Shown here in pieces: positions 1 through 64,000 of a stretch of DNA of 64,000 nucleotides (its first letter is position 1; each line of letters opens with the position of its first letter). The DNA is taken from NCBI GenBank assembly GCA_009377525.1, contig WHTW01000003.1, positions 1 through 64,000 of the forward strand, written 5' to 3'. The position numbers and the translations under genes were made by a program. The notes under the pieces are model-generated. The model was not told where the DNA came from. It saw only the letters and a program-made list of their open reading frames with translations, and ran no database searches. This stretch comes from Rhodospirillales bacterium (GTDB lineage Bacteria > Pseudomonadota > Alphaproteobacteria > Reyranellales > Reyranellaceae).

Positions 1-100
1 AGACAGAGAATCGAGCTTCTCTCTCCCTCGCAACTGAGATCTGTGAATACGACAGCTAGCGGGGGAGAGGAGGAAGAAAGTGGCAAGGCGCGAGTGGAAA

Positions 101-403
101 TCAGCGGATGGGGGCATGGACGGTGACGAGCTTGGTGCCGTCGGGGAAGGTCGCTTCGACCTGGATCTCCTCGATGATGTCGGCGACGCCTTCCATCACC
201 TGCTCGCGGCGCAGCACATGGGCGCCAGCCTGCATGAGATCGGCGACCGAGCGGCCGTCACGCGCGCCTTCGACGACGAAGTCGGTGATCAGCGCGATCG
301 CCTCGGGATGGTTGAGCTTCACGCCGCGCTCGAGGCGGCGCCGGGCCACGTTGGCCGCCATGGCGACCAGAAGCTTGTCCTTTTCACGCGGCGTCAGATT
401 CAT
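101..403 (-). CDS. ureA: urease subunit gamma
   Basis: This is the small structural subunit of nickel urease, which hydrolyses urea to ammonia and carbamate in the cytoplasm. The 100-residue product has the usual length of a free-standing UreA. It shows the family pattern throughout: an [12 protein letters not shown] start, the NHPEAIALI helix, and an ending rich in the [11 protein letters not shown] signature. It lies 57 bp downstream of ureD in the same direction. The rest of the operon (ureB, ureC and accessory genes) is expected beyond the left edge; the first 100 bases of the window hold no gene I can see and are probably the spacer to ureB. Confidence 0.97.
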
Positions 404-460
404 CGACCGTTTCCCCCTACCGGCCCACCACCAAGTGAGCCCCGACTATAAAAGGCTGCA

Positions 461-1273
461 TCAAACATGCCAGACTCGTGGCAGCCGACGTCCGCGAAAA
501 TCGGTGAGAAAGCGGATGGCGGCGTGCCGCACCGCCGTCGCCTCGCCCAGCAGGCGGGCGACCATCACACCGTTAACCAGGGTCACACCGGCACGCACAT
601 CGCTGGCTTCGAGCAGCGCGCGCGCCTTCTCGAAAAGCGGCTGCGGCTCATCCCACGCGCCGATCACCGTGGCGAGCGCATTGGCCGCGCCGAAGCCCGC
701 ACCGGTCGGCGTCTGGCCTTCGACACGCAGCGTGTCGGTCCAGGCGAGCCGGCTGTTCCGTCGCACCGACCATGAATCGAGCAGCAGCCCCTTGGTGAAG
801 GTCTCGCCCGAGGCGGCGCGACCCAGCACGACCATCTCGCAGGCGAGCAGCGAGCCGCCCGGCTCGACCTCGGCCACGGTGCGGCGCTTCAACCGCGCGC
901 CCTCGAAGACGATGGTCTCCTGGGGCAGCCACTCCAGCGCCGCCCCCTCGGCGACGCGCACCGCGACATCGATGGCGCAATGACCGCCACCCTTGGCAGC
1001 CCGATAGATCTTCTCAGCGGCCTGGGTGGTCGCCACGGCCGTCGCGCCCGGCCCCACCTCGATCGCCATCTTGAGCGAATCGCCGTCGGTAACGCCGCCG
1101 GACGTGGTCAGATGCACGGCCTGTGGCGGTTCACCCGGCTCGGACCGAGGGAACAAAACCCGGCAGGGATCGCGTTGATAGAGGTCGCCGAGCCGCGTCC
1201 GGCCGTCCCGCAGGTCGAAGGCGACACGGCTTTCGCCGGAGGCGCGCTGCAGGCGGGTCGGGCTGGTGGTCAT
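461..1273 (-). CDS. ureD: urease accessory protein UreD (UreH)
   Basis: UreD is the scaffold that binds apo-urease and, with UreF and UreG, delivers nickel to the active site. The 270-residue product begins MTTSPTRLQRASG and carries the family's RVAFDLRDG-type start, the VHLTTSGGVTDGD segment, the WLPQETIVFEGARLKRRT stretch and a C-terminal LTDFRGRRLPRVWHV end. The reading frame is open far upstream, over greB, but that part is shadow coding; the ATG at 1273 fits the family start. It precedes ureA and is divergent from greB with only 30 bp between the two start codons, so its promoter must overlap greB coding sequence or the short gap. Confidence 0.95.
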   Translation of the reverse strand: MTTSPTRLQRASGESRVAFDLRDGRTRLGDLYQRDPCRVLFPRSEPGEPPQAVHLTTSGGVTDGDSLKMAIEVGPGATAVATTQAAEKIYRAAKGGGHCAIDVAVRVAEGAALEWLPQETIVFEGARLKRRTVAEVEPGGSLLACEMVVLGRAASGETFTKGLLLDSWSVRRNSRLAWTDTLRVEGQTPTGAGFGAANALATVIGAWDEPQPLFEKARALLEASDVRAGVTLVNGVMVARLLGEATAVRHAAIRFLTDFRGRRLPRVWHV

Positions 1274-1303
1274 AGGCCTGTCCTTGATAGAACAGGAGCC
1301 GAA

Positions 1304-1855
1304 ATGAGCAAGGCCTTCACCAAGGAAAGCGACGGCGAGGACGAGGACGACCTGCCCGACGAGATCGCGGGCCTGCCCGCCGGCGCCAAGAACTACATGA
1401 CCCCCCAGGGCTTCGAGCGCCTGCGCGAGGAGCTGATGACGCTCATGCGCAAGGAGCGGCCCGAGGTCGTGCAGGTCGTGTCGTGGGCCGCCGCCAACGG
1501 CGATCGCTCGGAGAACGGCGACTATCTCTATGGCAAGAAGCGTTTGCGCGAGATCGACCGGCGTATCCGTTTCCTCTCCAAGCGCCTGGAGCGCTCCGAG
1601 GTCGTCGACCCCGCCAAGCGGCCCAGGACCGATCAGGTCTTCTTCGGCGCCACCGTGACCTGCGCCAACGAGAAGGGCGAGGAACGCACCGTCAAGATCG
1701 TCGGCGTCGACGAGGTCGATCTGTCGAAGGGCCATGTGAGCTGGATCTCGCCCATCGCCCGCGCCGTCATGCGCGCACATGAAGGCGACGTCGTGAAGAT
1801 GCGCACGCCCGCCGGCGAGGAAGAGATCGAGATCGTGAAGGTCGAGTACGTCTGA
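1304..1855 (+). CDS. greB: transcription elongation factor GreB
   Basis: GreB rescues backtracked RNA polymerase by stimulating transcript cleavage through its coiled coil inserted in the secondary channel. The 183-residue product has an acidic N-terminal extension (ESDGEDEDDLPDE), then the coiled coil with the catalytic-type acidic tip in the NGDRSENGDYLYGKKR region, then the FKBP-like C-terminal domain ending SPIARAVMRAHEGDV and TPAGEEEIEI, which is the GreB rather than GreA form. The start at 1304 follows an AACAGGAG ribosome site at 1291. It reads away from ureD and stands alone. The acidic extension is longer than in enterobacterial GreB. Confidence 0.95.
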   Translation: MSKAFTKESDGEDEDDLPDEIAGLPAGAKNYMTPQGFERLREELMTLMRKERPEVVQVVSWAAANGDRSENGDYLYGKKRLREIDRRIRFLSKRLERSEVVDPAKRPRTDQVFFGATVTCANEKGEERTVKIVGVDEVDLSKGHVSWISPIARAVMRAHEGDVVKMRTPAGEEEIEIVKVEYV

Positions 1856-1946
1856 ACCGTTGAGCGGTGCGCAGCACATGTCGCCAGCATGCCTCAGGGC
1901 GCCGACAAAATCAATAACTTTGGTAGTATTAATATGACTTCAGTGT

Positions 1947-1974
1947 CGGTGCGCATGATAATTCTTGCGCACCG
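1947..1974. promoter_or_regulatory. perfect 9-bp inverted repeat in AT-rich spacer
   Basis: CGGTGCGCA at 1947-1955 is matched exactly by TGCGCACCG at 1966-1974 around an AT-rich 10-base loop (TGATAATTCT). It lies in the 267-bp gap between greB and the convergent GFA gene, in a patch (about 1905-1965) markedly richer in A and T than its surroundings. It may be a bidirectional terminator hairpin, although there is no following T-run, or an operator for an unseen transcript. No gene was found in this gap. Confidence 0.4.
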
Positions 1975-2122
1975 TATAGGGGGTGCGTTCCAGTGCCGGA
2001 TTCGTTTGTCGCGAGGCGCTTGCAGCCCGACGCCAAACGCAAGAATCAGGCACCGCCGTCAAAGGTCCGGCCGGCCGCGCGAATCCGCTCCATGCCAGCA
2101 CTGACAGCAACCGCGGAGACGG

Positions 2123-2524
2123 TCAGACGGGATGCTCGGCGAATTGCGGCAGGTCGTCGGTGATGGTGAACCACGGCGCCTTGGAGCCGACAAAGATGTG
2201 CCGGGACGGACGGATCGACGGATCGTCCAGGAGCGTGCCCATGGCGACGTGGACGAAGGCGCCGTCGCGGACGACGGAAAACAGCAGCGAGCCGCAGAGA
2301 CCGCAGTGCGTGTCGTTGGCCTTGTCGTCGCCGTAGATCATGAGGTTGTCCGCCCCCTGGGTGACGGCGAACTTCTCGCGCTCGATGCCGGCGAACGGCT
2401 TGAAGGCCGAACCCGTGGTGCGGCGACAGTTGGAGCAGTGGCAGTTCATGGCGTAGCCGAACGAATCGGCCACGGCATAGTGAATCGCGCCGCAGAAGCA
2501 TTTTCCGGCAAGCGTTTTTGGCAT
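2123..2524 (-). CDS. GFA family (Mss4-like) zinc protein
   Basis: This belongs to the family of glutathione-dependent formaldehyde-activating enzyme-like proteins, small cytoplasmic zinc folds whose substrate is usually unknown. The 133-residue product has the zinc-binding cysteines in order: CFCG near residue 9, CHCSNC near residue 28, and CGLCG near residue 75, followed by the FTITDDLPQF ending common to the family. The start at 2524 (MPKTLAGK) is preferred because a GAGAGGAG ribosome site precedes it; an upstream in-frame ATG would add ten unlikely residues. A fragment of a second copy of this gene lies at 8531-8600. Glutathione-formaldehyde activity is not implied by membership. Confidence 0.88.
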   Translation of the reverse strand: MPKTLAGKCFCGAIHYAVADSFGYAMNCHCSNCRRTTGSAFKPFAGIEREKFAVTQGADNLMIYGDDKANDTHCGLCGSLLFSVVRDGAFVHVAMGTLLDDPSIRPSRHIFVGSKAPWFTITDDLPQFAEHPV

Positions 2525-2626
2525 CGCCTCTCCTCTCGCGGGGTGCGCCGGCATTGCTGCCGGCGCTGGATTTGGCCTCGAGAAGTCTATCGACGTCGAG
2601 CGGGCTTCGCCCGCGGCCTGCGCAGA

Positions 2627-2947
2627 CTACGCCACCGCTTGCAACGACGGCCCATCGCCTCTGGCGCGGCGCAGTCGCGCGGCGTCACGGCGTACGCCGC
2701 CGAGGCTGCCGTAAACGGACAGGTAGTCCGCCGCCATGCGCTCGACGGTGAAGCGCTGTTCGAAGGCCGATCGCACCTTGGCGCGGTCGAGCATCGCCAG
2801 CCGCTTGACCGCAGCCGCTGCCCGCATCTCGTCGTCGACGATGAAACCGGTGACGCCGTCGTCGATGACCTCGGGCACCGAACCGCAGTTCCAAACGATG
2901 ACCGGCATGCCGCAGGCCATGGCGTCGACGGACGAGTTCCTCGGTCA
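2627..2947 (-). pseudogene. C-terminal remnant of a GT4 glycosyltransferase
   Basis: About 105 codons match only the end of a GT-B family 4 glycosyltransferase: AMACGMPVI followed by the donor-binding PEVIDDGVTGFIV element and a C-terminal helix. A TGA stop sits in frame just upstream of the conserved part (near 2950), and no N-terminal acceptor domain is present in any frame before the response regulator. A full-length enzyme would need roughly 250 more residues. It is a decayed or truncated gene and should not be expected to be active. Its original substrate cannot be inferred. Confidence 0.8.
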
Positions 2948-3006
2948 GATACGAAACGATCCGTCATCGGCAAGACCTCCTCGACTGAGCGAAGCATCGA
3001 CAATGA

Positions 3007-3039
3007 GGGGCGGCCGCTGCGACGGGACACGGCGGCCCC
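3007..3039 (-). terminator. putative terminator hairpin after the response regulator
   Basis: Read on the minus strand, GGGGC and GCCG pair with CGGC and GCCCC around one mismatch, giving a GC-rich stem 9-41 bp past the regulator's stop. There is no clear U-tract, so it is a weak candidate. Confidence 0.3.
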
Positions 3040-3047
3040 TTACGGCG

Positions 3048-3614
3048 TTAGAGTGGCGGATAGACCCTCGTCCACGGCACGACCGATCCGCCGGCCGGCC
3101 AGCGCTTGTCGTTGGCCACCTCGCGCGGCCTGGCCATCGCCTTCTCGACGGCGGCGATCAGGATCTCCCGGGTGAAGGGCTTCTCGACGACCGGCCTCTG
3201 CCTGTGCCGGCACGGCACCGGCCCGAGCACCCCGGTCGTGAGATAGACGAAGGGCACATCGGCAAAGGCCAGCAGATCGGCGATGGGCAGCGGTGCGCGC
3301 CGGTCGATGTCGAGATCGAGGATGGCGCAATCGATGTCGCCGCGCTGGATCATGCGCTGGATCTCGGACACCGTAGTCGCCGGACCGACGACGCGATAGC
3401 CCGCCTCGTGCAGCAGACGCTGCAGGTCGAGCGCCATGATGGCATCGTCGACGACCATCAGCACCTTGCCCTGCGGCAGGTCGAGAGTGGCGAGCGACGG
3501 CGGCGAAAACCACACGCCCTGAGCCATGGGCCGCGGTTCGAAGCGTTCGTTGTACTCTGGGAGCCGCAGGTTCCACGAATCGCCAAGCGTGGAAGCGGCT
3601 GACGTTGTCGTCAT
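3048..3614 (-). CDS. CheY-like receiver-domain response regulator
   Basis: A cytoplasmic phosphoacceptor protein of 188 residues with one receiver domain (about residues 50-165) and no output domain. The acidic pair is D56/D57, the likely phosphorylated aspartate is D100 (CAILDLDID), the switch threonine is T126 or T127, and the conserved lysine is K145 in EKPF. The first 48 residues are a tail without recognisable fold. It starts 38 bp after hsp20 with a strong AGGAGGT ribosome site, so the two are probably one transcript linking a two-component signal to protein-folding stress. No histidine kinase is nearby. Confidence 0.9.
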   Translation of the reverse strand: MTTTSAASTLGDSWNLRLPEYNERFEPRPMAQGVWFSPPSLATLDLPQGKVLMVVDDAIMALDLQRLLHEAGYRVVGPATTVSEIQRMIQRGDIDCAILDLDIDRRAPLPIADLLAFADVPFVYLTTGVLGPVPCRHRQRPVVEKPFTREILIAAVEKAMARPREVANDKRWPAGGSVVPWTRVYPPL

Positions 3615-3651
3615 ACCTTACCTCCTGTTGGAAAAGCGTTGGTGGGACAGT

Positions 3652-4105
3652 TACTGCTGGGTGATCGTGCGCGGCGTCGCCCGCGCCTCGATGCGGATCG
3701 GCCGCGGCTTCTTCTCCTCGGGCAATTCGCGCTGCAGGTCGATGGTCAGCAGGCCGTTGGAGAGCTTGGCCGCCGTCACGCGGACGTGGTCGGCCAGCTG
3801 GAAGCGGCGCTCGAAGTCGCGCGCGCCGATGCCGCGATAGAGGTACCGGTTCCCTCGTGGCGGTCGGGATGGCCCTTGCCGGTGACCAGGAGTTCGTCCT
3901 CCTTCTGGGTGACGTTGAGCTCGGCCTCGGTGAAGCCTGCCACGGCCATGACGATGCGCCAGGCATCATCGGCCGTCTTCTCGATATTGCAGGGCGGGTA
4001 GCCGCCATGAGCAGGCTGGTCGGCCATCGAATCGAGCATGTCGAAGATACGGTCGAACCCGACCGTGGCCCGATAGAAGGGAGCAAAATCGACGTCGGTA
4101 CGCAT
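3652..4105 (-). pseudogene. small heat-shock protein (Hsp20/IbpA type), frameshifted
   Basis: Hsp20 proteins are ATP-independent holdases that bind unfolding proteins. Reading from 4105 gives MRTDVDFAPFYRATVGFDRIF and the start of the alpha-crystallin domain up to RHEG. The rest of the domain ([19 protein letters not shown], then [16 protein letters not shown] and a C-terminal tail) continues in another frame down to the TAA at 3652. The frame breaks at 3846-3853, where one base appears to be missing in GGAACCGG; family sequences need GNRYLYRGI here. The ATG at 4105 has an AGGAGG site six bases upstream. This is either a sequencing error or a recent inactivation. It precedes the receiver-domain gene. 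Confidence 0.85.
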
Positions 4106-4244
4106 TGTCATCCTCCTCATGAGCGATGGGTTTGCGACCAGCCCCCCGCAGGGCGGCCGGCCTTGCGCTGTCGGAGACTGCGATTCGGAACGAAGCACTC
4201 TGCCAAGCCCAGCTATATTGCGGCGATGGACCGCCCAAACCAAT

Positions 4245-4259
4245 TGCGAATCATTCGCA
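4245..4259. promoter_or_regulatory. Fur-box-like palindrome upstream of the ECF sigma gene
   Basis: TGCGAATCATTCGCA is a perfect 7-1-7 inverted repeat. It matches 10 of the 14 arm positions of the classical 7-1-7 Fur model (TGATAATnATTATCA). It lies 41 bp before the start of the FecI-like sigma factor, in the 194-bp divergent gap with hsp20. Its position suits iron repression of the sigma/FecR/TonB-receptor set. Confidence 0.65.
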
Positions 4260-4299
4260 TCTACCTTAGGATGAAAGGTCCATCCGTGAAGGGCATCCG

Positions 4300-4794
4300 T
4301 TGCGGCAAGGCGATTTCACCCTCGAGATCTATCTCGCGCATCGCGGTGCCCTGGTGAACTACGCCAGCGCGATCACGGGTGATCACGGCCGCGCCGAGGA
4401 CGTGGTGCAGGAGGCCTTCCTGCGATACCGGACGGCATCGGCCAACCGCCGGGTCGACGAGCCGGTGGGCTACCTCTATCGCGTCGTGCGCAACCTCGCG
4501 CTCGATCTCCGTCGCCGGCTGACCCTGGAAGGTCGTCATGTCGTCGACCTCGATCGCACCGTCGTCGAGGTCGAGGACACGGCATCCACGGAAGCGACCC
4601 TCATGGCGCGCGAGGATCTGCGCAACGTCCTGGCGGCGTTGAACGAACTGCCCGAACGCACGCGCATTGCGCTGGAAATGCATCGGTTCGGCGGCTGCAA
4701 GCTCAAGGATATCGCCGCTCGCCTGGGCGTTTCGATCTCGTTCGCCCAGGCTCTGGTCAAGGAAGGCCTCAAGCACTGCCAGCGCAAGCTCTGA
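4300..4794 (+). CDS. FecI-like ECF RNA polymerase sigma factor
   Basis: An extracytoplasmic-function sigma factor of 164 residues that directs RNA polymerase to iron-uptake genes when activated by its FecR partner. Region 2 covers about residues 10-75 (GRAEDVVQEAFLRY, VGYLYRVVRNLALDL) and region 4 about 110-160 (LNELPERTRIALEMHRFGG, LKDIAARLGVS). The start is a TTG at 4300 with GAAGGG six bases before it; no ATG or GTG lies in frame close by. It is followed by a FecR-type regulator and a TonB receptor with an N-terminal signalling domain, the standard cell-surface signalling arrangement. A Fur-box-like site precedes it. Confidence 0.93.
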   Translation: MRQGDFTLEIYLAHRGALVNYASAITGDHGRAEDVVQEAFLRYRTASANRRVDEPVGYLYRVVRNLALDLRRRLTLEGRHVVDLDRTVVEVEDTASTEATLMAREDLRNVLAALNELPERTRIALEMHRFGGCKLKDIAARLGVSISFAQALVKEGLKHCQRKL

Positions 4795-4921
4795 CCGTGG
4801 AATTCGTTGCACGCGCAGGAAAACCACCCTCCCCGCTCGTCTATTACCTGGTACCTGGCGTGACGCGGCAACGTCCGACGAGGGGGCCTTCGCTCCCTTC
4901 GGACGTCGACAAGGCAGAGGC

Positions 4922-5917
4922 ATGGCAGTTTCTCCCACCCCGCGACAGGCGGACCGTGACCAGATCGACGACGAAGCCGCGGAGTGGCTTCTGCTGATCT
5001 CGGAAGCGCCGAAGGACGCCGACCTCCAGGTGCGCCTGCAGGCCTGGTGCTCGCGCAGCGATCTCCATCGCGAGGTCTGGGAGCGGACCCTGCGAACCTA
5101 CCGGCTGATCGGCGAGACGCCGGCCCTCCACCGTACGCACTGGCAGCCCCATGCCGTGGCTGCTGTGCCGCCTGCGACTGCCGTCCGGCGGACATCCCGG
5201 CGGCGGTTGATCGCCGGCGGAGCCGCGCTTGCCGCCGTCGCCGCGGGCGTCGTGGCCATGGCTCCGGCCATGCTGCTGCACCTGCATGCCGCTCATGTCA
5301 CCTCGACGGCCGAGCTGCGCGTACTCACGCTCGATGACGGCAGCCGTGTCCACCTGGGACCGGAAAGCGCCCTCGACGTTGCCTACTCCGACAGCGAGCG
5401 GCGCGTGCGGCTGCTCGCCGGCCGGGCTTTCTTCGACGTGACGCCCAATACCGCGCGGCCGTTTCGCGTCGTCGCGGGCGAAGTCACGACCACGGTGCTC
5501 GGCACGGCATTCGAGGTCTCGCACGAGCAGGACGTCACGACGGTGGCGGTCCGCCACGGACATGTGCGCGTCGACGACAAACGACTTCCGTCCTCGCGCG
5601 ATCTTCGGGATGGCGAGACGCTTCGCGTGGCTGCCCGCGGCGTTGTGCAGGCGGGCACGGTTCCGGCCGACGACGTGGGCGACTGGACGCGCGGCCAGGT
5701 CGTAGCGCGAAACAAGTCTATCGCCGATATCGTCGCCATGCTGCGCCCCTACTATGACGGCCTGATCGTCGTGCAGGACGACGCGTTCTCTCGCATCGAG
5801 GTGAGCGGCATCTACGACCTGCTCGACCCCGTCGGCACGTTGCGAAGCCTGGCCTCGCTTCATGGCGCCACGATGCGCCAGATCTCGCCCTGGCTGCTGG
5901 TCGTGACCAGCCGCTGA
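4922..5917 (+). CDS. FecR-type sigma regulator
   Basis: FecR proteins sit in the inner membrane, hold the sigma factor, and receive the signal from the periplasmic domain of the TonB receptor. The 331-residue product has an N-terminal cytoplasmic segment with the WLLLISEAP/LQAWCSRSDLHREVWERT pattern (about 15-65), one membrane helix near 95-120, the FecR periplasmic domain (LTLDDGSRVHLGPESAL, GRAFFDVTPNTARPFRVV, VLGTAFEV) and a C-terminal secretin/TonB short-N-like part (IADIVAMLRPYYDGLIVV). The start at 4922 follows GGCAGAGG; the frame extends upstream into the sigma gene but is not coding there. There is a 127-bp gap after the sigma gene. Confidence 0.92.
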   Translation: MAVSPTPRQADRDQIDDEAAEWLLLISEAPKDADLQVRLQAWCSRSDLHREVWERTLRTYRLIGETPALHRTHWQPHAVAAVPPATAVRRTSRRRLIAGGAALAAVAAGVVAMAPAMLLHLHAAHVTSTAELRVLTLDDGSRVHLGPESALDVAYSDSERRVRLLAGRAFFDVTPNTARPFRVVAGEVTTTVLGTAFEVSHEQDVTTVAVRHGHVRVDDKRLPSSRDLRDGETLRVAARGVVQAGTVPADDVGDWTRGQVVARNKSIADIVAMLRPYYDGLIVVQDDAFSRIEVSGIYDLLDPVGTLRSLASLHGATMRQISPWLLVVTSR

Positions 5918-6109
5918 GTCTCTCTCGCCCTCGCTTCGGCAAAAAACTTCGATCCGGCTCAGGAAAAGCCGCCAGCCCATCCGTCAGTTGTGGGACGCGT
6001 TGCGCATGCGAGGCAATCGCAGGGGCTGCGTCATGGGGCGGGTCGGGGAGTGGTGTGATGACGGGGAGAAAGAATAAGGACGACGCGCGGCCTCAGACTC
6101 GCCGGGATC

Positions 6110-8521
6110 GTGATCGTGGCCAGCTTGACGGCCCTGCCTTCCATGAGGACGCCGTGGGCGCAGGAGCCGACGGCTCCCTCACAGCTCTCGCAAATGGGAG
6201 AACGCGACTTCGACATTCCGACGCAAGGCCTCAGCGAAGCGCTGATCCTGTTCGGCCGGCAATCGGGCCTGCAGGTCTCGGTCGAGGTGAACGTCGTTCG
6301 CGCCGCCCGCAGCCCTGGCGTCAAGGGTCGCATGACCAGCGAACAGGCGCTCGCCGCCCTGCTGTCCGGCACGGGGCTCGTCTATCGGGTCAGCGGATCG
6401 ATGGTCGCCGTGGAGAGCCCGCAGTCGCGGGCAACGGGCACGATCCAGCTCGATCCGGTACAGGTCCAGGGTTATCCGGTGCCACGGCAGGCCATGATCG
6501 ACAACCTGCCCCCGCCCTATGCCGGCGGCCAGGTCGGAACGGGCAGCCAGCTCGGCCTGCTGGGCAACCGCGGCGTGATGGACACGCCGTTCAACCAGAC
6601 CAGCTACACCGCCAAGAAGGCGCAGGACCAGCAGGCCACGACCATCCGCGACGTGCTGCTGGATGATCCGTCCGTGCGGCAGGCCCGAGTCGATGGGGGC
6701 GCCATCGACGATTCCGTCTTCATCCGCGGCTTCCAGGTCAGCCCGTCCGCCTATAGCTACGGCGGCGTCTACGGCATGCTGCCGATCCTCTCGCCGATGA
6801 TGGAGCTGGCCGAGCGGGTCGAGGTGCTGAAGGGCCCCAGCGTCATGTTGAACGGCATGCCGCCCTTCGGTTCGATCGGCGGCACCGTCAACATCGTGCC
6901 CAAGCGCGCGCCTGACGAAGATCTGAACCAGGTGACGGCGACCTACATCTCGCCCGGCCAGGTCGGCGGCCATGTCGACGCCGCCCGGCGCTTCGGCGAC
7001 GACAGGCAGTTCGGCGTACGCGCCAACGGCGTCTTCAGGTCCGGCCAGACCGAGGTGTCATACAACAGCGACCAGCGCGCGCTTGCCGTGCTGGGTCTCG
7101 ATTTCCGCGGCGAGCGCGTGCGGCTCGCCGCCGATCTCGGTTACCAGTACCAGTACATCGGCGGACTCGTCGGCTATCTCGGCGTCGCCAACAACATTCC
7201 CGTGCCCTGGGCGCCGGATGCCCGCACGAACCAGGGGCAGCCGTGGAACTTCCAGGACCGCAAGGACGCCTTCGGCGTCATCCGCGGCGAGTTCGACATC
7301 ACGGAGCGCATCACCGCCTATGCCGCCTTCGGTGCCCACGACTATCGAATGGCGGGCATGTACACGTTCGGCAACACCGTCACCAATTTCAACGGCGGCG
7401 CCACCGCCTTCGCACCGTTCGCCATCAGCCAATACAACTCGTACCTGACCGGCCAGGCCGGCTTGCGTGCGCTCGTCGATACCGGTCCGATCGGCCACGA
7501 GTTCGCGGTCAACGCCTCGACCGTGCAGCTCGATAGCGGAACCGTAAACGTCTTCGGCACCGCCTTCGCCACGAACATCTACGGTCCGACGCTGATGCCT
7601 CAGCCCAACCTTGCGACCCCGCCGTGGACCAGGACAGCGACCCAAGGCCTGTCCAGCCTGGCGATTGCCGACACCCTGTCGGCCGCGGACAAGCGGATCC
7701 AGCTCACGGCCGGCGTGCGGCTGCAGCAGGTCACGGCTGCCAACTACAATCCCACGACTGGCGCACAGACGTCCTACTACGACCAAAGCGCGACAAGTCC
7801 ATCGGTGGCGCTGGTGTTCAAGCCCTGGGAAAACGTCTCCGTCTACGGCAACTGGATCCAGGGCCTGCAGCAGGGCATCATCGTCCCCGCCAACTTCACC
7901 AACGCCGGCGAGGTGTTCCCGCCGTTCAAGTCGACGCAGTACGAAGTCGGCGTGAAGGTCGACTGGGGCAAGTTCACCACCACGGCCAGCCTCTTCCAGA
8001 TCTCCCAGCCCAGCGTGCTGACCAACACGGCGAACAACACGCAGTTCCTGGGCGGCGAGCAGCGCAACCAAGGACTCGAGCTCGAGGTCTTCGGCGAACC
8101 GCTGCCCGGCGTCCGCGTGCTGGGCGGCATGATGTTCCTCAATCCAATCCTCACCAAGACCCAGGCCGGGGCGACCGACGGCTGGATCGCGCCGTTCTCG
8201 CCGCTCTTCAACCTCAACCTCTCAGGCGAATGGGACCTGCCGTTCGTGCGCGGCCTGACCGCGGTCGGCCGTGTCCTCTACACCAGCTCGCAGTACATCG
8301 ACACGACCTGGCCGCGGCGCAGCCTGCCCGACTGGACGCGGTTCGACGTCGGCCTGCGCTATGCGTTCGATAATCCCGGGGCAAAGGGCAAGCTTCTCGT
8401 GGCGCGGCTCAATGTCGAGAACGTGCTCGACACCGACTATTGGGCCGGCGGCGTCAATGCGACGGCGCTGTTCCTCGGCCAGCCGCGGACGTTCCGCCTG
8501 TCGCTGACCGCGGATTTCTGA
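6110..8521 (+). CDS. TonB-dependent siderophore receptor with N-terminal signalling domain
   Basis: An outer-membrane receptor of the FpvA/FcuA type that imports a ferric siderophore using TonB energy and signals to FecR. The 803 residues contain an STN domain (DIPTQGLSEALILFGRQSGLQ, about 34-85), a plug domain (about 165-285, with VEVLKGPSVMLNG and GSIGGTVNIVPKR) and a 22-strand barrel ending FRLSLTADF with the terminal aromatic. The start is uncertain: a GTG at 6110 gives a short signal sequence lacking basic residues. An ATG at 6058 lies in another frame whose early part (MTGRKNK) would suit, so a frameshift near 6070-6090 is possible. The ligand cannot be told from sequence. Confidence 0.9.
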   Translation: MIVASLTALPSMRTPWAQEPTAPSQLSQMGERDFDIPTQGLSEALILFGRQSGLQVSVEVNVVRAARSPGVKGRMTSEQALAALLSGTGLVYRVSGSMVAVESPQSRATGTIQLDPVQVQGYPVPRQAMIDNLPPPYAGGQVGTGSQLGLLGNRGVMDTPFNQTSYTAKKAQDQQATTIRDVLLDDPSVRQARVDGGAIDDSVFIRGFQVSPSAYSYGGVYGMLPILSPMMELAERVEVLKGPSVMLNGMPPFGSIGGTVNIVPKRAPDEDLNQVTATYISPGQVGGHVDAARRFGDDRQFGVRANGVFRSGQTEVSYNSDQRALAVLGLDFRGERVRLAADLGYQYQYIGGLVGYLGVANNIPVPWAPDARTNQGQPWNFQDRKDAFGVIRGEFDITERITAYAAFGAHDYRMAGMYTFGNTVTNFNGGATAFAPFAISQYNSYLTGQAGLRALVDTGPIGHEFAVNASTVQLDSGTVNVFGTAFATNIYGPTLMPQPNLATPPWTRTATQGLSSLAIADTLSAADKRIQLTAGVRLQQVTAANYNPTTGAQTSYYDQSATSPSVALVFKPWENVSVYGNWIQGLQQGIIVPANFTNAGEVFPPFKSTQYEVGVKVDWGKFTTTASLFQISQPSVLTNTANNTQFLGGEQRNQGLELEVFGEPLPGVRVLGGMMFLNPILTKTQAGATDGWIAPFSPLFNLNLSGEWDLPFVRGLTAVGRVLYTSSQYIDTTWPRRSLPDWTRFDVGLRYAFDNPGAKGKLLVARLNVENVLDTDYWAGGVNATALFLGQPRTFRLSLTADF

Positions 8522-8530
8522 GGCGCCGGC

Positions 8531-8600
8531 CTACGTCGAAGATGCCTCGTGTTGTGGCAGGTCGTCGGCGATGGTGAACCATGACGCCGAGTACTTTGGG
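8531..8600 (-). pseudogene. terminal fragment of a second GFA-family gene
   Basis: About 22 codons ending at 8531 read WFTIADDLPQHE, closely matching the WFTITDDLPQF end of the intact GFA gene at 2123-2524, also at the DNA level. Nothing of the zinc-binding part remains; the DNA upstream belongs to the hydrolase-nuclease gene. Confidence 0.6.
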
Positions 8601-8643
8601 GACGCTAAACTAGCGGGCCGCCACCAATCGTCTCCGCAACCGC

Positions 8644-9906
8644 TCAATTCCCGAGTCGTCGTTGCGCTCGCCACTCCCATGGCGCCAGACAGGCATGGGC
8701 ATGGACGCCGACGCGCGCCCGCATCGCCTGGACCTCCTGCTCGGCGTAGTCGCCGCCGTCGCCGGTGACCGCCAGCGCCATGCCGGACACGACCATGGCG
8801 GCGCCAAGGTCCCGCCCACCGGCTCGGCACAGGGCCACCGTGCGCCCGTAACCGTCTTGGGCCTTGGCCTCGCAGGTGACGGGGCGCCGCTCGATCATGG
8901 CGGCCAGGGCGCGGGCCGCCTCGATGCCGGCCCGCCAGCCTTGCGGATAGCACCGCTGGTCGAGCTCGGGCGCGTCGATGCCCCAAAGCCTGTAGGTCGT
9001 GCCGTCCATCTTGATCGTGTTGCCGTCGATCGCCACCGCCTGGGGAGGCTTGGCCGACAGGCCCTGGTCGGCAAGATAGGCTTCGAGCGCCTCGGTCCAG
9101 AGGTCGGGTATGGCGGCAATTTGATGGCCGTCCAGCCCCTGCGGCGGGACATGCTCACGGAACGCGCCCTTGCCGCCGGCGGCCCGGAAGGCGGCGAAGT
9201 TCCTCCGGCTGTGCCGCAGCGAATAGTAGGAATCCCTGTAGCCGTAGAGCCAGATCGTCGCCTGATCGAAGACACTTCCACGACGGAAGAGGTCCGCATT
9301 GACGTCGTCGATGGAGGCGCAACGCTCGCTCAGCCATCCTCCGACGAAGTTCACGACCGCGCGCGGGACCGCAGGCTGCCGGCCGCTCCAGGCGACGGAA
9401 AGGATGCCACCGCGCGACAGCCCGCCAACGGCGACCCGCTCGCGATCGACAAAGGGCTGCGCCAGGAGCACCGGCGTGATGGCATCGATATCGCGCAGCG
9501 CGCGCTCGGCGCCCGCGAGCGCCAGCGCCGGCTCGCAGCTGTAGCCCTGTGCACGGTCGGGCTCGAAGCCTTCGTCGTAGGTGCCTTCCGAGCCGCCGCG
9601 CCCGCGACGCGAAGGCAGGATGACGGCCCAGCCGCGTGCCGTGAACCAGCCGGCCAGCGCCTTGGGATCGTAGGGCCGCTCGAAGAGCGCAGGATCACGG
9701 CCGCTTCCGGTCGAGCCGTGATGGAAGATCAAGGTCGGGAATGGCCCGTTGCCGGGCGGCTTGTAAGTGATGGTGGCCAGCTTTACCTGTTCGCCGTCAA
9801 TCGTAACTGGCACCATTGTGCGTTCCTGCGCGGCCAGTGAGCCGGGCACCACAAAAACGATGCAAGCAAGAAGAAGCGAGCCCAGTCGTCTGCTGGCGTG
9901 AATCAT
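8644..9906 (-). CDS. secreted alpha/beta hydrolase fused to an SNase-like nuclease domain
   Basis: A 420-residue protein with a signal peptide (cleavage near SLAAQ, residue 27). Residues 35-280 form an alpha/beta hydrolase of the dienelactone-hydrolase/prolyl-oligopeptidase type: FHHGSTGSG for the oxyanion region, nucleophile S164 in GLSRGG, probable D225 and H261. Residues 290-415 are a staphylococcal-nuclease-like domain: DGNT (D294), RLWGIDAPE (R306, D311, E314), YGRTVALC (R355), and the PWEWR end common in bacterial SNase homologues. The key SNase residues (Asp21, Arg35, Asp40, Glu43 and Arg87 equivalents) are all present. The two domains are joined in one frame without a frameshift. Its substrates are unknown; I infer a periplasmic or secreted enzyme. 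It lies at the edge of a decayed region. Confidence 0.85.
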   Translation of the reverse strand: MIHASRRLGSLLLACIVFVVPGSLAAQERTMVPVTIDGEQVKLATITYKPPGNGPFPTLIFHHGSTGSGRDPALFERPYDPKALAGWFTARGWAVILPSRRGRGGSEGTYDEGFEPDRAQGYSCEPALALAGAERALRDIDAITPVLLAQPFVDRERVAVGGLSRGGILSVAWSGRQPAVPRAVVNFVGGWLSERCASIDDVNADLFRRGSVFDQATIWLYGYRDSYYSLRHSRRNFAAFRAAGGKGAFREHVPPQGLDGHQIAAIPDLWTEALEAYLADQGLSAKPPQAVAIDGNTIKMDGTTYRLWGIDAPELDQRCYPQGWRAGIEAARALAAMIERRPVTCEAKAQDGYGRTVALCRAGGRDLGAAMVVSGMALAVTGDGGDYAEQEVQAMRARVGVHAHACLAPWEWRAQRRLGN

Positions 9907-10167
9907 CGGTCAGATCTCGTCGGCGAACGCAACAGATCCCGCATGCAACTTACCACCAAGGCTTCTTGTCGTCGCCGTCCTGGTCAGCGTCTTGGCCCTC
10001 AAGACGACCTCAATGGCAGGCCGCTGCCAGCGCCTGGGACACCGCGTCGATGTTGCGGGTTGGCGGCATCGGCGCGCCGCCGCACGACGGCGATCTGGCG
10101 CGTCGGGCCGCCGCGGCCGAGGCCGAGCGCGCGCACGCCATGCGCCTCCAGCAGTGCCTGGCGCGGC

Positions 10168-10545
10168 TTCAGCGAATCGGGCGCCAACTCCTTGAACCTG
10201 AATGTGCGGCAGCAGACGACGAACTCGCTCCGCTCCACGTTTGGCGCCGACATCGCTGGCGCCATCGGGCTCGGGAACGGACGCAGCCTCGACATGGCGG
10301 TCCGTCTCGGCTGGCTGCACGAATATGCCTACACGGGCCGACCAATCACGGCTGCGTTCGCCGGCGCGCCGGCGGCCGCGTTCACCGTCTACGGCGCCAC
10401 GCCGCAGCGCGATGCCGCCGTCATCGGCTTTTCGGCCGGAACAGCCGTCTCGGACAATGCGTCGGTTTACCTGCGCTACGACGGCGACATCGGCTCAGGC
10501 ACCGACAATCACGCGTTCAATCTGGGCTTGCGTTTCTCGTGGTGA
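10168..10545 (+). pseudogene. C-terminal remnant of an autotransporter beta-domain
   Basis: About 125 codons match the end of an outer-membrane autotransporter barrel: SESGANSLNLNV, a loop reading LRSTFGADI, alternating strand pattern, and a last strand GLRFSW with the terminal aromatic. The preceding sequence (9907-10167) carries no passenger domain or signal peptide in this frame, and no clear gene in any frame. The barrel would need roughly 130 more residues, so this is a truncated remnant. Confidence 0.7.
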
Positions 10546-10650
10546 AGTCGGCTTTCTCGGCGCAGTCCGCTGCCGCCCATGTGGCCGCGATTTCAAGCTG
10601 CCGCCGCCTGCTTCTTCGCTTTCGGGATGTGACCGATCCTGGCCCCACTT

Positions 10651-10817
10651 CTACTTGCGACGAAGGCTGCAGATGTATGCGACGAGGTCGTCCTGCTGTC
10701 GCTTGCTGAGGGCGAATCGGGCATGCGGCTGTGCTGAGGATTCAGACCGGGCTTGGCGGCAATGCCGGGAAAGGTCGGGAAGCCACTCGCAGGCGCCTCT
10801 GCCGCCGACCGGTCGAC
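10651..10817 (-). pseudogene. cytochrome c-like C-terminal remnant with frameshift
   Basis: One frame reads ASGFPTFPGIAAKPGLNPQ and another, directly after it, reads FALSKRQQDDLVAYICSLRRK and stops at 10651. Joined, they match the last 55 residues of small class I cytochromes c, where a proline/glycine loop precedes the SEQQIDDLVAYI-type terminal helix. The CXXCH haem motif is absent. Frameshift plus loss of the N-terminus mark it as dead. Confidence 0.6.
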
Positions 10818-10900
10818 CACGTGACTGGAAGAACACCATCGGCGGGCGATCTCCCGCCCTTGTGCGCAGCGCTGCAGGTCATGGCCTCAGCGAGGCGCAA

Positions 10901-11035
10901 TCAGCCTCTGATCACAGGTTGGTCCGAGCTGCCGGTGCGGCGAGCGTCGATCTCTCGCTGGATGCAATTGGTATAGGCCGTGGTTCCCGGCACAAGCCCA
11001 TAGCTGAGACAGGTAGCTTCGTCGCTGGAAAGGCT
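10901..11035 (-). pseudogene. remnant of a small Cys-rich exported protein
   Basis: The frame contains DEATCLSYGLVPGTTAYTNC followed by a short helix. This resembles the end of small exported lipoproteins with a C-x-S-Y-G-x2-P-G-x3-Y-x2-C pattern. The upstream part of the frame (to 11233) has no signal peptide and looks like random coding, so only this tail appears to survive. No function is known for the family. Confidence 0.4.
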
Positions 11036-11305
11036 GCTCGGCCCGGTTTTTCGCCTGAATGGCGCCGGCTTGGCCCGGTTCCATGGTCCGCCGAAAAAGT
11101 ACCGCCGGCTCACGGGCCGCCCCGCTTCCTTGACTTGGCTCAAGGCGGCGAAACGGGCCGCCCGCCGTGGGCTGCGTGAGCGATCCGGCCCCAAGCCCGG
11201 AATCGCCGTACTGACTGACGTCAGATACACCACGGCTCAGGACACGATCGGCTTTGCGTACTTCACCGAGATGTGCACACTGCGCGAAAAAGGGGGTCCA
11301 GCGTC

Positions 11306-11959
11306 ATGTTTGCCAATACGAGCGTCCAGGAATTCTTCCCTACGCCTGTCTGGACAATCGATTTGCGCTCCCAGGTGGCGGAGCAGCTCAACCAGAAGCT
11401 CCTGGCCGACCTCGAACGCTTGACGTCGCCGCGGCCAACGCAGCTGGAGCTGGGCGGCTTCTGGCAGACTCAGACCGACATGCATACCAGGCCCGAATTC
11501 GCCGAGCTGACGTCGCTCCTTCGCAAGGCCACCAAGGCGGCGCTCGACTTTCTTCAGCTCGAGTATCGAGCTTTTTCGATCACCGCCTGTTGGGCCAATT
11601 TCGGCCCCACCGGCGGGGGACACAGCCGTCACACGCATCCCAACAACTATCTCAGCGGCGTCTACTACGTCCGGACGCCGGCCGGCGCCGATTCGATCGA
11701 TTTTTTCGATCCCCGGCCTGCCGCCGCCGCCATGATGGCACCCGCGCGGCAACTCAACCGCTTCAATGGCAATCAGATGACGATCAAGGTCCATCCCGGG
11801 CGCTTGATTATCTTTCCCTCGTGGCTGTTGCACGGCGTGCCGGTCAACCGCACGAATCAGGAGCGCGTCAGCATCGCCTACAACGCGATGTTCAGCGACT
11901 TCACCGAGACCATGAGCCGGCCCATGCGCCCAGGCAACTTGCCGTTCCAGCGGCCCTGA
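11306..11959 (+). CDS. putative 2OG-Fe(II) oxygenase (TIGR02466-like)
   Basis: A 217-residue cytoplasmic protein with a double-stranded beta-helix iron site. It has a histidine cluster HSRHTHPNNYLSGVYYV (H106, H109 and H111; SGVYYV is the family hallmark), a distal histidine H176 in WLLHGVPVN, and R187 in ERVSIAYN for 2-oxoglutarate. These mark it as a member of the family of uncharacterised 2OG-Fe(II) oxygenases common in marine and soil proteobacteria and phages. The start at 11306 is chosen for the AGGGGGT site at 11291; an upstream ATG would add eleven residues. Flanking genes are remnants, so context gives no substrate. Confidence 0.85.
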   Translation: MFANTSVQEFFPTPVWTIDLRSQVAEQLNQKLLADLERLTSPRPTQLELGGFWQTQTDMHTRPEFAELTSLLRKATKAALDFLQLEYRAFSITACWANFGPTGGGHSRHTHPNNYLSGVYYVRTPAGADSIDFFDPRPAAAAMMAPARQLNRFNGNQMTIKVHPGRLIIFPSWLLHGVPVNRTNQERVSIAYNAMFSDFTETMSRPMRPGNLPFQRP

Positions 11960-12012
11960 ATCCGCGCCCTGTGACGGCGGGGCGCGGCTGATCGCCCCAG
12001 CGAGCATCGGTC

Positions 12013-12420
12013 GAACGGCCCCGTAGTCGTCACGCCCGGCACCGCGAAGTACCATGCCTCCGGCGATGCCAGCATGAAGAGGCCGTTTGCCGACGCTGCC
12101 ACACCGAGCACGGCAGCGACGCCAATGCACAGAGCCCTCGCCACCGCCTGATCCTTCACCTTGCCAGGCACTTCCGCCGTCGTCAGATTCTTGCCCGCGG
12201 TCTGGAAGAAATCCATCGCGGCTTGATCGTCGAACGACGGCGAGTTGGCCACGTCGACGACGACCTGAGCATTGCGAAGCGCCTCGATCAGGCCTTCGCC
12301 CGTGATCGTGTTCACGCCGGTGTTCGGCGCCGCCGCGATCGCTTCGTGGCCCTTGGCCTTCAACTTCTCGACGACCTTCGAACCGATCAGGCCGGTTCCG
12401 CCGATGACTACAATCTTCAT
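12013..12420 (-). pseudogene. chimeric open frame: NAD-binding SDR/NmrA N-terminus joined to a membrane-protein N-terminus
   Basis: The first 83 codons from 12420 (good AAGAGGTG ribosome site) are the Rossmann start of an atypical SDR: VVIGGTGLIGSKVVEKL through AMDFFQTAGKNLTTAE. The frame then switches without a stop, at about 12171, into a different protein: a hydrophobic segment LCIGVAAVLGVAASANGLF followed by SPEAWYFAVPGVTTTGPF. That is the start of a small membrane-protein family and is itself cut off at about 12013. The open frame runs on as nonsense to 11878. Both halves are truncated, so this is a deletion fusion and not a working enzyme. Confidence 0.75.
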
Positions 12421-12608
12421 GAGATCACCTCTTGCTAGTCGCTTCACGAGGCAATCAATGCACGCTTTGCCGAGACGCCGACATTGTCCCACCGGCCTAC
12501 TCTGGCTCGCCATTGGATAGGCGGACCTGACACTTGGGATAGGTCTCGCCAAGCAGATCGCGGTCGGCGGACGTAGCGTCATGAATTCGACCGGCCCGCC
12601 CTTGGCGG

Positions 12609-14144
12609 TCAAACCCTGAATTGCCGATAGATCTGCTCCAGCGCCAGGCACAGCCCCGCCGTATCGCAGGCCGCAGAGGCCGCAAGGCGGGCGCGCATGC
12701 CGGCGCGCAGGGCAGCGAGGCAGGCCGGGGTCGCCGGATCGTGCGCCAACGCGCTCGCTTTGGCTAAAAGATCTTCTTCATCGCTGGCGACCCAGACGTC
12801 GAGTCCAGCCGCGCGCAGAAGCGAGGTGCTCGTGCGAGCAGCCCAACGGTCGCCGGCGTAGGTCAGGACAGGAACACCCTGCCACAACGCCTCGGTCGTC
12901 GTGGTGCCGCCGTTGTAGGGGAACGTATCCAGCGCGATGTCGATGCGATCGTAGCTCTGCAGGAAGTCGAAGTGCGGCGCGCCACCCTCGAGGTCGACGC
13001 GCTCGCCTGCGACACCGCGGGCGGCCAGGCGAGCGCGCAAATGGTCGCGGTTGGAGGGTTCGGCAAGCGTGGGCGCGCGGATCAGCAGGCGCGACGTGGG
13101 CGCGGACCGCAGGATGCGCGCCCAGATGTCGAGGGTAAGGTCGTTCAACTTGTACGCCGAGGCCAGCGCCCCGAAGGTGAGCCTGCCCTGGTTGCGGCTG
13201 CAGGGCGGCGGCGCGACATCCGGCACGGCATGAAAGACCTCGAACGCAAGGTAAGTGCCGCGCACACGCATCACGCGCTCCGCGTAGAAGCCTTCCTCGG
13301 CGGCTGGGATCACCGTGTCGTCGCCAACGATGCCATCGAAGCAATCGAGGCCCGACGTCGCGAAGCTGTTGAACCAGCCGATCTGCGCCGGCGCAGGCCG
13401 GCGCAAAAACAGGCGCAGCCATTTCGGAGCGCTGTAGGCGTTGAGGTCGACAAGCACGTCGATACCCGCCGCCGCGAGCAGGCGCGCGACCTTCTCGTCG
13501 TCACACGAGCCCACCTGCCAGATCACATCGTCGTCATGTTCCCTGTAGCCGGCCGACGCCGAGGGGTCGCCGCCGAGCGAGACCAGATGCACTTCGAGGC
13601 GGTCGCGATCGTGGCGATTGATCACGCCGTAGACCGGCTTCATCCAATTCGCCTTGTCGAAGAAGGCCGAGACATAGCCGATCCGCAACTTCCCGCCCGA
13701 AGGTGGGCGCTGGGGGCGTTCCACCGGGCTGACGCCGGCGGCGAGGTGCCGCCCCCAGGCGCGTCGCGCCGCAAGCACGGCGGCGTTTCCCGCCGAAGCA
13801 CTGCCCGGAATGATGATGGCGACGTTCTCTTCGGCAACCGGACGCATGGAAGCGTCCGCGGCCGCGCGGCGATAGGCATCGATCGCCCGCTCGACATCGC
13901 CAAGCTTGAACAGCGCCTCGGCCAGCTGGCCCCATGCACCCGTCTCGTCCGGCCGCAGGCGGACGGCGCGGAGCAACGCGTCGCTGGCCGCGCCGCAGGC
14001 GCCGGCCCGCAGCCGGGCGGCGCCGAGACCATGCCAGGCTGCGGCGTTGTCCTGGTCGGCGGCCAGCACACGACGATAGGCGTCTGCCGCCGCGTCGATG
14101 TTGCCGGCCAGCTGCAGTGCATCCGCCGTTTCAATGTCCGTCAT
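12609..14144 (-). CDS. TPR protein with SPINDLY/OGT-like glycosyltransferase domain
   Basis: A 511-residue protein: three tetratricopeptide repeats at about residues 5-105 (AADAYRRVLAADQDNAAAWHG and following), then a GT41-type GT-B domain from about 145. Conserved parts include LRIGYVSAFF, the DVLVDLNAYS strand, PAPAQIGWFNSFATSGLD, and the nucleotide-binding end IDIALDTFPYNGGTTTTEAL followed by GVPVLTYAGDRWAARTS. Enzymes of this family transfer GlcNAc or other sugars to proteins, or build surface glycans; the acceptor here is unknown. The ATG at 14144 is preferred over one ten codons upstream. It is followed 33 bp upstream on the same strand by a secreted lectin-like gene, which may be functionally related. 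Confidence 0.88.
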   Translation of the reverse strand: MTDIETADALQLAGNIDAAADAYRRVLAADQDNAAAWHGLGAARLRAGACGAASDALLRAVRLRPDETGAWGQLAEALFKLGDVERAIDAYRRAAADASMRPVAEENVAIIIPGSASAGNAAVLAARRAWGRHLAAGVSPVERPQRPPSGGKLRIGYVSAFFDKANWMKPVYGVINRHDRDRLEVHLVSLGGDPSASAGYREHDDDVIWQVGSCDDEKVARLLAAAGIDVLVDLNAYSAPKWLRLFLRRPAPAQIGWFNSFATSGLDCFDGIVGDDTVIPAAEEGFYAERVMRVRGTYLAFEVFHAVPDVAPPPCSRNQGRLTFGALASAYKLNDLTLDIWARILRSAPTSRLLIRAPTLAEPSNRDHLRARLAARGVAGERVDLEGGAPHFDFLQSYDRIDIALDTFPYNGGTTTTEALWQGVPVLTYAGDRWAARTSTSLLRAAGLDVWVASDEEDLLAKASALAHDPATPACLAALRAGMRARLAASAACDTAGLCLALEQIYRQFRV

Positions 14145-14177
14145 GGAACCCCCGGACGACTCGCGAGCTCGCAACGA

Positions 14178-14630
14178 CTACTGGCGGCGACAGTCCAGCA
14201 CGACCGACTGGCCGGAGGCCTCCGGACTCGCCGAGGCGTAGCGCTCGTTGCCGCCATCGCGGCAGAGATAGCGCGCCTGATAGTCCTTGGCGCAGCCGGG
14301 TCTGGGATCGCCGAGCTGGCGATGGTCGATGCGGTAGACGCAATAGTCCCGGCCCTGGCACTGACGGGCCAGATCGTTGGTGACGTTGGTGTTGGTCTGG
14401 CCGACACAATTGCGACCGTAGACGGCACCCAGCACGCGGATCGACGCGGCGCCGCCATAGTAGCGGTTCTGGTCGGGATTGCGCTGATCCTGCTGAGGAC
14501 CGATCTGAATGGAGCCGCCGGTTCCCGGCACGGGTATGCTGATCTGCGCCGCTGCCGGCGAAGCGCAGGCAGCCAGCAGCAGGACCGCCAGGAGCGGACC
14601 GACGATCTCCTTGATCGACGCTTGAGCCAT
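14178..14630 (-). CDS. secreted protein with SUEL/galactose-lectin-like domain
   Basis: A 150-residue exported protein. The N-terminus is hydrophobic and ends LLLAACASPAAAQ, which fits either lipoprotein cleavage before the cysteine or signal peptidase I after AAA. Residues 60-130 follow the rhamnose/galactose-binding SUEL pattern: AVYGRNC, a spaced cysteine in LARQCQGRDYC, GDP(R)PGC and YQARYLC, giving three likely disulphides. This domain is best known from animals and appears in scattered bacteria. It is in the same direction as the glycosyltransferase downstream (33 bp). Carbohydrate binding is inferred, not shown. Confidence 0.65.
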   Translation of the reverse strand: MAQASIKEIVGPLLAVLLLAACASPAAAQISIPVPGTGGSIQIGPQQDQRNPDQNRYYGGAASIRVLGAVYGRNCVGQTNTNVTNDLARQCQGRDYCVYRIDHRQLGDPRPGCAKDYQARYLCRDGGNERYASASPEASGQSVVLDCRRQ

Positions 14631-14742
14631 GGACGCCTCCCGCCTCGATTCGTTGAAGGCTTGGCACGCTACGACTCGCCTTAGGACGCACAGACTTGCC
14701 CATCATACGTCGACTCCACGTGAACCGGCCAGAAAAGCTGCC

Positions 14743-15125
14743 ATGGGCTCCCTGACGCCAGGTCGGTCGAACGGACCAGTTGCCCTCCCCGCCCGAGCCG
14801 AGCGCTTTTGGGCGGCGCTGCTGGCGGCGACGCTGATGAACCTGCCCTTGGGATCGGTCTACTCCTTCAGCGTGCTCCTGCGCCCGATCGAGCAGGAGCT
14901 CGCCATCCCCCGCTCGGCGCTGTCGCTCGTCTTTGGTCTCGCAACGGTGGGGTTCACGACGGGCTCGGTCGGCGCCGCCTTCCTGTATCGCCTCGCCCCC
15001 GCGCCGATCCTGGTGCTGGCGAGCGCGCTGGTGGCCGCCGGCGGCATCGCGCTGGCGGCGACGGCGAGCGGGCTTGCGCAATTGCTGCTGGGCTACGGCG
15101 TCGTGTTCGGCACCGGTGTCAGCGT
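14743..15125 (+). pseudogene. N-terminal remnant of an MFS transporter
   Basis: From the ATG at 14743 the product shows the first four transmembrane segments of an oxalate/monocarboxylate-type MFS protein: AALLAATLMNLPLGSVYSFS, SLVFGLATVGFTTGSVGAAF, ILVLASALVAAGGIALAA and LLLGYGVVFG. The match ends near 15125, and the frame then runs into the antisense of the neighbouring secreted-protein gene. The remaining eight helices are missing, so the gene is truncated and inactive. Confidence 0.75.
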
Positions 15126-15527
15126 CTCGACGCCCACGGTGCCGCATCGCGCATGGATCCACGTGCCCTCCAGTATCCCGTCCGCTTGCCGCCGGTAGAC
15201 GACCAAGTATTCATCCGCGAACAGAGTGCCGTCGTGTCCAGGCGTTTCGTCAGCGATCGAGACGGCGAGCGTCTCGCCGAGCGCAAGGCCCTTGCCGAGC
15301 AAGGCACGGAGGGTATCGCTGTCAGTGCATGACACGCGATAGGCCGGCCCGTCGCCCAGCACCGAGCACGAGCCCCGATAGCCGGTACCCGGCAGGTCGA
15401 GGCGCCAGCCCTCCATGACGTATGTTCCCGCGAAGCCGCTCGACCCCTTCTCTTGGGCGAGCGCCGGGCCCACGAAAGCCAGAATCAGGGTAACGAGGGC
15501 CGGAATCGTCTTACGGATGGGGCACAT
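15093..15527 (-). CDS. secreted hypothetical protein
   Basis: A 144-residue exported protein of unknown function, with a clear signal peptide (KTIPALVTLILAFVGPALAQ). The mature part has the beta-rich pattern GTYVMEGW, YRGSCSVLGDGPAYRVSC and LVVYRRQADGILEGTW, seen in small periplasmic proteins of Rhodospirillales and Rhizobiales. A strong AGAGGAGGA site precedes the ATG at 15527. Its last codons overlap the breakpoint of the MFS remnant, so the natural C-terminus may have been altered. No catalytic motif is visible. Confidence 0.65.
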   Translation of the reverse strand: MCPIRKTIPALVTLILAFVGPALAQEKGSSGFAGTYVMEGWRLDLPGTGYRGSCSVLGDGPAYRVSCTDSDTLRALLGKGLALGETLAVSIADETPGHDGTLFADEYLVVYRRQADGILEGTWIHARCGTVGVETLTPVPNTTP

Positions 15528-15574
15528 CTTCCTGTCCTCCTCTTGTCAGAGTGCACGTCGCCCGGCGTCCACGG

Positions 15575-15883
15575 TCAGGAACCGCTGCGACCGGAGATTT
15601 CATCGCGCGGGTCGGCGTGGGCCAGCATCGGCCCCGGCGAGAATGTCCCGGCGCGGAAATTCTCCCTGCCGCCGCCATTCTTCCAATCTCGCGCGGGCGG
15701 ATCGTAGCCGGCTCCGCAACCAGCCAGCGCGATGGCGGCGAGTAGCGCAATCGCCGCTCGCGGCAGAGTGCGATGGCGCGGCGGGCTCGCGCGCGCCTCT
15801 CCCGCGCTTCGACGCCGGATGTCTGCGGTGAGCGCGCGTGGCGCGACTACCCGATGGCTCGTCTGAACAGGCTGCATTGTCAT
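15575..15883 (-). CDS. small putative lipoprotein
   Basis: About 102 residues, starting at an ATG at 15883 (or 15877) after a GGAGG site. A long basic N-terminal stretch is followed by a hydrophobic segment AAIALLAAIALAGC with a lipobox (L-A-G-C). The short mature part ends at 15575. It resembles no family I know. The unusual N-terminal extension before the signal and its place among gene remnants make it possible that the frame is partly decayed. Confidence 0.4.
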   Translation of the reverse strand: MTMQPVQTSHRVVAPRALTADIRRRSAGEARASPPRHRTLPRAAIALLAAIALAGCGAGYDPPARDWKNGGGRENFRAGTFSPGPMLAHADPRDEISGRSGS

Positions 15884-16369
15884 GTCCTCCGCCAATTGCC
15901 TCGACGCCGAGCGTTCGGATCGCGCGCCCGAAAGGACGCCATCGCAGCTGGGCCGTCTCCGCGATGGTGGGGGATCGTCGAGATCGCTGGCGCACGGCGC
16001 CAGCGGGCCCTTCGGCCACGGGCCAGAAGTCACGTACCGGAACGTGCGGTGCGAGCATACGTCGCGACCAATTCGTCGAACGATGTGACATCGATTCGGA
16101 AGATGCACTTCGGGTCTGTTCGCGGCATCTCACGACTCGGTGCTTCACTTGCATGTGAGAGGCCGTACACCCGCGTGAGGTCCCGCCGCTCGAACGCCGT
16201 CCTGACCAGATCAGTCGGGCATGTTCACATGGCCGCCTGTAACGTTCGGCGACGCCCGTGCGAACTTCGTATCGGGAGTCTCCGTGCGCGCGACCGACCT
16301 CGCCGGGCGAGTCGTGGCGATCCCGCGCGACACCGGCTTGACGACCCCGGTGCCCGGCAACACCGACGC
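15884..16369. other. 486-bp stretch without a recognisable gene
   Basis: Open frames here have no family pattern, ribosome site or signal sequence. It carries no repeat of the three families found elsewhere. It is the end of the decayed region that starts at 8.5 kb, and lies just past the stop of the cyclase gene. Confidence 0.5.
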
Positions 16370-17668
16370 CTACCGCGCGAGCACGACAATATCCATCGGG
16401 GCTCCAACTCCAAGGATGCGCCTTTGCCCACGAATCTCGCGTGGAAATGCCGTCGAATATCCCTGGGAAGCGCCGAGCTCGAAGGTCGCCAGCGTCGTGA
16501 GGGTGGTAACCTGTTCGGCCTTGGTGTGCTTCTCGAGCTTGGCCGCGGTGTTCACCGCATCGCCGATGATCGTGTATTCAAGCCGGGTCTCGTCACCGAC
16601 CGCCCCAAACAGAACATCACCGCTGGCGAGCGCAATGCCTATCGCCGGGGTTGCGAGGCCGGCGGTCCGGCGCTCTATCTGCCAACGCGTCAGCTCGTCG
16701 ACGATGGAGTCAGCGGCGCGAAGCGCATCCGCGGCATAGGTGGCGCTCGGCGCGACCGCCCCGAAGCTCGCCAGAATGCCGTCACCGAGGAACTTGTCGA
16801 TCGATCCATCGTGTTGTCGGACCAGCGGAATAACCCGCTTCTGGTACTCTCCGAGAAGCCTCATCACGTCGTCTGGCGGAAGCTCGCGCGATAGCGCCGC
16901 GAAACCGCGCAGATCGATGAACAGGGCGGCAGCCGACCGCATTTCCGCCTGACCCGGCTTGATCGACGTCTCCGCTTCGGCAATCGTCTCCGCTACTCCG
17001 GCCGATACGAAGCGCGCAAGTTCGGTGGCGGCTGCGTGGTCGAAAATCGCCCGCTCCATCGACCTTCGTGCCCGCAGCAGCGCGACGGCGAGCACCCCTG
17101 CAACCATCAGGATCGAGATCACCTTGTCGAATTCGGCTCCGAGCAGGATGGTCGGAGAGTTCATGTACCGTACATAGTCACGCGTGATCGGATCCTGGTA
17201 CCATTGGGCCGCTACTGCGTAGAGCAGAAGGACAAGCCATCCGACGGCACCTGTCGCCCCTGCAAGGAGCACCCAGCGCGCTTCGAACCGCAAGGTTCGA
17301 AGGGTGATGAAGATAAAGACATAGAGAAGCGTGGGCGCTTTGAGATAGAAAGCCGCCGGTTGTCGATATTGGAGATGAAAGCTCCAGATCAGAAGCATCA
17401 ATACGGCGATGTCGACGACGACGGAGAATGCGACGAGCCGATCTCCAAGCCGATGCCGGTGGGCGAGCCAAATCCGGACGGCAGTAAAGACGGCGTAGAA
17501 GCCAAGTGTCCATGGGACGGGCTCGAACAGGGCGTCCGCCGGGGAAGTCTTGCGCGAAGTCGCGTAAAGCACGCTCCAGGCAAGAACGACGGCCGCCTGT
17601 ATCCACCCGATCAGGATTTCACCCTTCTGCTGCTCGCGAGCAATGGCGGTCTGGATCCTGACCGGCAT
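16370..17668 (-). CDS. membrane-bound adenylate/guanylate cyclase
   Basis: A class III nucleotide cyclase making cAMP or cGMP from the inner membrane. From the ATG at 17668 the product has 432 residues: an amphipathic start (REQQKGEILIGWIQ), five or six transmembrane helices (to about residue 200), a short linker helix, then the catalytic domain. Metal-binding aspartates are in LFIDLRGF and KFLGDGILASFG; the transition-state region is YTIIGDAVNTAAKLE. The frame is open 50 codons further upstream (to 17818), but family members start near the chosen ATG. Ribosome site is weak. Base preference cannot be read safely from the motif. Confidence 0.85.
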   Translation of the reverse strand: MPVRIQTAIAREQQKGEILIGWIQAAVVLAWSVLYATSRKTSPADALFEPVPWTLGFYAVFTAVRIWLAHRHRLGDRLVAFSVVVDIAVLMLLIWSFHLQYRQPAAFYLKAPTLLYVFIFITLRTLRFEARWVLLAGATGAVGWLVLLLYAVAAQWYQDPITRDYVRYMNSPTILLGAEFDKVISILMVAGVLAVALLRARRSMERAIFDHAAATELARFVSAGVAETIAEAETSIKPGQAEMRSAAALFIDLRGFAALSRELPPDDVMRLLGEYQKRVIPLVRQHDGSIDKFLGDGILASFGAVAPSATYAADALRAADSIVDELTRWQIERRTAGLATPAIGIALASGDVLFGAVGDETRLEYTIIGDAVNTAAKLEKHTKAEQVTTLTTLATFELGASQGYSTAFPREIRGQRRILGVGAPMDIVVLAR

Positions 17669-18041
17669 ATGCGCCGGGCCTGCCGTGCCGATCGAGGCGA
17701 CGACGATCGCTCGGCAGCACTTCGCGACAAGCGATCGAAGCTGCTCCCATGCCCTTTGCTTCCTCAGCAGCAAGGATATCTCCGTGAAGTCCGCCGCGTC
17801 GGGCTCAAGCCTACGCATCTGCCCATGTAGTTCGTATCAGGCGTCGCAAATGTTTCCGCCCCCGCACTCGGAGCCAAGCGACCCCAGGCGCCCTAGGCCG
17901 AAACCGGTCGAGGATGCGGCGGCGCACAGTGACATTCCCGACATCGCGTCCTGGCGCGATCTCTCCGGTATCGAACGCCGAGGCTGGCGGGTTCCACTCG
18001 ATCACCAGGTCGTCAACCTCCAAGCGGCCGCGCACGCGCAC
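17669..18041. other. 373-bp spacer without a convincing gene
   Basis: This region contains the upstream extension of the cyclase frame and a 76-codon minus-strand open frame (17811-18041) that matches nothing I recognise. No ribosome site supports it. A promoter for the cyclase probably lies here. A 126-bp repeat follows directly. Confidence 0.4.
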
Positions 18042-18167
18042 TAGAGCGATTTCCGATCCGCTCGAACCGGTCGCGGTTCAATCAGATCGGAAATGCGCGC
18101 GAGGATGTTCGTTGTTTCAACGGGCACAATCCGCTCGGCTGATCCCAGCCGAGCGGATTGTGCTCTA
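18042..18167 (+). repeat. 126-bp two-hairpin repeat, copy A
   Basis: The ends are TAGAGC and GCTCTA. The first hairpin has arms ATTTCCGAT / ATCGGAAAT and an inner CGAACCG / CGGTTC; then a GCGCGCG-containing linker with TTGTTTCA; then a second hairpin with arms GCACAATCCGCTCGGCTG / CAGCCGAGCGGATTGTGC. The same layout recurs at 58272-58396 (reverse) and 63451-63576. The right end lies ten bases before the aminotransferase start and adjoins its ribosome site. Confidence 0.9.
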
Positions 18168-18177
18168 GGTAAGGTCG

Positions 18178-19932
18178 ATGGCAGACATGTTCGAGTCCGG
18201 ATTCGAGGCAGGCCCGTTGGCCACCATCGTGCTGGCCGGCCTGCTGGTGCTGTTGGCCCTCGCCGGGCCCAGGATCAGCGCGCGGCTCGCCTTGTCGCGC
18301 GCCAAGCACCGATCGCTCGCCGGCCATTCGCGCCTCTCGCAGCGCATCGCCGCCCTGGTGCCGCGCTATGCCTACGACGACGCGCAGTTCTTTCGTTCCG
18401 ACGACGCCAGTGCGGAGATCGCCGATTGCCGCCGTGCCGCTTTCGAGCGGCTGTCGCGCCAGATGCGCGCGAGCGGCGCGCGCACGCTCGACCGCACCGC
18501 CGAGGCCGCCCAGCACATCTCGGACCTGCAGTTCACCGAGAGCTACCGCGTGCCCTTCCAGTTCAGCCCACGCGTCAAGGCCGAGCTGCCCGCCGGCTCC
18601 TTCGTCGCCGCCGCGCACGGCGTGCAGGTCACCGATCTCGACGGCAATGCCCGCTACGATCTGAGCGGCTCCTACGGCGTGAACCTGCTGGGCTACGACT
18701 TCTACAAGGGCTGCATGGAGCGCGGCGCGACCCGCGTCGGCGCGCTCGGCCCGGTGCTGGGCACCTATCCGTCGCTGGTCGCAGACAATGCCGCGCGGCT
18801 CGCCCGGATTTCCGGCAAGGACGAAGTCTCGTTCCACATGTCGGGGACGGAGGCGGTCATGCAGGCCGTCCGGCTGGCGCGTTATCACACGAAGCGTTCT
18901 CATCTTGTGCGCTTCTGCGGCGCCTATCACGGCTGGTGGGGCGACGTGCAGCCCGGCGTCGGCAACCCGGTGCCCGCCCACGACACCTACACCCTGGCGG
19001 ACATGTCCGACGCCACGCTGGCCGTGCTGCGCCGCCGCGGCGACATCGCCTGCGCGCTGGTCAATCCGGTGCAGGCGATGCATCCCAACCTCGGCGCGCC
19101 GGCCGATTCGACCCTGGTCGCGAGTCGGCCGGACCGCAGCGTCGATCGCGCCGCCTACGTGGCCTGGCTGAAGGCGCTGCGCGCCATCTGCTCCGAGCGC
19201 GGGATCGTGCTGATCTTCGACGAGGTCTTCCTTGGCTTCCGCCTGGCGCCCGGCGGCGCCCAGGAATATTTCGGCGTCGAGGCCGACATCGTGACCTACG
19301 GCAAGACGGTGGGCGGCGGCTTTCCCATCGGAGTCGTGTGCGGCCATCACCGCTTCATGAAGCGCTTCCGCGACGACCGTCCCGCCGACATCTGCTTCGC
19401 GCGGGGCACGTTCAATTCCCATCCTTACGTCATGGCGGCGATGAACGAGTTCCTGCTCCACCTCGAGACGCCTGCGATGCAGGTCCTCTACCGCGACCTC
19501 GATGCGACCTGGGAGCGGCGCACCGCCTCGCTCAACCGGCGGCTGGCCGAGCGCGGCCTGCCGCTTCGGATCGCGCATCTCTCGTCGGTCTGGACGGTCT
19601 GCTACACCGCCTCGTCGCGCTACAACTGGATGTTCCAGTACTACCTCAGGGAAGCGGGCCTTGCGCTCAGCTGGATCGGCACCGGGCGGCTGATCTTCAG
19701 CCTCAACTTCAGCGAGGCCGACTTCGAGGCCGTGGCCGACCGCTTCCTCGCCGCCGCCGAGGCGATGCGCCTGGACGGCTGGTTCGAGACCGGCGCACTT
19801 GCCACCGACAAGGCCGTCAAGCAGCGCATCCTGCGCGAGATGCTTGCCCACGCCCTTCCTCCCCAGCGAAGCTGGTACGGAGTGAACACGTCCCCGCATC
19901 AGGCTCCCCCCGCTAGGGGGAGAGGAACCTGA
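18178..19932 (+). CDS. membrane-anchored class III (glutamate-1-semialdehyde-type) aminotransferase
   Basis: A PLP fold-type I enzyme of 584 residues. Residues 10-32 form a transmembrane helix (ATIVLAGLLVLLALAG), unusual for this cytosolic family. The catalytic part starts near residue 110 and resembles glutamate-1-semialdehyde 2,1-aminomutase: GTYPSLVADNAARLA, HMSGTEAVMQAVRLAR, the cofactor aspartate in LIFDEVFLGFR, the Schiff-base lysine in TYGKTVGGGFPIG, and FARGTFNSHPYVMAA. A KLV- or haem-type substrate is not implied; such fusions also act in natural-product or lipid amine formation. The start at 18178 follows AAGG in the end of the repeat. The last 15 residues look like read-through of repeat-like sequence. 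Confidence 0.85.
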   Translation: MADMFESGFEAGPLATIVLAGLLVLLALAGPRISARLALSRAKHRSLAGHSRLSQRIAALVPRYAYDDAQFFRSDDASAEIADCRRAAFERLSRQMRASGARTLDRTAEAAQHISDLQFTESYRVPFQFSPRVKAELPAGSFVAAAHGVQVTDLDGNARYDLSGSYGVNLLGYDFYKGCMERGATRVGALGPVLGTYPSLVADNAARLARISGKDEVSFHMSGTEAVMQAVRLARYHTKRSHLVRFCGAYHGWWGDVQPGVGNPVPAHDTYTLADMSDATLAVLRRRGDIACALVNPVQAMHPNLGAPADSTLVASRPDRSVDRAAYVAWLKALRAICSERGIVLIFDEVFLGFRLAPGGAQEYFGVEADIVTYGKTVGGGFPIGVVCGHHRFMKRFRDDRPADICFARGTFNSHPYVMAAMNEFLLHLETPAMQVLYRDLDATWERRTASLNRRLAERGLPLRIAHLSSVWTVCYTASSRYNWMFQYYLREAGLALSWIGTGRLIFSLNFSEADFEAVADRFLAAAEAMRLDGWFETGALATDKAVKQRILREMLAHALPPQRSWYGVNTSPHQAPPARGRGT

Positions 19933-19950
19933 AAGCAGACAGACAATGTC

Positions 19951-20640
19951 CTAGACGGCCGTCTTCGAGACCGGGACCGGGACTTCCTCGGCGATCTCTT
20001 CGCCGAGCTCGGGGATGATCTCCGAAATGATCGGCTCGGCGACCGCCTGCGCGGTGTGCCGTGTGTACCGGCCGGTCATCAGCTCCCACGGCGCGCGGTG
20101 GTAGAGCTTGATGTCGTGGAACGGATCGGTGGCGATCTTGGTGGCCCATACCAGGCCGGTCTGGATGTCCTTGAGGACGAACAGCTGGACCACGCGGACG
20201 GCGATGCCGGCCAGGCCCACCGCCAGCCACAGTTCGCCGACATGGGTGATCAGCTCGGCCGTGTCGGCGTGCGGGGTGAACATCCCGAGCAGGGTCGGGT
20301 CGACGACCAGCAGCAGCGGCGAGGCCGCCCACACGGCGAGCAGCACCAGCTTGCGCTTGATGTTGTAGCCGACCTTGATCTCTTCCTTGTATTCGTCGGT
20401 CGCCTGGTTGATCTGGTCGTAGTCGCGCGGCTCGAAGAACAGGTGGCCGACCTGGCGGGTGGTCATGGCGACCAGCCAGCCGATCAGCGCCGCCATCGCG
20501 GGATCGGAGAACGCCACCACGTAGGCGAAGAGGAAGCTCGTCGCGCTCACGAGGTGAAGCGACTGGTTGACCTTGCTGTGGTGATAGTAGCGATGGTCGT
20601 CCCAACGCTGCACTTTCAGTTCGTTCCAGAAGCCACTCAT
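19951..20640 (-). CDS. multi-spanning membrane protein, possibly Mpo1/DUF962-like
   Basis: A 229-residue protein with about four transmembrane helices (residues 30-48, 49-67, 98-116, 133-155) and a Glu/Val-rich tail. The segment YYHHSKVNQSLHLVSATSFL and the later VGHLFFEPR recall the Mpo1/DUF962 pattern (Y-x2-H-x3-N-x3-H and G-H-x-F-F-E). In yeast Mpo1 those histidines hold iron for oxygenation of 2-hydroxy fatty acids. The match is partial and my identification is tentative. The ATG at 20640 has AAGGA upstream. It follows a PEMT-like gene and an oxygenase-like gene in the same direction after a 247-bp gap. Confidence 0.5.
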   Translation of the reverse strand: MSGFWNELKVQRWDDHRYYHHSKVNQSLHLVSATSFLFAYVVAFSDPAMAALIGWLVAMTTRQVGHLFFEPRDYDQINQATDEYKEEIKVGYNIKRKLVLLAVWAASPLLLVVDPTLLGMFTPHADTAELITHVGELWLAVGLAGIAVRVVQLFVLKDIQTGLVWATKIATDPFHDIKLYHRAPWELMTGRYTRHTAQAVAEPIISEIIPELGEEIAEEVPVPVSKTAV

Positions 20641-20887
20641 GAGCGCTTTCCTTGTCGGTGAGGGGAGGCCGCGGCCAGCCGCGATCGCCGGCCCGCCGCC
20701 CGGGGAGGGGAACGGCCGGCGCCTGGTAGGTGGAAGCTCGGAAGGTCGGTCCATACCGGCGGGGCTGGACCGATGAGAGGGGGTTACTGTCGTCTTGCTC
20801 TTTCCGGCGGTGCAGCAGGCAGGAGGCGCGGTCCGGCCGTCGGTCGGACGACCATTGCACGCCAGTGACCTTCCTACCGCGTTCCGG

Positions 20888-21730
20888 TTACAGGAAAGAG
20901 ACGCCGTATCCGAGCGCCGCCAGCAGGGTCGCGATGAAGGTCAGCGGGAGCAGCGGATGGATGTTGTTCAGCCGGCGGAACAGGTTGCACAGGAAGCCGA
21001 CGGCGAATTGCGGCGGCGTGCGCGGACTCTTCGAGTACTCCATCGCCGACTTGACGACATGGAACACGGCGGTGTTGGCGGCGAGTCCGACGCGCGCCGC
21101 GACTGCGCCGTTGCGCGGGGTGACCAGGTAGTTGCACTTCAGCAGGATGCGCTGACGGTCGGCGGGGTTGTATTGCCCTTCGACCCAATGCAGCTCGCGG
21201 TGGAAGTCGAGCAGGCCGAACTCGTAGCTGCCGAAGGCCTTTTCGAGATGGCTGTCGGCGAACACGACCTTGTAGGTGGTGTCGGACTGCAGGTAGATCA
21301 GCGCCCGCACGACGATGCTGGACGACAGGAAGCGCAGGTTGCCGTCGTAGTGCTTGTCGAACAGTCCCTGGTCGCCGCCGCGGTCCTTGTTGTAGTGCGA
21401 GAGGTAGAGCTCGTCGGTGTGCTTCATCGGCGCGATGACGCTGCCCGCCGGCACCTGATCGGCGATCAGGGAGCGGATCAGCGGGCTGTCGCGCAGTCGG
21501 TCGATCTCGGCGATCACCGGCGCGGGGAGCATGTCGACATAGACGTGCTTCGACGGCCGCTTCGCCAGGTCCTCGGCGTAGCGGTCCTCGACCCATCGCA
21601 CGAGGCCGTCGATGACCGCGCGGTCGGCCGGCGCGTCGAACCGGCCGACGGTCGCGGGAAAGTGTCGCGCGAGTCTGCCCGGCACTCCGACCTTGGCGTT
21701 GGCGGCGGCCTCTGTCTGCATGGTGCTCAT
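20888..21730 (-). CDS. uncharacterised membrane-tethered protein with 2OG-oxygenase-like HxD...H...R pattern
   Basis: A 280-residue protein I cannot assign by name. Between residues 110 and 205 it shows the spacing of a 2-oxoglutarate/Fe(II) oxygenase: H127-Y-D129 (LFDKHYDGNLRF), a distal histidine at 177 or 181 (LLDFHRELHW) and an arginine at 192 or 194 before the strand ILLKCNYLV. The C-terminus (about 257-279) is a transmembrane helix. The start at 21730 follows AAAGGG. It lies 23 bp after a PEMT-like gene, probably in the same transcript. I infer oxidative modification of a membrane lipid or acyl chain; the fold assignment is by pattern only. Confidence 0.5.
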   Translation of the reverse strand: MSTMQTEAAANAKVGVPGRLARHFPATVGRFDAPADRAVIDGLVRWVEDRYAEDLAKRPSKHVYVDMLPAPVIAEIDRLRDSPLIRSLIADQVPAGSVIAPMKHTDELYLSHYNKDRGGDQGLFDKHYDGNLRFLSSSIVVRALIYLQSDTTYKVVFADSHLEKAFGSYEFGLLDFHRELHWVEGQYNPADRQRILLKCNYLVTPRNGAVAARVGLAANTAVFHVVKSAMEYSKSPRTPPQFAVGFLCNLFRRLNNIHPLLPLTFIATLLAALGYGVSFL

Positions 21731-21753
21731 GGGGGTTCCCTTTGTGAGTTCGG

Positions 21754-22416
21754 CTACGCGGACCCGGCGACGGCGGCGAGCAGGGCGCCTGCCAAGACGA
21801 GGGCCAGGACGAGGCCGCCGCCGATCCGGACGGTGCGGCGCCGCCGCGGGCCGGCCAGCTCCATGGCGAGCAATCCCAGGTTCAGGACGATGTGCAGGAC
21901 CGCCAGCGGCCACCACTGCTCGCGGAACGACCCGTTGATCAGGGTGCCGCCGAAGGCCGCGACGTTGCCCAGGATCATCGGATGGCTGGTCAGCGAATAG
22001 GGAAAGGCGGTGATCCGGCGCGGCGGCAGGCCTCCAACCTCGTGACCGTAGTAGGTCCGGTCGAGGCCGAGGGCGGCGGCGGCCCGGACGTTCAGCAGGA
22101 TGCCGCCGGCGATGACGGCGAGCGAGACGGGGTCGATGGGCGCGCGGAGATAGACGAATGCCAGGGCTGCGACCGACACTGTCTTCATGGCGACGGCATC
22201 GCGCTTGAAGACATCGAAGGCGACCCGGCCGAACGCGAAGGCGAGCCAGTAGAGGACGTAGTGCCAGAAGCTCAGCAGGTAGATCGCGAGCGGCAGGCTT
22301 CGCTCGAGCGCGGCGCCCAGCACGACCGCAAGGACGAGCACGGCGCACGCCAAGGTCGAGCTATTGCGCCTGACGACGGCGCGGAACGAGCTGGAACGTT
22401 CCGAGAGGGCGGCCAT
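21754..22416 (-). CDS. membrane methyltransferase of the phospholipid N-methyltransferase (PEMT/ICMT) type
   Basis: A 220-residue integral membrane protein with about five to six helices. The stretch at residues 120-160, TYYGHEVGGLPPRRITAFPY followed by SLTSHPMILGN, matches the SAM-binding signature of phospholipid methyltransferases of the PEMT family, where an R-(V/I)-T-x-F-P-Y motif precedes HPM-x2-GN. A late glutamate (E187, LLAMELAGP) corresponds to the second SAM contact. Members methylate phosphatidylethanolamine derivatives toward phosphatidylcholine. The start is the ATG at 22416. It heads a probable operon with the oxygenase-like and Mpo1-like genes downstream. Confidence 0.65.
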   Translation of the reverse strand: MAALSERSSSFRAVVRRNSSTLACAVLVLAVVLGAALERSLPLAIYLLSFWHYVLYWLAFAFGRVAFDVFKRDAVAMKTVSVAALAFVYLRAPIDPVSLAVIAGGILLNVRAAAALGLDRTYYGHEVGGLPPRRITAFPYSLTSHPMILGNVAAFGGTLINGSFREQWWPLAVLHIVLNLGLLAMELAGPRRRRTVRIGGGLVLALVLAGALLAAVAGSA

Positions 22417-22532
22417 TCATGGGAGCCGAAGGCTCAAGATCGGGACGACGATGCAGACACGTCACGGAACGATAACGCCGCAGTGTGTCAGGCGCGTTAC
22501 CCGTCGAGCATCGGGCGCCGTTCCAAACACCC

Positions 22533-22670
22533 GTCATCCCGACCGGAGCGCCCCTCGACTTCGCTCGGGATAAACTCCACGCGGAGTGGAGGGACCTGTT
22601 TTGTCGACGCATCGTCAAGACGAGGTCCCTCGACTACGCCGCCTTTCAGGCGGCTCCGCTCGGGGATGAC
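22533..22670. repeat. GTCATCCC-type imperfect inverted repeat
   Basis: The left end GTCATCCCGACCGGAGCG pairs with the right end CGGCTCCGCTCGGGGATGAC over about 138 bp. Inside lie CTCGACTTCGCTCGGGAT and GGTCCCTCGACTACGCC, related copies of the same motif. It fills the gap between the PEMT-like gene and the WYL-like gene and has no coding frame. Intergenic repeats beginning GTCATCCYGA-CGGAGC are common in proteobacterial genomes. Confidence 0.75.
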
Positions 22671-22700
22671 GGAGAAAATACGGGCAGGGAGCCCCCGGTG

Positions 22701-22994
22701 CTACAGGCGTTCGATGATGCCGCCCGTCATGCTCCGATCGTTCGGCCGGTAGCCCGGCCGGGGATGGTCGAAGCGACCGCCGTTCTCGACGGCGTGCTCG
22801 ATGCGATCGACGTCGAAGACTTTCCACGGCGCGCCGTCGTCGGCCGGCCCGCTCACCTGGTAGGCGCGCAGCAGCGTCTTGCCGCGGCGATCGCGGCCCA
22901 GCACGTGCGGCTCGACGATGCGCTCGCTGTCCGGCAGCGAAAGCTTCAGCCGACATCCGGCGCGAATCGCTTCTTTGATCGTGTAGAACGTCAT
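22701..22994 (-). CDS. small WYL-like conserved protein
   Basis: A 97-residue cytoplasmic protein. The core, residues 5-70, reads IKEAIRAGCRLKLSL, then VEPHVLGRDRRGKTLLRAYQ and WKVFDVDRI. This is the pattern of the beta-rich half of WYL domains, which bind small ligands or nucleic acid and usually follow a helix-turn-helix. Here there is no DNA-binding part, so it may be a stand-alone ligand sensor. Function is unknown. It starts at 22994, opposite to the DUF4142 gene, with 196 bp between. Confidence 0.7.
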   Translation of the reverse strand: MTFYTIKEAIRAGCRLKLSLPDSERIVEPHVLGRDRRGKTLLRAYQVSGPADDGAPWKVFDVDRIEHAVENGGRFDHPRPGYRPNDRSMTGGIIERL

Positions 22995-23190
22995 GGTCCT
23001 GCGTCCTGCTGGTCCTCATTTTGTGCAACGGACGACCCGGGCTCGTCAAAGCGAAGCTCTTGCAGGTCAACGGCAACATGGCGCGAAGATGCGTCGTTCG
23101 GTCGCGACAGAAAGCGACGCCGAGGCGCTTGCCCTTGTCGCTGTCCGCGGCCGGTCCTATGGTCGTGCTTGGGAAACGCAGGAGGTCGCC

Positions 23191-23709
23191 ATGACTGCGC
23201 TCGGACGCCGGAGTGTCCTCGTTGCCTCTCTCATCGTGCCGACGGCGCACATCCCGTTGGCGTTCGCCGTGGATGCGCTGCCGGATGCGCGCTTCGTCGG
23301 CTTCGCCCAGGCCGTGAACGACTTCGATCTCGCCTCCGGCCAGATGGCCCTGCAGCGCTCGGCCAACGAGAACATCCGTGGCTACGCGACGCGCATCATT
23401 GCCGACGCCAACTACGACGCCAGCGCCTTGCGCAAGTCAGGCTCCGAAGCGGGCGTTTCATACGCGCCGGACGGCAGCATGGGCCCCAAGACCCAGAACC
23501 TCCTGGCCCAGCTCAACACGCTGCAGGGTCCGGCGTTCGACACGGCCTTCGCCCAGGGCCAGCTCGCCGTGCAGACCGATTGCGAGGCGCAGTACGGCGC
23601 CTATTCGCAGAACGGCAAGAGCGGTCCGCTCAAGCGCTATGCGCAGAACGCCCTGCCCAAGGCGAAGGAACGCCTGGAACTGGCGCGCCGCTTGGCCGGT
23701 GGCCGCTGA
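23191..23709 (+). CDS. DUF4142 exported ferritin-like protein
   Basis: A 172-residue periplasmic protein. Residues 1-26 are a signal sequence (RRSVLVASLIVPTAHIPLAFA). The mature part has the helical DUF4142 pattern: FVGFAQAVNDFDLASGQMAL, SANENIRGYATRIIADAN, and a late KRYAQNALPKAKERLELARRL. The family is linked to stress survival in soil bacteria but has no known enzyme activity. The ATG at 23191 has GGAGGTCG just upstream; the frame is open earlier but not coding. It stands alone. Confidence 0.85.
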   Translation: MTALGRRSVLVASLIVPTAHIPLAFAVDALPDARFVGFAQAVNDFDLASGQMALQRSANENIRGYATRIIADANYDASALRKSGSEAGVSYAPDGSMGPKTQNLLAQLNTLQGPAFDTAFAQGQLAVQTDCEAQYGAYSQNGKSGPLKRYAQNALPKAKERLELARRLAGGR

Positions 23710-23787
23710 CGGCGGGCACATCGCTTCAGGACTTGAGTTGTGCAGCGAAAGAGGCCGCCGTGGTGATGGCCGTCGGCCCTTCCCAGC

Positions 23788-24018
23788 CTAGCTGTTCGGC
23801 GTGTCCTGCCAGTGGAAGGTGAATGGCGCCTCGCGGAAGGCGAAGCGGTCGATATGGCGCGCGACGGCGCCTTTGAGGGCTTCGAGCTGGCCGGCGGCGC
23901 TCGCCTGCAGCCGGCATTCGAGGCCGTCGTCATGCGAGGTTGTGGCTCCAGTGCTTGCTGCTGGAGATAGCGGCTGGCCTTGCCGATGGGGATGCGAACG
24001 CTGCTGCGTCATTTTCAT
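23788..24018 (-). pseudogene. DUF2218 protein remnant, frameshifted
   Basis: The end of the frame, LECRLQASAAGQLEALKGAV followed by ARHIDRFAFREAPFTFHWQ, is the C-terminal half of a DUF2218 protein. The expected N-terminal pieces are present but scattered in other frames: IPIGKASRYLQQ and SKHWSHNLA. The middle third of the domain is missing. It lies 25 bp after padR in the same direction; PadR and DUF2218 genes are commonly paired beside siderophore or metal-response genes, so this was once an operon partner. Confidence 0.75.
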
Positions 24019-24043
24019 GCCTGTCTTTCGCTGCGCGTGGATC

Positions 24044-24736
24044 TTATAGCCGCTCGATCTTGCGGGCGGCTTCGTCGAGGATGGCGGCGACCTCGTGCAT
24101 CGTCTCGGTCTGCACGCCGTCTCGGCCCAGGCGGTCGAGCAGGACGGTCCGCAGGTTCCCCATGGCGCGGCGCACCGGGCCGCCGTCGGTCCGCTCGCGC
24201 ATTGAGGCGAGCTGCGCCAGGCGCGCGAACAGCGTCTCGACTTCCTGCTTCTTCGCTACAAGCTCGGCGGTTCCGTCCGCCGTGACCGCGAACGGCTTGC
24301 GCGGACCGGCGGCCGTCGCCTCCTCGATGCGGCCCATGTCCTGGAGCAGGGTGAGGGTCGGGTAGATCACGCCGGGGCTCGGCACGTAGGCGCCGCCCGT
24401 CAGCTCTTCGATCGCCCGGATGAGCTCGTAGCCGTGGCGCGGCTGGTCGGCGATCAGCTTGAGCAGCACGAGCTGCAGCTCGCCCGAGTCGAAGACGCGC
24501 CGCCGCCGGCCGCGTCCTTCGCCATGCTCGCCGTCGCGGCCGAAGCCGTGGCGGCCGCGATGACCGAAATGACGCCCGCGCGGTCCGCCGTGATCGCGGG
24601 CGAGCTCGAGCGCCTCTGGCTCGTCCGATCCGGGACGTCCGGACCGCCGGCCGAAGCCTCGATGGTGGTGGCCATCGTCGCCGCGCCAGTGGCGTCGGCG
24701 CTCTTCATGGCCGTGTGTGGGGTGGGAAAACCGCAT
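24044..24736 (-). CDS. PadR family transcriptional regulator
   Basis: A winged-helix repressor of 230 residues. The first 75 residues are low-complexity, rich in His, Arg and Gly (HEERRRHWRGDDGHHHRGFG), and may bind metal. The winged helix follows (FDSGELQLVLLKLIADQPRH, YELIRAIEELTGG, PSPGVIYPTLTLLQDMG) with a C-terminal dimerising helix. The ATG at 24736 is chosen because AAAGGA lies nine bases before it; ATGs at 24763 and 24784 fall inside the operator palindrome described next. That operator suggests autoregulation. His-rich PadR proteins of this form often respond to metals, an inference here. Confidence 0.88.
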   Translation of the reverse strand: MRFSHPTHGHEERRRHWRGDDGHHHRGFGRRSGRPGSDEPEALELARDHGGPRGRHFGHRGRHGFGRDGEHGEGRGRRRRVFDSGELQLVLLKLIADQPRHGYELIRAIEELTGGAYVPSPGVIYPTLTLLQDMGRIEEATAAGPRKPFAVTADGTAELVAKKQEVETLFARLAQLASMRERTDGGPVRRAMGNLRTVLLDRLGRDGVQTETMHEVAAILDEAARKIERL

Positions 24737-24751
24737 ATTTGCCAGTCCTTT

Positions 24752-24784
24752 ATGTTTTGACATGTCTGAGATATATCTAGACAT
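24752..24784. promoter_or_regulatory. two overlapping ATGT/ACAT palindromes, likely PadR operator
   Basis: ATGTTTTGACAT at 24752-24763 is an ATGT-N4-ACAT site. It shares its last two bases with a near-perfect 23-bp palindrome at 24762-24784 whose arms are ATGTCT and AGACAT around GAGATATATCT. PadR proteins bind ATGT-spaced-ACAT operators. The sites lie 16-48 bp upstream of the chosen padR start. Confidence 0.65.
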
Positions 24785-24917
24785 AGCGAGATTTCAAGAA
24801 CCTGAAATTGATTTTTGTTTGGCTGATCGATCCCCCCACCAGAAAGGCGGCCCGGCCAGGCCGGGTCTCCGGCAACGCCGTGTTTCGTTTTTTTCGATTT
24901 GTAGTATCGTCCGGACA

Positions 24918-25337
24918 ATGAGCAAGAGTGCTGCCCATATCGACCGGCCTGCCAGCAAAGCCGAAGCCAACCAGGCGCGTCGCGCCCTGGAGGCCTTGCG
25001 GCGCGGTCGGTTGGTGAGCAGCACCAAAGCCGTTCCGCCGGCGGTGACGGCGGCACTGGAGCGGGTCCTGGAAGCCATGGCCCGCGGCGACGGTGTTGCC
25101 GTGATTGCGCTCGATTCGGAACTCACGACACAGGAAGCGGCCGACCTTCTCGGCATTTCGCGGCCCACCCTGGTCAAGCGGCTGGAGGAGGGAGCGCTGC
25201 CCTTCCGGACCTTGGGCGTGCATCGGCGCATCAAAGCCGCCGAGATCGTGGCTTATCTGGAGCGCGAGCGCGCGGCGCAGCAGGCTGCGCTCGACAAGAT
25301 GGTCGCCGACAGCCAGCGGGCCGGCCTCTACGACTGA
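24918..25337 (+). CDS. excisionase-like HTH antitoxin of a PIN toxin pair
   Basis: A 139-residue DNA-binding protein. An alpha-helical N-terminus precedes an excisionase-type helix-turn-helix at about residues 68-105: ELTTQEAADLLGISRPTLVK then GALPFRTLGVHRRI. It ends three bases before a PIN-domain gene in the same direction, the order and spacing of antitoxin-toxin pairs of this type. It is expected to bind its own promoter and neutralise the toxin. The start at 24918 is the first plausible ATG; the longer upstream frame overlaps padR's promoter. Confidence 0.88.
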   Translation: MSKSAAHIDRPASKAEANQARRALEALRRGRLVSSTKAVPPAVTAALERVLEAMARGDGVAVIALDSELTTQEAADLLGISRPTLVKRLEEGALPFRTLGVHRRIKAAEIVAYLERERAAQQAALDKMVADSQRAGLYD

Positions 25338-25340
25338 GGC

Positions 25341-25889
25341 ATGCCCTCGATCGTCGTCCTGGACGCCAACGTCCTGTTCTCGGCGCGCTTGCGCGATCTC
25401 TGGCTGCAGCTCTCGCAGGCTGGTGTTGTGCGCGTGTTCTGGACCGACGCCATCGAAGCTGAATGGACGGCAGCCGTCGGTCGCGCGCGGCCTGAGCTGT
25501 CCGGACTGGTGGCGCGCACCGTTTCGTTGATGCGGTCGGCTTTCCCGCTGTCGTACATCGCGAACGATCAACTGGCGGACGTCGCCTTCGGACTACCCGA
25601 TCCGCTGGACGAGCACGTTGCTCGCGCTGCGGCGGCGGTGTCCGGCGTCATCGTGACGTTCAATGTTTCCGATTTCCCCGAGTCGGCCTTGGAACCGCAC
25701 GGTCTGGTCGCCATGAGTCCCGACGAAGCACTGCTGGATCTTGCCAGGAACGACGAGATCGGTGTCCTCGAGAGCGTTCGCGCCATCCGGCTCAGGCTGA
25801 AGAACCCTCCGATCGCGGCGGACGCCTATGCTGCCGGCTTGGCCGCGATTTCCTGTCGGCAATTTGCGGGCGGTTCCCATCCAGAGTGA
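25341..25889 (+). CDS. PIN-domain toxin ribonuclease
   Basis: A 182-residue PIN-fold protein, expected to cleave RNA using divalent metal. Acidic residues are in the right places: D8 in IVVLDANVLF, a glutamate in AIEAEWTAAV, an aspartate in GLPDPLDEHV, and another in FNVSDFPESAL. The C-terminal third (about 130-182) is a helical extension seen in the subgroup with HTH antitoxins. It starts three bases after the antitoxin stop and is almost certainly co-transcribed. The acidic set looks complete, so the toxin is probably active. Confidence 0.87.
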   Translation: MPSIVVLDANVLFSARLRDLWLQLSQAGVVRVFWTDAIEAEWTAAVGRARPELSGLVARTVSLMRSAFPLSYIANDQLADVAFGLPDPLDEHVARAAAAVSGVIVTFNVSDFPESALEPHGLVAMSPDEALLDLARNDEIGVLESVRAIRLRLKNPPIAADAYAAGLAAISCRQFAGGSHPE

Positions 25890-26065
25890 CTGCACTGCCA
25901 GCACTTGGTTTGGGGCCCGCTCCGGCGCATTAATCATCGCACCCGATACTAAGTCGGCCACCCGATGAGCAGCCGGACCGCTAAGGCTTGTGACAGCAGT
26001 GACTGCATCTGCGGTTTTTCGCGTCGTACGGTACGCAGAAATAGGACCGATATTCTTTCGGCACT

Positions 26066-26100
26066 CCGGTTATTATCTTGTTGACTCGATTAATAACCGG
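26066..26100. promoter_or_regulatory. perfect 10-bp inverted repeat before the terminase-like gene
   Basis: CCGGTTATTA at 26066-26075 is matched by TAATAACCGG at 26091-26100 with a 15-base spacer. It ends 16 bp before the start at 26117, in an AT-rich patch. It could be an operator. The arm separation centre-to-centre is 25 bp, a little over two helical turns. It may also form an RNA hairpin in the leader. Confidence 0.5.
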
Positions 26101-26116
26101 GATTATTGTCCCTCCC

Positions 26117-26593
26117 ATGGCCAACCCAGGACGCCCCACCCTTTACAAACCCGACTATGCCCGGCAGGCGCACGATCATTGCCTGCTCGGCGCCACCAAT
26201 GCCGAGCTCGCCGCCCTGTTCGAGGTGGCGCCGCGCACCATCGACAACTGGATCGCCAACAATACCCCGTTCGCGCAGGCGGTGCGGGAGGGGCGCGCGG
26301 TGGCGGATGCCCATGTGGCGCGCTGCCTCTACGAGCGCGCCGTCGGCTACGATCGGACGGTCGAGCGCGTGGTGTGGCATCAGGGCCAGGAGCGGGTGGT
26401 CGCCAGCACGGTCCACTATCCGCCCAGCACCGGGGCCTGCATCTTCTGGCTGCGCAACCGGCGGCCCGACCTGTGGGGCAACCGGCGGCCCGACAACCAC
26501 GGCAACGAGGACGGTTACGACTGGGTCGCCGATCTCGACGCCGCGAGCGAACGTGCCCGCGACACCAGCGGACCCGCCGGCAGCGCGGCGTAG
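26117..26593 (+). CDS. orphan terminase-small-subunit-like HTH protein
   Basis: A 158-residue protein resembling the DNA-recognition (small) subunit of phage terminases: PDYARQAHDHCLLGATNAEL, then AALFEVAPRTIDNWIANN as the helix-turn-helix, then the coiled middle EGRAVADAHVARCLYERAVG and the FWLRNRRPDLWGNRR end typical of the family. No large subunit, portal or other phage gene is near. Such solitary copies are widespread in alphaproteobacteria and may work as regulators. The ATG at 26117 is preferred; the frame opens 13 codons earlier, inside the palindrome. Confidence 0.75.
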   Translation: MANPGRPTLYKPDYARQAHDHCLLGATNAELAALFEVAPRTIDNWIANNTPFAQAVREGRAVADAHVARCLYERAVGYDRTVERVVWHQGQERVVASTVHYPPSTGACIFWLRNRRPDLWGNRRPDNHGNEDGYDWVADLDAASERARDTSGPAGSAA

Positions 26594-26629
26594 TCGGGGG
26601 CGCGGCTCCAGCCGGGATGGACGGTGAGC

Positions 26630-28729
26630 CTACCGTCCCTCGCGCCACCAGGCGCTGCCGATCGCCAGCAGGAAGGCCATCGCCACCAGGATGCCGGGCA
26701 GCAGCGGGAGCTGGTTGATGCCGGCGACCGTGTAGCCCTCGTTGCGGCGCAGCCCGATCCAGTCGGAGCCGCCGGCGGCTCGGCCGGGGCGGACGGAGCG
26801 GATGTCGGGATCGCTGGTGTCGGCGAGCCACATGACCGAGCCGCCCGAGGCCTCGGCCAGCGGCTTGAGCTTGGCGTCGGTCGCGCGCACGTCGGAGAAT
26901 TCCAGCGGATCGGGACTGCCGACCGCGGCCACGGCCTTGAGGGTGCCGTCGTCGAAGCGGTACAGCCCGGGCTTGTCGACGTCGACCACACCCAGGCCCA
27001 GGCCGGGACTGGTCTGGCGCAGCTCGATGGTCCTGATGCTGCCGTCGGGCGCGGTCATGGTGACCTGCGGGAAGGTGGCGGCAAGAGTCCGGCGCGTCAC
27101 TTCGATGCGGCCGCCGACGGAGGTGGCGCGCAGCGCCTCCTCCTCGAGGTCGGGCTCCTTCATCAGCCAGTGCGCGGTGCGCCGCACCAGTTCCGGCTGC
27201 GGCCCGCCGCCGTCGATGCCGCGGTTCCACAGCCACAGATGATCGGACAGGAGCTGGGCGACGCGGCCCTCGCCGACGCGGTCGAGGACGATCAGCGGCC
27301 GCTCGTCGGCGCCCGACAGCACGGCATTGCCGCGCTCGGTGCGCGAGGTGACCAGGCGGAACCAGCGGCCCCAGTCGGGCTCCTTACCCGGATCGCCCAT
27401 CTGCGGCAGGTTGGCGGTGACGGGATGGCGCTGGCCGATCTCGGTGACCTTGGGCTTGAAGGGCGTCTCCAGCACGTCGCCCAGGGGTGCCGCCGGCAGC
27501 ACGGCGCCGAGCGGGGTGCGGTGGAGCGAGCGTTGCGTCGCGAACACCGGCCCGACCGAGACCAGCAGCGCCCCGCCGCCCCTCACGTATTCGGCGATGT
27601 TGCGGAAATACTCGCGGGTGATGAGGCTGCCCTGCTCGTAGCGGTCGAAGATGACGAGGTCGAATTCCTTCAGCTTCTGCTCGAACAGCTCGCGCATCGG
27701 GAAGACGATCAGGCTGAGCTCGCGCACCGGCGTGAAGTCGTCCTTCTGCGGCGTGCGCAGGATGGTGAAGTGGACGAGGTCGACGGCGGGGTCGCTCTTC
27801 AGCAGGTTCCGCCATGCCCGCTCGCCCTGGTAGGGCTCGCCCGAGACCAGCAGCACGCGCAGCCGGTCGCGCACGCCGCTGATGGTGAACAGGCCGCGGT
27901 TGTTGTCGAGGGTGAGCTCGCTCTGGCCGGGCGCCACCTCGAGCTCGACGACGTTGGCGCCGGGATTGCCGACGGTGATCGGCAGCTCGACCGATTTGCC
28001 GACCGGCACGTCGATGCGGCGCACGACCTCGCCGTTCACCGACAGCGTCACCGGCGCGGTGCCGCCGGCGGGATCCTCGATCTTGAACTTGGTGGTGACC
28101 TCGCGGCCGACCACGCCATAGCGCGGTGCCTGCTCGAGCACGATCAGCCGGTCGCGTTCGTTCTTCTTGCCGGCGATCAGGGCATGGACCGGCGCGCCGC
28201 CGAGCTCGGGCGGCAGGTTCTTGTCGGAGTCGATGGCGGGCACGTCGTGCACCTGGCCGTCGGTCAGCAGCACCACGCCGGCCAGCCGCTCCGGCGGCAC
28301 CTCGACCAGGGCCGAGCGCATGGTCTCGATCAGGCGCGTTCCGCCCGGCCGCTCGCTGCCGAGCTGGATGTGCGAGGGCGGCAGGACGGCTTCGCGGACT
28401 TCCAGTCCTTCCTGCTGGCCGAGCTTGCGTTTCAGTGCCTCGCGCGCGGCCTGGACCTGGGTGCGGCGCTCGCCGATCGACATGGAATCGGAATCGTCGA
28501 CCACGACCAGCGCCACGTCGGCGATCGGCTTGCGCTGCTCCTCGACCAGGGAGGGGTTGGCCAGCGCCAGCAGCACCACGGCGAGCGTGCCCAGCCGCCA
28601 GAAGGTGCCGCGCGCGCGGGCGGCGAGGCTGAGCGCGATCAGCACCAGCCCGATCGCGCCCAAGCCGGCCAGGATCTCCCATGAGAGCAGGGGATCAAAA
28701 GCGACGGAGACGGCGGAGGTCGGGTTCAT
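26630..28729 (-). CDS. membrane protein with vWA-like and glutamine-amidotransferase-like regions
   Basis: A 699-residue inner-membrane protein of the MoxR-linked cluster. Two transmembrane helices open it (residues 15-37, 44-58), followed by a vWA-like region (VALVVVDDSDSMSIGERR; MIDAS-type D-x-S-x-S), a beta-sandwich, then a class I glutamine-amidotransferase-like fold around residues 350-480 (LVIFDRYEQG, RGGGALLVSVGP). The catalytic Cys-His pair of true amidotransferases is not evident. A last helix lies near 673-692. It is translationally coupled to the preceding DUF4159 gene by an ATGA overlap. Role in cell-envelope assembly or chaperone-like maturation is inferred from the MoxR context. 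Confidence 0.82.
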   Translation of the reverse strand: MNPTSAVSVAFDPLLSWEILAGLGAIGLVLIALSLAARARGTFWRLGTLAVVLLALANPSLVEEQRKPIADVALVVVDDSDSMSIGERRTQVQAAREALKRKLGQQEGLEVREAVLPPSHIQLGSERPGGTRLIETMRSALVEVPPERLAGVVLLTDGQVHDVPAIDSDKNLPPELGGAPVHALIAGKKNERDRLIVLEQAPRYGVVGREVTTKFKIEDPAGGTAPVTLSVNGEVVRRIDVPVGKSVELPITVGNPGANVVELEVAPGQSELTLDNNRGLFTISGVRDRLRVLLVSGEPYQGERAWRNLLKSDPAVDLVHFTILRTPQKDDFTPVRELSLIVFPMRELFEQKLKEFDLVIFDRYEQGSLITREYFRNIAEYVRGGGALLVSVGPVFATQRSLHRTPLGAVLPAAPLGDVLETPFKPKVTEIGQRHPVTANLPQMGDPGKEPDWGRWFRLVTSRTERGNAVLSGADERPLIVLDRVGEGRVAQLLSDHLWLWNRGIDGGGPQPELVRRTAHWLMKEPDLEEEALRATSVGGRIEVTRRTLAATFPQVTMTAPDGSIRTIELRQTSPGLGLGVVDVDKPGLYRFDDGTLKAVAAVGSPDPLEFSDVRATDAKLKPLAEASGGSVMWLADTSDPDIRSVRPGRAAGGSDWIGLRRNEGYTVAGINQLPLLPGILVAMAFLLAIGSAWWREGR

Positions 28730-31473
28730 CGCCGGAGCCTCTGCATGATGTCCTGCATGTGGACCATGTCGTCCTTGTAGTTGCCGGTCAGCGCATGCAT
28801 CACCAGGTTCACGCCGACGCGGTACGACATCTCGCGCTGGGTCTCGCCGTTCGGCTGCACCGGCATGACGCCGCGGCCGCGGTGGTCGGCCGCCCAGGCG
28901 CCGACATAGTCGTTGGAGCCGATGACCACGGTGGTGACGCCGTCATTGACGCGCCCGCCGCCCGGCTCGATCCAGAGCTTGCCGCCCGTCCAGCGGCCCG
29001 GCATGTCCGACAACAGATAGAACGACTTGGTCAGCACGTGCTCGGGCGGCATGGCGACCAGTGGCGGGATCTCCACGCCGCCCAGCAGGCGCTTCAGGTC
29101 GGGGTTGCCGCCGGCCGGCCGGTCGAAGCTCATGTGCTGGTCGCGCGTGTCGATGAACAGGATGCCGCCGGTGCGCAGGTAGCGGTCCAGCGCCGCCGCG
29201 GCGCGCGGCGACAGCGCCGGCTGGGTCGGCGTGATCGCCCAGTAGATCAGAGGGTAGAGGCGCGGCTCGTCGTTCTCGAGGTCGAGGCCGACCGGATCGG
29301 CCGGCTCGACCGAGGTGCGGCTGCGCAGGATCTCGCTCAGCCCTTCGAGGCCCTGCCTGGTGAGGTCGTCGACTTCCTTGTCGCCGGTGATGATGTAGGC
29401 GAGCCGGATGTCGAGCGCGCCCTTGAGGGCCTGCTCTTCGCTCAGCGGCGTCGGACCAGGGCGCTGGTCGGCAGCGTCGGCGTTGGGCGTCGGCAGGAAG
29501 ACGGCGGCGGCCAGCAGGAGGGCGGCGGGGGCCGCGCGGCCAAAGCGGAAGGCGCGGCCCATCAGCCCGCGCATCGACAGCGAGATGAAGATGTCGGCCA
29601 GCAGCAGGATCAGCGCGGCCAGCAGGAACCACTTGGAGAGATCGGTCTCGCCGCCTTCGCTCAGCTGGTCGGTGCTGACGCCGCCGGGCAGCACGATCGG
29701 CTTGGGCTCGCCGACGCGGCCGCCGAGGTTGAAGGCGACCTGGGCATTCTCGTCGCCATAGAGCCCGGGCGGCGTGGTCGGCTTGGGCTTAAACGTCTCG
29801 TTGGCGTCGGCCGGCAGGATCTGCACGCCGGCGGGCGGGGCGCCCAGGCGGCCGAAGCCGTCGAGGGTGCGCCAGGGCTTCAGCGCCTTGTTGACGCCGT
29901 CGCCGGCGATGCCGCGCGACAGCGTGACGAGACGCTGCAGCATGTTCACGAACAGGCCGCTCAGCGCCATGTTGCTCCAGCCGGTGTTGGCGGTGGTGTG
30001 GATCAGCACCAGGTAACCCTGCCCGCGCTTCTCGCCCGTGACCAGCGGCGTGCCATCGGCCAGCCGCGCCCAGGTCTTGTCGGCGAGGTCGGGGGTGGGC
30101 TCGGCCAGCACCTGCTGGCTGATGCGCACGTCCTCGGGGATCGGGATGCCGAGGAAGGGGCTGTTGGCCGGGAATTCGGCCAGCGCGCTGGGCTGGCCCC
30201 AGCTCATGACGCCGCCCAGGGCGCGGTCGCCGAGACGCAGGCGCGTCGGCACCAGCGGATCGTTGCCGGCAGCGAGGTTGGGGCCGGCGAAGCGCACGGC
30301 GACGCCGCCGCGCTCGATCCACTTGGCGATCTCCTCGCGGTCGTTGGCCGAGGGCGCGGCGCCGTCGGGGACCAGCAGCACGGCGGTGCTGCGGTTCAGG
30401 ACCGTCTCGCGATCGCCGATGGTCAGGCTGACGTAGGGATCGAGGGCGCGCTCGAGGAAGTAGACCTCCTGCAGCAGCGGCTGGCCGGCGGCGGTCGGCC
30501 GCTCGCCCAGGACCGCGACGGGCCGGCGGCGATGGCGCTCGTCGAGCAGCACGGCGGAGCCCGCGCCGCCCTGGGTCTCGATGTCGAGACGGGCCATGCG
30601 GTTGCGCAGCTCGGGCGGCGCCGCCAGGACGCCTTCGCCCTTGGTGGCGGTGGCGGCGAAGTCGAGATCGATGCGGGCGACGAGGCGGCCGCCTTCGTCC
30701 GACGCCTGGACGGCGATCTTGCGCGGGCCGTCGGCCTCCGGACGCAGCGCCTGCACCTTGAGATCGCGGCCTTCGGCGACCGGCGGCAGCAGAAGGAGAG
30801 GCGTGGTCGCCTGGTCGGGCAGCAGCACCTGCAGGCCGTCGAATTTGCGCAGGCGCTCGGTGAGCTTCGACGTGCCCTCGTCCTCCAGGCCGTCGCTCAG
30901 CCAGACGACGTAGGAACCGGGATCGACCTGCATCTGGTCGATGGCGGTGACGGCGGCGGCGCGGTCGGTCGGCCACGGCTTGGGACGGAAGGCGCGCAGG
31001 ATGGTGCGGGCCTCGTCGGGGCGCATGGCGCCGCGCTTGGGCGCCGGCGCGTCGATTGGCAGGGGTGCGGTGCCGGTCAGCACGACCGGGCGCTGCGCCC
31101 GCTCGGCGCGCTGGATCAGGCGCTCGGCATGGGCGATGCGGGTGGTCCAGCCCGGCGCCGACGACCAGCCGTCGTCGATCACCAGCAGCAAGGGGCCGCG
31201 GCCCGGCAGGTCGGCCTGCGGGTTCAGCAGCGGCCGGGCGACGGCCAGGATCAGCGCGGTGGTGAGCAGCAGGCGCAGCAGCAGGAGCCACCACGGCATC
31301 TTCATCGGCGTCTGCTCGGTCGGCTCGAGCCCGATCAACAGCCGGATCGCCGGGAAGCGCACCAGCTTGGGCAGCGGCGGGATCATGCGCAGCAGCCAGT
31401 AGATCACCGGCAGCACCAGCAGCAGCGCGAGCATGCCCGGTGCGGCGAAAGCGAAGGCACCGAGGCTCAGCAT
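28726..31473 (-). CDS. DUF4159 / BatA-like membrane protein
   Basis: A 915-residue protein. The N-terminus is BatA-like: two helices (APGMLALLLVLPVIYWLL, LLLLRLLLTTALILAV) and a degenerate vWA fold (LLLVIDDGWSSAPGW). A central GATase-like region and two helices near 640-680 follow. The last 215 residues are the DUF4159 domain (LAYIITGDKEVDDLTRQGL, YPLIYWAITPTQPALSPRAA, FIDTRDQ, GKLWIEPGG). The start is the ATG at 31473; the open frame continues upstream into a palindromic repeat and is not real coding. It belongs to the moxR-DUF58-DUF4159-vWA set, but a 50-bp palindrome separates it from the DUF58 gene. Confidence 0.85.
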   Translation of the reverse strand: MLSLGAFAFAAPGMLALLLVLPVIYWLLRMIPPLPKLVRFPAIRLLIGLEPTEQTPMKMPWWLLLLRLLLTTALILAVARPLLNPQADLPGRGPLLLVIDDGWSSAPGWTTRIAHAERLIQRAERAQRPVVLTGTAPLPIDAPAPKRGAMRPDEARTILRAFRPKPWPTDRAAAVTAIDQMQVDPGSYVVWLSDGLEDEGTSKLTERLRKFDGLQVLLPDQATTPLLLLPPVAEGRDLKVQALRPEADGPRKIAVQASDEGGRLVARIDLDFAATATKGEGVLAAPPELRNRMARLDIETQGGAGSAVLLDERHRRRPVAVLGERPTAAGQPLLQEVYFLERALDPYVSLTIGDRETVLNRSTAVLLVPDGAAPSANDREEIAKWIERGGVAVRFAGPNLAAGNDPLVPTRLRLGDRALGGVMSWGQPSALAEFPANSPFLGIPIPEDVRISQQVLAEPTPDLADKTWARLADGTPLVTGEKRGQGYLVLIHTTANTGWSNMALSGLFVNMLQRLVTLSRGIAGDGVNKALKPWRTLDGFGRLGAPPAGVQILPADANETFKPKPTTPPGLYGDENAQVAFNLGGRVGEPKPIVLPGGVSTDQLSEGGETDLSKWFLLAALILLLADIFISLSMRGLMGRAFRFGRAAPAALLLAAAVFLPTPNADAADQRPGPTPLSEEQALKGALDIRLAYIITGDKEVDDLTRQGLEGLSEILRSRTSVEPADPVGLDLENDEPRLYPLIYWAITPTQPALSPRAAAALDRYLRTGGILFIDTRDQHMSFDRPAGGNPDLKRLLGGVEIPPLVAMPPEHVLTKSFYLLSDMPGRWTGGKLWIEPGGGRVNDGVTTVVIGSNDYVGAWAADHRGRGVMPVQPNGETQREMSYRVGVNLVMHALTGNYKDDMVHMQDIMQRLRR

Positions 31474-31479
31474 TCTTTT

Positions 31480-31529
31480 GGACCGCGCGCATCCTGCGCG
31501 CTCATGAGCGCGCAGGATGCGCGCGGTCC
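31480..31529. repeat. perfect 50-bp palindrome (GGACCGC family)
   Basis: The 25 bases starting GGACCGCGCGCATCCTGCGC are followed directly by their exact reverse complement, with no loop. The flank reads GGAAGAGCATGA, as in other copies. It lies in the 87-bp gap between the DUF58 and DUF4159 genes, six bases upstream of the DUF4159 start codon on the minus strand. Confidence 0.9.
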
Positions 31530-31560
31530 GGAAGAGCATGAACGCATGTGTTTCATCACG

Positions 31561-32466
31561 TCACGCCGCCGTCAGCCGACGCAGGTCGGCCATGGCGAGA
31601 TAGAGCGACAGCAGCACGGTCTGCGGCGACTTGTCGGTGCGATGCAGATGCACCGTCCAGTCGGTCGGGCGCGTCAGCCGATGCAGGCCTTCCTTCTGTG
31701 CCGCCAGCCGCGCACCGTAGGCCTGCCGCACGCCCTCGACGCGGCGGATGGTGTGCTGGCCCTCGGCTTCGAGGCCCTCGAACTTCACATGGCCGTCGAA
31801 CGGCAGGTCCTCCTCGGCGGGATCGAGCACCTGCACCAGATGGCCGCGCACGCCGCCCGAGGCGTAGTGCCGGATCACCGCCTCGACCTTGTCCAGCGGA
31901 TCGAGCCAGTCGGACACCAGCACGACCGTGCCGTGCGCCGGCAGCGGCAGCATGGGCGGCAGGCTGGGCGGCGTCTTGCCCGCTTCCGCCGACTGGCGCC
32001 CTTCCTCGAACAGCGTCTCGGCGATGCGGCGCACGGCGATGCGGCCCGAGCTCGGGCGCATGCCCGAGCCCAGCACGGTGACGCGCTCGCCGGCGTCGGC
32101 CAGCAGGCTCGCCAGGGCGAGCGTGATCAGCTCGGCGCGCACCGCCTTGGGGTCGATGTTCCTGAGCGAGGCGTATTGCATCGAGGGCGAGGCGTCGCGC
32201 CACAGCCAGACGCTGGCGGCGGCCTCCCACTCGGTCTCGCGCACGAACAGATGCCGGCTGCGCGCGCTCTGGCGCCAGTCGATCTGGCTGGCGCTGTCGC
32301 CGTCGCGATAGGGCCGGTACTGCCAGAAGGCATCGCCCTGGCCGACGCGCCGCCTGCCGTGCACCCCCTGGATCACGGTCGCCGCCACGCGATCGGCCGC
32401 CACCATCAGCGCGGGCAGCGTGCCGGCCAGTTCCAGCGAGCGGTGAAGGGTCGAGGGGGACGCCAT
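31561..32466 (-). CDS. DUF58 domain protein
   Basis: A 301-residue cytoplasmic protein, partner of MoxR ATPases. The DUF58 signature is at residues 35-85: GVHGRRRVGQGDAFWQYRPY, GDSASQIDWRQSARS and LFVRETEWE. A vWA-like fold follows with WRDASPSM in place of the MIDAS motif. The family is thought to act with MoxR in assembling or activating envelope or metal-dependent proteins. It starts at 32466, 105 bp after the moxR stop, the gap being filled by a palindromic repeat. Confidence 0.9.
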   Translation of the reverse strand: MASPSTLHRSLELAGTLPALMVAADRVAATVIQGVHGRRRVGQGDAFWQYRPYRDGDSASQIDWRQSARSRHLFVRETEWEAAASVWLWRDASPSMQYASLRNIDPKAVRAELITLALASLLADAGERVTVLGSGMRPSSGRIAVRRIAETLFEEGRQSAEAGKTPPSLPPMLPLPAHGTVVLVSDWLDPLDKVEAVIRHYASGGVRGHLVQVLDPAEEDLPFDGHVKFEGLEAEGQHTIRRVEGVRQAYGARLAAQKEGLHRLTRPTDWTVHLHRTDKSPQTVLLSLYLAMADLRRLTAA

Positions 32467-32493
32467 CTACTGTTCTTGACCGTTCAGGTTCAT

Positions 32494-32556
32494 CGGAGCG
32501 CGAACCTCCAGGTCCGCATCATCGAGCATGAGCGGACCTGGAGGTCGGCGCTCCGG
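32494..32556. repeat. GGAGCGC-family palindromic repeat
   Basis: CGGAGCGCGAACCTCCAGGTCCGC on the left pairs imperfectly with GCGGACCTGGAGGTCGGCGCTCCGG on the right around ATCATCGAGCATGA. The GGAAGA flank follows. It lies between moxR and the DUF58 gene. Confidence 0.85.
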
Positions 32557-32571
32557 AAGAAAATGCATAAG

Positions 32572-33585
32572 CTACGCCAACCGTGCGCACATCTGATTGA
32601 TCACCGTCTCGACCGTGATGCCCTCGGCGCGGGCCGAGAAGTTCACCGCCATGCGATGACGCAGGATGGGACCCGCCAGGGCCACGACGTCGTCGACCGA
32701 CGGCGCGAGACGGCCCTGGATGATGGCGCGCGCACGGCAGGCCAGCATGAAGGCCTGGCTGGCGCGCGGGCCGGGGCCCCAGGCGACGCGCTGTTTCACG
32801 ACGTCGAGGTCGCTCGTTTCGGGACGGCCGGCGCGCACCAGCTTGAGGATGGCGTCGACCACGCTCTCGCCGATCGGGAGCCGACGGACCAGCGCCTGGG
32901 CCGCCATCAGGTCGGTCGGTGTCAGCGTCCGGCTGGCGACGGCCGTGGTGGCGCCGGTTGTGCCGATCATGATCTGGCGCTCGGCCGATTCGTCCGGGTA
33001 ACCGACATCGACCTGCAGCAGGAAGCGGTCGAGCTGGGCCTCGGGCAGGGGATAAGTGCCTTCCTGCTCCAGCGGGTTCTGGGTGGCGAGCACGTGGAAG
33101 GGCGCCGGCAGGTCGTAGCGCTTGCCGGCGACGGTGACGTGCCGCTCCTGCATGCTCTGCAGCAGTGCCGACTGGGTGCGCGGGCTGGCGCGGTTGATTT
33201 CGTCGGCCATCAGGAGCTGGGCGAAGACCGGGCCCTCGATGAAGCGGAAGGAGCGGCGGCCGGCGTCGCTTTCCTCGAGCACCTCGGAGCCCAGGATGTC
33301 GGCCGGCATCAGGTCGGGGGTGAACTGGATGCGCTTGGCTTCCATGCCCAGCACCACGCCCAAAGTCTCGACCAGCTTGGTCTTGGCGAGGCCGGGAACA
33401 CCGATCAACAACAGGTGGCCGCCCGAGAGCAGCGCAACCAGGGTTTGATCGATGACATCCTGCTGGCCATAAATGACCTTGCTGATCGACGCGCGTGCGG
33501 CCCGGAGCTGGGTGCCCAGGCGCTCGATGTCGGCCAGGGCGGCGAGGGCATCGGCATCGGTCGCGGTCGAAGTGTCTGGGGGCAC
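32572..33585 (-). CDS. MoxR family AAA+ ATPase
   Basis: A cytoplasmic AAA+ ATPase of 337 residues that remodels partner proteins. Walker A is GVPGLAKTK, Walker B LLMADEINR, followed by sensor 1 LATQNPLEQEG and the PLPEAQLDRF arginine-finger region, with a lid domain to the end. The start is taken as the GTG at 33585, eight bases after CAGGAG; the ATG at 33654 would overlap the divergent NUDIX start. It is the first gene of the moxR-DUF58-DUF4159-vWA operon. Confidence 0.92.
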   Translation of the reverse strand: MPPDTSTATDADALAALADIERLGTQLRAARASISKVIYGQQDVIDQTLVALLSGGHLLLIGVPGLAKTKLVETLGVVLGMEAKRIQFTPDLMPADILGSEVLEESDAGRRSFRFIEGPVFAQLLMADEINRASPRTQSALLQSMQERHVTVAGKRYDLPAPFHVLATQNPLEQEGTYPLPEAQLDRFLLQVDVGYPDESAERQIMIGTTGATTAVASRTLTPTDLMAAQALVRRLPIGESVVDAILKLVRAGRPETSDLDVVKQRVAWGPGPRASQAFMLACRARAIIQGRLAPSVDDVVALAGPILRHRMAVNFSARAEGITVETVINQMCARLA

Positions 33586-33652
33586 CGGGGCGCTCCTGTT
33601 GTCCGAGGGATTAAAGGTCAGGGAAGCCCAGAATTGAGGCCGGAACAAGGGC

Positions 33653-34279
33653 ATGACGGTTGACGAAATTGTGCAGCGGGTAGGCGAACGCAGCAGGCTC
33701 TTGGCATCCGGGTTGCCTGTGACCAAGCCACCTCTGGGAAGCGACTTCTCGCTGAACGGCGTGGTGCCTGCACCGACCGCCTTCCGGCCGGCGGCGGTGC
33801 TTGTCCCGCTGGTCCGGCGCGAGCCCGGAATCACGGTGCTGCTGACCCAGCGCACCGAGGATATGCCGAGCCATGCCGGCCAGATCGCCTTCCCCGGCGG
33901 CCGCAAGCAGCAGGAGGACGCCGACGCCCGCGCCACCGCCCTGCGCGAAACCGAGGAAGAAGTAGGGCTGTCGCGCACATTCGTCGACGTGATCGGTCCA
34001 GTCGATCCCTACCGGACGGGCACGGGTTACGAGATCATCCCGGTGGTGGGGATCGTCACACCGGGATTCACCATCCATGCAGACCCGCGCGAGGTCGCCG
34101 ACGTGTTCGAGGTGCCGCTGGCGCACTTCCTCGACGAGAAGAACCATCGCATCGACAGCCGTATCTGGCAGGGCCGCGAGCGGCGTTACTACGCCATGCC
34201 CTACGGCGATCGCTACATCTGGGGGGCGACCGCGGGTATGTTGAAGAATCTGCACTTCGTCCTGACGAACGGCGGTTAG
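33653..34279 (+). CDS. NUDIX hydrolase, CoA pyrophosphatase type (NudL-like)
   Basis: A 208-residue enzyme expected to cleave CoA and its derivatives to phosphopantetheine forms and 3',5'-ADP. The CoA-specific pattern TQRTEDMPSHAGQIAFPGG leads directly into the Nudix box, which retains the REXXEEXG core (RETEEEVGL) at about residues 97-107. Length fits the family. It is divergent from moxR with 67 bp between starts and is followed by a small membrane protein and cca in the same direction. Confidence 0.92.
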   Translation: MTVDEIVQRVGERSRLLASGLPVTKPPLGSDFSLNGVVPAPTAFRPAAVLVPLVRREPGITVLLTQRTEDMPSHAGQIAFPGGRKQQEDADARATALRETEEEVGLSRTFVDVIGPVDPYRTGTGYEIIPVVGIVTPGFTIHADPREVADVFEVPLAHFLDEKNHRIDSRIWQGRERRYYAMPYGDRYIWGATAGMLKNLHFVLTNGG

Positions 34280-34307
34280 TGCATGTCCCGATTGAATAGC
34301 CTCATGG

Positions 34308-34391
34308 TCTTCCGGACCGCGCGCTGGGTCGCGTCTGACGCGACCTACTCGCGCGCTCATGAGGCGCGCGAGACGCGCGCGGTCCGGAAGA
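34308..34391. repeat. GGACCGC-family palindromic repeat with internal stem
   Basis: TCTTCCGGACCGCGCGC on the left pairs with GCGCGCGGTCCGGAAGA on the right. Inside is a second stem, GGTCGCGTC / GACGCGACC, and then GCGCGCTCATGAGGCGCGC. It fills the gap between the NUDIX and DUF6111-like genes. Confidence 0.88.
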
Positions 34392-34404
34392 GAACGGATT
34401 AGCC

Positions 34405-34641
34405 ATGCTGCGCATCATCGCCCTCGTCCTCGTCCTGGTGCTGGCGCCGACCGTCGCCTTCTTCCTGTGGGCGTGGGGCGTCAAGATCAAGGAACAGCGC
34501 AAGCTCTCGGGCACCCTGCCCGAATGGCAGGACCTGCCGCTGACCTGGCTCGGCATTGCGGGCCTCGTCTGTACCATCATCGGCTTCGTCGTCATGTTCT
34601 TCACGCAAGACCAGGGCTATGGCGGCCTCTTCGCGCCATGA
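34405..34641 (+). CDS. small two-helix membrane protein (DUF6111-like)
   Basis: A 78-residue inner-membrane protein with two helices (residues 3-23 and 48-67) separated by a polar loop WGVKIKEQRKLSGTLPEWQD. It is recurrently found between a NUDIX gene and cca in this group of bacteria, which argues it is real. Function is unknown. It lies between two palindromic repeats, starting 13 bp after the first. Confidence 0.7.
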   Translation: MLRIIALVLVLVLAPTVAFFLWAWGVKIKEQRKLSGTLPEWQDLPLTWLGIAGLVCTIIGFVVMFFTQDQGYGGLFAP

Positions 34642-34650
34642 CTCTTCATA

Positions 34651-34733
34651 CGGACCGCGGGCCCCCAACGTCGCGGTTTACCGCGACGCACCCGCCTCAT
34701 GAGTCATGAGCGGGCCTGGAGGCCCGCGGTCCG
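34651..34733. repeat. GGACCGC-family palindromic repeat with internal stem
   Basis: CGGACCGCGGGCC on the left pairs with GGCCCGCGGTCCG on the right. An inner stem GTCGCGGT / ACCGCGAC and a CTCATGAGTCATGAG centre are present. It lies directly before cca, 15 bp from the start codon. Confidence 0.88.
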
Positions 34734-34747
34734 GTGAGCCGCCGTGG

Positions 34748-35905
34748 ATGAACGAGGCGCCGGTGCAGACGTTGCTCGGCGCGCTGACGCAGGCCGGCAT
34801 TGCGGCGCGTTTTGTCGGCGGCTGCGTGCGCGACTGGGTCTTGGGTTGGCCGATCAGCGACATCGACATCGCCGTCGACAAGCCGCCCGAGACCGTGATG
34901 AAGGCGCTCGAGGCGGCCGACATCAAGGTCGTGCCGACCGGGCTGAAGCACGGCACGGTGACGGCGATCGTCAAGAGCCGCCTCTTCGAGATCACGACCC
35001 TTCGCCGCGACGTCGAGACCGACGGACGTCGCGCCATCGTCGCCTTCACCGACGACTGGCGCACCGACGCCGAGCGCCGCGACTTCACCTTCAACGCGCT
35101 CTACGCCGAGCCCGACGGCACGATCCACGACTACTTCGACGGCCAGGCCGACCTTTTAGCCGGCCGCGTGCGCTTCATCGGCGATCCCGAGCAGCGCATC
35201 GCCGAGGACCGCCTGCGCGTGCTGCGTTTCTTCCGCTTCCATGCGCACTACGGCAAGCCGCCATTCGACGGCGCGAGCTTCGACGCCTGCCGGCGCAACG
35301 CCGCGACGGTGAGCGGTCTCTCGGGCGAGCGCGTGCGCAAGGAACTTTTCCGCACGCTCGACGCATCCGGCGGCGCCGACGCCTTCGACGCCATGCTCGA
35401 GGCGGGCGTGCTCGATCATTGGCTGCCCGAATACGCCGGCAGCGCAAAACTGCGCGCGCTCGCGGCGCGCGAGGAGAAGCCCGATGCGCTGCGCCGACTG
35501 GCGGCGATCCTGCCGGCGGACGCCGATGCGACGGCGATCGGCAAGCGGCTGAAACTGTCGACGCAGGAATCCGTGCGCCTGCAGCTCCTGCTCGATCCCG
35601 CGAACGCGATCGACACGACCAACCGGCGCGCCAGCCTCTATCGTCTCGGCACGAAGCTCTTCATCGACCGCGTCCTGCTCGACGCGCCCGGCGACTGGCG
35701 CGCCGCGCTGGCGCTTGCCGGCGCCTGGACGCCGCCGGAACTGCCGATCGGCGGCAACGATGCACTGGCGCTGGGGCTGAAGCCTGGTCCCAAGGTCGGG
35801 GCGCTGATCGAAGCGGTCGAGCGCTGGTGGATCGCCGGCGACTTTTCCGCCGACCGCGCCGCCTGCCTCGCCGAGCTGAAGCGCCTCGCCGATGCTCAAG
35901 CCTAG
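34748..35905 (+). CDS. cca: CCA tRNA nucleotidyltransferase / poly(A) polymerase family
   Basis: Adds or repairs the 3' CCA end of tRNAs. The 385-residue class II nucleotidyltransferase starts MNEAPVQTLLGAL and has FVGGCVRDWVLG, the metal-binding DIDIAV pair, LRRDVETDGR, ERRDFTFNALYA for base selection, and a helical tail. The Met at 34748 is chosen; 14 earlier codons of the frame are derived from the repeat (GPGGPRSGE) and are probably not translated. Its stop overlaps the next gene by 14 bases, so the two are coupled. Confidence 0.92.
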   Translation: MNEAPVQTLLGALTQAGIAARFVGGCVRDWVLGWPISDIDIAVDKPPETVMKALEAADIKVVPTGLKHGTVTAIVKSRLFEITTLRRDVETDGRRAIVAFTDDWRTDAERRDFTFNALYAEPDGTIHDYFDGQADLLAGRVRFIGDPEQRIAEDRLRVLRFFRFHAHYGKPPFDGASFDACRRNAATVSGLSGERVRKELFRTLDASGGADAFDAMLEAGVLDHWLPEYAGSAKLRALAAREEKPDALRRLAAILPADADATAIGKRLKLSTQESVRLQLLLDPANAIDTTNRRASLYRLGTKLFIDRVLLDAPGDWRAALALAGAWTPPELPIGGNDALALGLKPGPKVGALIEAVERWWIAGDFSADRAACLAELKRLADAQA

Positions 35906-36320
35906 CGTCACGTTCATCCTGTGGCTCGCCATCGCGTTGTTCATCGTGCTGAACGACGTGGTCGGCGATACCTGGATCGGCGTCAACCTCACGGTGCGCG
36001 CCGTCGAATGGTACAAGGTGCTGGTGCCGCTGCCCTACGTGGCGATGCTGGCCATCATCCACGCCCGCCGCACCGCGGGCCCGCGCTGGTTCGAAGCGGC
36101 GCTGCTCGCCGCGCTGCTGTGGCCGGTGTCGACGGTGCTGGTCGATCTCGCCTACGTGCGATTGACCTACGACGCCGAGCCCGCCGCGTTCTTCGATCGC
36201 TTCGGTGGACCCTATCCGCTGCTGATCGCGGCCCTGTTCGTGCTGCCTTTACTGACGGGATTGCTGTTGAGGCGTCATGGTCTTCCGGACCGCGCGCCTC
36301 CGGCTCGCTCATCGTCATGA
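35892..36320 (+). CDS. integral membrane hypothetical protein
   Basis: A 142-residue protein with four predicted helices (residues 7-23, 44-60, 69-88, 109-126) and no known motif. It overlaps the end of cca, so translation is coupled. Its last 16 residues (RRHGLPDRAPPARSSS) are encoded by the left arm of a palindromic repeat that supplies the stop codon, so insertion of the repeat probably changed the original C-terminus. Function is unknown. Confidence 0.7.
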   Translation: MLKPSVTFILWLAIALFIVLNDVVGDTWIGVNLTVRAVEWYKVLVPLPYVAMLAIIHARRTAGPRWFEAALLAALLWPVSTVLVDLAYVRLTYDAEPAAFFDRFGGPYPLLIAALFVLPLLTGLLLRRHGLPDRAPPARSSS

Positions 36321-36369
36321 GCGCGCGGGTAGGTCGCGTCAAACGCGACCCGGCGCGCGGTCTGGAAGA
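36281..36369. repeat. GGACCGC-family palindromic repeat overlapping a gene end
   Basis: TCTTCCGGACCGCGCGC on the left pairs with GCGCGCGGTCTGGAAGA on the right (one mismatch). Inside are GCTCATCGTCATGAGC and a stem GGTCGCGT / ACGCGACC. The left 40 bases are coding for the membrane protein tail. The right end touches the hemF stop. Confidence 0.88.
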
Positions 36370-36370
36370 A

Positions 36371-37273
36371 TCAAGGCCACCGCACCTCCGGCGGCAGCGA
36401 CATCAGGATCGCCTCGACATTGCCGCCGGTCATCAGGCCGAACTTGGTGCCGCGGTCGTGCAGCAGGTTGAACTCGACGTAGCGGCCGCGGCGCACGAGC
36501 TGGTGCTCGCGCTCGGCCGCGGTCCACGGCTCGTTCATGTGCTGGCGCACCAGCCGCGGATAGACGTCGAGGAAGGCCTCGCCGACGGCGCGGGTGAAGC
36601 CGAAGTCGCGCGCGAAGTCGCCGCTGTCGAGGTCGTCATAGAAGATGCCGCCGACGCCGCGCGGCTCGCCGCGATGCGACAGATAGAAGTACTCGTCGCA
36701 CCACTTCTTGAAGCGCGGGTAGTACGTCGCGTCGTGCGCGTCGCAGGCGGCCTTGAGCGCGCCGTGGAAGGCGTCGGTGTCGGGCTGGTGCGGCGTCATC
36801 GGCGTGAGATCGGCGCCACCACCGAACCAGGCGCGCGTGGTCACGATATGACGCGTGTTCATGTGCACCGCCGGCACCCGGGGCGAGCGGATGTGCGCCA
36901 CCAGCGAGATGCCCGTGGCGTAGAAGCGCGGATCCTCGGCCGCCCCCGGGATCTGCTTGCGGAACTCCGGGTTGAACTCGCCGAATACCGTCGAGACGTT
37001 CACGCCCACCTTCTCGAACACGCGGCCGCGCATGAGCGACATGGTGCCGCCGCCGCGGTCCTCGTTGGGCCCGGCCTCGCGCCGCCACTGCTTGCGCTCG
37101 AAGCGGCCGGGCGCGAGCTCGCTGTGCGTGCCGGTGAGGTCGTCCTCGAGCTTCTCGAAGGCCGCGCAGATGCGATCGCGCAGGCTCTCGAACCAGGTGC
37201 GCGCCTCGTCCTTGCGGCGCTGCACGGTGGCATCGTCGGGGAGCGGTGTCGGAGTGCTAGTCGGAGAGCGCAT
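36371..37273 (-). CDS. hemF: oxygen-dependent coproporphyrinogen III oxidase
   Basis: Converts coproporphyrinogen III to protoporphyrinogen IX in haem synthesis, using O2. The 300-residue product has all family blocks: [79 protein letters not shown] and [18 protein letters not shown]. The start at 37273 overlaps the end of trmL by 17 bases, so the two are coupled. A terminal oxygen-using haem gene next to bc1 genes suits an aerobic life. Confidence 0.96.
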
Positions 37274-37718
37274 CGAATCCCGAGGTCTGGCGCAGGGCCT
37301 CGCTCACTACCATGGCGGCCGCCAGCGCGACATTGAGCGAGCGTGCGCCCTTCTGCAGCGGGATGCGCAGCCTGAGGTCAGCGGTCCGGTGCACGTCGTC
37401 GGGCACGCCCGCGCTTTCACGCCCGAACAGCAGGATGTCGTCCTTCGCGAAGGCGACGCCCGGGAAGTCCGTCGCCCCCTTGGTCGTCAGCAGGACCAGC
37501 CGACCCGCCGGCCGATCGCGCTTGAAGGCGGCCCAGGATGCATGACGGGCGATGCTTGCCAGGTCGTAGTAGTCCATGGCGGCGCGGCGAATGCGCTTGT
37601 CGTCGACCGGGAAGCCGCAGGGTTCGATCACGTCGAGAGGCACTTTCAGACAGGCCGAAAGCCGGATGAAGGCCCCGAGATTCTGGGGAATGTCGGGTTC
37701 GAACAGGGCCAGTCGCAT
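37257..37718 (-). CDS. trmL: tRNA (cytidine(34)-2'-O)-methyltransferase
   Basis: A SPOUT methyltransferase that methylates the wobble ribose of tRNA-Leu species. The 153-residue product starts [20 protein letters not shown] and has the trefoil-knot SAM site [32 protein letters not shown]. The ATG at 37718 fits family length; the frame extends upstream over the petA leader but is not coding. It is divergent from petA with 192 bp between, a gap that must carry both promoters. Confidence 0.95.
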
Positions 37719-37910
37719 GGCCTCCGTTCTACCCGTTGTTCTGGCCGCGTCCGCGTCGCGAAAGCGCCTGCCACAGGCCGTGCGGCGCGCTGTCGCAGAA
37801 CGCCCGCGGTTCACCTGCGCTTTGGGCCTGCGACCAACAGAGCCTTGAAACATAAGGCCCTTTTGCGGTCTAAAGACCCCATCTCCTCGGGGGGCGGAAA
37901 GAGAAAGCAA

Positions 37911-38477
37911 ATGGCTGCATCAACTATTCCGACCGGTGGGCACGGCGATCCCACCCGGCGCGACTTCCTCATGGTCGCAACCGGTGCCTTGGGCGCTGTC
38001 GGTGTCGCCGCGACCGCCTGGCCCTTCATCAACAATCTCAACCCGGCCGCCGATACGCTGGCGTTGTCGTCGATCGAGGTGAACATCCAGCCGATCCAGG
38101 TCGGCCAGGCCATCACCGTGAAATGGCGCGGCAAGCCGGTGTTCATCCGGCATCGCACGCCGGAGGACATCAAGGTGGCCGAGGCCGTGCCGATGTCGGA
38201 GCTGCCCGATCCGCAGACCGACAATGCGCGCGTCACCGACAGCGCCAAGAAGGTGCGGCCCGAGTGGCTGATCATGATCGGCATCTGCACCCATCTCGGC
38301 TGCGTGCCGCTCGGCAACAAGCCCGGCCAGGACAAGGGCCCCTACGACGGCTGGTACTGTCCGTGCCACGGCTCGGCCTACGACACGGCGGGCCGCATCC
38401 GCAAAGGGCCGGCGCCGAAGAACCTCGAAATTCCGGACTACCTGTTCACGTCCGACACTCTCGTCCGCATCGGCTGA
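37911..38477 (+). CDS. petA: ubiquinol-cytochrome c reductase Rieske iron-sulphur subunit
   Basis: The [2Fe-2S] subunit of complex III, taking electrons from ubiquinol. The 188-residue product has a twin-arginine signal-anchor ([17 protein letters not shown]) whose helix stays in the membrane, and a Rieske domain with CTHLGC and CPCHGS as the two cluster loops. First gene of the bc1 operon; petB follows 33 bp later. The start is the ATG at 37911. Confidence 0.97.
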
Positions 38478-38510
38478 TCGTCAGCGGTCGCCCGCCCAGG
38501 AGCTAGCAGA

Positions 38511-39746
38511 ATGGCCTCGTCCCACGGCACGCCGCCGGTCTTCAACAACAAGGTGATCGCCTGGATCGATCACCGACTGCCGGTCTTCTCGTATCTCGAG
38601 AAGGAGTATAACACCTTCCCGACGCCCCGGAATTTCAACTATTTCTGGAATTTCGGCGCGATCGCGACGGTGATGCTGGTGCTGATGATCGCCACGGGCA
38701 TTGTGCTCGCGACCAACTACACCCCGCACGTGTTGATGGCCTTCGACTCGGTCGAGCGCATCGACCGCGACGTGCCGCAGGGCTGGCTGATCCGCGACCT
38801 GCACATGAACGGCGCCTCGTTCTTCTTCATCGCCGTCTACATCCACATCTTCCGCGGCATGTACTACGGCTCCTACAAGGCGCCGCGCGAACTGCTGTGG
38901 ATCCTGGGCGTCATCATCTTCCTCTTGATGATGGCGACCGCGTTCATGGGCTACGTGCTGCCGTGGGGCCAGATGAGCTTCTGGGGCGCCACCGTCATCA
39001 CCAACCTGTTCTCGGCCATCCCGGTGGTCGGCGACGCCATCGTCACCTGGCTGTGGGGCGGCTTCGCCATCGACAATCCGACGCTCAACCGCTTCTACGC
39101 GCTGCACTACCTGCTGCCCTTCATCATCGTGGCGGTGGTGGCATTGCACGTGATCGCGCTGCACGTGCATGGCTCGAACAATCCGCTCGGCATCGATCCG
39201 CGTGGGCCGCAGGACACCGTGCCGTTCCACCCGTACTACACGATGAAGGACGGCTTCGGCGTCGTGGTCTTCCTGATCGTCTATGCCGGCTTCGCCTTCT
39301 TCGCGCCCGACTACATGGGCCATCCCGACAACTACATCCCGGCCAACCCGCTGGTGACGCCCGAGCACATCGTGCCGGAATGGTACTTCCTGCCGTTCTA
39401 CGCGATCCTGCGCGCGATTCCCGACAAGCTGGGCGGCGTCATCGCCATGTTCGGCGCCATCGCCGTGCTGTTCGTGCTGCCCTGGCTCGACACCTCGCGC
39501 GTGCGTTCGGCGACGTTCCGGCCGATCTACAAGTGGTTCATGTTCGTGCTGGTGATCGACGTCGTCGTTCTGGGCTTCTGCGGCGCCAACCCGCCGGCCG
39601 GCTTCTGGATCCCGTTGGCCCAGGTCGCCACCGTCTACTATTTCTTCCACTTCCTGATCCTGCTGCCGATCCTGGGCAAGATCGAACGACCGTTGCCATT
39701 GCCGCCCAGCATTGCCGACGCCGTGCTCAAGAAGAAGGCGGCCTGA
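38511..39746 (+). CDS. petB: cytochrome b of complex III
   Basis: The eight-helix dihaem subunit of the bc1 complex. The 411-residue product carries the haem-ligand histidines in helices B and D ([19 protein letters not shown] and [22 protein letters not shown]), the PEWY quinol-site motif ([20 protein letters not shown]) and [32 protein letters not shown] precedes the ATG. It is a full-length b gene, not split as in b6f, and is followed by petC two bases later. Confidence 0.97.
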
Positions 39747-39748
39747 TC

Positions 39749-40531
39749 ATGCGCAAGCTTCTCGTCACCGGCGCGATCGCTGCCGCGTCTCTGGCTACGG
39801 CTGCCGTCGCTATCGCCGCCGGCACCACGCCGCATCCACCGCACAAGCACTGGCACTTCCAGGGCCCGTTCGGCACCTACGACCGTGCCGCCGCCCAGCG
39901 CGGCTATCAGGTCTATCAAGAGGTCTGCGCGGCCTGTCATTCGCTGTCACTCCTGGCCTATCGCAACCTGATGGAGCTCGGGCTCACCGAGAACCAGGTC
40001 AAGGACCTGATCAAGGATATCCAGGTTCCCGACCTCAACGACGACGGCCAGCCGATCGAGCGGCCGGCGCGTCCATCCGATCGCTTCAAGAAGCCGTTCC
40101 CCAACGAGGCCGCCGCGGCCGCAGCCAACAACGGCAAGGCGCCGCCCGACCTCAGCGTCATCGTCAAGGCGCGCGAGAACGGGCCGGACTACATCCATGC
40201 CCTGCTGACCGGCTACGTGCCGTTCGACAAGCTGACGCCCGAGCAGATCAAGGAGTTCGCCGTCACCAAGGACGACAACTTCAACACCTACTTCCCGGGT
40301 CACAAGATCGCCATGGCGCCGCCGCTCAGCGACGACAAGGTGACCTATGCGGACGGCACCAAGGCCACGACCGACCAGGAGGCCTCCGACGTCGTCGAGT
40401 TCCTGGCCTGGGCGTCCGAGCCGCACATGGAGGACCGCAAGCGCACCGGCGTTCGCGTCGTCCTGTTCCTGCTCGCCATGGCTGGCCTTATGTACGCTGT
40501 CAAACGGTCGGTGTGGTCGGACAAACACTGA
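39749..40531 (+). CDS. petC: cytochrome c1 of complex III
   Basis: The c-type haem subunit that passes electrons from the Rieske protein to soluble cytochrome c. The 260-residue product has a signal peptide (residues 1-24, ending AIAAG), the haem site CAACH near residue 60, YRNLMELG, APPDLSVIVKAREN, the methionine ligand in KIAMAPPLSD and a C-terminal anchor (VVLFLLAMAGLMYAVKRSVW). It starts two bases after petB. Confidence 0.96.
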   Translation: MRKLLVTGAIAAASLATAAVAIAAGTTPHPPHKHWHFQGPFGTYDRAAAQRGYQVYQEVCAACHSLSLLAYRNLMELGLTENQVKDLIKDIQVPDLNDDGQPIERPARPSDRFKKPFPNEAAAAAANNGKAPPDLSVIVKARENGPDYIHALLTGYVPFDKLTPEQIKEFAVTKDDNFNTYFPGHKIAMAPPLSDDKVTYADGTKATTDQEASDVVEFLAWASEPHMEDRKRTGVRVVLFLLAMAGLMYAVKRSVWSDKH

Positions 40532-40602
40532 AAGGTCACTGACCTAGTCAACAGTGCGAACCCTAAATTTCGCCTCGGCGCTTGAACCAATTGGGGGTCA
40601 TC

Positions 40603-40641
40603 CCAGTTGAAATAGACGTTCCCTAACTGGAGGACGTCTAT
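40603..40641 (+). promoter_or_regulatory. two mutually exclusive hairpins over a ribosome-binding site
   Basis: ATAGACGT at 40612-40619 pairs perfectly with ACGTCTAT at 40634-40641, taking in the first two bases of the ATG at 40640 and leaving CTGGAGG in the loop. Alternatively CCAGTT at 40603-40608 pairs with AACTGG at 40625-40630, covering part of the ribosome site. The two stems overlap and cannot form together. This could be a translational switch or thermometer. Confidence 0.45.
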
Positions 40642-41029
40642 GTGTGACTACTCACTCGAACTCTATCGTTCACGGCCTGCCGCCCAAGAAGAGCAGTACA
40701 CGCTCCACCGCTTCCCCAGCGGAACCATGGGCTTCGTCGCCGGCACTGACTGCGAGACCGCGGTCTGCATGCCGGCCGGGGCCCGCCTCAGCCTCGAAGG
40801 CATCAACGAGACGGTGCAGCGCGCCTTCTCGATCGGGCCTGCCGAGGAAGTGACGATGACCCGCCTCGAGGTCACCGGGCATGCCCATCGCGACGCCGTC
40901 CGCTTCGCCAACGGCCGCGAGGTGCTGCTGCAGAGCCTCAATGCCGGGGTGACCTGCCGGCTCGCGCCGCGCGACCTGACGGAGGTCCTGGGCCTCAAGA
41001 CGCCGACGACGGAGCTCGTCGACGCCTAG
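40640..41029 (+). CDS. conserved hypothetical protein
   Basis: A 129-residue soluble protein starting MCDYSLELYRSRPA. I do not recognise its family. It has no signal peptide, and its predicted content is mostly beta strands (FPSGTMGFVAG, HAHRDAVRFANGREVLLQSL) with three cysteines. The GGAGG site at 40629 sits in the potential hairpin described separately. It follows petC by 108 bp and may be independently transcribed. It ends convergent with the CitE-like gene, the two stops sharing the bases CTAG. Confidence 0.65.
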   Translation: MCDYSLELYRSRPAAQEEQYTLHRFPSGTMGFVAGTDCETAVCMPAGARLSLEGINETVQRAFSIGPAEEVTMTRLEVTGHAHRDAVRFANGREVLLQSLNAGVTCRLAPRDLTEVLGLKTPTTELVDA

Positions 41030-41922
41030 GATCGCCTAAGCCGGCATTCGATCGCGTCGTGGCGCGCCAGCAGGCGGCGGGCGCGGTCGATCGCCGGGAT
41101 GTCGATCATCTTGCCATCAACGGTGAAGGAGCCGCGGCCCTCGGCCGCGGCTTTTTCATCGGCCGCGATCAGCTTCCTGGCGTAGGCCACGTCCTCGGCC
41201 GACGGCGTGAAGGCCTCGTTCAATGCCTGCACCAGGCCGGGATGCACGCAGGTGCCGCCCGAGAAGCCGAAGCGCCGCGCCCGCTCGGCGCTCCTCTTGT
41301 AGGCCGCTGGATCGGAGTAGTCGGCCACGGTGCCCAGAATGCCGATCATCGCCACGCCGTGCGCCTGCGCGGCGAAGGCGACCAGCCGCTTGGGCAGCTC
41401 GAGCGATTCGTCGCTCGGGATCGAGCCGGTCTCCAGTGCGAAGTCCTCGCCGCCCAGCATCATGGCGATGACGCGCGGGGCCCTCTCGGCGATGTCGTCG
41501 AGCCCGGCGAGCGCGCGCGGATGCTCGATCATGACGCCGAAGCCGACGCTGCCCACCGGCATGCCGCGTTCGCGCTCGAGTTCGCTTACCGCCTCGTCGA
41601 GCAGCCGCAGATGCTGCACGCCCTCGGTCTTGGTGATGAACAGCGCCGACAGGCCCGGCCGCACGGCGGCCTCGATGTCGAGGATGGCGAGCCGCATCGG
41701 GCGATTGATGCGCACCGCGACGTCGGCGCCGCCGCGCACCACCTTCTTCATCGTCTCGGGCAGCATGGCGCGGGCGGTGGGCTTCTCGGCCGCGGTCACG
41801 CTGTCCTCGAGATCGACCAGGATGCAGTCCGCGCCGCGCTCGTGCGCCTTGTCGATGAACTTGGGCACATTGCCCGGCACGTAGAGGATCGAGCGCCAGA
41901 CGGGCGGAGGAGGGCGGCTCAC
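41026..41922 (-). CDS. CitE-like HpcH/HpaI aldolase family CoA-ester lyase
   Basis: A 298-residue TIM-barrel enzyme of the citrate lyase beta/malyl-CoA lyase family, splitting or hydrolysing an acyl-CoA ester with Mg2+. Conserved parts are RSILYVPGN, DCILVDLEDSV (metal aspartate/glutamate), VRINRP, FITKTEG, MIEHPRAL (metal glutamate) and GGEDFALETG. The GTG at 41922 overlaps the TGA of the CaiB gene (GTGA) and follows AAGGGGA. It is in one operon with the dienelactone hydrolase and CaiB genes. The exact ester is unknown; methylmalyl- or hydroxyacyl-CoA is a guess. Confidence 0.88.
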   Translation of the reverse strand: MSRPPPPVWRSILYVPGNVPKFIDKAHERGADCILVDLEDSVTAAEKPTARAMLPETMKKVVRGGADVAVRINRPMRLAILDIEAAVRPGLSALFITKTEGVQHLRLLDEAVSELERERGMPVGSVGFGVMIEHPRALAGLDDIAERAPRVIAMMLGGEDFALETGSIPSDESLELPKRLVAFAAQAHGVAMIGILGTVADYSDPAAYKRSAERARRFGFSGGTCVHPGLVQALNEAFTPSAEDVAYARKLIAADEKAAAEGRGSFTVDGKMIDIPAIDRARRLLARHDAIECRLRRS

Positions 41923-43154
41923 TTCTTCTTCCCCTTGGAGATGGCGCCGGACTGGCAAAGCTTGTCGTACTCGGCCGCGCCCAAGAGCGGCTTCAGCAAG
42001 ACCTCGTTGTGCTCGCCGATCTTGGGGGCGGGCGTGCGCAGCGCGCCGGGCGTGCCGGAGAAGCGCGGCACGACGGGATGCGTGGGCAACTCGCCCATCT
42101 CCTCGTCGGGAATCTCGATCAGCGCCTCGCGCTCCAGCACGTAGGCGTCGGCCACGATCTGGCCGATGTCGTAGACCGGCCCGATGGTGACGCCGGCGTC
42201 GTCGAAGAATTTCAGGTTCGTCACCAGGTCGCGCTCGGCAATGAAACCGCCGATAATGCGGTCGAGCTCCTCGCCGTTCTTCACGCGCTCGATGTTGGTG
42301 GCGAAGCGCGGGTCCTTGACCAGCTCGGGCCGGCCGATCTTGACCAGCACGCGCTCGGCCATGCCCTGGGTCGAGGCCGACAAGCAGACCCAATGCCCGT
42401 CCTTGGTCTGGTAGACGTTGCGCGGCGCCGCATTGGTCGAGCGGCTGCCGGTGCGCACCTTCATCTCGCCGGTGAGCTTGTGGTTGGCTGCCTGCGGGCC
42501 CAGCACCGAGAACAAGGGATCGAACAGCGGCAGGTCCATCACCTGACCCGTGCCGCCGTTCATTTCGACCTCGCGCAGCGCCACCATGACCGCGCCGTAG
42601 CCGTAGAGGGCAGCCATCGCGTCGGCGAGATACATCGGCGGCAGCACCGGCTCGCGGTCGGCGAAGCCGTTCATCGAAGCGAAGCCGCTATAGCCTTCGA
42701 TCAGGGTGCCGAAGCCCGGCTTGTGCCGGTAGCGCCCGTCCTGGCCCCAGCCGGAGATGCGCACAATGACGAGTTTGGGATTGATCTTGTGCAGGTCATC
42801 TGGCGCCAGCTGCATGTCCTCGAGCACGCCGGGCCTGAAACTCTCGACCAGGATCTGTGCGCTCCTGGCCAGCTCGCGCACGATCGCGCGGCCGGCGTCC
42901 GAGCGCAGGTCGAGCGCCACGCTCTTCTTGTTGCGGCTATAGACCTTCCACGCCGTCTCGATGCCCTTGACGCGCCACGAGCGCAGCGTGTCGCCCTCGG
43001 GCGGCTCGATCTTGATCACCTCGGCGCCGAAGTCGGCGAGCTGCAGGGTCAGAATGTTGCCTGCGACCAGGCGCGACAGGTCGGCGACGCGGACCCCGTT
43101 CAAGGGTCCGCGCGCCGACGGCGTGAAGGATTTCTTTGAAGGTCGTCTAGCCAA
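41919..43154 (-). CDS. CaiB/BaiF family (class III) CoA transferase
   Basis: A 411-residue enzyme that moves CoA between carboxylic acids through aspartyl intermediates. The family pattern includes LNGVRVADLSRLVAGNI, LADFGAEVIKIEPPEGDTLR, SRNKKSVALDLRS, the SFRPGVLEDMQL block, the catalytic aspartate in MYLADAMAALYG, and PVYDIGQIVADAYV. The start is a TTG at 43154, overlapping the hydrolase stop by eight bases; no ATG lies before the conserved region. It is coupled to the downstream CitE-like lyase by GTGA. A dicarboxylate such as succinate is a common donor; the acceptor is unknown. Confidence 0.9.
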   Translation of the reverse strand: MARRPSKKSFTPSARGPLNGVRVADLSRLVAGNILTLQLADFGAEVIKIEPPEGDTLRSWRVKGIETAWKVYSRNKKSVALDLRSDAGRAIVRELARSAQILVESFRPGVLEDMQLAPDDLHKINPKLVIVRISGWGQDGRYRHKPGFGTLIEGYSGFASMNGFADREPVLPPMYLADAMAALYGYGAVMVALREVEMNGGTGQVMDLPLFDPLFSVLGPQAANHKLTGEMKVRTGSRSTNAAPRNVYQTKDGHWVCLSASTQGMAERVLVKIGRPELVKDPRFATNIERVKNGEELDRIIGGFIAERDLVTNLKFFDDAGVTIGPVYDIGQIVADAYVLEREALIEIPDEEMGELPTHPVVPRFSGTPGALRTPAPKIGEHNEVLLKPLLGAAEYDKLCQSGAISKGKKK

Positions 43155-43815
43155 CGTGCTTGCCGAAGAACTCCAGCGTGCGCGCCATGGCCTGCTTGGA
43201 GGCCGCGGCGTCGTAGCTGCCGCGCTCGTCGCAATGGAAGCCGTGATCGGCCGGGTAGTCGAAGATCTGCACGTCGGGATGGAGCTTCCTGAGCTCGTTC
43301 ACGTGCGTCATCGGGATGTGCATGTCCTTGTCGCCGAAATGCATCTGGATCGGCACCTGCGGCTTCTCGTTCTTGGTGCCGTAGATGCCACCGCCGTAAT
43401 AGGCCGACACCGCATCAGGCCTGAGCCGGGTCGCCGACAGCCAGGCGATGGTGCCGCCCCAGCAGTAGCCGGTGACCGCGACCTTCTTGGCGCCGCGCTT
43501 CTTCAGCTCCTCGATCGCGGCCTCGACGTCCTGCACCGGCTTGTCGAGCCCGAGCTCGGTCACGTACTTGCGGCCCTCGGCGATGGTGTCGGGCGTGTAG
43601 CCGAGCTCGATGCCGGTCTTGATGTGGTCGAAGAACTGCGGCGCCAGCGCGAGATAGCCGTCGGCCGCGAACTTGTCGGTCACCGCCCGGACGTGGTGGT
43701 TGACGCCAAAGATCTCCTGGATGACGACCACGCCGCCCTTGGGCGTGCCCTTGGGCGTGGCGAGATAGGCGCCGATCTCGCCGGCCTTTGACTTAAGACG
43801 AATATCCTCGCCCAT
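43147..43815 (-). CDS. dienelactone hydrolase family protein
   Basis: A 222-residue alpha/beta hydrolase with a cysteine nucleophile (AVTGYCWGGTIAW), an aspartate in FGDKDMHIP and a histidine in ADHGFHCDE; these give the Cys-Asp-His triad of carboxymethylenebutenolidases. VVVIQEIFGVNHHVRAV matches the family's oxyanion region. The start at 43815 is close to the divergent PaiB gene (109 bp). It heads the operon with CaiB and the CitE-like lyase, suggesting it opens a ring or thioester-linked intermediate in the same pathway. The specific substrate is unknown. Confidence 0.92.
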   Translation of the reverse strand: MGEDIRLKSKAGEIGAYLATPKGTPKGGVVVIQEIFGVNHHVRAVTDKFAADGYLALAPQFFDHIKTGIELGYTPDTIAEGRKYVTELGLDKPVQDVEAAIEELKKRGAKKVAVTGYCWGGTIAWLSATRLRPDAVSAYYGGGIYGTKNEKPQVPIQMHFGDKDMHIPMTHVNELRKLHPDVQIFDYPADHGFHCDERGSYDAAASKQAMARTLEFFGKHVG

Positions 43816-43924
43816 GAGAAATCCTCCCGATTGCGGCGGCATTGGACATGGTATTGGCGCGCCATTCAACCGGTTCCCCATCGGGGAGCGGAAGCGCGCC
43901 AAGAAGCCAGCCCAAGAGAGATCC

Positions 43925-44548
43925 ATGTACATTCCCAAACACTTCGAGGGCAGCGAGCCCACAGGTCGCGAGATCATGCAGGCCCACAGCTGGGCTCTGC
44001 TGATGACCGCCGACGCCGAGGGCGCGCCAATGGCCACCCATCTGTCGCTGCTCTGGCAGGAAGACGGCAGCGAGCACGGCTCGCTGATCGGTCACATGGC
44101 GCGCGCCAACGGCCATTGGGAGCTGTTCGAGCGTCCGGCCGATTCGCTGGCGCTGTTCTGGGGCCCGCACGCCTATGTCTCGCCGACTTGGTACACGCCG
44201 GGCCCCAAGGTGCCGACCTGGAACTACGTCACCGTGCATGCCTATGGCCGGCCGCAGATCATCGACGACACCAAAGGCGCGCTGGTCGTGTTGGCCAAGC
44301 TCGCGGCGGCCTACGAAGGAACGGGGCCGGACGCCTGGGGCCTCGGCCGCCTGCCGCCCGGCAATGCCGAGATGCAGACCAAGGGCATCGTCGCCTTCCG
44401 CATGCCGCTCAAACGCGTCGAGACCAAGATCAAGCTCAGCCAAAATCGCAACCTGGAAGATCGCACGCGCGTCATCGCCAGGCTCGAGGCGAGCGACAGC
44501 CAGGATGCGCAGGCCACGGCCAAGTGGATGAAGCGCGTGCTGTCCTGA
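43925..44548 (+). CDS. PaiB-like FMN-binding negative transcriptional regulator
   Basis: A 207-residue split-barrel protein of the PaiB family: MYIPKHFEGSEP start, GSLIGHMARAN, FWGPHAYVSPTWY, VPTWNYVTVHAYG and the end GIVAFRMPLKRVETKIKLSQN. In Bacillus PaiB represses sporulation and protease genes; in proteobacteria the role is open. Its stop overlaps the YdeI-type gene by one base (TGATG), so both are translated together. The start at 43925 is preferred for length and the AAGAGAGA site. Confidence 0.93.
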   Translation: MYIPKHFEGSEPTGREIMQAHSWALLMTADAEGAPMATHLSLLWQEDGSEHGSLIGHMARANGHWELFERPADSLALFWGPHAYVSPTWYTPGPKVPTWNYVTVHAYGRPQIIDDTKGALVVLAKLAAAYEGTGPDAWGLGRLPPGNAEMQTKGIVAFRMPLKRVETKIKLSQNRNLEDRTRVIARLEASDSQDAQATAKWMKRVLS

Positions 44549-45153
44549 TGGCGGTGCGCGAGTTCAAGACGGCCGAGAGTTTCTATAAGTGGCTCGGCAG
44601 GCAGCACGACAAGGCGGACGAGGTCTGGATCAAGATCCACAAGGTCGGCTCGGGCCTGCGATCGATCACGCCCAAGGAAGCGATCGACGTCGTGCTGTGC
44701 TGGGGCTGGATCGACGGCATCCGCAAGGGATTTGACGATAAAAGCTTCCTGCAGCGCTACACGCCGCGCGGCCGCAAGAGCACCTGGAGCCAGATCAACG
44801 TCGACAACGTCGACCGGCTGATCAAGGAGGGCCGGATGACCGAGCACGGCCTGCGCGAGGTCGAGGCCGCCAAGGCCGACGGGCGCTGGGATCGCGCCTA
44901 CAGGATCAAGGGCACGACGATGCCGGTCGATCTGCAGGCCGCCATCGACGCCGAGCCGAAGGCCCGGCGCATGTTCGAGAAGCTCAGCGCCCAGAACCGC
45001 TTTGCGCTGGCCTTCCGCACCCAGAACATGAAGACCGAGAGCGGGCGACGAAGGAAGATCGAGACCTTCGTCGACATGCTGAAGCGCGGCGAGACGATCT
45101 ACCCGCAGAAGGGCGTCACTTCGCCTTCAAGAGGTCGGTCACCTTCAGGATGA
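44548..45153 (+). CDS. YdeI/OmpD-associated family protein
   Basis: A 201-residue soluble protein. The YdeI pattern is visible: FYKWLGRQHDKADEVWIKIH, KEAIDVVLCWGWIDGIRKGF, QRYTPRGRKSTWSQIN and a C-terminal RRRKIETFVDMLKRGE helix. Homologues relate to cationic-peptide resistance or stress, but function is not settled. It is coupled to PaiB upstream. The last 38 bases run into the convergent phytase-like gene, so its C-terminal extension (KGVTSPSRGRSPSG) may not be conserved. Confidence 0.85.
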   Translation: MAVREFKTAESFYKWLGRQHDKADEVWIKIHKVGSGLRSITPKEAIDVVLCWGWIDGIRKGFDDKSFLQRYTPRGRKSTWSQINVDNVDRLIKEGRMTEHGLREVEAAKADGRWDRAYRIKGTTMPVDLQAAIDAEPKARRMFEKLSAQNRFALAFRTQNMKTESGRRRKIETFVDMLKRGETIYPQKGVTSPSRGRSPSG

Positions 45154-46481
45154 CCAGCTCGTTGTCGTCCGATTTGCCGAGCGCGCGGCCCGACGAGAAA
45201 GGCAGGTTGTTGTCGTTGCCGACGATGATGCGATCGCCGTCCAAGACGTCGACATTCTCGATGGTGAAGAACGGGAAGGTGAACTTGCCGTCCTTGCCGC
45301 CCTGGCGGGCGACCTTGTTGGGATTGTCGATGTCCATCAAGTCGATGTAGCCCACCTTCTTCACGAACCCGTCGCCGTCGGCCTGGCCGAAGTCGACCTT
45401 GTAGATGCGCTTGAACCTGGCAGGCACGTTGAAACAGTCGGGCTTGGGCGCGCCGGCGGCGCAGGCGAGCGCGGGATCGCCTTCGCTGTCGTCGCGCTCG
45501 ATGATCAGACCGCTCTGAGCGTCGATCAGGTTGAAGTCGCCGATCGAGTTGGTCGGCGCTTCGAGCGCATACTTCCAGCTCTTGCCGGTGTAGGCGCCCT
45601 TGTCGACATCGAACTCGAGGATGCGAAGGTAAGTCGTGCCTTCCTTCGACTCGGGCTGGCCGTCGGCCGCCGTCAGCAGCGGCCCCTCGAGCAGAGGATA
45701 GAGGAACTTGCCGTCGGGCGAGGCCGCCATGCCCTCGAAGCCCTTGCTGCGACGGACGTCGAACTTTACCGGGCCGGGGACGGCCGGCATCAGTGTCGCC
45801 GGATGGTCGGGCGAGCGCACGGGCTTGCCGTCGACCATGGTCTCGAACACCTGCAGCACCTTGCCGTTCTTGTCGGTCTTGATCAGGAACGGCCCGAACT
45901 CGTCGCCGAGCCACAGCGTGTCGCCGATCGGCTGGATCGATTCGATGTCGAAGTCTCCGCCTGTGAGATAGCGCTTGGCCGTGTTCTCGTTGACGATGCG
46001 GAACGGCACCTTGCGGTCGGGATCGTGCAGGAAGGTCGTCGACGCGCGCTCGACCGCGCCCGTCTTCCAGTCGGGCTTCACCACATGGAACATCAGCATC
46101 GCGTCGGGCGAGTTGGCCTTCGAGCCGAAGCCGTTGTCGGTCAGCGTCAGGAACGTGCCGTCCTTCTGGGTCTTGATGCCTGACAGGCCCTGCACCGGCT
46201 GGCCCTTGAGCGGCAGGCTGATGCCGGTGGGTCGCGGCGCCGCCTTGTCGGACAGGGCGGAGATGCCGGGCATGCTCTCCGGCGTGTCGACCCGCTTGGC
46301 CGGGCGGGCCGGCATAGCGGCCAGAGATCCGCAACTGCTCGGGCGCATCGGCCGGCGGCGGCACGAGCGTCATCGCCGGCAGGACTGCCTGGCCTTCGAG
46401 GGCGGCCGGATACTTGGCCTGGGCCATGGCGCTGGTCGCCAGAAGGATCGCAGTTGTGGCGAGCAGGAATGATTTGCGCAA
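45116..46481 (-). pseudogene. phytase-like esterase (esterase-like activity of phytase family), frameshifted
   Basis: A signal peptide (MRKSFLLATTAILLATSAMA, from a TTG at 46481 after GGGGAG) and the first mature residues lie in one frame up to GRYAGP. The rest (KRVDTPESMPGISALSDKAA, KAAPRPTGISLPLKGQPVQG, the YLTGGDFDIESI and IIERDDSEGDPA blocks, ending IILKVTDLLKAK-like) lies in the next frame to 45116. The break falls at 46293-46314 in a run of C and G, so one base is missing. Without it the product is about 450 residues, like other exported members. They form beta-propellers with phosphoesterase-like activity. It is divergent from phoX. Confidence 0.8.
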
Positions 46482-46663
46482 GCTTTGTCTCCCCGAAAAG
46501 AGTCCGAGAAGGCGTGCTAGTCCCGCGCCGCTACGGTTTGGCGACGGCCCTGTGGATGGTCGACGGAGCGACAGTCGATCGTAACGAAAATGAAATCCTA
46601 TCGTCACGGGGCTATCGCCGGTGAGGTCTACCTCCGCCACAAAGTCGCCAAAAGGAGATTGGG

Positions 46664-48598
46664 ATGGACCTGCGCAGCACCGGAAACGTCGACCCCGAGG
46701 ATACCGGGTCGAACCCCAGCACAGAGGCCTCGATGGGCGAACTGATCGAGCGCCGCCTGGGGCGTCGGGCGGCCCTGCGTGGGCTCGTGGGGGCCGGTGC
46801 TGTCGCCACGCTCGCGCATGAGCTGTTGGACAGCACCGCGCTCGCCCAGCCGACCGGCCCCTCGACGCTCACCTTCAAGGAGGTAGCGCACGGCCTGGAC
46901 AAGACCCAGCATGTGCCCGAGGGCTACGAGGCGCAGGTCCTGATCCGCTGGGGCGATCCCGTCGTCGCTGGTGCGGCGGCCTTCGATCCCAACAACCTGA
47001 CGCCGGCCGCGCAGGAAAAGCAGTTCGGTTACAACTGCGACTTCATCGGCCTGCATCCGCTGCCGGCCGGCAGCACGACGGGCGATCGCTTCCTCATGGT
47101 CGTCAACCACGAATACACCGATCCCGGCCTGATGTTCGCGGGCCTGGGCGCGGGCCGCAGCGTCAACCTCAAGGCCTCCAAACCGCAGGTCGAGGTCGAA
47201 TTGGCGGCGCATGGCGGCTCGGTCATCGAGGTCGTCCGCGAAGGCGGCACCTGGAAGGTCGTACCGAACAGCAAGTATGCTAGGCGCATCACAGCCAACA
47301 CGTCCTTCGAGGTATCCGGGCCGGCTGCCGGACACGAAAAGATGAAGACCTCGGCGGATCCGACGGGCCGCAAGGTGCTCGGCATGCTGAACAACTGCGC
47401 CGGTGGCGAGACGCCCTGGGGCACTTGGCTGACGGCCGAGGAGAACTTCAACGGCTATTTCGGCGGCGATGCGGAGAAGTTGCCGGACGCCAAGGCCTAC
47501 AAGCGCTACGGCATCTCGAAGGCGACATGGTACGCCTGGGCACAGCATATCGATCGCTTCAACGTCGAGAAGGAGCCGAACGAGCCCAATCGCTTCGGTT
47601 GGATCGTCGAGGTCGATCCCTACGATCCGGGCTCGACGCCCATCAAGCGCACCGCGCTGGGACGCTTCAAGCATGAGGGTTGCCATCACTCCCTGGCCAA
47701 GGACGGCCGGGTCGTCATCTACATGGGTGACGATGAGCGCTTCGACTACGTCTACAAGTTCATCACTGCCAAGCCGTGGAACCGCAACGACCGCGCCGCC
47801 AACAAGGACCTGCTCGACGAGGGAACGCTCTACGTTGCCCGCTTCGCGGACGATGGCAAGATCGAGTGGCTGCCGCTGGTCCACGGCCAGGGACCGCTGA
47901 CCGCCGAGAATGGCTTCATCAGCCAAGCCGACGTGGTGATCTACGCGCGCATGGCGGCCGACCTCGTGAAGGCTACGCCGATGGACCGGCCGGAGGACGT
48001 CGAGGCCAACCCGGTGAACGGGCGCGTCTACGTCATGCTGACCAACAACACCCGACGAACCGAGCAGCAGGTCAACAAGCCCAACCCGCTCGCGCGCAAC
48101 GCCCATGGCCATGTCATCGAGATCACGCCCAAGGACGGCGACCACGCCTCGACCGAAGGCACCTGGTCGATCTTCCTGGTCGGCGGCCGGCCCGGCATCG
48201 ACCCGGGCGCGCGCTATCATCGCGCGGTGACGGAGAATGGCTGGCTGTCTTGCGTCGACAACTGCACCTTCGACAGCAAGGGCCGCATCTGGATCGCCAC
48301 CGACGGTGCGCCGACGGCGGCCGGCATCGCCGACGGCCTCTATGGCGCCGACACCGCGGGCTATGGCCGTGGGCTGACCCGCTGCTTCTTCCAGGCCCCG
48401 AGGGGCGCCGAGGTCTGCGGGCCCATCATCTCGCCCGACGACAGCACGGTGTTTCTGGCCATCCAGCATCCGGGAGAGGATGCCGGCTCGACCTTCGAGA
48501 AGCCGTCGACGCGCTGGCCGGACTTCAAGGACGGCATGCCGCCGCGGCCCTCGGTGATCGCCATCACGAAGAAAGGCGGCGGCGCGATCGGGTCATGA
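46664..48598 (+). CDS. PhoX family alkaline phosphatase (DUF839)
   Basis: A 644-residue exported phosphatase. The twin-arginine signal is RRLGRRAALRGLVGAGAVAT (about residues 30-55). The mature part is the PhoX propeller: FGYNCDFIGLHPLP, VVNHEYTDP, GTWLTAEENFNGYFGG, FKHEGCHHSLAKDGRVVIY, GDDERFDYVYKF and IWIATDGAP, which hold calcium and iron ligands. The start is the ATG at 46664. It lies 182 bp from the divergent phytase-like gene, suggesting both take phosphorus from organic phosphate. Confidence 0.92.
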   Translation: MDLRSTGNVDPEDTGSNPSTEASMGELIERRLGRRAALRGLVGAGAVATLAHELLDSTALAQPTGPSTLTFKEVAHGLDKTQHVPEGYEAQVLIRWGDPVVAGAAAFDPNNLTPAAQEKQFGYNCDFIGLHPLPAGSTTGDRFLMVVNHEYTDPGLMFAGLGAGRSVNLKASKPQVEVELAAHGGSVIEVVREGGTWKVVPNSKYARRITANTSFEVSGPAAGHEKMKTSADPTGRKVLGMLNNCAGGETPWGTWLTAEENFNGYFGGDAEKLPDAKAYKRYGISKATWYAWAQHIDRFNVEKEPNEPNRFGWIVEVDPYDPGSTPIKRTALGRFKHEGCHHSLAKDGRVVIYMGDDERFDYVYKFITAKPWNRNDRAANKDLLDEGTLYVARFADDGKIEWLPLVHGQGPLTAENGFISQADVVIYARMAADLVKATPMDRPEDVEANPVNGRVYVMLTNNTRRTEQQVNKPNPLARNAHGHVIEITPKDGDHASTEGTWSIFLVGGRPGIDPGARYHRAVTENGWLSCVDNCTFDSKGRIWIATDGAPTAAGIADGLYGADTAGYGRGLTRCFFQAPRGAEVCGPIISPDDSTVFLAIQHPGEDAGSTFEKPSTRWPDFKDGMPPRPSVIAITKKGGGAIGS

Positions 48599-48599
48599 T

Positions 48600-48628
48600 G
48601 GGAGCGCGGGCCGGAGGCCCGCGCTCCC
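48600..48628. terminator. GC-rich hairpin between phoX and ridA, probable bidirectional terminator
   Basis: GGGAGCGCGGGCC and GGCCCGCGCTCCC are perfect 13-bp arms around GGA. It is a short, single-stem member of the GGAGCGC repeat family. It lies two bases after the phoX stop and one base before the ridA stop, so it separates convergent genes. Confidence 0.7.
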
Positions 48629-48629
48629 T

Positions 48630-49034
48630 TCAAGAATCGATGACCGCTGTCGCGTCGATCTCGAACAGCCAGCCGGGGCGCACCAGGCGGCTGACGAAGA
48701 CGAAGGTGCTGACGGGCGGTGCCTTGGTGTCGACGTAACGGTCGCGCACCTCGCGGAAGGTGGCGAGCTGTGCCGGATCGACCGAGGCCACGCAGTAGTT
48801 GTTGATCTTCACGATGTCCTTGAAGGTGCCGCCGGCAGCGCGCACGGCGGCGTCGAGGTTCTTGAACACCTGCTCGACCTGGGCGCCAAAGTCGTTCTCG
48901 CCGACGAGGTTGCCGGCAGCGTCGTGGGCGACCTGGCCCGCGATCAGCACCAGCTTGCCCTTGGTCACCTCGGCGATCTGCGAATAGCCGGTCGGCGGCG
49001 GCATGGTCTTTGGGCTGGAGAGGGTGACGGTCAT
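48630..49034 (-). CDS. RidA family protein
   Basis: A 134-residue YjgF/RidA fold protein; the canonical function is hydrolysis of reactive enamine/imine intermediates of amino-acid breakdown. It has the GYSQIAEVTKGKLVLIAGQV core, an FKNLDAAVRAAGGTF helix and ending SRLVRPGWLFEIDATAV. The canonical arginine is in the F-V-S-R-L region. The start at 49034 overlaps merR's stop (ATGA), so it is coupled to a MerR regulator. It ends at a hairpin terminator. Confidence 0.88.
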   Translation of the reverse strand: MTVTLSSPKTMPPPTGYSQIAEVTKGKLVLIAGQVAHDAAGNLVGENDFGAQVEQVFKNLDAAVRAAGGTFKDIVKINNYCVASVDPAQLATFREVRDRYVDTKAPPVSTFVFVSRLVRPGWLFEIDATAVIDS

Positions 49035-49840
49035 GGCGAGACTCCTGTGGCGGGACGCAGCGGGAACTGGATCTCGGTGAGATCGAAACGGCGATCGCCG
49101 GCGCTCGAGAAATAGCGCTCGCGCATCGGCCCTTCGATCTCGAACGGCTGGTCGGCGACCGCTGCCTTGGCCGCGGCGCGCGCCGAGGCGAAGTCCTCCT
49201 CGTCGCTGGGATGGACGACGCAGGCCGCGCGACAGGCCGGGAGCTGGTAGAGCTTCACGTTGCGCACTGACACCGGCCGCTCCAGCAGCACCAGCGCCCC
49301 GCAATCGATCTGCCGCTTGTGTGGCGCACAGTGATGCCACACCGCGCCGTGCCCGGCGATGCGGGCGGTGTCGGGCAGGGCCCGCGCGATCTCGTCGAAC
49401 AGCGAATCGACGACGCCGTACTCGGGCACGACCCGGCGCAGGCTGGCGACGAACGCCGCCGGCACGTCGCGCACCACGGCGCCGGGTGCGGCGTCGCGGT
49501 CGCCTTCGAGATGGCGGATGCGCGCTTCGATGGCGGCCAGCTGCGCCTGCTCGGCGTCGATGCGCCGGGCCACGGCGGCCCGCCGCTCGTCGAGCAGGCG
49601 GCGCATGCGCTCGGGCGAGGGGGCGTCCTGCAGGACCTGGCGGATGCGCTCCAATGACAGGCCGAGCGCGCGCAGCACCATCAGCCGGTGCAGGTCGTCG
49701 AGCTGGTCGGTCGCGTAGGAGCGATAGCCGGTGGCGGCGTCGACATGGGCCGGCCTTAGGACGCCGATCGCCTCGTAGTGGCGCAGCGCCTTGACCGAGA
49801 CGCGGCCGCGGCGGGCGAATTCACCGATCCTGAGCATCAT
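49031..49840 (-). CDS. MerR family regulator with GyrI-like effector domain
   Basis: A 269-residue regulator. The MerR helix-turn-helix is at residues 2-70 (LRIGEFARRGRVSVKALRHY, YEAIGVLRPAHVDAATGYRS), a coiled coil at 80-115, then a GyrI/BltR-like ligand-binding domain (about 120-269). It lacks the metal-binding cysteines of MerR or CueR, so it is a drug- or metabolite-type (BltR/TipA). It is coupled to RidA, so the pair may sense and remove a reactive metabolite (inference). Confidence 0.9.
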   Translation of the reverse strand: MMLRIGEFARRGRVSVKALRHYEAIGVLRPAHVDAATGYRSYATDQLDDLHRLMVLRALGLSLERIRQVLQDAPSPERMRRLLDERRAAVARRIDAEQAQLAAIEARIRHLEGDRDAAPGAVVRDVPAAFVASLRRVVPEYGVVDSLFDEIARALPDTARIAGHGAVWHHCAPHKRQIDCGALVLLERPVSVRNVKLYQLPACRAACVVHPSDEEDFASARAAAKAAVADQPFEIEGPMRERYFSSAGDRRFDLTEIQFPLRPATGVSP

Positions 49841-50127
49841 GGCCGGACCGTAGCGCCTCCCCTTACAGGAGAGTCAAGACGCTCAAACTCTGATCTTTTT
49901 GCCGTGTTTTCAGGCAGGGACGGGCCGGGTCATCAGCCCTAACGGCCTGGCGGCCATGTATCTGACATTGGCCCGCTTCTTGCTGCCTGTCCCGCAGGGC
50001 CAACGATGGCCTGTTTCTAGCGCTTCACCCAACGACGGGTATTCGGCAGTGCCGCCGACGTGTTCTCGGTTCCTCGCGGAATCGAAGGCAATGACCTGCG
50101 CGTTCTTTTGTTTGTTGGGTGTACGCG

Positions 50128-52626
50128 ATGGCCTCTCACGCGAAGCAAAGACTCGTCGTCGTCGGCAACGGCATGGCGCCCGGCCGCGCCCTGGAGTGGC
50201 TGTTCGAGACCGCGCCCGACGCTTACGAGGTGACGATCTTCAACGCCGAGCCGCGGGTGAACTACGACCGCATCATGCTGTCGCCCGTGCTCTCGGGTGA
50301 CAGGTCGTTCGAAGAGATCGTGATCCATGGCGACGGCTGGTACGTCAAACACGGCGTCACTCTGTACAAGGGCGCCAGGGTTACGCGCATCGACCGTGCG
50401 GCGCGCACCGTCACCGCCGCGTTCGTGCCCTCGCGCAGCGGCCGGCCCTCGCTGCAGCCGCCGGTCACCGTCGCCTACGACAAGCTGATCGTCGCCACCG
50501 GCTCCAATCCCATCATCATCCCGGTGCCCGGCCATGACCTGCCGGGCGTGCTGACCTACCGCGATCTCGACGACGTCGAGGCCATGCTGCTGGCCGCCAA
50601 GTCGCGCGGCAGCGCGGTCGTCATCGGCGGCGGCCTTTTGGGCCTCGAGGCCGCCGCCGGCCTGCAGGCGCAGCGCATGGACGTCACGGTCGTTCACCTC
50701 ATGCCGACCCTGATGGAGCGCCAGCTCGATCCCGCCGCCGGCCATCTCCTGCAGCGGGCCATCGAGGCGCGCGGCATCAAGGTGCTGACGCGCGCCAACA
50801 CCAAGGCGATCGTCGGCAACGGCCGCGTCGAGGGCGTCGAGCTCGACAACGGCACGCGCCTGCCGGCCGACCTGGTCGTGATGGCCGTCGGCATCCGACC
50901 CAACATGCAGCTCGCCAAAGATGCGGGCATTACCGTCAACCGCGGCATCGTGGTCGACGCCAAGATGCACACCAGCGATCCCGACATCTTTGCCCTCGGC
51001 GAGTGCGCCGAAGCGGACGGCCAGGTGTTCGGCCTGGTGGCGCCGCTCTACGAGATGGCGAACATCGTTGCCGGGCAGCTCGTCGGCAATGCTTCGGCGA
51101 GCTTCAAGTCGAGCGCCACGGCGACCAAGCTCAAGGTCACCGGTATCAACCTCTACTCCGCCGGCGACTTCGCCGAGGCCAAGGATCGCGAGGAGATCGT
51201 CCTGCGCGACGCCACGCGCGGTGTCTATCGCCGGCTGGTGCTGAAGGACAACCGCATCATCGGCGCGGTGATGTATGGCAACACGTCGGACGGGCCGTGG
51301 TTCTTCGACCTCCTGAAGCGCGGGACCGACGTCGCCGACATGCGCGAGACGCTGATCTTCGGCCAGAACTACGCCGGCGGCATTCCGCTCGATCCCGCGG
51401 CCGCCGTCGCCGCGCTGCCCGACGATGCCGAGATCTGCGGCTGCAATGGTGTCTGCAAGGGCAAGATCACGGGTGCGATCGCGGGCCTGGGGCTCAAAAG
51501 CCTGGACGAGGTAAGGGCGCACACCAAGGCCTCGGCCTCGTGCGGCTCCTGCACCGGGCTGGTCGAGCAGCTCCTCAAGGCCCAGCTCGGCGACGCCTAC
51601 AATCCGGCGGCCGTGCAGCCGATGTGCGGCTGCACCGACTTGGGCCACGACGACGTGCGCCGGCTGATCGTCGCCAAGGAGCTGAAGTCGATCCCGCAGC
51701 TCATGCAGGAGCTGGAGTGGAAGACCTCGTGCGGCTGCGGCAAGTGCCGGCCGGCGCTGAACTACTACATGCTGTGCAACTGGCCCGGCGAATATGTCGA
51801 CGACAGCCAATCGCGCTTCATCAACGAGCGGGTCCACGCCAACATCCAGAAGGACGGCACCTACTCGGTCGTGCCGCGCATGTGGGGCGGCCAGACCAGC
51901 GCCAAGGAACTGCGCGCCATCGCCGACATCGTCGACAAGTACAAGATCCCGACAGTCAAGGTGACCGGCGGCCAGCGCATCGACATGCTGGGCGTCGCCA
52001 AGGAGGACCTGCCCGGCGTGTGGGCCGACCTGAGTGCTGCCGGCATGGTCTCGGGCCACGCCTACGCCAAGGGGTTGCGCACGGTGAAGACCTGCGTCGG
52101 CACCGACTGGTGCCGCTTCGGCACGCAGGATTCGACGGGGCTGGGCGTCAAGCTCGAGAAGTTCATGTGGGGTTCGTGGACGCCGGCCAAGGTCAAGCTC
52201 GCCGTCTCGGGCTGCCCGCGCAACTGCGCCGAGGCGACCTGCAAGGACATCGGCGTCATCTGCATCGACTCCGGCTACGACATCCACTTCGCCGGCGCCG
52301 CGGGCCTCGAGATCAAGGGCACCGAGCTTTTGGGCCACGTCGCCACCGAGGAGGAGGCGATCGAGGCGATCGGCGCACTGACCCAGCTCTATCGCGAGCA
52401 GGGCCGCTATCTCGAGCGTATCTACAAGTGGGCCAAGCGCGTCGGCCTGGAAACCATCCGCCAGCAGATCATGGAGGACGGCGAGCGCCGCCGCACTCTC
52501 TACGACCGCTTCGTCTTCTCCCAGCAGTTTGCCCAGATCGATCCCTGGGCCGAGCGCGCCCAGGGCAAGGACGCGCACGAGTTCGCGCCGGTCGCCGACC
52601 TCACCCTGCGCGAGGCCGCGGAATGA
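50128..52626 (+). CDS. nirB: nitrite reductase (NADH) large subunit
   Basis: Reduces nitrite to ammonium in the cytoplasm. The 832-residue enzyme has a FAD/NAD domain (VVVGNGMAPGRALEWL, VVIGGGLLGLEAAAGL), a bacterioferredoxin-like [2Fe-2S] BFD domain (CGCNGVCKG, near 437), a second CGCGKC site (TSCGCGKCRPALNYYM), then the sulphite/nitrite reductase repeat and the siroheme-[4Fe-4S] domain with CVGTDWCRFG and SGCPRNCAEATCKD. The ATG at 50128 is chosen over a GTG nine bases earlier. nirD overlaps its stop. The leader upstream is 287 bp long. Confidence 0.96.
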   Translation: MASHAKQRLVVVGNGMAPGRALEWLFETAPDAYEVTIFNAEPRVNYDRIMLSPVLSGDRSFEEIVIHGDGWYVKHGVTLYKGARVTRIDRAARTVTAAFVPSRSGRPSLQPPVTVAYDKLIVATGSNPIIIPVPGHDLPGVLTYRDLDDVEAMLLAAKSRGSAVVIGGGLLGLEAAAGLQAQRMDVTVVHLMPTLMERQLDPAAGHLLQRAIEARGIKVLTRANTKAIVGNGRVEGVELDNGTRLPADLVVMAVGIRPNMQLAKDAGITVNRGIVVDAKMHTSDPDIFALGECAEADGQVFGLVAPLYEMANIVAGQLVGNASASFKSSATATKLKVTGINLYSAGDFAEAKDREEIVLRDATRGVYRRLVLKDNRIIGAVMYGNTSDGPWFFDLLKRGTDVADMRETLIFGQNYAGGIPLDPAAAVAALPDDAEICGCNGVCKGKITGAIAGLGLKSLDEVRAHTKASASCGSCTGLVEQLLKAQLGDAYNPAAVQPMCGCTDLGHDDVRRLIVAKELKSIPQLMQELEWKTSCGCGKCRPALNYYMLCNWPGEYVDDSQSRFINERVHANIQKDGTYSVVPRMWGGQTSAKELRAIADIVDKYKIPTVKVTGGQRIDMLGVAKEDLPGVWADLSAAGMVSGHAYAKGLRTVKTCVGTDWCRFGTQDSTGLGVKLEKFMWGSWTPAKVKLAVSGCPRNCAEATCKDIGVICIDSGYDIHFAGAAGLEIKGTELLGHVATEEEAIEAIGALTQLYREQGRYLERIYKWAKRVGLETIRQQIMEDGERRRTLYDRFVFSQQFAQIDPWAERAQGKDAHEFAPVADLTLREAAE

Positions 52627-52961
52627 GCGCCCTCGACAGCCCCTGGATCGAGGTCTGCCCGATCGACAGCATTCCCTTGCGCGGCTGCCGCGTCGTGCGC
52701 ACGCGGCACATGCAGATCGCCCTCTTTCGGACGGCGAGTGACGAGGTGTTCGCGCTCGAGAACCGCTGTCCGCACAAGAACGGCCCCTTGAGCGAAGGCA
52801 TCGTGCACGACCGCAAGGTCACCTGCCCGCTGCACAACTGGGTCATCAGTCTCGAGAGCGGCGAGGCGGCCGGTGCGGACAAGGGTTGCACCCGAAGCTT
52901 CCCGGTCAGGCTCGACAAGGGCCGGGTCTATCTCGAAGCGAGCGTGGCAACGGCGCCATGA
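52623..52961 (+). CDS. nirD: nitrite reductase (NADH) small subunit
   Basis: The Rieske-type small subunit of the assimilatory nitrite reductase. The 112-residue product keeps the cluster ligands CPHKNGPLSEG and CPLHNW at the expected spacing, near residues 47 and 69. It starts with an ATGA overlap with nirB, so both are made together. It is followed by an FNT channel gene 40 bp later. Confidence 0.95.
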   Translation: MSALDSPWIEVCPIDSIPLRGCRVVRTRHMQIALFRTASDEVFALENRCPHKNGPLSEGIVHDRKVTCPLHNWVISLESGEAAGADKGCTRSFPVRLDKGRVYLEASVATAP

Positions 52962-53001
52962 ACACCGATCAACGCCGAACACCAACAAGGGGAATTGAGT
53001 A

Positions 53002-53829
53002 ATGGCCTATCTGGTACCTTCCGAGTTCGTCACCAAGATGGTGGACGCGGGCGAGTCCAAGATCTTCATGTCGACCCGCGACACGGTGATCCGCGCCTAC
53101 ATGGCGGGCGCCATCCTGGCGCTGGCGGCGGCCTTCGCCGTCACGGTGACGGTGCAGACCGGCGTGCCGATCGTCGGCGCCATCCTGTTCCCGGTCGGCT
53201 TCTGCATGCTCTACCTGTTCGGCTTCGACCTGCTGACCGGCGTGTTCGTGCTGGCGCCGCTGGCCCTGATCGACCGGCGCCCCGGCGTCACCCTCGAGGG
53301 CGTGCTGCGCAACTGGGGCCTGGTCTTCATCGGCAACTTCTTCGGCGCCTTCACGGTGGCCGTGATGATGGCGATCGTCGTCACCTTCGGCTTCTCCTCG
53401 CCGGCGGACAAGGTCGGTGTGACGCTGGCCAATATCGGCGTGGCCCGCACGCTGGGCTATGAGGAGCACGGCGCGGCCGGCATGCTCACCCTGTTCATCC
53501 GCGGCGTGCTGTGCAACTGGATGGTCTCGGCCGGCGTGGTCGGCGCCATGATCTCGACCTCGGTCAGCGGCAAGGTGATCGCCATGTGGATGCCGATCAT
53601 GCTGTTCTTCGGCATGACCTTCGAGCATTCCATCGTCAACATGTTCCTGTTCCCGACGGCCTTGCTGATCGGCGGCAAGTTCTCGGTCATGGACTACCTG
53701 ATCTGGAACGAGATCCCGACCGTGCTGGGCAACCTGGTGGGTGGGCTCGCCTTCACCGGCCTCACCCTCTACGCCACGCACGCCCGCACGGCGCCCAAGC
53801 GCCAGCGTCTGATGGCGGATGCCGACTGA
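53002..53829 (+). CDS. nirC: formate/nitrite transporter (FocA/NirC family)
   Basis: A 275-residue pentameric channel of six helices bringing nitrite (or exporting it) across the inner membrane. The FNT motifs are present: LYLFGFDLLTGVF, LRNWGLVFIGNFFGAFTV and, after helix 4, RGVLCNWMVSAGV and FEHSIVNMFLFPTALL. The context (nirBD) supports nitrite rather than formate. The start is the ATG at 53002 after AGGGGAAT. It is followed six bases later by the phosphatase-kinase gene. Confidence 0.9.
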   Translation: MAYLVPSEFVTKMVDAGESKIFMSTRDTVIRAYMAGAILALAAAFAVTVTVQTGVPIVGAILFPVGFCMLYLFGFDLLTGVFVLAPLALIDRRPGVTLEGVLRNWGLVFIGNFFGAFTVAVMMAIVVTFGFSSPADKVGVTLANIGVARTLGYEEHGAAGMLTLFIRGVLCNWMVSAGVVGAMISTSVSGKVIAMWMPIMLFFGMTFEHSIVNMFLFPTALLIGGKFSVMDYLIWNEIPTVLGNLVGGLAFTGLTLYATHARTAPKRQRLMADAD

Positions 53830-53835
53830 CGCAGG

Positions 53836-55563
53836 ATGGCGCGTGAGCTGAAGGTCTCGATCGGCCAGCACTCCGACAAGGGCCGCAAGGAGTCCAACCA
53901 GGATTTCCACGGCGCCATGATGCCCGCACAGCCGACGCTCGGCTCGAAGGGGATCGCGGTGGCGCTGGCCGACGGGATCAGCAGCAGCAGCGTCAGCCGG
54001 ATGGCGAGCGAATCGGCGGTAAAAAGCTTCCTGACGGACTACTACTGCACGTCGGATGCCTGGTCGGTCAAAACCGCGGCGCAGCGCGTCATCGACGCCA
54101 CGAACTCGTGGCTGCATTCGCAGACGCGCCGGGCGCACGTTGAAGACGCCGACCGCGGCTATGTCTGCACGCTGAACGTCATGGTGGTGAAGGGTCGGAC
54201 GGCGCACATCTTCCACATCGGCGATTCGCGCGTCTATCGCGTCGCCGGCACTGCGCTGGAGCAGCTCACCGATGACCATCGCGTGGTGCTGTCGTCGCAG
54301 CAGATCTATCTCGGCCGGGCGCTCGGCATGAGCCCGCAGGTCGAGATCGACTACCGGCCGATCCTGCTCGAGGAAGGCGACGTCTTCCTGCAGGCGACGG
54401 ACGGGGTCTGCGAGCATCTCGACGCCGGCGTGGTGGCCGACGCCATCGCGGCCAATGAGAACGATCTCGACGGCGCGGCCAAGGCCATCGTCGCCGAAGC
54501 CTATCGGCGCGGCAGCCCGGACAACCTCACCGTCCAGCTGGTGCGGATCGATACCCTGCCGGAAGGCGATGCGGGTGAAAGCCTGGGGATCGGGGCCGAC
54601 CTGCCGCTGCCGCCGCTGCTCGAGCCGCGCCAGGAATTCGACGGCTACCGGATCGTCCGCAAGATCCACGGCAGCAGCCGCAGCCACGCCTATCTCGCGG
54701 TCGACGGCGAGAGCAACGAGACCGTGGTCCTGAAGATTCCGTCGATCGACCTCAGGGCCGATCCGGCCAACCTGAAACCCTTCATGATGGAGGAGTGGAT
54801 CGCGCGGCGCCTCAACAGCGCCCATGTGCTCCGGCCCCAGCAGCATACGCGCAAGCGCAACTTCCTCTATGTCATCACCGAGTTCGTCGAGGGCCAGACG
54901 CTGCGCCAATGGATGATCGACAATCCCAAACCGGACCTCGAGACGGTACGGGGCATCGTCGAGCAGATCGCGCGCGGGCTCCGGGCCTTCCACCGCATGG
55001 AGATGCTGCACCAGGACCTGCGGCCCGAGAACGTCATGATCGACAAAACCGGGACGGTGAAGATCATCGATTTCGGCGCCGTGCGGGTCGCCGGTGTCGC
55101 CGAGACCGAACGGCCGGCCGACCGCGACCGCATCAAGGGCACCGCCCAGTACACCGCGCCGGAGTATTTCTTGGGCGAAGGCGGCACGCCGTCGTCCGAC
55201 CTGTTCTCGCTGGGCGTGATCGCCTACGAGATGCTGACGGGCCGGCTGCCCTACGGCGCGCACATGGCAACGGCGCGCACCCGCGCCCAGCAGCGCAGCG
55301 CGCCCTACGCCTCGGCGCTGGACAGCGAGCGCGAGATCCCCGCCTGGATCGACGGCACACTGCGCAAGGCGGTGCATCCCGATCCCAACAAGCGCTACGG
55401 CGAGCTATCCGAGTTCATCTACGACCTGCGGCATCCCAACGAAAGCTTTATGCGCTCGGCGTCGGTGCCCCTGATCGAGCGCAACCCGCTGCTGTTCTGG
55501 AAGGGGCTGTCGTTGGTGCTGGGATGCGCGGTGCTGGTGTTGCTAGCGCTGCAGTTCCGCTGA
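53836..55563 (+). CDS. PP2C phosphatase fused to a Ser/Thr protein kinase
   Basis: A 575-residue bifunctional signalling protein. Residues 5-240 are a PP2C phosphatase (IGQHSDKGRKESNQDF, VALADGISSSSVS, FHIGDSRVYR, ATDGVCEHLD, SPDNLTVQLV). Residues 265-535 are a Hanks kinase: VVLKIPSIDL (ATP lysine), HQDLRPENVM (HQD instead of HRD), IIDFGAVRV (DFG), APEYFLGEG. A C-terminal helix (550-572) anchors it. It is the last gene of the nitrite operon, six bases after nirC. Such a gene recurs beside nitrate/nitrite genes in proteobacteria and probably tunes transport or regulation by phosphorylation; the target is unknown. Confidence 0.9.
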   Translation: MARELKVSIGQHSDKGRKESNQDFHGAMMPAQPTLGSKGIAVALADGISSSSVSRMASESAVKSFLTDYYCTSDAWSVKTAAQRVIDATNSWLHSQTRRAHVEDADRGYVCTLNVMVVKGRTAHIFHIGDSRVYRVAGTALEQLTDDHRVVLSSQQIYLGRALGMSPQVEIDYRPILLEEGDVFLQATDGVCEHLDAGVVADAIAANENDLDGAAKAIVAEAYRRGSPDNLTVQLVRIDTLPEGDAGESLGIGADLPLPPLLEPRQEFDGYRIVRKIHGSSRSHAYLAVDGESNETVVLKIPSIDLRADPANLKPFMMEEWIARRLNSAHVLRPQQHTRKRNFLYVITEFVEGQTLRQWMIDNPKPDLETVRGIVEQIARGLRAFHRMEMLHQDLRPENVMIDKTGTVKIIDFGAVRVAGVAETERPADRDRIKGTAQYTAPEYFLGEGGTPSSDLFSLGVIAYEMLTGRLPYGAHMATARTRAQQRSAPYASALDSEREIPAWIDGTLRKAVHPDPNKRYGELSEFIYDLRHPNESFMRSASVPLIERNPLLFWKGLSLVLGCAVLVLLALQFR

Positions 55564-55568
55564 TCTTC

Positions 55569-55688
55569 GGAGCGCGGGCCTCTGGCCCGCATCTTCTGGA
55601 CCGCCGGCCTCCGGCCGGCATCATGATCATGAGCCGGCCGGAGGCCGGCGGTCCGGAAGAGCATGAGCGGGCCGGAGGCCCGCGCTCC
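55569..55688. repeat. nested GGAGCGC / GGACCGC palindromes
   Basis: The outer arms GGAGCGCGGGCCTCTGGCC and GGCCGGAGGCCCGCGCTCC flank a complete inner palindrome GGACCGCCGGCCTCCGGCC ... GGCCGGAGGCCGGCGGTCC with the TCATGATCATGA centre. Both carry the GGAAGAGCATGA-type flank. It fills the gap between the PP2C-kinase gene and ychF, two bases before the ychF stop. Confidence 0.88.
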
Positions 55689-55690
55689 CG

Positions 55691-56788
55691 TTAAACGTTG
55701 AACCTGAAATGGAAGACGTCGCCGTCCTTGACGGCGTATTCCTTTCCTTCCAGTCGCAACTTTCCGGCGTCGCGGGCGCCGGCTTCGCCGTTCAGGGAGA
55801 CGTAGTCGTCGTAGGCGATGGTCTCCGCGCGGATGAAGCCTTTCTCGAAGTCGGTATGGATCACGCCCGCGGCTTCCGGCGCCTTGGCCTCGCGGCGCAC
55901 CGTCCAGGCGCGCGCCTCCTTCGGCCCGACGGTGAAGAAGGTCACCAGGTCGAGGAGCTGGTAGCCGGCGTGGACGACGCGGGCGAGACCGGTCTCCTTC
56001 AAGCCGAGCGACGCCAGGTAGTCACCCTGGTCCTCCGGTGCGAGCTGCGCCACCTCGGCCTCGATGGCGGCCGAGATCACGACCGACGGCATGCCGCGCT
56101 TCTCGGCGTACTCCTCCGCCACCTCGCTGTACTTGTTGCCGGTCGCCGCCGAGGCCTCGTCGACATTCAGCACGTACATCATCGGCTTGGCGGTGATGAG
56201 CTGCAGGCGCTGGAAGACCGGCCGCTCCTCGTTGGTGAGCTCGGCCTCGCGCGCCGGCTTGCCGTCGCGTAGGGCCGCCAATGCCTTCGCCACCACAGGC
56301 GCCTCGAGCGCCGCTTCCTTGTCGCCGCCCTTGGCCCGCTTCTCGAGGTTGGGCAGGCGCTTCTCGAGCGAATCGAGGTCGGCCAGCATCAATTCGGTCT
56401 TGACGATCTCGGCGTCGCGCACCGGGTCGACGTTGCCCGAAACATGTGTCACGTCGCTGTCCCCGAAGCAGCGCAGCACGTGGGCGATGGCGTCGACCTC
56501 GCGGATGTTGGCCAGGAACTGGTTGCCCAGGCCCTCGCCCTGGGAGGCGCCCTTCACCAGGCCGGCGATGTCGATGAACTCGAGCTGGGTGTTGATGATC
56601 TTGGCCGAGCCCGCGATGCCTGCGAGCTTGTCGAGCCGCGGGTCGGGCACGGCGACGCGGCCGACATTGGGCTCGATGGTACAGAACGGATAGTTGGCCG
56701 CCTGCGCCGCCTGGGTGGCGGTGAGCGCATTGAACAGGGTCGACTTGCCGACATTGGGCAGGCCGACGATTCCACAGTTGAAACCCAT
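55691..56788 (-). CDS. ychF: redox-regulated ATPase YchF (Obg-like)
   Basis: An ancient P-loop ATPase that binds ribosomes and antioxidant-response partners. The 365-residue product has GLPNVGKSTLFNAL (G1), IDIAGLVKGASQGEGLGNQF (G3), a helical insertion, VLNVDEA in the NKxE position typical of its ATP preference, and a C-terminal TGS domain (VSLNGEAGARDAGKLRLEGK). Third gene of rplY-pth-ychF, three bases after pth. Confidence 0.96.
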   Translation of the reverse strand: MGFNCGIVGLPNVGKSTLFNALTATQAAQAANYPFCTIEPNVGRVAVPDPRLDKLAGIAGSAKIINTQLEFIDIAGLVKGASQGEGLGNQFLANIREVDAIAHVLRCFGDSDVTHVSGNVDPVRDAEIVKTELMLADLDSLEKRLPNLEKRAKGGDKEAALEAPVVAKALAALRDGKPAREAELTNEERPVFQRLQLITAKPMMYVLNVDEASAATGNKYSEVAEEYAEKRGMPSVVISAAIEAEVAQLAPEDQGDYLASLGLKETGLARVVHAGYQLLDLVTFFTVGPKEARAWTVRREAKAPEAAGVIHTDFEKGFIRAETIAYDDYVSLNGEAGARDAGKLRLEGKEYAVKDGDVFHFRFNV

Positions 56789-56791
56789 CTC

Positions 56792-57412
56792 TTACGCTTT
56801 CGACTCTTCGGCTGGTGGTTTTGGCGGCGGCGCGAGATGCGCCACGCGGCTCATATAACGTTCGTCGGCCTTGGCGCCGCCTTCGGCCAGCAATGCCGCT
56901 TCTTCGGCCAGCGCGCCCAAGACCTTGGGCAGCCAGCCGTCCCCGGGATCGCGCTCATCGGGCTCGAAGTCGCGCAGCACCCAGTGCAGCACCAGGTCCT
57001 TGTGGCCGGGATGGCCGATGCCGATGCGCACGCGGCGATAGTCCTTGCCGACATGGGCGTCGAGGTCGCGCAAGCCATTATGGCCGCCGGCGCCGCCGCC
57101 CTTCTTCACGCGCACCCGGCCGGGCGCGAGATCGAGCTCGTCGTGGAACACCACGACGCGATCGAGCGGGATCTTCAGGAAGCGCACGGCTTCACCCACG
57201 GCCTTGCTCGATTCGTTCATGAAGGTCATGGGCTTCAGGATCAGCGTGCGCTCGCCGCCGAGATGGCCTTCCGCCACCTCGCCGTTGAAGCGCGCACGCC
57301 AGGGCGAGAAGACACGGCGGCGGACGATCTCGTCCACCGCCATGAATCCCACATTGTGCCGGTGCCCCGCATAGCGTGGCCCGGGATTGCCGAGCCCGAC
57401 CAGCAGAAGCAT
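56792..57412 (-). CDS. pth: peptidyl-tRNA hydrolase
   Basis: Releases peptides from prematurely dropped peptidyl-tRNA. The 206-residue product has LVGLGNPGPRYAGHRHNVGF with catalytic histidine, FMNESSKAVGEA, VFHDELDLAPGRVRVKKGGG and GHNGLRDLDAHVG. It ends with a tail after residue 185 that is a little longer than in E. coli. It lies between rplY (27 bp) and ychF (3 bp), the classical order. Confidence 0.96.
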   Translation of the reverse strand: MLLLVGLGNPGPRYAGHRHNVGFMAVDEIVRRRVFSPWRARFNGEVAEGHLGGERTLILKPMTFMNESSKAVGEAVRFLKIPLDRVVVFHDELDLAPGRVRVKKGGGAGGHNGLRDLDAHVGKDYRRVRIGIGHPGHKDLVLHWVLRDFEPDERDPGDGWLPKVLGALAEEAALLAEGGAKADERYMSRVAHLAPPPKPPAEESKA

Positions 57413-57439
57413 CGAACGTACGGACTAGATGCCCGCCTC

Positions 57440-58180
57440 TTACTTCTTGGCCGGAGCCGCCGCGCCTGCCGCTGGAGCCGCACCCGCCGCGGGTGCAGCA
57501 CCCGGAGCCGGAGCCGGAGCCGCGCCTGGAGCCGCTGCCGCGCCCTCGGCTGCCGCCGGAGCCGCCGCCGCTGCCGCCGCATCGGCCGCCGCCTGGGCCG
57601 CCGCTTCACGGACCACGGTCGGTGCCGCGATCGAGGCCACGGTGGCGTTCTTGTCGCGTGTCACCACGCGCACGCCATCGGGGATCGCGAGCGCCGACAG
57701 ATGGATCGAGTGGCCGATCTCGAGGCCGGTCAGGTCGACCTCGAAGTACTCGGGGATGGTGGCGGGCTTGGTGCGCACGGTGATCTCGTGGAGCACGACA
57801 TTCAGCACGCCGCCGCGCTTGATGCCGGGCGACGCCGCTTCGTTCCTGAAGTGGACCGGCACCTGGACGCTGATGATCGAGTCGGGCCCGATGCGCAGAA
57901 AGTCGAGATGCAGAGGCTTGTCGGTCACCGGATCGACCTGCACGTCGCGCGGCAGGACATCATAGCCCTGGCCCTCGACGTCGATCTTGATCTGGTGATT
58001 GAAGAAGCCCTCCTTGTGCAGCTCGCGCGCGATCGATTTCGGCTCGACCGCGATCATCAGGGGGGGCTGCTTGTCGCCGTAGATCACGGCGGGAATCAGT
58101 CCATCGCGACGGCTGGAACGGGCGCCCCCTTTGCCGGCCCGGTCCCGCTTCTTCGCGACGACCTTTGTCGTCTCTGCCAT
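57440..58180 (-). CDS. rplY: 50S ribosomal protein L25 (Ctc form)
   Basis: Binds 5S rRNA in the large subunit. The 246-residue product has the L25 fold (RDRAGKGGARSSRRDGLIPA, VIYGDKQPPLMIAV) and the Ctc second domain (LEIGHSIHLSALAIPDGVRV). Residues about 200-246 are an unstructured Ala/Pro/Gly tail ending in two lysines, typical of alphaproteobacterial L25. AGGAGAAGTTGAA precedes the ATG at 58180. The frame extends upstream into the repeat but is not coding. Confidence 0.95.
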   Translation of the reverse strand: MAETTKVVAKKRDRAGKGGARSSRRDGLIPAVIYGDKQPPLMIAVEPKSIARELHKEGFFNHQIKIDVEGQGYDVLPRDVQVDPVTDKPLHLDFLRIGPDSIISVQVPVHFRNEAASPGIKRGGVLNVVLHEITVRTKPATIPEYFEVDLTGLEIGHSIHLSALAIPDGVRVVTRDKNATVASIAAPTVVREAAAQAAADAAAAAAAPAAAEGAAAAPGAAPAPAPGAAPAAGAAPAAGAAAPAKK

Positions 58181-58271
58181 TTCAACTTCTCCTAGGGTTT
58201 GCTGTTTCTCTCTCTCACTCACGGCGTGGCCTCCAGGGGTGCCCATCGCCGGATCTCTAAAAACTTCTCCT

Positions 58272-58396
58272 AGAGCACATTCCGTCCGGCTGCAATCAGC
58301 TGGACGGAATGTGCCTTTTGCAACCAACATCTCCCGCGCGCGCGTTCCCGATGGGATGGAACCGCGAGCGGTTCCATCCCATCGGGAACCGCTCTA
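58272..58396 (-). repeat. 126-bp two-hairpin repeat, copy B
   Basis: Read on the minus strand it begins TAGAGCGGTTCCCGATGGG and ends GAATGTGCTCTA. The first hairpin has GTTCCCGATGGGATGGAACC and its complement; the second has GCACATTCCGTCC / GGACGGAATGTGC. It lies between prs and rplY. Its TAGAGC end contains the prs stop codon (TAG at 58394-58396). Confidence 0.9.
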
Positions 58397-59326
58397 ATCG
58401 AAGAGGCTCGAAACCGAGGTCTCCTCCGAAATCCGCTTGATCGCCTCGGCCATCAGCGTGGCGATGCTGAGCGGCCGCACGTTGGGCGAGACGCGGACCG
58501 CTTCGGTCGGCTGGATCGAATCGGTGATCACCATCTTCTCCATCGGCGAGGCCGCGACGCGGGCCACCGCGCCGCCCGACAGCACGCCGTGCGTCACATA
58601 GGCCGACACCGACTTGGCACCCTGGTCCATCAGGGCGACGGCGGCGTTGCAGAGCGTGCCAGCCGAGTCGACGATGTCGTCGATCAGGATGCAGTCGCGG
58701 TTCTTGACGTCGCCGATGACGTTCATAACCTCGCTGACGCCGGCCTGTTCGCGGCGCTTATCGATGATGGCGAGATCGGCGTCAATCCGCTTGGCGACCG
58801 CCCGGGCGCGCACCACGCCGCCGACGTCGGGCGACACCACGGTGAGCTCGCGGTTCGCCAGGGTCTCCTTGATGTCCTTGCCGAACAACGGCCCGGCAAA
58901 AAGGTTGTCGACCGGGATGTCGAAGAAGCCCTGGATCTGCGCGGCATGCAGGTCGAGCGTGAGCACGCGGCTGGCGCCGGCATGGGTCAAGAGATTGGCC
59001 ACCAGCTTGGCCGAGATCGGCGTGCGCGGACCGGTGCGGCGATCCTGGCGGGCGTAGCCGTAGTAGGGCATCACCGCAGTGATGCGGCGCGCCGAGCTGC
59101 GGCGCAGCGCATCGATGGTGATCAGGAGCTCCATCAGATGGTCGTTGGCGGGGAAGCTCGTCGATTGCAGGACGAACATGTCCTCGCCGCGCACGTTCTC
59201 CAGGATCTCGACGAAGATCTCGTTGTCGGAGAAGCGGCGGACGTTGGCCTTGACCAGCGGCAACGCCAGCTTGGCGGAAATGGCTTCAGCCAGCGGACGA
59301 TTGCTGTTGCCGGTGAGAATCTTCAT
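58394..59326 (-). CDS. prs: ribose-phosphate pyrophosphokinase
   Basis: Makes PRPP from ribose 5-phosphate and ATP. The 310-residue product has [15 protein letters not shown], the flexible-loop [40 protein letters not shown] and the PRPP loop [15 protein letters not shown]. Its stop codon is part of the repeat that separates it from rplY, so prs may still read through to rplY-pth-ychF. The start is the ATG at 59326. The gap upstream (59327-59523) holds no gene. Confidence 0.96.
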
Positions 59327-59523
59327 ATCGCGACCCCTGAGCCGGGCGGGGTCATCATAAGTCGTTGAACTATAACGACAAAATGGCCTTCCCCGGCCGC
59401 GACGCGGCGGACCATACCAATGAGTCCTCGTTCTGTAAACGGCCTGAAATGGCGCGCTTTTACGCGGTTTTCAGCCCTTCTGAGGATCGATCGACGGCCA
59501 CTTCGCTTTATGGAAACACGGTG

Positions 59524-59863
59524 TCAATGCCCGCCAAGGTCCTTGAGAAGACGCGCGACTTCGCGTTTCAGGTCAGGCAGGTCATTCTGGATGACGTCCC
59601 AGACAAGTAGGAGATCTACGCTCCAATAGCGGTGGATGAGGCGATTTCGGAAAGCGATGACCCGCTGCCAGACAGCGCCGACGGGGATCGCGTGCCGCCG
59701 GAGACAAGCGGTTGGCAGCCTCGCCGATGACTTCGAAATTGCGAATGACTGCGTCTTGGATCATTCGCTCCCGCAGGAAAGTCTCGCGTCCGTCAGCGAC
59801 ATAGGCCTCGATGGCGGCGATGGCATCGTTGATGTGACCGAGATAGGGAAGGTCGCTCTTCAC
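59524..59863 (-). pseudogene. HepT-like RNase toxin, frameshifted
   Basis: HepT toxins are HEPN ribonucleases with an R-x4-H active site. The GTG start at 59863 overlaps the antitoxin's stop (GTGA). The first half, HINDAIAAIEAYVADGRETF and NFEVIGEAANRLSP, is in frame; then a one-base shift near 59695-59703 moves the second half (HAIPVGAVWQRVIAFRNRLI and HRYWSVDLLLVWDVIQNDLP) into another frame, to a TGA at 59524. The catalytic RNRLIH (59632-59649) lies in the shifted part. As sequenced, the toxin would lack its active site. Confidence 0.8.
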
Positions 59864-60150
59864 AAAGGCTGCGCCTCAGCCTCGATATAGGGACGGAAAT
59901 GAGGGCTGAGGCTTCGCTCGATGACGACGTCTACTCGTCGGGAGAGCGCGTCTTCTAATTCTTCGACCAGAGCCAGATAGTCACCGAAGCCACGATCTTC
60001 TGCCATGTCGATCAGAAGATCGACATCGCTGTCCGGCCGCTCTTCATGGCGCAGCACCGAGCCGAACAGGCGCAGGTTCGTCGCGCCATGACGCGCGGCG
60101 ATGGCTATAAGCTGCTCACGGCGGCTATGGAGATCGTCGCGTAACGCCAT
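59860..60150 (-). CDS. MNT-type nucleotidyltransferase antitoxin
   Basis: A 96-residue minimal nucleotidyltransferase. MntA antitoxins silence HepT by adding AMP to a tyrosine near its active site. The motif GSVLRHEERPDSDVDLLID (GSX10DXD) is intact and a third acidic residue is in RRVDVVIE. The start at 60150 (MALRDDLHSRRE) is preferred over one ten codons upstream. It is coupled to the frameshifted HepT gene by GTGA. Residual function without the toxin is unclear. Confidence 0.88.
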   Translation of the reverse strand: MALRDDLHSRREQLIAIAARHGATNLRLFGSVLRHEERPDSDVDLLIDMAEDRGFGDYLALVEELEDALSRRVDVVIERSLSPHFRPYIEAEAQPL

Positions 60151-60253
60151 GATGATGTTCCCGGATCCGGGCCCGATCATATATCAGCGCGGGGCGGTCG
60201 GCGATAAGGGTTGGCCACGACATCTTTCCAGGAAAATGGTCTAGGCTTGCAGC

Positions 60254-60646
60254 ATGACCGCCCCCAAATTCCACATTCTCGACGGCTTCCCAAAGTCCGT
60301 CTCGCCCAGCAGCCATGCCACGGAAGCCGACGGCCTCGTGTTCCTGACCGGCCAGTTCGGCCGCGACCTCGACGATCCGGCGAAGCCACTGCCCGAGGGC
60401 ATCCGCGCCCAGACCGAGCGGACGCTCGGCAACATGCGGCGTGTGCTGGAATCGCTCGGCCTTTCCATGGGCCAGGTGATGAGCGTCCGGGTGTTCCTGA
60501 CCCACTTCAAGCGCGACTACGACGCCATGAACGAGGTCTATGCCGGGTTCTTTGCCGAGAATGCGCGGCCGACGCGGACCTGCGTCGGGGTCACCGACCT
60601 GGTGCGCGATGCGCTGATCGAGATCGACTGCATCGCCAAGAGGTAG
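60254..60646 (+). CDS. RidA family protein
   Basis: A 130-residue member of the RidA/YjgF superfamily: VSPSSHATEADGLVFLTGQF, a helix AQTERTLGNMRRVLESLGLS, MSVRVFLTHFKRDYDAMNEV and the end PTRTCVGVTDLVRDALIEID. The arginine in the RPTRTCVG context matches the active residue of imine deaminases. It ends three bases before the stop of the convergent second RidA gene. The start is the ATG at 60254. Confidence 0.9.
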   Translation: MTAPKFHILDGFPKSVSPSSHATEADGLVFLTGQFGRDLDDPAKPLPEGIRAQTERTLGNMRRVLESLGLSMGQVMSVRVFLTHFKRDYDAMNEVYAGFFAENARPTRTCVGVTDLVRDALIEIDCIAKR

Positions 60647-60649
60647 CGT

Positions 60650-61114
60650 TTACTTCTTCGCCGGCGCGTAGAAGACGCTGTCGATCTCGATGATGTCGTT
60701 GTCGAACAGCCGCTTGGCCTCGAACATGGTGCGTGGCGGGTAGGGCGGCTTGCCCCACAGCTCGGCCTGCACCTTGTCGACCAGGGGCGCGATCCGCGCG
60801 AGGTCGCTGACATAGAGGGTGAGTCTCACGCAATCCTGCAGCGTGGCGCCCTCGGATTGGGCAATCGTCTTGATGTCGAGGAAGGCCTGGCGGATGCGGG
60901 CCTCGTCGCCTTCGACCAGCTTGTTGGTCGCGGGGGCGACGCCCTGCATGCCGGCGACGAAGACGAAGTCGCCGGCGCGCGCGCCCAGGCTCCAGGTGCC
61001 CTCGACCTTGATGGCGCCGGGCGGACTGAGCGTGCGCACGCCGTTCGGCGACTGCGCGACGGCGCTGCCCGCCACTGCGGCGAGCAAGGCGCCGGCGAGG
61101 ACGAGCGATCTCAC
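60650..61114 (-). CDS. exported RidA family protein
   Basis: A 154-residue RidA-fold protein with a signal peptide (LVLAGALLAAVAGSAVAQ), so it acts in the periplasm, unlike most RidA proteins. It has FVAGMQGVAPATNKLVEG, IRQAFLDIKTIAQSEGATLQ and PYPPRTMFEAKRLFDNDIIE with the expected arginine. The start is taken as the GTG at 61114, overlapping the MlrC stop (GTGA); an ATG at 61144 would give a longer but also good signal. It is coupled to the MlrC-like peptidase, so they may act on one substrate. Confidence 0.85.
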   Translation of the reverse strand: MRSLVLAGALLAAVAGSAVAQSPNGVRTLSPPGAIKVEGTWSLGARAGDFVFVAGMQGVAPATNKLVEGDEARIRQAFLDIKTIAQSEGATLQDCVRLTLYVSDLARIAPLVDKVQAELWGKPPYPPRTMFEAKRLFDNDIIEIDSVFYAPAKK

Positions 61115-62583
61115 GCGGCGTGCGGGTTGGCGACGAACGGCCATTGCGCCTTGTCGACCTTGGTGTAGGGCAGCAGCGACCAGTCGGGCACCAGAGCACC
61201 AGGGGCCGCGACGTAGACAACTTCGCTGGCGATCGGGGCGTAGGCGGCATGGAAATGCTGCATGGACTTCACGACCACGATCTTCTTGGTCGAGGGATCG
61301 ACGCCCAGCTTGGTGAAGCAGTCGCGGCTGTGGCACTGGCTGCGCTTGCTGTTGACGATCACCGTCACGCCCTCGATCTGCAGCGCGGCCACATCGCCGA
61401 TCGGATTCACGCCCTTGCGCTGGCCGCCGAACTCGATGGAGACGTCCTTCTCGACCTTGAGCACCTTGGCGCGGGCATCGATCGGCGGGCCGGATTGCGG
61501 TCCGAGCTTGCCGCCGAGACGAATGTCGAGCTCGGCGCCTTCGCCGACCTCGAAGGCGAGCTTCACCGCGCCGGGATCCCAGATCATGGCGATGGCGGCG
61601 TCCTTCACCTTCTTGTCGAGCAGGGCCTTGAGGATGAAGGTCGAATCGGAGGCGGCCCCGCCGCCGGCATTGTCCGACACGTCGGCCAGCACCATGGGCT
61701 TGGGCAGATTGTGCGAGCTCACGCGCGCCATCGCCGCGTCGAGCGAGACGTAGGGCGGCTGGGTGGCCTCGCGCATGGCGAAGAACTCCTTGCCAAGCTC
61801 GCACGCCAGTTTCTCGGCCTGCGCTTTGTCGCCGTCGGTGATGGCGATGACCTTGCTGCCCATCTCCTTGATGTCGGACCACGGGAAGCCGTGGGCGATC
61901 GACAAGGACAGCACGCTGTCCTTGCCTTCCATCGCCTGAAGCTTGTCGACGAAGCCGCGCATCGGCTGGCGCGTGGTGTGGAAGATGCCGATCATCTTGC
62001 AGTTCCACGCCGCCATCACCGGCCTGGTGCGGCCCTCGATGGCGCCTTCCATCACATTGAACAGGTCGTCGGCGCGCTCCGGCACGTCGACATGCGGGTA
62101 TTCCTTGAACAGTACCAGGGCGGTGGCGTCGCGCAGGGTGCCGTCGCCGATGTTGCAATGGAGGTCGAGCTCGACGCCCACCGGCACGTCGGGCCCGACG
62201 ACCTTGCGGACATGGGCCAGGATGTCGCTTTCGCAGTCGTCGTAGCCTTCGGCGACCATGGCGCCGTGCATGGACAGGAACACGCCGTCGACCGGCAGGG
62301 CCGCCTTCAGGTCGGCGATGATCTCGCCGCGGAAGCGTTCGTAGACCTTCTTCACGGTCTTGCCGGCGGGCTGGGCGAAAGCGCACAGGCTCTCGACCAC
62401 CTGCCAGCCCTTGGCCTCGGCACGGCCGCGCCATACGGCGAGCGGTGCGCCGAACATCGGCACGTTCTGGCCGTAGCTGCCCTTGCGGAAGAGGCAGGTC
62501 TCCTCGAAAAGCTGGTGGCCGGTAGGGATGGAAGCGAAGGTGTTGGTCTCGGTGCCGAGGCAAGCGGTGAAGATCTTTTTCAT
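61111..62583 (-). CDS. M81 family metallopeptidase (MlrC-like)
   Basis: A 490-residue zinc peptidase of the family of MlrC, which finishes microcystin breakdown. N-terminal block TACLGTETNTFASIPTG, metal residues in DGVFLSMHGAMVAEG and VGVELDLHCNIGDG, and C-terminal MlrC domain blocks VLADVSDNAGGGAASDSTF and GVTVIVNSKRSQCHSRDCF. It has no signal peptide. The natural substrate is probably a cyclic or modified peptide, or an N-acyl amino acid; microcystin is not implied. It is coupled to a periplasmic RidA protein. The start at 62583 is 42 bp from the divergent methyltransferase. Confidence 0.9.
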   Translation of the reverse strand: MKKIFTACLGTETNTFASIPTGHQLFEETCLFRKGSYGQNVPMFGAPLAVWRGRAEAKGWQVVESLCAFAQPAGKTVKKVYERFRGEIIADLKAALPVDGVFLSMHGAMVAEGYDDCESDILAHVRKVVGPDVPVGVELDLHCNIGDGTLRDATALVLFKEYPHVDVPERADDLFNVMEGAIEGRTRPVMAAWNCKMIGIFHTTRQPMRGFVDKLQAMEGKDSVLSLSIAHGFPWSDIKEMGSKVIAITDGDKAQAEKLACELGKEFFAMREATQPPYVSLDAAMARVSSHNLPKPMVLADVSDNAGGGAASDSTFILKALLDKKVKDAAIAMIWDPGAVKLAFEVGEGAELDIRLGGKLGPQSGPPIDARAKVLKVEKDVSIEFGGQRKGVNPIGDVAALQIEGVTVIVNSKRSQCHSRDCFTKLGVDPSTKKIVVVKSMQHFHAAYAPIASEVVYVAAPGALVPDWSLLPYTKVDKAQWPFVANPHAA

Positions 62584-62625
62584 GCGACGATCTTAGAGCA
62601 TGTTCGTCGGCCTACAGGAGGATAA

Positions 62626-63453
62626 ATGAACGAACTGTCCGGCCTGCGAGCCGTGCCGCTCTACACCCATGTCGACCGCATCACGCGCGGCCTGGCGGCG
62701 CGTGGAATCGGCTCCAACGATGCGATACCGCCCGATGAACTGTTCGCCCTCGACCAGTGGCACTACCACGGCACCGACGCCATTCGCGACGCCGCCGGCT
62801 TCCTGGGCCTCGGTTCGGGGAGCCGCGTGCTCGACATCGGTGCGGGCATTGGCGGCCCCGCCCGATTCCTTGCCCACGCGACGGGATGTCATGTCACGGC
62901 GCTGGAATTGCAACCCGAGCTTCACCGCGTCGGCGTCGACCTCACGCGCCGCAGCGGGCTGGCCGACCGAGTGACCCATGTGTGCGGAAACGCGCTCAGC
63001 CAGTCGCTGTCCACGGCGGCGTTCGATGCCGTCATCAGTTTTCTCGCAATCCTTCACATTCCGGATCGGCCGGCTTTGATGAAACGTGTCCAGACGGTCC
63101 TGCGTCCGGGCGGCCAGTGCTACATCGAGGATCTCGCACGGCGGGCGCCCTTTGCGCCGCACGACCGCGAGGATCTGCTCACCGTCGTGCAGGGCGTCGC
63201 GCTCACCAGCATCGAGGACTACGCCGCCGATCTGCGGCAAGCCGGTCTGGTCGATGTCGTCGCCACCGACACGACGAACGACTGGGCGCTCTTTGCCGCT
63301 CAGCGCCTCGCCGACTGGCGGCGCGACCGTGTCTCCTATGCCGCCGTGCATGGCGAAGAGGCTTGGGAGGCGCAGGAGAGGTTCTACAGCGTGATCGACC
63401 GTCTCTACCGCAGCGGCAGCCTGGGTGGCGTCCGACTGACAGCCCGGGCCTAG
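62626..63453 (+). CDS. SAM-dependent methyltransferase (type 11-like)
   Basis: A 275-residue class I methyltransferase. Motif I is RVLDIGAGIGGPARFLA, motif II LELQPELHRVGVDL, then FDAVISFLAILHIPDRPALM and LRPGGQCYIEDLAR. The N-terminal helix-rich part (LFALDQWHYHGTDAI) resembles enzymes acting on amines or sterols such as sarcosine or phosphoethanolamine methylases. AGGAGG precedes the ATG at 62626. Its stop TAG is the first three bases of the 126-bp repeat. Confidence 0.88.
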   Translation: MNELSGLRAVPLYTHVDRITRGLAARGIGSNDAIPPDELFALDQWHYHGTDAIRDAAGFLGLGSGSRVLDIGAGIGGPARFLAHATGCHVTALELQPELHRVGVDLTRRSGLADRVTHVCGNALSQSLSTAAFDAVISFLAILHIPDRPALMKRVQTVLRPGGQCYIEDLARRAPFAPHDREDLLTVVQGVALTSIEDYAADLRQAGLVDVVATDTTNDWALFAAQRLADWRRDRVSYAAVHGEEAWEAQERFYSVIDRLYRSGSLGGVRLTARA

Positions 63454-63576
63454 AGCGGAATCCGATCAGAAGGAACCGCGCGCGGTTCCATCTGATCGGA
63501 TTCGCGCGCACTGGGGATGCTTGTTTCACAGGGCACAATCCGCCCAACTGATTCCAGCTGGGCGGATTGTGCTTTA
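63451..63576 (+). repeat. 126-bp two-hairpin repeat, copy C
   Basis: It begins TAGAGCGGAATCCGATCAG and ends GGATTGTGCTTTA. First hairpin arms GAATCCGATCAG / CTGATCGGATTC with inner GGAACCGCG / CGCGGTTCC; second hairpin GCACAATCCGCCC / GGGCGGATTGTGC. The left end is the stop of the methyltransferase (TAG) and the right end contains the stop of the convergent dehydrogenase (TAA on the minus strand). Confidence 0.92.
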
Positions 63577-64000
63577 GGTCGCCAATGCGCGATCCATCAG
63601 GGCCTGCTCGGCGTCGCCGAGGTCGGCCGTGCCGAACTGCGCGAACTTCGCGCCCTTGAATCGGGTATCGCCGTAGAGCGTGGCGAAGTCGGACTTGACC
63701 TCGGCCAACGCCGCCAGGGCCGCGATCTTGGCCAGACCCTCGCACAGGAAGCGCGCGCGGCGCTCGGCATCGCCGGATTTGAGGACGTTAGCCATCGTCT
63801 CGGCGAGCGGTCGCACGTCGAAGGCGGCGGATGCTGTCTTGGCCAGCGCGCCGACCGTGGCCATCGCCTGGTCGGGATGGCGACCGGCGGCGCGCAGGAC
63901 ATCGAGCGCCATGACGTTGCCCGAGCCTTCCCAGATGGCGTTGAGCGGCGATTCGCGGAAGTAGCGCGCCAAGGGCAGGTCCTCGGTGTAGCCGTTGCCG
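63574..64000 (-). CDS. acyl-CoA dehydrogenase (AidB-like), C-terminal part
   Basis: The end of a flavin acyl-CoA dehydrogenase running off the right edge. Visible are GNGYTEDLPLARYFRESPLN, IWEGSGNVMALDVLRA and a helical C-terminus ending ALMDRALAT. The IWEGSGNV motif and the long tail resemble AidB, which is involved in alkylation response and binds DNA, more than ordinary fatty-acid dehydrogenases. About 142 codons are inside the window; a full AidB has about 540. Its stop TAA lies in the end of the 126-bp repeat. Confidence 0.9.
   Translation of the reverse strand, partial: GNGYTEDLPLARYFRESPLNAIWEGSGNVMALDVLRAAGRHPDQAMATVGALAKTASAAFDVRPLAETMANVLKSGDAERRARFLCEGLAKIAALAALAEVKSDFATLYGDTRFKGAKFAQFGTADLGDAEQALMDRALAT

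Follow-up and report, generated by a model that had tools for sequence, protein, structure and literature searches.

LpxO hydroxylates a bacterial membrane lipid, and in yeast the DUF962 protein Mpo1 (PF06127) is a 2-hydroxy fatty acid dioxygenase, as the title of the Pfam family also states. OlsC, OlsD and OlsE hydroxylate bacterial membrane lipids as well, according to the available part of the source (PMC3972451), which also reports that phospholipids are degraded under phosphate limitation. PhoB-regulated remodelling involves PlcP, Agt and the BtaA-BtaB pathway (PMC4796936; PMC3972451). Among betaine lipids, the enzymes for DGTA are given as not known in the accessible portion of one paper (PMC10685587), and that of another leaves the origin of DGTA in heterotrophic bacteria open (PMC4796936).

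The locus considered here lies in a window of 64,000 nucleotides, the whole stretch of DNA analysed. Three frames on the minus strand fill positions 19951-22416 and encode an integral membrane methyltransferase resembling phosphatidylethanolamine methyltransferases (PEMT), a protein with an oxygenase-type fold (OX) and an Mpo1-like membrane protein (MPO). An earlier note on this DNA had described them as genes running in one direction, and its gene calls hold beyond chance, all three proteins being kept in other genomes. Its general lipid theme is supported too. A fourth gene, which it did not list, encodes a class III aminotransferase (AT) on the plus strand, convergent with MPO. Among the literature titles listed, none concerns a PEMT-OX pair or a cluster of aminotransferase, Mpo1-like protein and decarboxylase; a search pairing '2-oxoglutarate-dependent' with 'betaine lipid' returned nothing, and DUF962 goes unmentioned among the literature matches listed.

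A conserved two-gene operon

PEMT (positions 21754-22416, minus strand; 220 aa) is the first gene of the pair. Like the phospholipid methyltransferases of PF04191, it passes the family cut-off (39.3 bits against 25), and 17/17 aligned relatives match the family. A motif RTY...FPY...PM..G is conserved. PEMT differs from the family in standing beside OX in every OX locus that could be tested, and in that each of the 14 OX genomes whose btaA region was read also has a BtaB-like methyltransferase.

PEMT and OX form a conserved two-gene bacterial operon. Among loci with at least 800 nt upstream of OX, the two genes adjoin in 47 of 47 and are co-directional in 46; the exception (L077), whose OX is 52% identical, has PEMT adjacent but convergent. 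Stop and start codons overlap in 27 of 47 co-directional loci (17 ATGA and 10 GTGA). The link between the oxygenase and a PEMT-like protein that the earlier note had proposed is supported, and of its suggested check, conservation of the three genes together, the PEMT-OX half stands while MPO falls away: where 3 kb or more of sequence follows OX (40 loci), MPO is in the locus in 18.

The 2,140 ORFs of 52 loci were clustered in search of a third conserved gene, and none accompanies the pair in the clusters inspected (4-9, 12 and 13). Near OX these held frames of AT and of a decarboxylase with their shadow frames, tripartite-transporter receptor-like proteins and ABC ATPases, of which the last two were dropped as partners because they are common families.

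The 52 loci come from a whole-library scan with single-sequence patterns, which may miss remote members; 29 of them are the same genes as in the search of the window's order, so that the two results are not independent. A profile search of a phylum sample recovered OX from a single genome of 397, that of the window itself, and within that sample the family is rare. Reyranella soli NBRC 108950 (L038), a named strain, is among the carriers.

Fold and conserved residues of OX

OX (positions 20888-21730, minus strand; 280 aa) gave an AF2 model with a pLDDT of 81.4 and a pTM of 0.80, whose beta-sandwich core is predicted to form the double-stranded beta-helix of 2-oxoglutarate (2OG)-Fe(II) oxygenases. 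With Foldseek, 77 PDB entries matched at E<=0.001, P3H1 best of all; the titles of the 50 shown are those of 2OG or related non-haem iron oxygenases, apart from one non-enzyme title, the N-terminal domains of Vaccinia C16. Structural alignments by VIA gave Z scores of 12.9 for OkaE (162 residues, 3.4 A), 12.7 for SnoN and 12.4 for PHD2, and the 50 rows shown run from Z 11.6 to 12.9 over about 156-176 residues at identities of about 8-17%. Across the Foldseek and VIA rows shown, a few titles name no enzyme: C16 and two uncharacterized proteins.

Conservation agrees with the fold. In 26 relatives, a diverse selection drawn from the window and the 52 library-scan loci, H127, D129, H177, H181 and R194 are invariant (26/26). 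H127-Y-D129 (positions 21344-21352, minus strand) would supply two Fe(II) ligands, although this motif lies in a low-confidence block (residues 121-130, mean pLDDT 51) where the geometry is predicted only. H181 (21188-21190, minus strand), on a predicted strand of residues 181-184, is the putative third ligand, and R194 (21149-21151, minus strand), at the start of predicted strand 194-204, the putative 2-oxoglutarate-binding arginine. The earlier note had anticipated a cryptic oxygenase of this type, with a beta-helix in the predicted structure and a spacing of H127, D129, H177/H181 and R192/R194. The fold and the residues bear this out except for R192, which varies among relatives (L042 and L050, for example, have Q).

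By sequence, OX has no match in Pfam or PHROGs and nothing beyond chance in the PDB. Its only NCBIfam match is a beta-lactamase model at 12.4 bits, against a cut-off of 680; a beta-lactamase-like identity was ruled out, as both that match (E 0.065) and those in the PDB (E 0.9-1) are at chance level. None of the 26 members matches any 2OG family of Pfam at E<=1. OX differs from OlsC, OlsD, OlsE and LpxO in that its sequence matches none of the oxygenase families described in Pfam or NCBIfam. It resembles oxygenases of the prolyl-hydroxylase kind (PHD2, P3H1, OkaE, SnoN) in its predicted core and invariant HxD...H...R, and is set apart from them by an added C-terminal helical hydrophobic region, a constant PEMT partner and the lack of a sequence match. 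A hydrophobic segment lies within the last 45 residues in 24 of 26 relatives, and a C-terminal membrane tether is plausible from sequence. OX thus appears, on the strength of a predicted model, to be a 2OG-Fe(II) oxygenase-like protein outside any described family of the libraries searched.

Association with betaine-lipid and phosphate genes

The btaA family (PF11899) occurs in 20 of 23 OX genomes outside the set of the window's order, against 16 of 199 genomes of a phylum sample (Fisher p 7e-16); the comparison is not matched for taxonomy. Three of the 23 lack btaA; completeness is not given for these genomes. Inside the order, btaA is present in all 21 OX genomes tested (of 30) and also in 28 of 35 without OX, so that there it fails to discriminate OX carriers. 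A BtaB-like gene lies beside btaA in 14 of 14 OX-genome regions read, which makes PEMT an unlikely candidate for the enzyme that methylates DGTS.

In 6 of 23 outside loci, genes for phosphate or for non-phosphorus lipids flank the pair. Two loci (L058 and L067, whose OX proteins are 95.7% identical and represent one lineage) carry btaA, btaB, PEMT and OX all in one direction, and L067 has in addition a PstS-like gene; in L075 btaAB lies convergent beside OX. A PlcP-like gene stands in L062 and a PhnD-like binding protein with a permease upstream in L063, while L066 has PhnD, a permease, an ABC ATPase and a phosphonate HD-oxygenase. Flanking genes were predicted with a crude gene caller and selected by eye in 21 of the 23 loci, all but L055 and L079. 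The names BtaB, Agt and PlcP were assigned from family, context and recall, and the PlcP-like and Agt-like proteins scanned do not reach the cut-off of any NCBIfam family that they match. The window locus has no such flanking gene; the btaAB genes of its genome are on another contig (L182).

Upstream of PEMT in the window is a Pho-box-like direct repeat, GGGTAAC-N4-CTGACAC (positions 22485-22502, minus strand), which by count departs from the canonical box at 4 positions and is weak alone; TTATCG follows 9 nt beyond it (22470-22475, minus strand). Of 22 aligned regions upstream of PEMT, 15, among them that of the window, retain the core GTAAC-N4-CTGAC and 7 lack it. For 20 outside loci (L055 and L079, with no PEMT in the locus, and the convergent L077 are dropped, and the near duplicates L058 and L067 are both counted), boxes with at most 2 mismatches precede PEMT in 3/20 against 0.4% of shuffled sequences, with at most 3 in 5/20 against 2.4%, and with at most 4 in 13/20 against 20%, leaving 7/20 with none. 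Over all 47 loci the enrichment is modest, 21% scoring at least 17 against 9.5% of shuffles, and upstream of AT, MPO and OX there is no clear enrichment over shuffles. As controls, sites with at most 2 mismatches precede 10 of 19 pstS-like matches, with 0 mismatches in the genome of the window (L160), and btaA is preceded by canonical-type sites in L139 and L142 and by near variants of them in L130, L145 and L147. Weighted scoring places a site over threshold in 15 of 30 btaA loci; its weights were widened after the Reyranella sites had been viewed, and the fixed consensus was relied on instead.

The pair resembles the remodelling system of PlcP, Agt and BtaA-BtaB in occurring in the same genomes, sometimes at the same locus, and in some loci with Pho-box-like sites. 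It departs from that system as described, since the portions of the two papers available mention neither a PEMT-OX pair nor a 2OG oxygenase (PMC4796936; PMC3972451).

A possible role in lipid remodelling

The account that we favour, and hold to be somewhat better than an even bet, is that PEMT-OX is a lipid-remodelling operon of phosphate limitation whose products, OX and PEMT, respectively oxidise and methylate a membrane lipid, most likely a betaine lipid, with MPO and AT standing apart. For catalysis, regulation, substrate and order of steps we infer the following. Phosphate limitation would probably induce the pair. OX, an oxygenase dependent on Fe(II), 2-oxoglutarate and O2 and held at the membrane by its C-terminal helix, would most likely hydroxylate or otherwise oxidise a membrane lipid near its head group, and the PEMT-like enzyme would methylate the lipid that OX oxidises. 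Since the pair travels with the BtaA-BtaB pathway, the most likely substrate pool would be the betaine lipids that this pathway makes (DGHS/DGTS), which contain no phosphorus. On this account, PEMT and OX are concrete candidate genes for an oxidative step, as yet undescribed, in bacterial membrane lipids under phosphate limitation, with an oxygenase family absent from the libraries searched, and the presence of the pair in R. soli NBRC 108950 makes it testable.

The same genes might instead modify ordinary phospholipids (PE/PC), in their acyl chains or their head groups, OX for instance hydroxylating a phospholipid that is N-methylated; btaA would then be only a fellow traveller of the same lifestyle. 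We regard this as a serious but distinctly less probable reading. The PEMT family is named for phospholipid methylation, btaA is common without OX inside the order too, and, with BtaB-like genes present, DGTS does not depend on PEMT for its methylation, which leaves an ordinary phospholipid as a possible substrate of PEMT. Against this stand the linkage to btaAB in L058, L067 and L075, the phosphate- or phosphonate-uptake genes in L063, L066 and L067, and the enrichment of Pho boxes, which together point to phosphate-limited conditions, when phospholipids are degraded.

A bolder version of the betaine-lipid account, in which PEMT-OX is the missing tailoring step that converts DGTS or its precursor to a further betaine lipid, such as a DGTA-type form that is hydroxylated or rearranged, we consider speculative and rather improbable. 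A betaine lipid beyond DGTS as product, if true, would open a biosynthetic question that the available parts of two papers call unsolved (PMC4796936; PMC10685587).

A protein rather than a lipid as the target, hydroxylated by OX while the PEMT-like enzyme methylates a membrane protein, seems very unlikely. P3H1 as best Foldseek match and PHD2 among the best Z scores would suit it, as would the fact that carboxyl methyltransferases acting on lipidated proteins belong to the PEMT superfamily. However, the small-molecule oxygenases OkaE, SnoN and FtmOx1 tie within 1 Z unit, the gene context is one of lipid and phosphate metabolism, and the pair conserves no other gene in the clusters inspected.

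MPO and its aminotransferase cluster

MPO (positions 19951-20640, minus strand; 229 aa) is a member of a separate lipid gene cluster with AT, its constant partner, and is merely adjacent to PEMT-OX in many Reyranella. It resembles Mpo1/DUF962 in a weak PF06127 match and in four histidines (H16, H20, H29 and H66), invariant in 11/11 aligned relatives, which would correspond to the iron ligands of Mpo1. The family model matches 10 of these 11 relatives at E<=0.01. MPO differs from Mpo1/DUF962 in scoring below the Pfam cut-off (21.1 bits against 24), in being partnered with or fused to AT, and in usually clustering with phosphatidylserine decarboxylase.

MPO is commoner than OX (25 of 398 phylum genomes, against 1 of 397 in a similar sample), and 20 of 26 OX genomes searched whole have no MPO homologue. 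All 20 loci read in other families have MPO, AT and a phosphatidylserine decarboxylase together; in the order, the 33 full matches of MPO lie in exactly the genomes that have AT. Among 76 genomes of that order, 28 have both OX and MPO, 2 OX alone, 5 MPO alone and 41 neither, a co-occurrence that is confounded by descent. The three genes are not one pathway, because MPO has an independent distribution and its own cluster. The earlier note's single three-gene system is rejected on these grounds, and its scheme, in which OX 2-hydroxylates an acyl chain that MPO then shortens by alpha-oxidation, is not supported and seems very unlikely, despite the co-occurrence in the order and despite MPO lying at most 700 nt from OX on the same strand in 16 of the 40 loci with enough downstream sequence.

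Correlations of distances (r) were 0.90 for OX-PEMT (47 loci), 0.88 for OX-MPO and 0.97 for OX-AT (both 19 loci), and discriminate nothing.

AT (positions 18178-19932, plus strand) matches PF00202 at 110.3 bits and is of the glutamate-1-semialdehyde (GSA)-aminomutase-like type. Glutamate-1-semialdehyde 2,1-aminomutase (HemL) is among its best NCBIfam matches, from which it differs in its score (159 bits, against a cut-off of 527), an N-terminal hydrophobic segment (residues 11-29) and a lipid-gene context. In two genomes (L115 and L117) MPO is fused to AT, and the pairing tied by this fusion offers a handle on the role of bacterial Mpo1-like proteins.

Conservation of the PEMT-OX pair

The window is contig C142 of genome G000, and many near relatives of its locus carry Reyranella record titles. 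Open frames support the three minus-strand genes that the earlier note had joined into one lipid-modifying system: a PEMT-like methyltransferase (PEMT, 21754-22416), a membrane-tethered protein of 280 residues (OX, 20888-21730) and an Mpo1-like membrane protein (MPO, 19951-20640). A fourth gene, on the plus strand and directed toward MPO, encodes a class III aminotransferase with an N-terminal hydrophobic segment (AT, 18178-19932). PEMT scores above its Pfam cut-off and MPO slightly below its own, while OX gives only chance-level matches in Pfam, NCBIfam and PHROGs.

The conserved unit is PEMT-OX. Among the 76 genomes of the window's order, OX occurs in 30 and PEMT in 30, with 29 in common; in G031 OX is present only as a fragment at the end of a contig, and G057 has only a partial PEMT match. 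A set of 52 OX loci was also compiled, of which 29 repeat OX genes already counted in the order; the other 23 lie outside the order's set, with taxonomy taken from record titles only. PEMT is present in 48 of these loci, and in the other four (L047, L055, L079, L081) the contig extends just 0-268 nt upstream of OX. Where at least 800 nt lies upstream, PEMT is found in 47 of 47 loci and is co-directional in 46. Its stop overlaps the OX start in 27 of 47 co-directional loci (17 ATGA, 10 GTGA, with script-chosen starts); the gap in the window is 23 nt. At L077, which has the most diverged OX (52%), PEMT adjoins on the opposite strand. Four metagenome-assembled records with OX at 62-67% identity (L066, L068, L071, L082) are titled Bordetella parapertussis or Klebsiella pneumoniae, which look like misassigned names. 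No description of the OX family or the PEMT-OX operon was found in Pfam, NCBIfam, PHROGs or the literature searched; the kind of biology is otherwise known.

Predicted fold of OX

OX is an oxygenase by predicted fold, as had been proposed, and both structural matches and invariant residues bear this out. Its AlphaFold2 model (pLDDT 81.4) places eight strands within residues 98-204 and retrieves 77 PDB chains with Foldseek at E<=0.001. The best 50 of these 77 comprise prolyl hydroxylases, FtmOx1, OkaE, HygX, ACC oxidase and similar proteins, with one non-enzyme title, Vaccinia C16. VIA-align ranks OkaE (Z 12.9; 3.4 A over 162 residues), SnoN (Z 12.7) and PHD2 (Z 12.4) within 1 Z of one another, a tie that assigns OX to no oxygenase subfamily. 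In a 26-row alignment (51-76% identity to the window protein), H127, D129, H177, R178, H181, R194, K198 and C199 are invariant, and 24 of the 26 members have a hydrophobic C-terminal segment. Block-mean pLDDT is only 50-51 across residues 111-130, which contain the HxD motif, so the model gives no metal geometry.

MPO and its aminotransferase cluster

MPO belongs to another cluster. It occurs in 34 of the order's 76 genomes, one copy being a fragment (G025), and a close AT homologue (best match at least 76% identity) occurs in 33, exactly the MPO genomes minus G025. Counting G025 as lacking MPO, OX and MPO coincide in 28 genomes, OX stands without MPO in two (G008, G010) and MPO without OX in five (G022, G027, G042, G054, G061). 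In 26 genomes searched on the basis of their OX loci (23 from outside the order's set, plus L044, L049 and L059), MPO is present in six, and the same six have a strong AT match. The two genes form a single reading frame in G488 (L115, 1644-3884, minus strand, 746 aa; second copy at L116) and G491 (L117, 7265-9493, minus strand, 742 aa). Genes resembling btaA and btaB share the locus with the fusion in L116 and L117, as do PlcP-like and Agt-like genes in L117.

A profile search for MPO was positive in 25 of 398 phylum genomes. Twenty of the 24 non-window regions (L216-L235), from several families of the phylum, were read, and all 20 match both AT and a phosphatidylserine decarboxylase; the decarboxylase has no match anywhere in the window's 64 kb. 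An Agt-like glycosyltransferase query matched in 17 of the 20 (29-52% identity), and a GT4 glycosyltransferase is often seen in these clusters. In L233, from a 2.2-Mb genome, the cluster includes a 911-aa protein with a C-terminal GT4 region (7374-10109, minus strand). A methyltransferase beside MPO in L217 and L229 has PmtA as its best NCBIfam match, scoring 151 and 134 bits against a cut-off of 390. No paper on the decarboxylase-aminotransferase-Mpo1 cluster was found in the literature searched.

With AT tracking the MPO genomes and 20 of the 26 OX genomes lacking MPO, the proposal that MPO alpha-oxidizes what OX hydroxylates, as third partner of PEMT-OX, is not borne out; its lipid theme was right. 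By family chemistry alone, one guess is that AT deaminates an amino-lipid and MPO oxygenates the oxo- or hydroxy-group so formed. For PEMT-OX, the proposed mechanism is that OX, tethered to the membrane surface, oxidizes a lipid using Fe(II), O2 and 2OG, and that PEMT, encoded on the same transcript, methylates that lipid with SAM as methyl donor.

Phosphate and betaine-lipid context

Gene context speaks for membranes under phosphate limitation and, as the lipid class, for betaine lipids. PlcP, Agt and BtaAB are described as a phosphate-limitation lipid set under PhoB control (PMC4796936, PMC3972451).

The names BtaB, Agt and PlcP are given here from family and context. Phosphate or betaine-lipid genes are linked to PEMT-OX in 6 of the 23 loci outside the order's set. 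btaA-btaB is co-directional in L058 and L067, which count as one lineage (OX 95.7% identical), and convergent in L075; BtaA (PF11899) scores 320 bits in L058 and 167 in L075. L067 also has a PstS-like gene, below its NCBIfam cut-off, ~4.7 kb from PEMT. L062 carries a PlcP-like metallophosphatase, and L063 a permease with a PhnD-like binding protein (below the PhnD cut-off, above that of the broader subfamily). L066 encodes PhnD and a phosphonate-degradation HD oxygenase, both above cut-off, with a permease and an ABC ATPase.

BtaA was searched in 79 genomes, plus a phylum sample of 199. It was found in 20 of the 23 OX genomes outside the order's set and, within the order, in 21 of 21 OX genomes tested (of 30) versus 28 of 35 non-OX genomes tested; 16 of the 199 sample genomes exceeded the cut-off. 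A BtaB-like gene adjoins btaA in all 14 btaA regions of OX genomes, including that of the window's genome (G000:C156).

Pho-box-like sites upstream of PEMT are suggestive of phosphate control, though short of proof. In 20 loci outside the order's set, sites with at most two, three and four mismatches precede PEMT in 3, 5 and 13, against 0.4%, 2.4% and 20% of shuffled sequences. As controls, a site with at most two mismatches lies upstream of 10 of 19 pstS-like matches; CTGTCACGAGACTGTCAT precedes such a match in the window's genome with no mismatch (L160; the match itself is below its family cut-off), and CTGTCATCAAACTGGCAC precedes btaA in two relatives. In the core-clade alignment, GTAAC-N4-CTGAC precedes PEMT in 15 of 22 regions and is absent from seven; the window's copy lies at 22485-22502, with TTATCG 9 nt on.

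Two further gene neighbourhoods were noted. In L066, the phosphonate uptake and HD-domain oxygenase genes (2066-5527, minus strand) share the locus with both PEMT-OX and the aminotransferase cluster. About 23 kb away in the window, a phytase-like esterase-domain protein (45116-46348, minus strand; PF13449, 204 bits) is possibly another phosphate-related gene.
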